Shown one piece after another: positions 1-12,071 of a stretch of DNA of 12,071 nt; position 1 is the stretch's first letter; each line of letters begins with the position of its first letter. Below the pieces are notes generated by a model. That model did no database searches and had not been told where the DNA came from. It was given only the letters and a program-made list of their open reading frames with translations. This stretch comes from Deltaproteobacteria bacterium (GTDB taxonomy: Bacteria > Desulfobacterota > Desulfobacteria > Desulfobacterales > B30-G6): contig QMMS01000119.1 in the NCBI GenBank assembly GCA_003647375.1, forward strand, positions 1-12,071, read 5' to 3'. The position numbers and the translations under genes were made by a program.

Positions 1-2
1 AG

Positions 3-128
3 GTGTACAAGTCCCATATCCAGACCTGGAATCTGCCTAGCTTTGAAGATGTCATATACAAAATCGGCAACAACTCGGTCTGGACAGTCATCAAAAATGG
101 AAAGATTGTTGTGAGAAAAAACGCGTAA
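3..128 (+). CDS. C-terminal end of a probable amidohydrolase (partial)
   Basis: The frame is open from the window edge and ends at a TAA at 126-128, giving 41 residues that end in VWTVIKNGKIVVRKNA. The pattern of a segment like HIQTWNLPSFEDVIYKIG followed by V-x-x-V-I-x-N-G-K-I-V-V is what closes metal-dependent amidohydrolases of the ATZ/TRZ and cytosine deaminase type, where the last strands form the small beta-sandwich domain. No catalytic residues are inside the window, so the family call rests only on this tail. It reads in the same direction as the lyase gene 126 bases downstream. If it is in the same unit, it could open the ring of a later (thio)hydantoin or imidazolone intermediate. 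That job is inference. Confidence 0.5.
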   Translation: MYKSHIQTWNLPSFEDVIYKIGNNSVWTVIKNGKIVVRKNA

Positions 129-254
129 CCCCCAGCGTTACAAAAACCGGAGGGCTTCAGAGTCAAGGCATCTAAGGGATTTTTTAAACGAACTGCAGAA
201 TATCGAACAAGAAACATTGAATTAATAGTTACATTATTTAAGAGGCCTATCATC

Positions 255-1817
255 ATGGTAGCTATAGAAATAACAGGAAAAGCACTGACCATCGAGGAGG
301 TCAATGCGGTTGCCAACGCAAGGGCAACGGTAAAGCCTCTCGGTCCGGAGACAGCATCCCGTATGACCGCCACACACCAGTGGCTGAACAAAGCCATTCA
401 AAAGCGGGATACCGTGTTTTACGGCATCAACACCGGATTCGGGTCCCATGCCAATGAGACCATCGATCCGGACCAGGCCGGCATCCTGTCCAGAAATGTC
501 ATTCTGGCAGACGTAGCCGGCATCGGTGGCCCCTTACCCGAAGCCATTGTTCGAGCAATGATGGTTATCAGAGCCAACACCATGGCCGGCGGACCATCCG
601 GTATCCGGCCGGTGGTTGTTGAGACCCTGATCGGCATGCTCAACAAGGGTGTCACCCCATACGTCCCGGAAAAGGGTTCTCTGGGGGCCAGCGGTGATCT
701 GGTACCCCTGGCCACGATTGCGGCTGTGGCAACCTGCGATGCCGACGGGGGAGGATACAGCGGCAAGGCCTGGTATAAGGGTGAGCTGATGAGCGGTGAA
801 GAAGCCATGCGCCAGGCCGATATCCCCAGGCTCAATCTGGTGGCCAAAGAAGGAAATTCCATGATCAACGGCACCGCGTTCATGGCTGCCGTGGGTTGCC
901 TATCTGTTGAAAAGTGCGAAAAACTGATCCGGCATTCTGAAATTGCCGCGGCCATGAGTATGGAAGCCCTGTTGGCGGTATCGGCTGCCTTTCACCCGTC
1001 TCTGCACGAAGCTGCAAACCAGAAAGGGCAGATATCCGTGGCCGAAAATGTAAGAAACCTGCTACAGGGCAGCCAACTGGTGGATTCCACGGACAGGGTT
1101 CAGGATGCGTACTGCCTGCGGTGTATTCCCCAGGTATTAGGGCCGGTCAAAGACACCATCGCGTTTGCCCGGGGATACATCGAACGAACCCTGAACGCCG
1201 GTATCGACAATCCGCTGATCCTCGATTCGAATGGAGAGGAGCCTTATGCGTGCATATCGGGTGGAAACTTTCACGGGGAGGGTCTGGCGTTCATAATGGA
1301 TTTTTTATCCATTGTCATGTCCGAGGTTGCCAATATTTCCGATAGACGTTCATTCGCCCTGCTCACGCCTGCCTTGAATTACGGACTTCCTTCCATGTTG
1401 ATACCCGCAAACGGTCTCAACACCGGGTTGATGGTTGCGCAATATGCCGCCGCTGCACTGGTATCGGACAACAAGACCCTTGCCCATCCGGACAGCGTCG
1501 ATTCGATTCCCACCAGCGCAAACCAGGAGGACCATGTGAGCATGGGGGCCAATGGTGCCCGGCATCTATGGGAGATTCTTGAAAACGTAACCAACGTGAT
1601 TGCCATCGAATTCCTTTGTGCGGCGCAGGCTGTCGATCTCCGGGAAGACGGTCCCCGGCGCCTCGGCCAGGGATCTCGAATCGCCCATGCTGTGGTTCGA
1701 AAAAATGTGGCTTTCTATGACAAAGACAAGGAGATGTCGCCGGATATCGCCCGGCTGGCGCAATTGATCAAAGGGGAGAAAATACTCGAGGCGCTGATGG
1801 GTATTCAAAAACAATAA
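255..1817 (+). CDS. hutH: Histidine ammonia-lyase family enzyme (MIO-type aromatic amino acid lyase) with altered substrate pocket
   Basis: This 520-residue protein has the full length of HAL (about 510). It should eliminate the amine from a histidine-like substrate to give a urocanate-like product in the cytoplasm. The Ala145-Ser146-Gly147 triad, in GSLGASGDLVPL, forms the MIO electrophile. Catalytic Tyr56 sits in YGINTGFG. Asn205, Gln283, Tyr286, Arg289, Phe339, Met393 and Glu425 match the Pseudomonas HAL active-site residues N195, Q277, Y280, R283, F329, M382 and E414. The ring-selectivity pair, Ser-His in HAL (H83), is Ala85-Asp86 here. A short insertion lies between the MIO loop and Asn205. 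The ATG at 255 is preceded by AAGAGG at 240-245. The symbol marks the family only: with a urocanase-like and an MttB-like gene downstream, the true substrate may be a methylated or thiolated histidine. The family is certain; the substrate is not. Confidence 0.9.
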   Translation: MVAIEITGKALTIEEVNAVANARATVKPLGPETASRMTATHQWLNKAIQKRDTVFYGINTGFGSHANETIDPDQAGILSRNVILADVAGIGGPLPEAIVRAMMVIRANTMAGGPSGIRPVVVETLIGMLNKGVTPYVPEKGSLGASGDLVPLATIAAVATCDADGGGYSGKAWYKGELMSGEEAMRQADIPRLNLVAKEGNSMINGTAFMAAVGCLSVEKCEKLIRHSEIAAAMSMEALLAVSAAFHPSLHEAANQKGQISVAENVRNLLQGSQLVDSTDRVQDAYCLRCIPQVLGPVKDTIAFARGYIERTLNAGIDNPLILDSNGEEPYACISGGNFHGEGLAFIMDFLSIVMSEVANISDRRSFALLTPALNYGLPSMLIPANGLNTGLMVAQYAAAALVSDNKTLAHPDSVDSIPTSANQEDHVSMGANGARHLWEILENVTNVIAIEFLCAAQAVDLREDGPRRLGQGSRIAHAVVRKNVAFYDKDKEMSPDIARLAQLIKGEKILEALMGIQKQ

Positions 1818-1870
1818 AAAACAGGCTCCAAGAGTCCGAGGGGTCGAGGAGGATACACATTTTTAGCTTT

Positions 1871-1900
1871 AAGCAGTAAACTGTAAGCGGCTTACTGCTT
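1871..1900. repeat. Inverted repeat (hairpin) after the lyase gene
   Basis: AAGCAGTAA at 1871-1879 pairs perfectly with TTACTGCTT at 1892-1900 around a 12-base loop. No T-run follows, so it is not a convincing intrinsic terminator. It may stabilise the 3' end of the lyase transcript or mark an old insertion point, since the GxxExxY cassette starts only 19 bases later. The preceding bases 1828-1850 are a GGGTCCAAGGGG-like stretch that recurs in later gaps. Confidence 0.5.
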
Positions 1901-1918
1901 ATAGCTATACTGAATTGA

Positions 1919-1941
1919 AGAAATTTCGTAACTATTCAGCC
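1919..1941 (+). repeat. Left 23-bp terminal inverted repeat of the GxxExxY cassette
   Basis: The repeat begins AGAAATTTCGTAAC and ends TATTCAGCC. It is the exact reverse complement of 2372-2394. The match stops at both ends (1918 and 1942 do not pair). It is followed by CACAGATTCACACAGATGAA, a short internally repeated motif of a type often seen next to GxxExxY genes. Confidence 0.85.
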
Positions 1942-1955
1942 ACAGATTCACACAG

Positions 1956-2381
1956 ATGAACGCAGCTATGTTTAAACACAAAGAAATTACAGATATTATA
2001 CTTAGAAGTTTTTATGAAGTTTATAATGAGCTTGGCGATGGATTTCTGGAATCTGTCTATGAAAATGCCTTATATATTGTCCTGACTGGATATGGACTAT
2101 GTGTAAAAAAGCAGAAAGATATTTCTGTGTTTTTTCGAGGTAAAGAAATCGGGGGTTTTAAGGCAGACTTGATTGCAAACGAAAAAGTGATCGTTGAGCT
2201 AAAAGCAGTTCGTGTCCTGGCCACTGCACATGAAGCACAATTAATCAATTACTTGAAGGCAACAAATATTGAAGTTGGCTTATTATTAAATTTCGGCAGA
2301 AAACCGGAATTTAAAAGATTTGTATATGATAATAAAAGAAAAAATATCAGTGATGATCAGCGTAGATCGGCGGCTGAATAG
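1956..2381 (+). CDS. GxxExxY family protein
   Basis: A 141-residue protein of the GxxExxY family, defined by the signature G29-x-x-E32-x-x-Y35 inside NELGDGFLESVYENAL. An acidic and lysine triad, Asp71, Glu81 and Lys83 (KADLI...VIVELKAV), matches the PD-(D/E)xK nuclease fold to which this family has been related. The biological function is not established. Two starts are possible. ATG 1956 begins MNAAM and lies in the CACAGATG repeat. ATG 1968 begins MFKHKEITD, which fits how family members usually start, so it may be the true one; neither has a clear Shine-Dalgarno. The product shows no link to the enzymes on either side and is best read as cargo of the inverted-repeat cassette. Confidence 0.85.
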   Translation: MNAAMFKHKEITDIILRSFYEVYNELGDGFLESVYENALYIVLTGYGLCVKKQKDISVFFRGKEIGGFKADLIANEKVIVELKAVRVLATAHEAQLINYLKATNIEVGLLLNFGRKPEFKRFVYDNKRKNISDDQRRSAAE

Positions 2382-2394
2382 TTACGAAATTTCT
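2372..2394 (-). repeat. Right 23-bp terminal inverted repeat of the GxxExxY cassette
   Basis: It begins GGCTGAATAG and ends AAATTTCT, and is the exact reverse complement of 1919-1941. It includes the TAG stop of the GxxExxY gene and ends 22 bases before the Shine-Dalgarno of the urocanase-like gene. Confidence 0.85.
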
Positions 2395-2428
2395 ACATAT
2401 TTTATCGCTAATAATAGGGAGGAAACGC

Positions 2429-4162
2429 ATGAAACCGGAAATCTTGTATGAAGTGAAAGCCCAACGCGGGGATACCCTGCGTTGTAAGGGGTGGAAACAG
2501 GAGACCCTTTTGAGAATGCTGGAAAACAACATGGAAAATGCCGAAGCACCGGAATACCTGGTGATCTACGGCGGCATCGGCAAATGCGCACGCAACTGGG
2601 AATCCTACCATGCCATTGTCGATTCCCTCAAGAACCTGGAAAACAATGAGACTCTGGTTGTGCAGTCGGGTATGCCCGTTGCCGTATTCAAAACCCACAA
2701 GCTCGCACCCCGGGTGGTCATGGCAACCACCAACATCATGAAAGCCACCTGGCCCATATTTTATGACCTCCAGGAAAAAAACCTCACCATGTTCGCCCAA
2801 TACACTGCAGCACCATGGGAATATATTGGAACCCAGGGGGTAATCCAGGGCACCTTCGAAACGCTGGGCGCCATCGCAGATCAGCATTTCAACAGTTCCC
2901 TGGTGGGAAGAATCCTTCTGACGGCCGGCCACGGGGGCATGGGCGCCAACCAGCCCCGGGCCATGAACATGCACGGCGGCGTCTGCATCGACGTGGATGT
3001 CAACGAAGCCATTATCGGCAAGCGCATCAAACTCGGATTCACCGACGTCAAGGCCAAGAGCCTGGATGCGGCCATTGAAATGGCCAAACAGGCGGCCGCA
3101 GAAAAAAAGGCCCTTGCCATCGGTGTTGTGGGAAATGCCGCCACCCTGTTCTGGGAAGCATACGACAAGAACTTCGAACCCGACATCGTCACCGAAATGT
3201 GCCCCTGCCATGATCCGCTTTCCTACATACCCGAAGGGTATACCCCGGCGGAGGCCGAAGATCTCAGGGTTGAAAACCGCGATGGCTATCTCGAAAAAGC
3301 CCGTGAATCCATGGTCAAACAGTTGAGAGCCATGAATGCTTTCTCCAAAAAAGATGGGATCCAGGTATTTGAATATGGTACATCTATTCGAAAAGAGTGC
3401 CGTGATGCCGGTATGCCGGAGGAAGAGGCCATGACCATACCGGGGTTTGTAGCTGAGTATATTCGCCCCTTGTTCTGTGAAGGTCGGGGTCCTTTTCGCT
3501 GGACCTGTATTTCCGGGGATGCGGGTGATCTTAAACGCCTGGACGATCTGGCTCTGGAGATGTTTCCAGAGGACAAACTGACGGTGAAATGGATCAATCT
3601 GGCCCGGGAAACCCTGCCCATCGAAGCACTTCCGGCCCGTGTATGCTACCTGGGCTTCGGAGAGAGAAAGGCCTTTGCCCTCAAAGTCAATGAGCTCATC
3701 AAAAAGGGTGACGTAAAAGGTCCCGTCGCTTTTTCCCGGGACAACCTGGACTCCGGATCCATCGTGAACCCCACCTTTGAGTCGGAGAAGATGAAGGACG
3801 GCGGGGATCTGATATCAGACTGGCCCATGCTCAATGCGCTCCTGAACTGCGCGGCCATGTGTGATCTCATCGCTATTCAGGCCAATTACTCCATGGGGGA
3901 AGCAGTTCATACCGGCGTAACCATGATAGCCGATGGCAGCGACGAGGCCGATTTTCGCCTGGATGCGTGTATGACTACCGACTCTGGTATCGGTGTAGTG
4001 CGCCATGCCCAGGCAGGATATGAAACAGCCCGTGAAACGGCTGAGGGACGTGGCAAATTGACCAGCGACAGTATCAAGGTGCCCCTCTGGTGGAGCCCTG
4101 TTGCAACCTTCGGTCCCGAAGGCGGTCGGCAACTGCGTCGAAGTGCACACACCAAGGAATAA
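2429..4162 (+). CDS. hutU: Divergent urocanate hydratase family protein (candidate thiourocanate or modified-urocanate hydratase)
   Basis: The protein has 577 residues against about 555 for HutU. Urocanase adds water across urocanate using tightly bound NAD+ as an electrophile. Shared landmarks are YGGIGKCARNW (47-57), VVQSGMPVAVFKTH (77-90), LTAGHGGMGANQPRA (164-178), RPLFCEGRGPFRW (346-358) and LPARVCYLGFGER (401-413), whose Cys406 matches the active-site Cys410 of the Pseudomonas enzyme. Several signature parts are changed. TSAHDPLNGYLP has become MCPCHDPLSYIP, DYGNNIR has become EYGTSIR, and the glycine-rich HHGGGVGMGYS segment has become a glycine-poor ANYSMGEAVH (485-494). The C-terminus carries an extra WW-containing tail. 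The start is set by GGGAGG at 2417-2422, six bases before the ATG. The symbol marks the family only. Downstream of a lyase with a changed pocket, it probably hydrates that lyase's product; the exact substrate is inference. Confidence 0.85.
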   Translation: MKPEILYEVKAQRGDTLRCKGWKQETLLRMLENNMENAEAPEYLVIYGGIGKCARNWESYHAIVDSLKNLENNETLVVQSGMPVAVFKTHKLAPRVVMATTNIMKATWPIFYDLQEKNLTMFAQYTAAPWEYIGTQGVIQGTFETLGAIADQHFNSSLVGRILLTAGHGGMGANQPRAMNMHGGVCIDVDVNEAIIGKRIKLGFTDVKAKSLDAAIEMAKQAAAEKKALAIGVVGNAATLFWEAYDKNFEPDIVTEMCPCHDPLSYIPEGYTPAEAEDLRVENRDGYLEKARESMVKQLRAMNAFSKKDGIQVFEYGTSIRKECRDAGMPEEEAMTIPGFVAEYIRPLFCEGRGPFRWTCISGDAGDLKRLDDLALEMFPEDKLTVKWINLARETLPIEALPARVCYLGFGERKAFALKVNELIKKGDVKGPVAFSRDNLDSGSIVNPTFESEKMKDGGDLISDWPMLNALLNCAAMCDLIAIQANYSMGEAVHTGVTMIADGSDEADFRLDACMTTDSGIGVVRHAQAGYETARETAEGRGKLTSDSIKVPLWWSPVATFGPEGGRQLRRSAHTKE

Positions 4163-4163
4163 A

Positions 4164-4375
4164 TTAGAAATTCGAATATCGAAATTCGAAGCAAATCCAA
4201 ATATCGAATGCTCAAATGACCAAAACATAGCCTTTGGGCTTGAATGTCATACGGTTTGTTTTGAGCATTCGATATTTTTGTCATTTGATATTGCCCTTCG
4301 GCGTTGCTCAGGGCGGTGAGCCTGTCGAACCGTTTAGAATTTCGAATTTCGTGCTTCGGATTTGAAACTTGAATA
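4164..4375. repeat. Palindromic MITE- or REP-like element between hydratase and methyltransferase genes
   Basis: Almost the whole gap is one imperfect palindrome. The core arms AAATATCGAATGCTCAAA (4199-4216) and its exact complement (4260-4277) form an 18-bp stem around about 43 bases. Outer flanks rich in GAAATTCGAA-type words (4164-4190 and 4334-4363) pair only partly. No open frame with gene-like composition or Shine-Dalgarno lies inside, and no transposase is present. It looks like a dispersed non-autonomous repeat. Confidence 0.7.
4291..4329. repeat. CCCTTCGGC...GGTGAGCCTGTCGAAC repeat embedded in the palindromic element
   Basis: This stretch resembles a very widely dispersed bacterial repeat, read on the other strand as TTCGACAGGCTCACCGCCC. 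It can fold with GCTCA (4306-4310) pairing to TGAGC (4317-4321), or GCCCT with AGGGC. Its presence inside the right half of the larger palindrome breaks the symmetry of that element and suggests one repeat nested in another. Confidence 0.5.
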
Positions 4376-4389
4376 TAAGGAGAGCCCAA

Positions 4390-5847
4390 ATGCCCCACAA
4401 CCCACGTCTTCGATTTCTCACCGAAAACGAAGAAATCCTTATTTATGAAAAATGCCTCAATATTCTTTCGAATAAGGGCGTGAAAATCGAATATCCAAAG
4501 GCGCTGGCCATACTAAAAAGAGCAGGCGCAGACGTCGATGACAAGGCCGAGCAGGTTCGTTTCAGCCGGGACATGATCGAAGCGGCTCTGGAAACGGTAC
4601 CCCACAGCTTCACGGTCAAGGGAAGTCACGAGAAACACGATTTTGTGGTCCCCCACCCAACAGGATCCTTTTACACCAGCACCTGTGTCCAGACCATGCA
4701 GTATCACGACCCGGATATCAACACATTCGTGGATGTCACCAGGCAAAGCCTTGCCGAGTGGACCCAGCTCGCCGACAGATTGGAAAATATACATAAAATT
4801 GCCATGCAGACACCCATGGACGTCCCCTACGAAACCGCCGACGTGCATTCCCTGAACATCCACCTGCAGAACACGTCCAAACCCCTGATGGTACTGGCAT
4901 ACTGTCCCGAAACCGTGGATTTTCTGTTCGAGCTGATGCTCGCAAAGGCAGGCAGCGTTGAAGCGTTGAAGGAAAGACCCATGCTCCTTACCTACCCCAC
5001 ATCCCTTTCGCCGCTTCAATTCAAACCCATGGACATGGAGACCATCCTCCAGTCCTGCCGATATGGCGTTCCTGTGGTGGCCAACTCCCTGGCCATTTCA
5101 GGTGCAACCGCGCCGATAACCGTTGCAGGGACCGTTCTCCTGGCCAGCATCGAAATTCTCGCCATGGTCGTGATGACCCAGATTTTTCAGCCCGGAACGC
5201 CGGTCATCGGATCTGTTTACACCACCAGCATGGATATGGCCACCGGCAACGCGCTTCTGGGGAATGCCGAAAGCATGCTTGGCCGGGCGGCGGCGTCCCA
5301 ATTCATCAAGAACAGATTCGACATCCCGGTGGAAACATTTTCCTTCATGACCGATTCCTATCTGTCGGACGGACAGGCCCTGGTTGAAAAATCCTTGATG
5401 CCGGCGTTGCTGGACCTTGCAGGAAGTGATATTCAATACGGCGCCGGAAGGCTGGGTGGGGCCACGGCAGCCAGCCCGATTCAGCTGATCATCGACGATC
5501 AGCTGTTCACCATCATTCAAAAATGTAACGGCCCCGTGGTGGTAAATGATGACACCCTGGCATTGCAGGATATTCTGGACAACTCGCCCGATGGAAATTT
5601 TGTGACCACCGATCACACCCTGCGATACTGCAGGGACAACATTCGTCCCAGCCTGTTTGTTGCCGACAGTTTGGATCACCGGCAAACAAAAGGTGCCAAA
5701 GGTCTTTACGAACGCGCCGTGGAAAGGTATAAGGAACTTCGAATGCAACTGGCCCCCCCGTCTCTACCCGATGATATTCGGCGTGATATGAACAGCGTCG
5801 TAAAAAAAGCCGATGACCACCTGGTGGGGAAACCGGGGTCCAAGTAG
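4390..5847 (+). CDS. MttB-family (trimethylamine methyltransferase-like) corrinoid methyltransferase, non-pyrrolysine
   Basis: This 485-residue protein covers the full length of the MttB family (about 495). Such enzymes move a methyl group from an amine to a cobalt corrinoid protein. True trimethylamine MttB has an in-frame amber codon read as pyrrolysine near residue 334. Here the frame is uninterrupted and the region reads TDSYLSDGQALVEK (321-334), placing it with the non-pyrrolysine branch. Characterised members of that branch demethylate quaternary amines such as glycine betaine, proline betaine or carnitine. Other family-like stretches are SLAISGATAPITVAGTVLLASIEILA (233-258) and IQYGAGRLGGATAASP (348-363). 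AAGGAG at 4377-4382, seven bases before the ATG, sets the start and rules out an upstream TTG. No corrinoid protein or activating enzyme is visible nearby. In this context a histidine betaine or its product is a plausible substrate (inference). Confidence 0.88.
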   Translation: MPHNPRLRFLTENEEILIYEKCLNILSNKGVKIEYPKALAILKRAGADVDDKAEQVRFSRDMIEAALETVPHSFTVKGSHEKHDFVVPHPTGSFYTSTCVQTMQYHDPDINTFVDVTRQSLAEWTQLADRLENIHKIAMQTPMDVPYETADVHSLNIHLQNTSKPLMVLAYCPETVDFLFELMLAKAGSVEALKERPMLLTYPTSLSPLQFKPMDMETILQSCRYGVPVVANSLAISGATAPITVAGTVLLASIEILAMVVMTQIFQPGTPVIGSVYTTSMDMATGNALLGNAESMLGRAAASQFIKNRFDIPVETFSFMTDSYLSDGQALVEKSLMPALLDLAGSDIQYGAGRLGGATAASPIQLIIDDQLFTIIQKCNGPVVVNDDTLALQDILDNSPDGNFVTTDHTLRYCRDNIRPSLFVADSLDHRQTKGAKGLYERAVERYKELRMQLAPPSLPDDIRRDMNSVVKKADDHLVGKPGSK

Positions 5848-5851
5848 AGAC

Positions 5852-5896
5852 TCGGGCCCATAGGACCCGAAACTGAGTAAACCCTATACGGGTTTA
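5852..5896. repeat. Two adjacent hairpins after the methyltransferase gene
   Basis: TCGGGCC (5852-5858) pairs with GGACCCGA (5863-5870) around CATA with one bulged A. TAAACCC (5878-5884) pairs perfectly with GGGTTTA (5890-5896) around TATAC. Neither is followed by a T-run. They could protect or partly terminate the upstream transcript and so lower expression of the importer genes. Confidence 0.5.
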
Positions 5897-5932
5897 AATA
5901 GCTTCAGCCATCGGTATAGCCAAATGGCTCTG

Positions 5933-5953
5933 GCCTGGCCAAAAAAACCAGGC
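5933..5953. repeat. Short hairpin upstream of the first permease start
   Basis: GCCTGG (5933-5938) pairs with CCAGGC (5948-5953) around a loop of CC and seven A residues. It lies between an upstream in-frame ATG (5924) and the preferred start (5984). This argues that the stretch is leader RNA rather than coding sequence. Confidence 0.4.
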
Positions 5954-5983
5954 TATTTACGCCAAAACGTATTTTGTAGGCCT

Positions 5984-6784
5984 ATGATAAATTCAATCTA
6001 TCGATTTTTTAAACGGATGCACCTCTTTGATATATTGGCATACCTGTTCCTTATGATCGGGGGAGCATTCTTCCTTCTGAAGGGTGCCGAAGATCAGGGA
6101 TATTACTGGCAGTGGTTTCGGATTCCCAAATATCTATATGAATTCGATGACGGACGATTCATTGCCGGACCCATTCTGAAAGGACTCAAGATAACCCTGA
6201 ATCTCACCTGGATCAGCCTTATTCTGACCTACATCATCGGGCTCGTCACGGCTTTGATGCGTCTTTCCAACTCGTTGCTGGCAAGAGGTATTGCCCGTGT
6301 CTATCTTGAGATTACGCGCAACACGCCATTACTGGTACAGATATTTTTCATGTATTTCGTTGTCGCACCGATTCTGGACATCGATCGTTTTGTAGCAGGT
6401 GTCCTGGCGCTGAGCTTGTTTGAAGGTTCCTATGCCTCGGAAATTTACCGGTCAGGCATCGTTGCCGTCAATAAGGGACAATGGGAAGCCTCCTACACCC
6501 TGGGGCTGAGCACGTACCAGAACTATCGCTATATCATCCTGCCCCAGGCCATACGGCGAATACTTCCGCCCTTGACCAGCCAGGCAGTTTCCCTGATCAA
6601 GGATTCGTCTCTGGTCAGCGTCATCGCCATATATGAGATGACCATGCAAGCCAATGAAATCGCCTCGGAGACATTTCTGGTATTCGAAATTTTTTTTACC
6701 ATCGCAGCAATTTACCTTGCGCTGGCCATCACGTTGTCACAGGTCGTGGCTTATTTTGAAAAGCGCTACAGGGTCGTGACGTAG
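5984..6784 (+). CDS. Amino acid-type ABC transporter permease (HisM/GlnP family)
   Basis: This 266-residue inner-membrane protein is part of a polar amino acid-type importer. Hydrophobic segments lie near residues 14-33, 69-91, 115-131, 136-150, 203-217 and 231-255. The cytoplasmic EAA loop that docks on the ATPase reads GQWEASYTLGL with the closing IILP (residues 165-187). LEITRNTPLLVQIFF (108-122) is typical of the family. The first periplasmic loop has WQWFRIPKYLYEFDD, also seen in the second permease, so the two are probably paralogues forming a heterodimer. The start at 5984 follows GTAGG at 5976-5980, at short spacing. An in-frame ATG at 5924 would add 20 residues but lacks a ribosome site and would overlap a hairpin. 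The substrate cannot be read from the permease. Confidence 0.9.
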   Translation: MINSIYRFFKRMHLFDILAYLFLMIGGAFFLLKGAEDQGYYWQWFRIPKYLYEFDDGRFIAGPILKGLKITLNLTWISLILTYIIGLVTALMRLSNSLLARGIARVYLEITRNTPLLVQIFFMYFVVAPILDIDRFVAGVLALSLFEGSYASEIYRSGIVAVNKGQWEASYTLGLSTYQNYRYIILPQAIRRILPPLTSQAVSLIKDSSLVSVIAIYEMTMQANEIASETFLVFEIFFTIAAIYLALAITLSQVVAYFEKRYRVVT

Positions 6785-6809
6785 CACGACAGGAGGATAG
6801 GCTGTTAGG

Positions 6810-6958
6810 CTGTAGGCGGAGATCGGTGAAGACGATCTAAAATACAGCGTTTTTCGGATAGAAAAATAAGTAAATATTTTGAATATGATGGAGGCTGAAA
6901 GCGTTCAAGGCACGCCGTCGGGCAACATGCTAAACACCTAATAGCCTACAGTCTAAAC
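6810..6958. repeat. Dispersed repeat words in the permease-ATPase gap
   Basis: CTGTAGGC (6810-6817, after a run of AGGCTGTTAGG) is the inverse of GCCTACAG (6944-6951). The 13-base word CTACAGTCTAAAC (6946-6958) recurs directly at 7939-7951 in the next gap. The rest of the 199-base gap shows no open frame with a ribosome site. These look like remnants of a dispersed repeat rather than a regulatory site. Confidence 0.4.
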
Positions 6959-6983
6959 AACCTGATCCTTATGAGGTACACGC

Positions 6984-7736
6984 ATGAGTTCTAAGGAGTT
7001 CGGTGATTACATTATCCACGTCGACGGAATCGGCAAGACGTTTACCAATGGTGTCGTGGCGCTGAAAGATTTTACCACGAACATTCGCCGCAGCGAAGTT
7101 GTGGTTTTAATCGGGCCGTCCGGATCCGGAAAGTCAACTTTTTTGCGGTGCCTGAACGGGCTGGAGGAAATCGATACAGGATCCATCACCATTGATGGTA
7201 TTCCCCTCGACGACAACAAGAAGAACCGCCTGGAGATCCGTAAGGAAGTGGGCATGGTATTCCAGCATTTCAACCTCTTTCCGCACCTTACGGTTCTGAG
7301 AAACATCTCCCTGGCACAAATACTCGTCCGCAAAAGGTCCAAAAGTGAGGCTGACGACGAAGCCATGCAGCTGCTGAATAAAGTGGGCATTTCAGAAAAA
7401 GCAGACGCATTTCCAAGCCAACTCAGCGGCGGACAGCAGCAACGGGTGGCCATTGCCAGGGCGTTGGCAATGAAACCAAAAGTGATGATGTTCGATGAAG
7501 CCACCAGTGCCCTGGACCCGGAAATGATCGGGGAAGTTCTCGAGGTGATGAAAGCCCTTGCGATTGAGGGAATGACCATGGTTGTCGTTACCCACGAAAT
7601 GGGATTTGCCCGGGAAGTCAGCGACTGGGTTATATTTATGGAAGATGGCATGAAGGTGGAGGAAGGCACGGCGGATCACTTTTTCACCGAGCCTAAAATG
7701 GATCGCACCAAACTGTTTCTGAGTCAGATACTATGA
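6984..7736 (+). CDS. Amino acid-type ABC transporter ATP-binding protein (HisP/GlnQ family)
   Basis: This 250-residue cytoplasmic ATPase powers the importer and is the usual length for GlnQ/HisP. All nucleotide-binding parts are intact: Walker [10 protein letters not shown] (44-52), Q-loop Gln94 in VFQHFNLFP, signature LSGGQ (147-151), Walker B VMMFDE (167-172) followed by ATSALDPE, and the switch His204 in VTHEMGFA. The ATG follows GAGGT at 6973-6977 with a six-base spacer. It lies 199 bases after the permease, an unusually wide gap for an operon. The stop codon touches the first base of a 12-bp hairpin, so this part of the message may have its own 3' end. Confidence 0.93.
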
Positions 7737-7772
7737 AATTTGGATCATCTCCAAAAGAGTTGATCCAAATTT
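7736..7772 (+). terminator. 12-bp hairpin starting at the ATPase stop codon (terminator-like, no T-run)
   Basis: AAATTTGGATCA (7736-7747) pairs perfectly with TGATCCAAATTT (7761-7772) around a 13-base loop. The bases that follow are AGGGTACGAGGGG, not a U-tract, so efficient intrinsic termination is doubtful; an mRNA-stabilising role is as likely. A closely related hairpin follows the binding-protein gene at 9033-9065. Confidence 0.5.
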
Positions 7773-7841
7773 AGGGTACGAGGGGCGGAGGGTGATACAA
7801 GGGTCCGAGGGTGGCTAAAGGCCTATAGCTGAGGGCAACTC

Positions 7842-7886
7842 AATAAACCCAACAAACACAATGAACACAATAAACACAATAAACCC
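7842..7886. repeat. Five tandem copies of a nine-base unit (AATAAACAC-like)
   Basis: Consecutive units read AATAAACCC, AACAAACAC, AATGAACAC, AATAAACAC and AATAAACCC with no spacing, so the first and last are identical. All cytosines fall at fixed positions. The array is a simple short tandem repeat, and its copy number could vary between strains. Confidence 0.85.
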
Positions 7887-7988
7887 GATGTAGGGTCCAA
7901 GGGTTGCCGAAGACAATCAGCAATAAGCAGCTAACAGTCTACAGTCTAAACTCCTAAAAAGCTAACAAAGGGTTCGAGTGATATTACT

Positions 7989-8097
7989 CCGGCGGTTAAA
8001 TACCCCACGGTTGTCATTCCCGCGGAGGCGGGAATCCAGAAAGACACTGGATGCCGGATCAAGTCCGGCATGACGGGGTTGGCTATTTAGTCACCGG
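7989..8097. repeat. REP-like folded palindromic element
   Basis: The element is built of nested inverted repeats. ATTCCCGC (8016-8023) pairs with GCGGGAAT (8028-8035), TGCCGGA (8052-8058) with TCCGGCA (8064-8070), ATCCAG (8034-8039) with CTGGAT (8047-8052), and GTCAT (8013-8017) with ATGAC (8070-8074). Outer flanks CCGG...TAAATA...CCCC (7989-8006) and GGGG...TATTTA...CCGG (8075-8097) also mirror each other. The core GTCATTCCCGC...GCGGGAATCCAG...CTGGATGCCGG is a repeat known from many Gram-negative genomes. Confidence 0.75.
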
Positions 8098-8104
8098 GTT
8101 AATA

Positions 8105-8119
8105 TGTTAAAAGTTAACA
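8105..8119. promoter_or_regulatory. Possible operator upstream of the binding-protein gene
   Basis: TGTTAA (8105-8110), AAG, TTAACA (8114-8119) is a perfect dyad in an A+T-rich stretch about 65 bases before the start codon. It is the size of a repressor half-site pair. TTAACA followed 15 bases later by TATGAA (8135-8140) loosely resembles a sigma-70 promoter with short spacing. Both are weak sequence-only suggestions. Confidence 0.25.
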
Positions 8120-8183
8120 ATTCGGCAAAAGTCATATGAATGTTGTTTGAATTCACCCACATTACAAAAAGGAGACCAAGACG

Positions 8184-9032
8184 ATGAAAAAAAAGATCAT
8201 GGGACAAAAACGTGTGATAACGGTTGCTACGGCAGTTATGATGGCACTGATGTTCTGCCTTGCAGGATCTGTGGCCGCCGATGATATCAACAAGCAACTC
8301 ACTAAATCCAGCATCATTGACAAGGTTATGCGCAAGGGTAAACTGCGGGTTGGCCTCGCCACATTTGTACCCTGGGCCATGCAGGACAAAAAGGGAGAGT
8401 GGGTTGGATTCGAGATAGATGTAGCCAAACAACTGGCCGAGGACATGGACGTCAAAATTGAATTTGTGCCCACCAAGTGGGAAGGCCTCATTCCTTCGCT
8501 CCTGACCGGCAAATTTGATCTGATTATCGCCGGTATGACCGGAACACCCCAGCGGGCCTTGAAAATCAACTTCACCAATCCTTACGATTATTCAGGTATG
8601 AATGTCGTGGTCCACAAGAATTTTGCAGCAGGCGTCACCGACTATATGGACCTTGACAAGAAAGGCAACACGATTATATCACGTGTGGGCACCACCGGTG
8701 CTGCTTTGGCCAAAGCAACTTTCAAGAATGCCACAGTCCGACTGTTTCCCGACGAAGGCCCCATGGTGCAGGAACTGCTGAATGGTAAAGCTGCCGCGTT
8801 CCTGGGTTCAGCGCCACAGCCGGCCCAGTTGGCTGCCAAGTATCCCGAAACCCTCATGTTTCTGGACAAGAATCTGGTCCAGCAGCCCATCTGCATCGGC
8901 GTCCCCAAGGGCGACCCGGACACCCTGGCCTATCTGAACAACTGGATCACGACGGTTCGCAACAACGGTTTCATCCAGAAAAAAGTTGAATACTGGTGGC
9001 AGAGCCTTGAGTGGGAAGCTTTGCTTAAATAA
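8184..9032 (+). CDS. Periplasmic amino acid-type ABC substrate-binding protein (SBP_bac_3 family)
   Basis: This 282-residue secreted protein would capture the substrate for the importer. A signal peptide is clear: KKK at the N-terminus, hydrophobic residues 11-28, and a cleavage site after Val30-Ala31-Ala32. Family motifs include GKLRVGLATFVPWAMQDKKG (52-71), WVGFEIDVAKQLAEDM, GLIPSLLTGKFDLIIAGMT and TPQRALKINFTNPY, whose Arg124 matches the Arg that binds the substrate carboxylate. The partner Asp that holds the alpha-ammonium in HisJ, GlnH and LAO proteins (D161 in the HisJ sequence QDEVAA) is replaced by Ser209 in GKAAAFLGSAPQ. A Trp (W64) stands where Phe is common in the ligand pocket. 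This would suit a ligand without a free ammonium, for example a betaine (inference). AAGGAG at 8169-8174 sets the start. Confidence 0.9.
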   Translation: MKKKIMGQKRVITVATAVMMALMFCLAGSVAADDINKQLTKSSIIDKVMRKGKLRVGLATFVPWAMQDKKGEWVGFEIDVAKQLAEDMDVKIEFVPTKWEGLIPSLLTGKFDLIIAGMTGTPQRALKINFTNPYDYSGMNVVVHKNFAAGVTDYMDLDKKGNTIISRVGTTGAALAKATFKNATVRLFPDEGPMVQELLNGKAAAFLGSAPQPAQLAAKYPETLMFLDKNLVQQPICIGVPKGDPDTLAYLNNWITTVRNNGFIQKKVEYWWQSLEWEALLK

Positions 9033-9065
9033 ATTTGGATCACCTTCTAAAAAGCTGATCCAAAT
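9033..9065 (+). terminator. Hairpin directly after the binding-protein stop codon (terminator-like, no T-run)
   Basis: ATTTGGATCA (9033-9042) pairs with TGATCCAAAT (9056-9065) around a 13-base loop. It copies the hairpin after the ATPase gene in stem sequence, loop length and position next to the stop codon. The following TAGGGTCCAAGGGG also copies the downstream flank. No U-tract follows. Confidence 0.5.
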
Positions 9066-9153
9066 ATAGGGTCCAAGGGGTCAAGGATTCCAGGGTCCGA
9101 GTGACACGAAGTGAAGCATCAGCGCTCAATACAAACGGTTTAGAACCACATGC

Positions 9154-9186
9154 AATAGTGCCGGCAGAAAATGCCGGCACTATTTT
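9154..9186 (+). terminator. Intrinsic terminator between binding protein and second permease
   Basis: AATAGTGCCGGCA (9154-9166) pairs perfectly with TGCCGGCACTATT (9172-9184) around GAAAA, giving a 13-bp G+C-cored stem that runs straight into TTTT, then ACTATAACC. The tail is short but the stem is strong. It would end or reduce transcription from the binding-protein gene before the last permease, which lies 140 bases further on. Confidence 0.7.
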
Positions 9187-9265
9187 ACTATAACCTGAAC
9201 TGAGCGATTTTTCCCGAACCCTTGATCCGCAAGAGTCGGTATTAGGTTTTTGTTTTCATTCATCA

Positions 9266-9296
9266 TTGGACGTTCGATGTTCGATGTTGGACGTTC
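9266..9296. repeat. TTGGACGTTC direct repeat upstream of second permease
   Basis: TTGGACGTTC occurs at 9266-9275 and again at 9287-9296, separated by GATGTTCGATG, which repeats the same GTTCGATG rhythm. Such GACGTTCGATG strings are dispersed repeats in this kind of genome. No Shine-Dalgarno or operator can be claimed from it. Confidence 0.5.
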
Positions 9297-9326
9297 ATTT
9301 TTTAAAATTGTCAGAGTGAAGACTCT

Positions 9327-10211
9327 ATGCTCAAAAAAAATATCCAATTAAAAAAATCTGACGTTATTGCAGGCGCCATTCTCCTGATCGCCGGCGTGGC
9401 CATATATTACCGGGTGGAAATCGGGCTCAACTACAAATGGAACTGGCATCAAATCCCCCAATTTTTGTACCGTTTCGATGATGAGAGCGGAAAATGGGTA
9501 TCCAACGTGTTGATGTGGGGCCTGTTCAACACCATCCGCCTCAGCATCTTTGGCACCATTCTGGCCATTATTCTGGGCACAGTCATGGGTATCTGCCGCT
9601 CATCCAAGGTAGTATTTCTGAGGCTGATCAGTGGCACCTATGTCGAAACCATGCGCAACCTGCCACCCCTGGTAATCATCTTTATCGTCTATTTTTTTAT
9701 CGGAACCCACCTCCTGCCCTACAGCGGTATCGGAGACGCTTTGGAAGGCAAGGATAACTTCCTGGTAACACTTGTGACCGTCTGTCTGGCTCCACCGGAA
9801 CAGCTCACGACATTCCTGTCCGCTCTCTTTACTCTGGCAATCTTCGAAGGTGCCTATATCACCGAAATTGTCAGGGCCGGAATCCAGTCCATTCGCAGAG
9901 GCCAGTGGGAAGCAGCCCACTCCCTGGGCATGACAAAATATCAGATGATGCGATACATCATACTGCCTCAGGCCTTTCAGCGTATTTTACCGCCAATGGC
10001 CGGCCAATTTGTTTCCCTGATCAAAGACTCCTCCATCGTTTCCGTCATTTCCATACCCGAACTCTCCTTCCGGGCCAATGAACTCATGACCGGCACCTTG
10101 CTCACCATGGAGATCTGGATCACCGTTACAATCCTATATCTGATGCTTACACTACCCTGCTCCATCGCCATCCAGAAATTAGAAGATCGTGTGGCCAGAG
10201 GGCTACAGTAA
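9327..10211 (+). CDS. Amino acid-type ABC transporter permease (HisM/GlnP family), second subunit
   Basis: This 294-residue inner-membrane protein is the probable heterodimer partner of the permease at 5984. Hydrophobic segments lie near residues 12-29, 67-90, 114-132, 161-180, 226-243 and 259-282. The EAA loop is RGQWEAAHSLGMTKYQ with the closing IILP (191-214), and YVETMRNLPPLVIIF (105-119) is the family core. Like its partner it carries WNWHQIPQFLYRFDD in the first periplasmic loop. It has about 28 extra residues (131-158) between the third and fourth segments. The ribosome site is weak (GAGTGAAG before the ATG). An intrinsic terminator separates it from the binding-protein gene, so its expression depends on read-through or its own promoter. 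It ends 15 bases from the convergent minus-strand gene. Confidence 0.9.
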   Translation: MLKKNIQLKKSDVIAGAILLIAGVAIYYRVEIGLNYKWNWHQIPQFLYRFDDESGKWVSNVLMWGLFNTIRLSIFGTILAIILGTVMGICRSSKVVFLRLISGTYVETMRNLPPLVIIFIVYFFIGTHLLPYSGIGDALEGKDNFLVTLVTVCLAPPEQLTTFLSALFTLAIFEGAYITEIVRAGIQSIRRGQWEAAHSLGMTKYQMMRYIILPQAFQRILPPMAGQFVSLIKDSSIVSVISIPELSFRANELMTGTLLTMEIWITVTILYLMLTLPCSIAIQKLEDRVARGLQ

Positions 10212-10226
10212 TAGGGAAATATAGAT

Positions 10227-11942
10227 CTATTTTCCAAAGGAGCAAGCAGGATAAATACATGGTTGGCATTCCAGGCACAGCCCGCCATGCCCCAGGGCGG
10301 CAAGGTCCTTTCTTGTGATGGTCAATCCAGCTAGAAGTCTTGGCAGCAAAATATCAAAACTGGTGGTTTTGTGGAAGAGGCCACATGCAGGCACGCCCAT
10401 CACCTGTACGTCGCCGATGTGTGAAAGAAGTGTCATGGCACCGGGAAGAATTGGAGCGCCATACAACAGATCGGTGCATCCTGCATCTACAAGGCCCTGC
10501 CGGGTAACATCATCAGGATCGACAGACAATCCCGCCGTTGTCACAATCAGGTCTGCGCCGATTTTTATCATTTTCTTGACGCCCTCTGAAATCGCCCCAC
10601 GATCATCCGGGACAATACATGCATCAACCACAGAGCATTCAAATTTTTCAACTTTTGATTTAACAATTGGGATAAAACTATCTTGAATCAAACCCCTGAA
10701 GATTTCGGTGCCGGTTACCAGTATTCCCACGTTTAACTTCCTGAGGGGGAGCACCCGGAATAGGGGTCCCGAACGAAGTGCCGCCATGGCACGTTCAAAT
10801 TCATTTTCAGCAAGAAATAGCGGAATGGCTCTGGTTGCAGCCAAGGTATCGCCTTTTTGTATGACATCGAAACACTTCCGGGATGCGCACATGACTCCGG
10901 GAAAACCATTAAACAGCTCCAGGCGGACGGTATCGACCTCGAACAATCCATCTGCCGAAGCTGTCAGTTCAGTCTTGCCCTCGTGAGGATTGTCCTGAAA
11001 CGTGACGCCCTCACCGGCCATACATCCGGCAAAGGCTAGTGCGACCTGGTCTTCATGAATAAATCCTTCAACCGATTTGGAATCATCTTCAATGTAAACA
11101 TGCTGTCTTCCCATTTTCTGCAATCGGCAGATGTCGCCGGGTTCAATGATTTGCCCCTGTTTAAAAGCCGGACCTTTTTTTTCCCCGGGAATAATTTCCG
11201 TCATGTCATGAACCAGACGCTTTCCTACAGCCTCTTCGGCGGAGACCCGCTTAACCGCGGGAGTTCTTTTTAACGGGTTTTCCTTCCTGGAAGTATCCGG
11301 CATCCGGTATGGCGTCTCGCCTTGGCACACCCGGCAGATATTACCGTGATTCAAGGGAAACGCCTCCCCGCAGCCGGTGCAGGTATCGATTGCCCCCTTG
11401 CTGACTTTTTTAAGGTGCCGAGGTTGGATTTCAATGTGCTCAATATTCAAAACGTGCTCGCCGGCGGCTTGGATGTCTTTGTATAGGGCCTCTGAATCCT
11501 GCTCGCGTTTGGTTTTTGTTTTGTAAAGCCAGGCGTGCAACTCCGGCCATTTTTTCAGCCGAGGCGAATCGATACTGACCCTTACCCCTTTTCCTGTATA
11601 TTTGTCATAAAGTGATAGTGCATAGCGCCCCAGATCCATGACCTTCAGCCAGTTGTTGCCGACCGTGCAGGGGGTGAGGACCTGAACGGCGTCGGGCAGG
11701 CAGCTACGGGTTTCTGTAACAGCATCAAACAGGATGTTCTCGGGCAGGTGCTGCATCGCCAGTGATACCATCCTGACCCCCAAAATGAGTCCCGGGGCAG
11801 GATAGCCATGAAACGCACGCGCCACCTCCAGTGATTCTTCAAATGTGTAACGCTTTCCCTTGTGGTCGCTGCACCAATATAATGATGAGGGGGATTGTCT
11901 TGTTGTCTCTTGGGTGATCGGGCCTGTGTATTTTTTCTGCAT
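10227..11942 (-). CDS. FmdE-domain / MoeA-like molybdopterin-binding fusion protein
   Basis: This 571-residue, probably cytoplasmic protein has at least three parts. Residues about 30-135 resemble FmdE of formylmethanofuran dehydrogenase (FEESLEVARAFHGYPAPGLILGVRM, then SCLPDAVQVLTPCTVG), but the FHGHxCPG motif has Ala49 in place of Cys. A zinc-ribbon follows (C188-x2-C191, C203-x2-C206). Residues from about 232 resemble MoeA, and 403-540 form a molybdopterin-binding MoCF domain (NVGILVTGTEIFRG, ADLIVTTAGLSVDPDDVT). The C-terminus is a Cys cluster, CLECQPCIYPAC (556-567). The likely role is molybdenum or tungsten cofactor handling for an oxidoreductase; the partner enzyme is not in the window. 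The ATG has only AGGTAG upstream, and an 18-codon frame ends six bases before it. It shows no functional link to the converging importer. Confidence 0.85.
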   Translation of the reverse strand: MQKKYTGPITQETTRQSPSSLYWCSDHKGKRYTFEESLEVARAFHGYPAPGLILGVRMVSLAMQHLPENILFDAVTETRSCLPDAVQVLTPCTVGNNWLKVMDLGRYALSLYDKYTGKGVRVSIDSPRLKKWPELHAWLYKTKTKREQDSEALYKDIQAAGEHVLNIEHIEIQPRHLKKVSKGAIDTCTGCGEAFPLNHGNICRVCQGETPYRMPDTSRKENPLKRTPAVKRVSAEEAVGKRLVHDMTEIIPGEKKGPAFKQGQIIEPGDICRLQKMGRQHVYIEDDSKSVEGFIHEDQVALAFAGCMAGEGVTFQDNPHEGKTELTASADGLFEVDTVRLELFNGFPGVMCASRKCFDVIQKGDTLAATRAIPLFLAENEFERAMAALRSGPLFRVLPLRKLNVGILVTGTEIFRGLIQDSFIPIVKSKVEKFECSVVDACIVPDDRGAISEGVKKMIKIGADLIVTTAGLSVDPDDVTRQGLVDAGCTDLLYGAPILPGAMTLLSHIGDVQVMGVPACGLFHKTTSFDILLPRLLAGLTITRKDLAALGHGGLCLECQPCIYPACSFGK

Positions 11943-11948
11943 AACATT

Positions 11949-12005
11949 CTACCTATTGCCCACCCACAAATGGTCTTTTTCCGCGATATCGGCGTTGGAC
12001 GCCAT
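11949..12005 (-). CDS. Putative 18-residue leader peptide in frame with the downstream FmdE/MoeA-like gene
   Basis: The frame reads MASNADIAEKDHLWVGNR and ends with TAG. A strong Shine-Dalgarno, GAGGAG at 12013-12018 on this strand, lies seven bases before the ATG and is much better than that of the next gene. The TAG is followed by AAT GTT ATG, so this peptide and the FmdE/MoeA-like protein share one frame. The peptide resembles nothing I recognise. It could be a leader that couples translation to the next gene, or the original N-terminus cut off by an amber codon. The family fit of the downstream ATG makes coupling the simpler reading. Confidence 0.45.
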   Translation of the reverse strand: MASNADIAEKDHLWVGNR

Positions 12006-12032
12006 GATTTAACTCCTCAAAATAGCACGCTA

Positions 12033-12071
12033 TTACTCCGGGTTAAATCTGTCGTCCGCCTTGATCTCACG
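12033..12071 (-). CDS. C-terminal end of an unidentified upstream gene (partial)
   Basis: On the minus strand the edge reads REIKADDRFNPE, followed by TAA and immediately TAG. One of the other two frames also stays open to the window edge, but this one ends 27 bases before the leader-peptide ATG, as expected in a tight operon. Twelve residues are too few to name the product. Confidence 0.35.
   Translation of the reverse strand, partial: REIKADDRFNPE

What the first reader, a model, noticed from the sequence alone, without database searches (positions are those of the whole stretch)
3..10211. Candidate catabolic island for a methylated imidazole amino acid (hercynine or ergothioneine) rather than histidine
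Seen: a HAL-family lyase, a urocanase-family hydratase, a pyrrolysine-free MttB-family methyltransferase and a complete amino acid-type ABC importer lie on one strand, with an amidohydrolase tail just upstream. Known: HAL and urocanase homologues act in ergothioneine breakdown (ergothionase releases trimethylamine, then thiourocanate is hydrated), and non-pyrrolysine MttB proteins demethylate quaternary amines. A plain Hut operon has no use for a methyltransferase. Inference: the importer takes up a histidine betaine, the MttB-like enzyme strips methyl groups to a corrinoid (before or after the lyase), and lyase plus hydratase degrade the imidazole part. My recollection, not checked, is that the structurally studied Treponema ergothionase does not rely on MIO; an intact ASG triad here would then favour hercynine or a demethylated product over direct trimethylamine elimination.
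Basis: partly seen in the sequence, partly recalled or inferred. Interest (0 to 1): 0.85.

Follow-up and report, generated by a model that had tools for sequence, protein, structure and literature searches.

The report
Sulfate reducers' modified-histidine breakdown gene cluster
Anaerobic sediment bacteria carry a second, specialised copy of the histidine-breakdown pathway joined to a vitamin-B12-type demethylating enzyme and an importer, which points to a methylated or otherwise altered histidine as food, although the exact compound is still unknown.

Summary
The genes are as described: amidohydrolase tail (it matches HutI), HAL-type lyase with intact ASG, urocanase, pyrrolysine-free MttB, polar-amino-acid importer. 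A GxxExxY gene within inverted repeats is an insertion. The set is real: 6 of 6 Desulfobacterota genomes found through this MttB encode the window-type urocanase; in 389 genomes of one order the MttB is in 5, all among the 10 with that urocanase. Relatives supply HutI, FtcD and a formimino cyclodeaminase, which implies that ring carbon C2 carries H and argues against ergothioneine. The same six genomes hold an ordinary HutH and a second urocanase, so this is a parallel pathway. The lyase keeps its catalytic residues but has Asp for HutH His83 (69 of 70 close relatives, one gap); urocanase and HutI have concerted pocket changes; the urocanase is sister to thiourocanate hydratases. The binding protein lacks the usual amino-group Asp. 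Best reading: anaerobic breakdown of an altered, methylated histidine, methyls going to corrinoid and folate. Hercynine fits importer and MttB but not the altered ring pockets; a ring-N-methylated histidine fits the pockets but not the importer. The substrate is unproven.

The parts
3..128 (+). C-terminal 41 residues of HutI-type imidazolonepropionase (cut by the window's start)
   Evidence: Matches the last residues of L001 HutI, which scores 371 bits against TIGR01224 (cut-off 298)
255..1817 (+). MIO-type lyase, group A: ASG intact at residues 145-147, Asp86 where HutH has His83, Asn201 where group B has Leu
   Evidence: tree
1916..2397 (.). Insertion: GxxExxY gene (1956-2381, +) inside inverted repeats 1916-1973 and 2340-2397; not part of the pathway
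   Evidence: TIGR04256 128 bits > 35; repeats; absent between HAL and UROC in L001 and L002
2429..4162 (+). Special urocanase-type hydratase (UROC*): QYTAAPWE, EMCPCHD, IQ--ANYS in place of QMTAGSW, DQTSAHD, HHGGGVG
4390..5847 (+). MttB-superfamily methyltransferase without pyrrolysine (MttB1); the ORF opens at TTG 4369, but 10 of the 11 closest relatives are 485 aa, which fits ATG 4390
5924..6784 (+). ABC permease of the polar amino acid type
6984..7736 (+). ABC ATPase of the polar amino acid type
8184..9032 (+). Substrate-binding protein, SBP_bac_3; Ser (FLGSAP) where other family members have Asp (VYDLP, FQDEV)
9327..10211 (+). Second ABC permease of the polar amino acid type

Best explanation
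The window holds most of a dedicated anaerobic pathway for an altered, N-methylated histidine, running in parallel to an ordinary Hut pathway kept elsewhere in related genomes. The importer takes up a compound whose alpha-nitrogen is not a normal ammonium (inferred). MttB1, in relatives with a second paralogue MttB2, moves methyl groups to a corrinoid protein and on to folate (by family; not shown for this substrate). The MIO lyase removes the remaining amine, the special urocanase hydrates a urocanate analogue, special HutI opens the ring, and FtcD plus cyclodeaminase put the C2 carbon on folate, leaving glutamate or N-methylglutamate. C2 carries H; the ring change is most likely an N-substituent such as N-methyl. 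Shown by computation: gene content, conservation, co-occurrence, residue changes. Inferred: substrate, order of steps, direction of methyl flow.
For: Gene order kept in L001 and L002. Co-occurrence: 6 of 6 Desulfobacterota genomes reached through MttB1 have the special urocanase; order sample of 389 genomes: urocanase* in 10, MttB1 in 5, all 5 among the 10, expected overlap 0.13. 18 of 53 MttB homologue clusters on contigs of 5 kb or more share an exact contig length with a group A lyase or special urocanase (on part of the lists; shifted lengths gave 0.73 coincidences on average for all 89). The six genomes also hold a HutH-like lyase 42-44% identical with His83 and a long urocanase 30-33% identical. 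Lyase position 83: Asp in 69 of 70 group A rows (1 gap), Cys in 50 of 50 group B rows, catalytic residues kept (the 120 best-listed of 8000 hits); H82L abolishes GkHAL activity on histidine (PMC11432326, passages). Urocanase* sister to thiourocanate and S-methyl thiourocanate hydratases, 100/99 (long branches; those two named by NCBIfam). HutI* changes. Binding-protein Asp to Ser/Thr. Corrinoid proteins in 8 of 8 genomes, beside the MttB1 homologue in L007 and L008.
Against: MttB1 is missing from 5 of 10 order-sample genomes with the special urocanase, and L073 has group A lyase plus urocanase* with no MttB after them. L006 has urocanase*-MttB1 with no lyase in its 20 kb. In actinobacterial G007 and G008 an MttB1 homologue (55%) occurs without the special urocanase; in L008 it sits beside a canonical one. 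I know of no abundant natural compound that has both a methylated alpha-nitrogen and an N-methyl ring, so importer and ring evidence pull in different directions. A binding protein without the Asp (L098) is not near an MttB. The six genomes are MAGs and may be incomplete. The role of the binding-protein Asp and of the HutI Asp is recalled, not looked up.
Confidence: 0.5

Rival explanations
1. Hercynine (histidine betaine) pathway: importer takes hercynine, MttB1 and MttB2 strip alpha-N methyls, the lyase makes ordinary urocanate, and the rest is a diverged but functionally ordinary Hut pathway.
For: Binding protein lacks the amino-group Asp; a second non-Pyl MttB paralogue flanks the cluster in L001, L002 and L078; lyase amine pocket and MIO intact; FtcD and cyclodeaminase fit C2-H; in L008 an MttB1 homologue and a corrinoid protein stand beside a canonical urocanase.
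Against: Urocanase and HutI pockets are changed at positions kept in the roughly 30%-identical urocanases of the same genomes; lyase His83 replaced; Streptomyces L092 and group B lyases show the same core without a sign of MttB.
Confidence: 0.22
2. Ordinary histidine use plus an unrelated betaine module: the lyase, urocanase and HutI act on histidine intermediates, and MttB1 plus importer serve another quaternary amine, placed together because both feed folate.
For: NCBIfam cut-offs for hutH (546 > 539) and hutU (633 > 375) are reached; MttB1 absent in 5 of 10 genomes with the urocanase.
Against: An ordinary HutH and a second urocanase are already present in the six genomes; His83, DQTSxH and HxGGG lost; in 389 genomes of the order MttB1 was found only in genomes with the special urocanase, though not so in actinobacterial G007 and G008.
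Confidence: 0.15
3. Ergothioneine enters first and is desulfurised to hercynine by a molybdopterin enzyme of the acetylene hydratase type found beside the cluster, then follows the hercynine route.
For: A molybdopterin enzyme of about 690 residues lies beside the cluster in L003 and, cut, in L002 (83% identical over the shared part) and a 49% relative beside MttB2 in L078; acetylene hydratase is the second-best PDB match of the L078 protein; the metallopterin module of Caldithrix ergothioneine synthase is related to acetylene hydratase and exchanges sulfur between ergothioneine and trimethylhistidine (PMC9516567: abstract, passages and sections 5 and 8 seen).
Against: Another relative (about 50%) lies beside the ordinary HutH of G001 (L108); thiosulfate reductase is the better PDB match; none is in the window; no cysteine desulfurase domain was reported in these proteins.
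Confidence: 0.06

Closest known systems
Anaerobic Hut pathway (HutH, HutU, HutI, FtcD, cyclodeaminase)
   Same: Homologous enzymes for each step; L001 has all five
   Different: Altered substrate pockets in lyase, hydratase and HutI; added MttB and importer; second copy beside ordinary genes
Ergothioneine utilisation (ergothionase, thiourocanate hydratase, ErtD, ErtE)
   Same: The hydratase is sister to the thiourocanate and S-methyl thiourocanate hydratases
   Different: Keeps YGGIG and misses their cut-offs; formimino enzymes rather than hydantoin and carbamoyl enzymes in the loci read; lyase keeps the MIO triad
Corrinoid-dependent quaternary amine demethylation by non-Pyl MttB proteins (MtgB and relatives)
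   Same: MttB superfamily, no pyrrolysine, corrinoid proteins in the genomes
   Different: Subfamily linked to urocanate hydratases; 144 bits to the glycine betaine enzyme 9yce; substrate not tested
Bacterial Ntau-methylhistidine degradation (Beliaeva, Atac, Seebeck 2022; paper not held; known to me by recollection and by its citation in PMC11432326)
   Same: Would also need a lyase and hydratase for a ring-methylated substrate
   Different: I recall no MttB for it; could not be compared

Membership tests
HutH histidine ammonia-lyase | MIO triad and catalytic residues (Y53, N195, Q277, Y280, R283, F329, E414) | tested here: met
   kept in window, in 70 group A rows (one row gapped at Y53 and one at the triad) and in 50 group B rows
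HutH histidine ammonia-lyase | His83, needed for activity on histidine | tested here: not met
   Asp86 in window; Asp in 69 of 70 group A rows (1 gap), Cys in 50 of 50 group B; need for His from PMC11432326 passages
HutU urocanate hydratase | NCBIfam TIGR01228 cut-off | tested here: met
   633.2 against 375; the model also accepts thiourocanate hydratases
HutU urocanate hydratase | Motifs QMTAG[SG]W, DQTxxH, HxGGG of the canonical enzymes aligned here | tested here: not met
Thiourocanate or S-methyl thiourocanate hydratase | NCBIfam NF058530 or NF058531 cut-off | tested here: not met
   598.7 < 930 and 645.6 < 880
Ergothionase | Release of trimethylamine without MIO (recalled) | tested here: inconclusive
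   MIO triad intact; 6s7j is the 18th of 39 distinct PDB sequences matched, E 9.7e-54; its sequence was not aligned
Non-pyrrolysine MttB superfamily | PF06253 and open frame without pyrrolysine | tested here: met
   242.4 against 25 bits; Met at the pyrrolysine position
Non-pyrrolysine MttB superfamily | Methyl transfer from a quaternary amine to a corrinoid protein | not testable with these tools
   No corrinoid gene among the window's genes; corrinoid genes in 8 of 8 genomes
Polar amino acid ABC importer | Two permeases, ATPase, SBP_bac_3 protein | tested here: met
Polar amino acid ABC importer | Asp that pairs with the alpha-ammonium group (recalled) | tested here: not met
   Ser/Thr in window and 4 readable orthologues; Asp in 3 generic binding proteins (G003, G005, G006) and 2 HisJ-like ones

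The most novel reading that the evidence does not exclude
A so far undescribed catabolic route: corrinoid demethylation coupled to a ring-selective, parallel Hut pathway in sulfate reducers, with a new lyase and hydratase subfamily pair (also on a Streptomyces plasmid; a lyase of the kind also in Leptolinea) that acts on ring-N-methylated histidines, so that both the methyl groups and the ring C2 carbon enter folate-bound one-carbon metabolism.
Probability: 0.3. Interest if true: 0.8.

Novelty: new variant of a known kind. Interest (0 to 1): 0.62.

Why it matters
Methylated histidines (hercynine, ergothioneine, ring-methylated histidines of proteins) are widespread by general knowledge, yet their breakdown without oxygen is little known to me. 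The cluster gives testable enzymes, suggests that proteins named histidine ammonia-lyase and urocanate hydratase by automatic annotation act on something else, and would add a substrate class to the MttB superfamily.

Tried and rejected
Ergothioneine as the ring substrate was set aside because the accompanying enzymes handle a formimino group. Plain histidine was set back because an ordinary HutH and urocanase lie in the same genomes. The idea that the GxxExxY protein takes part was dropped: it is an insertion within inverted repeats. Rfam gave no match; promoter-like (17 found, 13.2 expected) and terminator-like (16 found, 13.9 expected) sites were near chance. A search for the special urocanase in 396 genomes of the phylum of G008 found none at E 1e-195; the tool warns that an empty answer shows nothing. 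G006's L024 lyase was tried as a way to reach the ergothionase sequence and turned out to resemble AdmH. No structure prediction was run: no coordinates are returned by that tool, so pockets could not be measured. Ten paper searches showed, in titles and abstract starts, no paper on this gene set; this is no proof of absence from print, as most subscription papers are not held. ErtD and ErtE were not searched for in the Desulfobacterota genomes. Two motif counts (EM and IQ) were placed at the wrong residue and are not used.
Full report
What is in the window. All pathway genes lie on the + strand: the last 41 residues of an imidazolonepropionase (3-128), an MIO lyase (255-1817), a urocanase-type hydratase (2429-4162), an MttB-family protein (ending 5847), and a four-gene polar amino acid importer (5924-10211). 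A 571-residue protein on the other strand (10227-11942; FmdE, treble-clef and MoCF_biosynth domains) follows and is not counted as part of it. A GxxExxY gene (1956-2381) sits between lyase and hydratase inside 58-nt inverted repeats that are 78% complementary; L001 and L002 lack it there. No genome is held for the window.

Is the set conserved? A genome-collection scan with an alignment of 29 MttB rows gave 8 loci. L001 and L002 have lyase, hydratase and MttB in the same order; L003, L005 and L006 have hydratase and MttB; L004 begins at the MttB. Importer genes follow the MttB in L001, L003 (after a molybdopterin enzyme), L004 and L005, lie on the opposite strand in L002, and were not seen in L006. 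L008 (Actinobacteria) has an MttB homologue (55%), a corrinoid protein and a canonical urocanase; L007 has the MttB homologue and a corrinoid protein. Counting special-urocanase loci that can be read on past the urocanase: the MttB is next in the window, L001, L002, L003, L005 and L006 and not in L073, L074, L076 and L077, 6 of 10; L075 and L078 end there. Five of those six were found through the MttB, so this count is biased. In an order-level sample of 389 genomes the special urocanase (E 1e-165) is in 10 and the MttB (E 1e-120) in 5, all 5 among the 10; independence would give 0.13. The five were already known from the MttB scan, so the fair statements are that no MttB1 was seen in the other 384 genomes (at most four candidates per genome were scored) and that 6 of 6 Desulfobacterota genomes reached through MttB1 hold the special urocanase. 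In a phylum-level sample of 395 genomes 30 have a match at E 1e-120, but only G002 has one of the special type (89%); the other 29 genomes are 42-48% identical. Against a strict link: G512, G570, G582, G759 and G763 have the urocanase but no MttB1 at E 1e-60, and G007 and G008 have the MttB homologue with urocanases only 45% identical. The binding protein's close relatives (81-89%) occur in G001-G005, on the contig of MttB1 and within about 6 kb of it each time. As a separate check, of the 53 MttB homologue clusters (out of 89 entered) whose longest contig is 5 kb or more, 18 share that exact contig length with a group A lyase or special urocanase cluster; with group B lyases the MttB list shares 2 lengths, with group A 16.

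The missing part of the pathway. In L001 a divergent GntR-type regulator is followed by a formimino cyclodeaminase-type protein, FtcD (405 bits against 221), HutI (371 against 298), lyase, hydratase, MttB and importer. L002 and L078 have the same head. FtcD and the cyclodeaminase carry a formimino group to folate, which implies that ring carbon C2 carries hydrogen. The cyclodeaminase-type protein reaches its Pfam model (167 bits), while the best NCBIfam model, a cyclohydrolase, is below cut-off (135 < 275).

A second, parallel Hut set. The six Desulfobacterota genomes with MttB1 also hold a HutH-like lyase (42-44% identical to the window's; His at position 83) and a long urocanase 30-33% identical. 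An ordinary HutI was seen beside them only in G002 and G003 and, at 43%, in G006. The special lyase itself was found in G001, G002 and G004 only; G003, G005 and G006 gave none, which may be incomplete assembly or true absence.

Altered pockets. Lyase: position 83 of Pseudomonas HutH, numbered through the printed alignment with 1gkm, is Asp in 69 of 70 group A proteins (one gap) and Cys in 50 of 50 group B proteins; group A is 66-93% identical to the window, group B 56-61%, together the 120 best-listed of 8000 hits. Streptomyces L092 has Asn. MIO and catalytic positions are kept. In Geobacillus HAL, H82L is inactive on histidine (PMC11432326, passages read). A tree unites groups A, B and Streptomyces apart from the ordinary lyases (100/99; Streptomyces is a long branch). 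Hydratase: QMTAG[SG]W becomes QYTAAPWE, DQTSxH becomes EMCPCH, HxGGG is lost; in the 120 best-listed relatives CPCHD, PW and RDN are kept in 120, QYTA in 115 (NYTA in 5), GGIG in 119. Streptomyces has EMTPAHD. A tree puts this clade beside 7ned and 8q9u (100/99, long branches that the program warns about), which NCBIfam names thiourocanate hydratase (1009 > 930) and S-methyl thiourocanate hydratase (965 > 880). Those two lost YGGIG; the window clade keeps it, as canonical enzymes do. HutI, nine Desulfobacterota rows: GAHA is GAHD in 8 and GAHE in L077; the residue three after the HxD histidine (HADE in 2bb0) is Ala in 9; the ATD motif is GTN in 7, ATN in L074, unreadable in L077. Streptomyces keeps GAHA and ATD but shares the Ala and the LDFA motif. 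That this Asp is the metal-bound catalytic one is recalled. FtcD is close to canonical. Concerted changes in three successive enzymes suggest that the ring itself is altered down to the HutI step; with C2 carrying H this leaves the nitrogens as the likeliest place. That is inference.

Importer and MttB. In ordinary members of the binding-protein family a conserved Asp (VYDLP, FQDEV) pairs with the amino group of the ligand (recalled). The window protein and four readable orthologues have Ser or Thr there; three generic binding proteins of G003, G005 and G006 and two HisJ-like ones keep Asp. L098, 46% identical and not near an MttB in 18 kb, also lacks it. EgtU binds the betaine group of ergothioneine by cation-pi contacts (PMC9732360, passages read); its binding domain is called subcluster F-III there, which I recall as a class other than this one. 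MttB1 has Met where the methyltransferase of 7xcl has pyrrolysine. A second MttB paralogue (23-24% identical to the window's, 67-82% among themselves) lies beside the cluster in L001, L078 and L002, and L002 has a third. Corrinoid proteins occur in 8 of 8 genomes.

Other contexts of the same hydratase. L074 and L006 show no lyase and carry an aconitase-X-type protein and a LarA-type racemase instead (both below NCBIfam cut-offs); L074 also has a TRAP transporter. This would fit entry through a hydroxy acid. L076 has a group B lyase (54%) and an antiporter-family transporter. Streptomyces L092 has IclR, lyase, hydratase, HutI and HutF (594 > 362), and no MttB match in its 29.7 kb. The core is thus wider than the MttB version.

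Weighing. Importer and MttB point to a quaternary nitrogen, that is hercynine-like; the ring pockets point to a ring-altered histidine. One compound class with both traits, or a ring-N-methyl substrate whose quaternary form MttB1 demethylates, would reconcile them, but nothing here proves either. I therefore commit to an altered, methylated histidine with C2-H, at about even odds, and give hercynine with a plain ring 0.22.

Noticed in passing
window 1916-2397: GxxExxY gene within 58-nt inverted repeats (78% complementary), absent between lyase and urocanase in L001 and L002: a small mobile insertion.
   Followed up: partly
window 10227-11942: Convergent protein with FmdE, treble-clef and MoCF_biosynth domains; possibly a molybdenum or tungsten cofactor protein.
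   Followed up: no
L090 11153-22595 and L091 11161-22477: Conjugative plasmids of Paraburkholderia graminis and Burkholderia ambifaria carry a compact cluster: ErtD and ErtE (above NCBIfam cut-offs in L090), a related hydratase (62-63%), a TRZ/ATZ-type amidohydrolase, a lyase with His83 and a HisJ-like importer; likely catabolism of a C2-altered histidine.
   Followed up: partly
L074 3698-4918 and 1975-3276; L006 13016-14230 and 16329-17564: Aconitase-X-type and LarA-type genes stand in clusters that show no lyase but hold the special urocanase, as if a hydroxy acid dehydratase replaced the ammonia-lyase.
   Followed up: partly
L003 3594-5663, L002 19669-21456 (cut), L078 8892-10988: Molybdopterin enzymes of about 690 residues beside the cluster; the L078 one is akin to thiosulfate reductase and acetylene hydratase. 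One relative also lies beside the ordinary HutH in L108.
   Followed up: partly
L001 358-1893, L078 7206-8753, L002 11430-12851 and 12882-14354: Further non-pyrrolysine MttB paralogues flank the cluster.
   Followed up: partly
L008 70-3905: Actinobacterial MttB1 homologue (55%), corrinoid protein and canonical urocanase in one row.
   Followed up: partly
L024 1450-3072: G006 lyase whose best PDB match is AdmH (E 4.7e-143), so perhaps an aminomutase rather than HutH.
   Followed up: no
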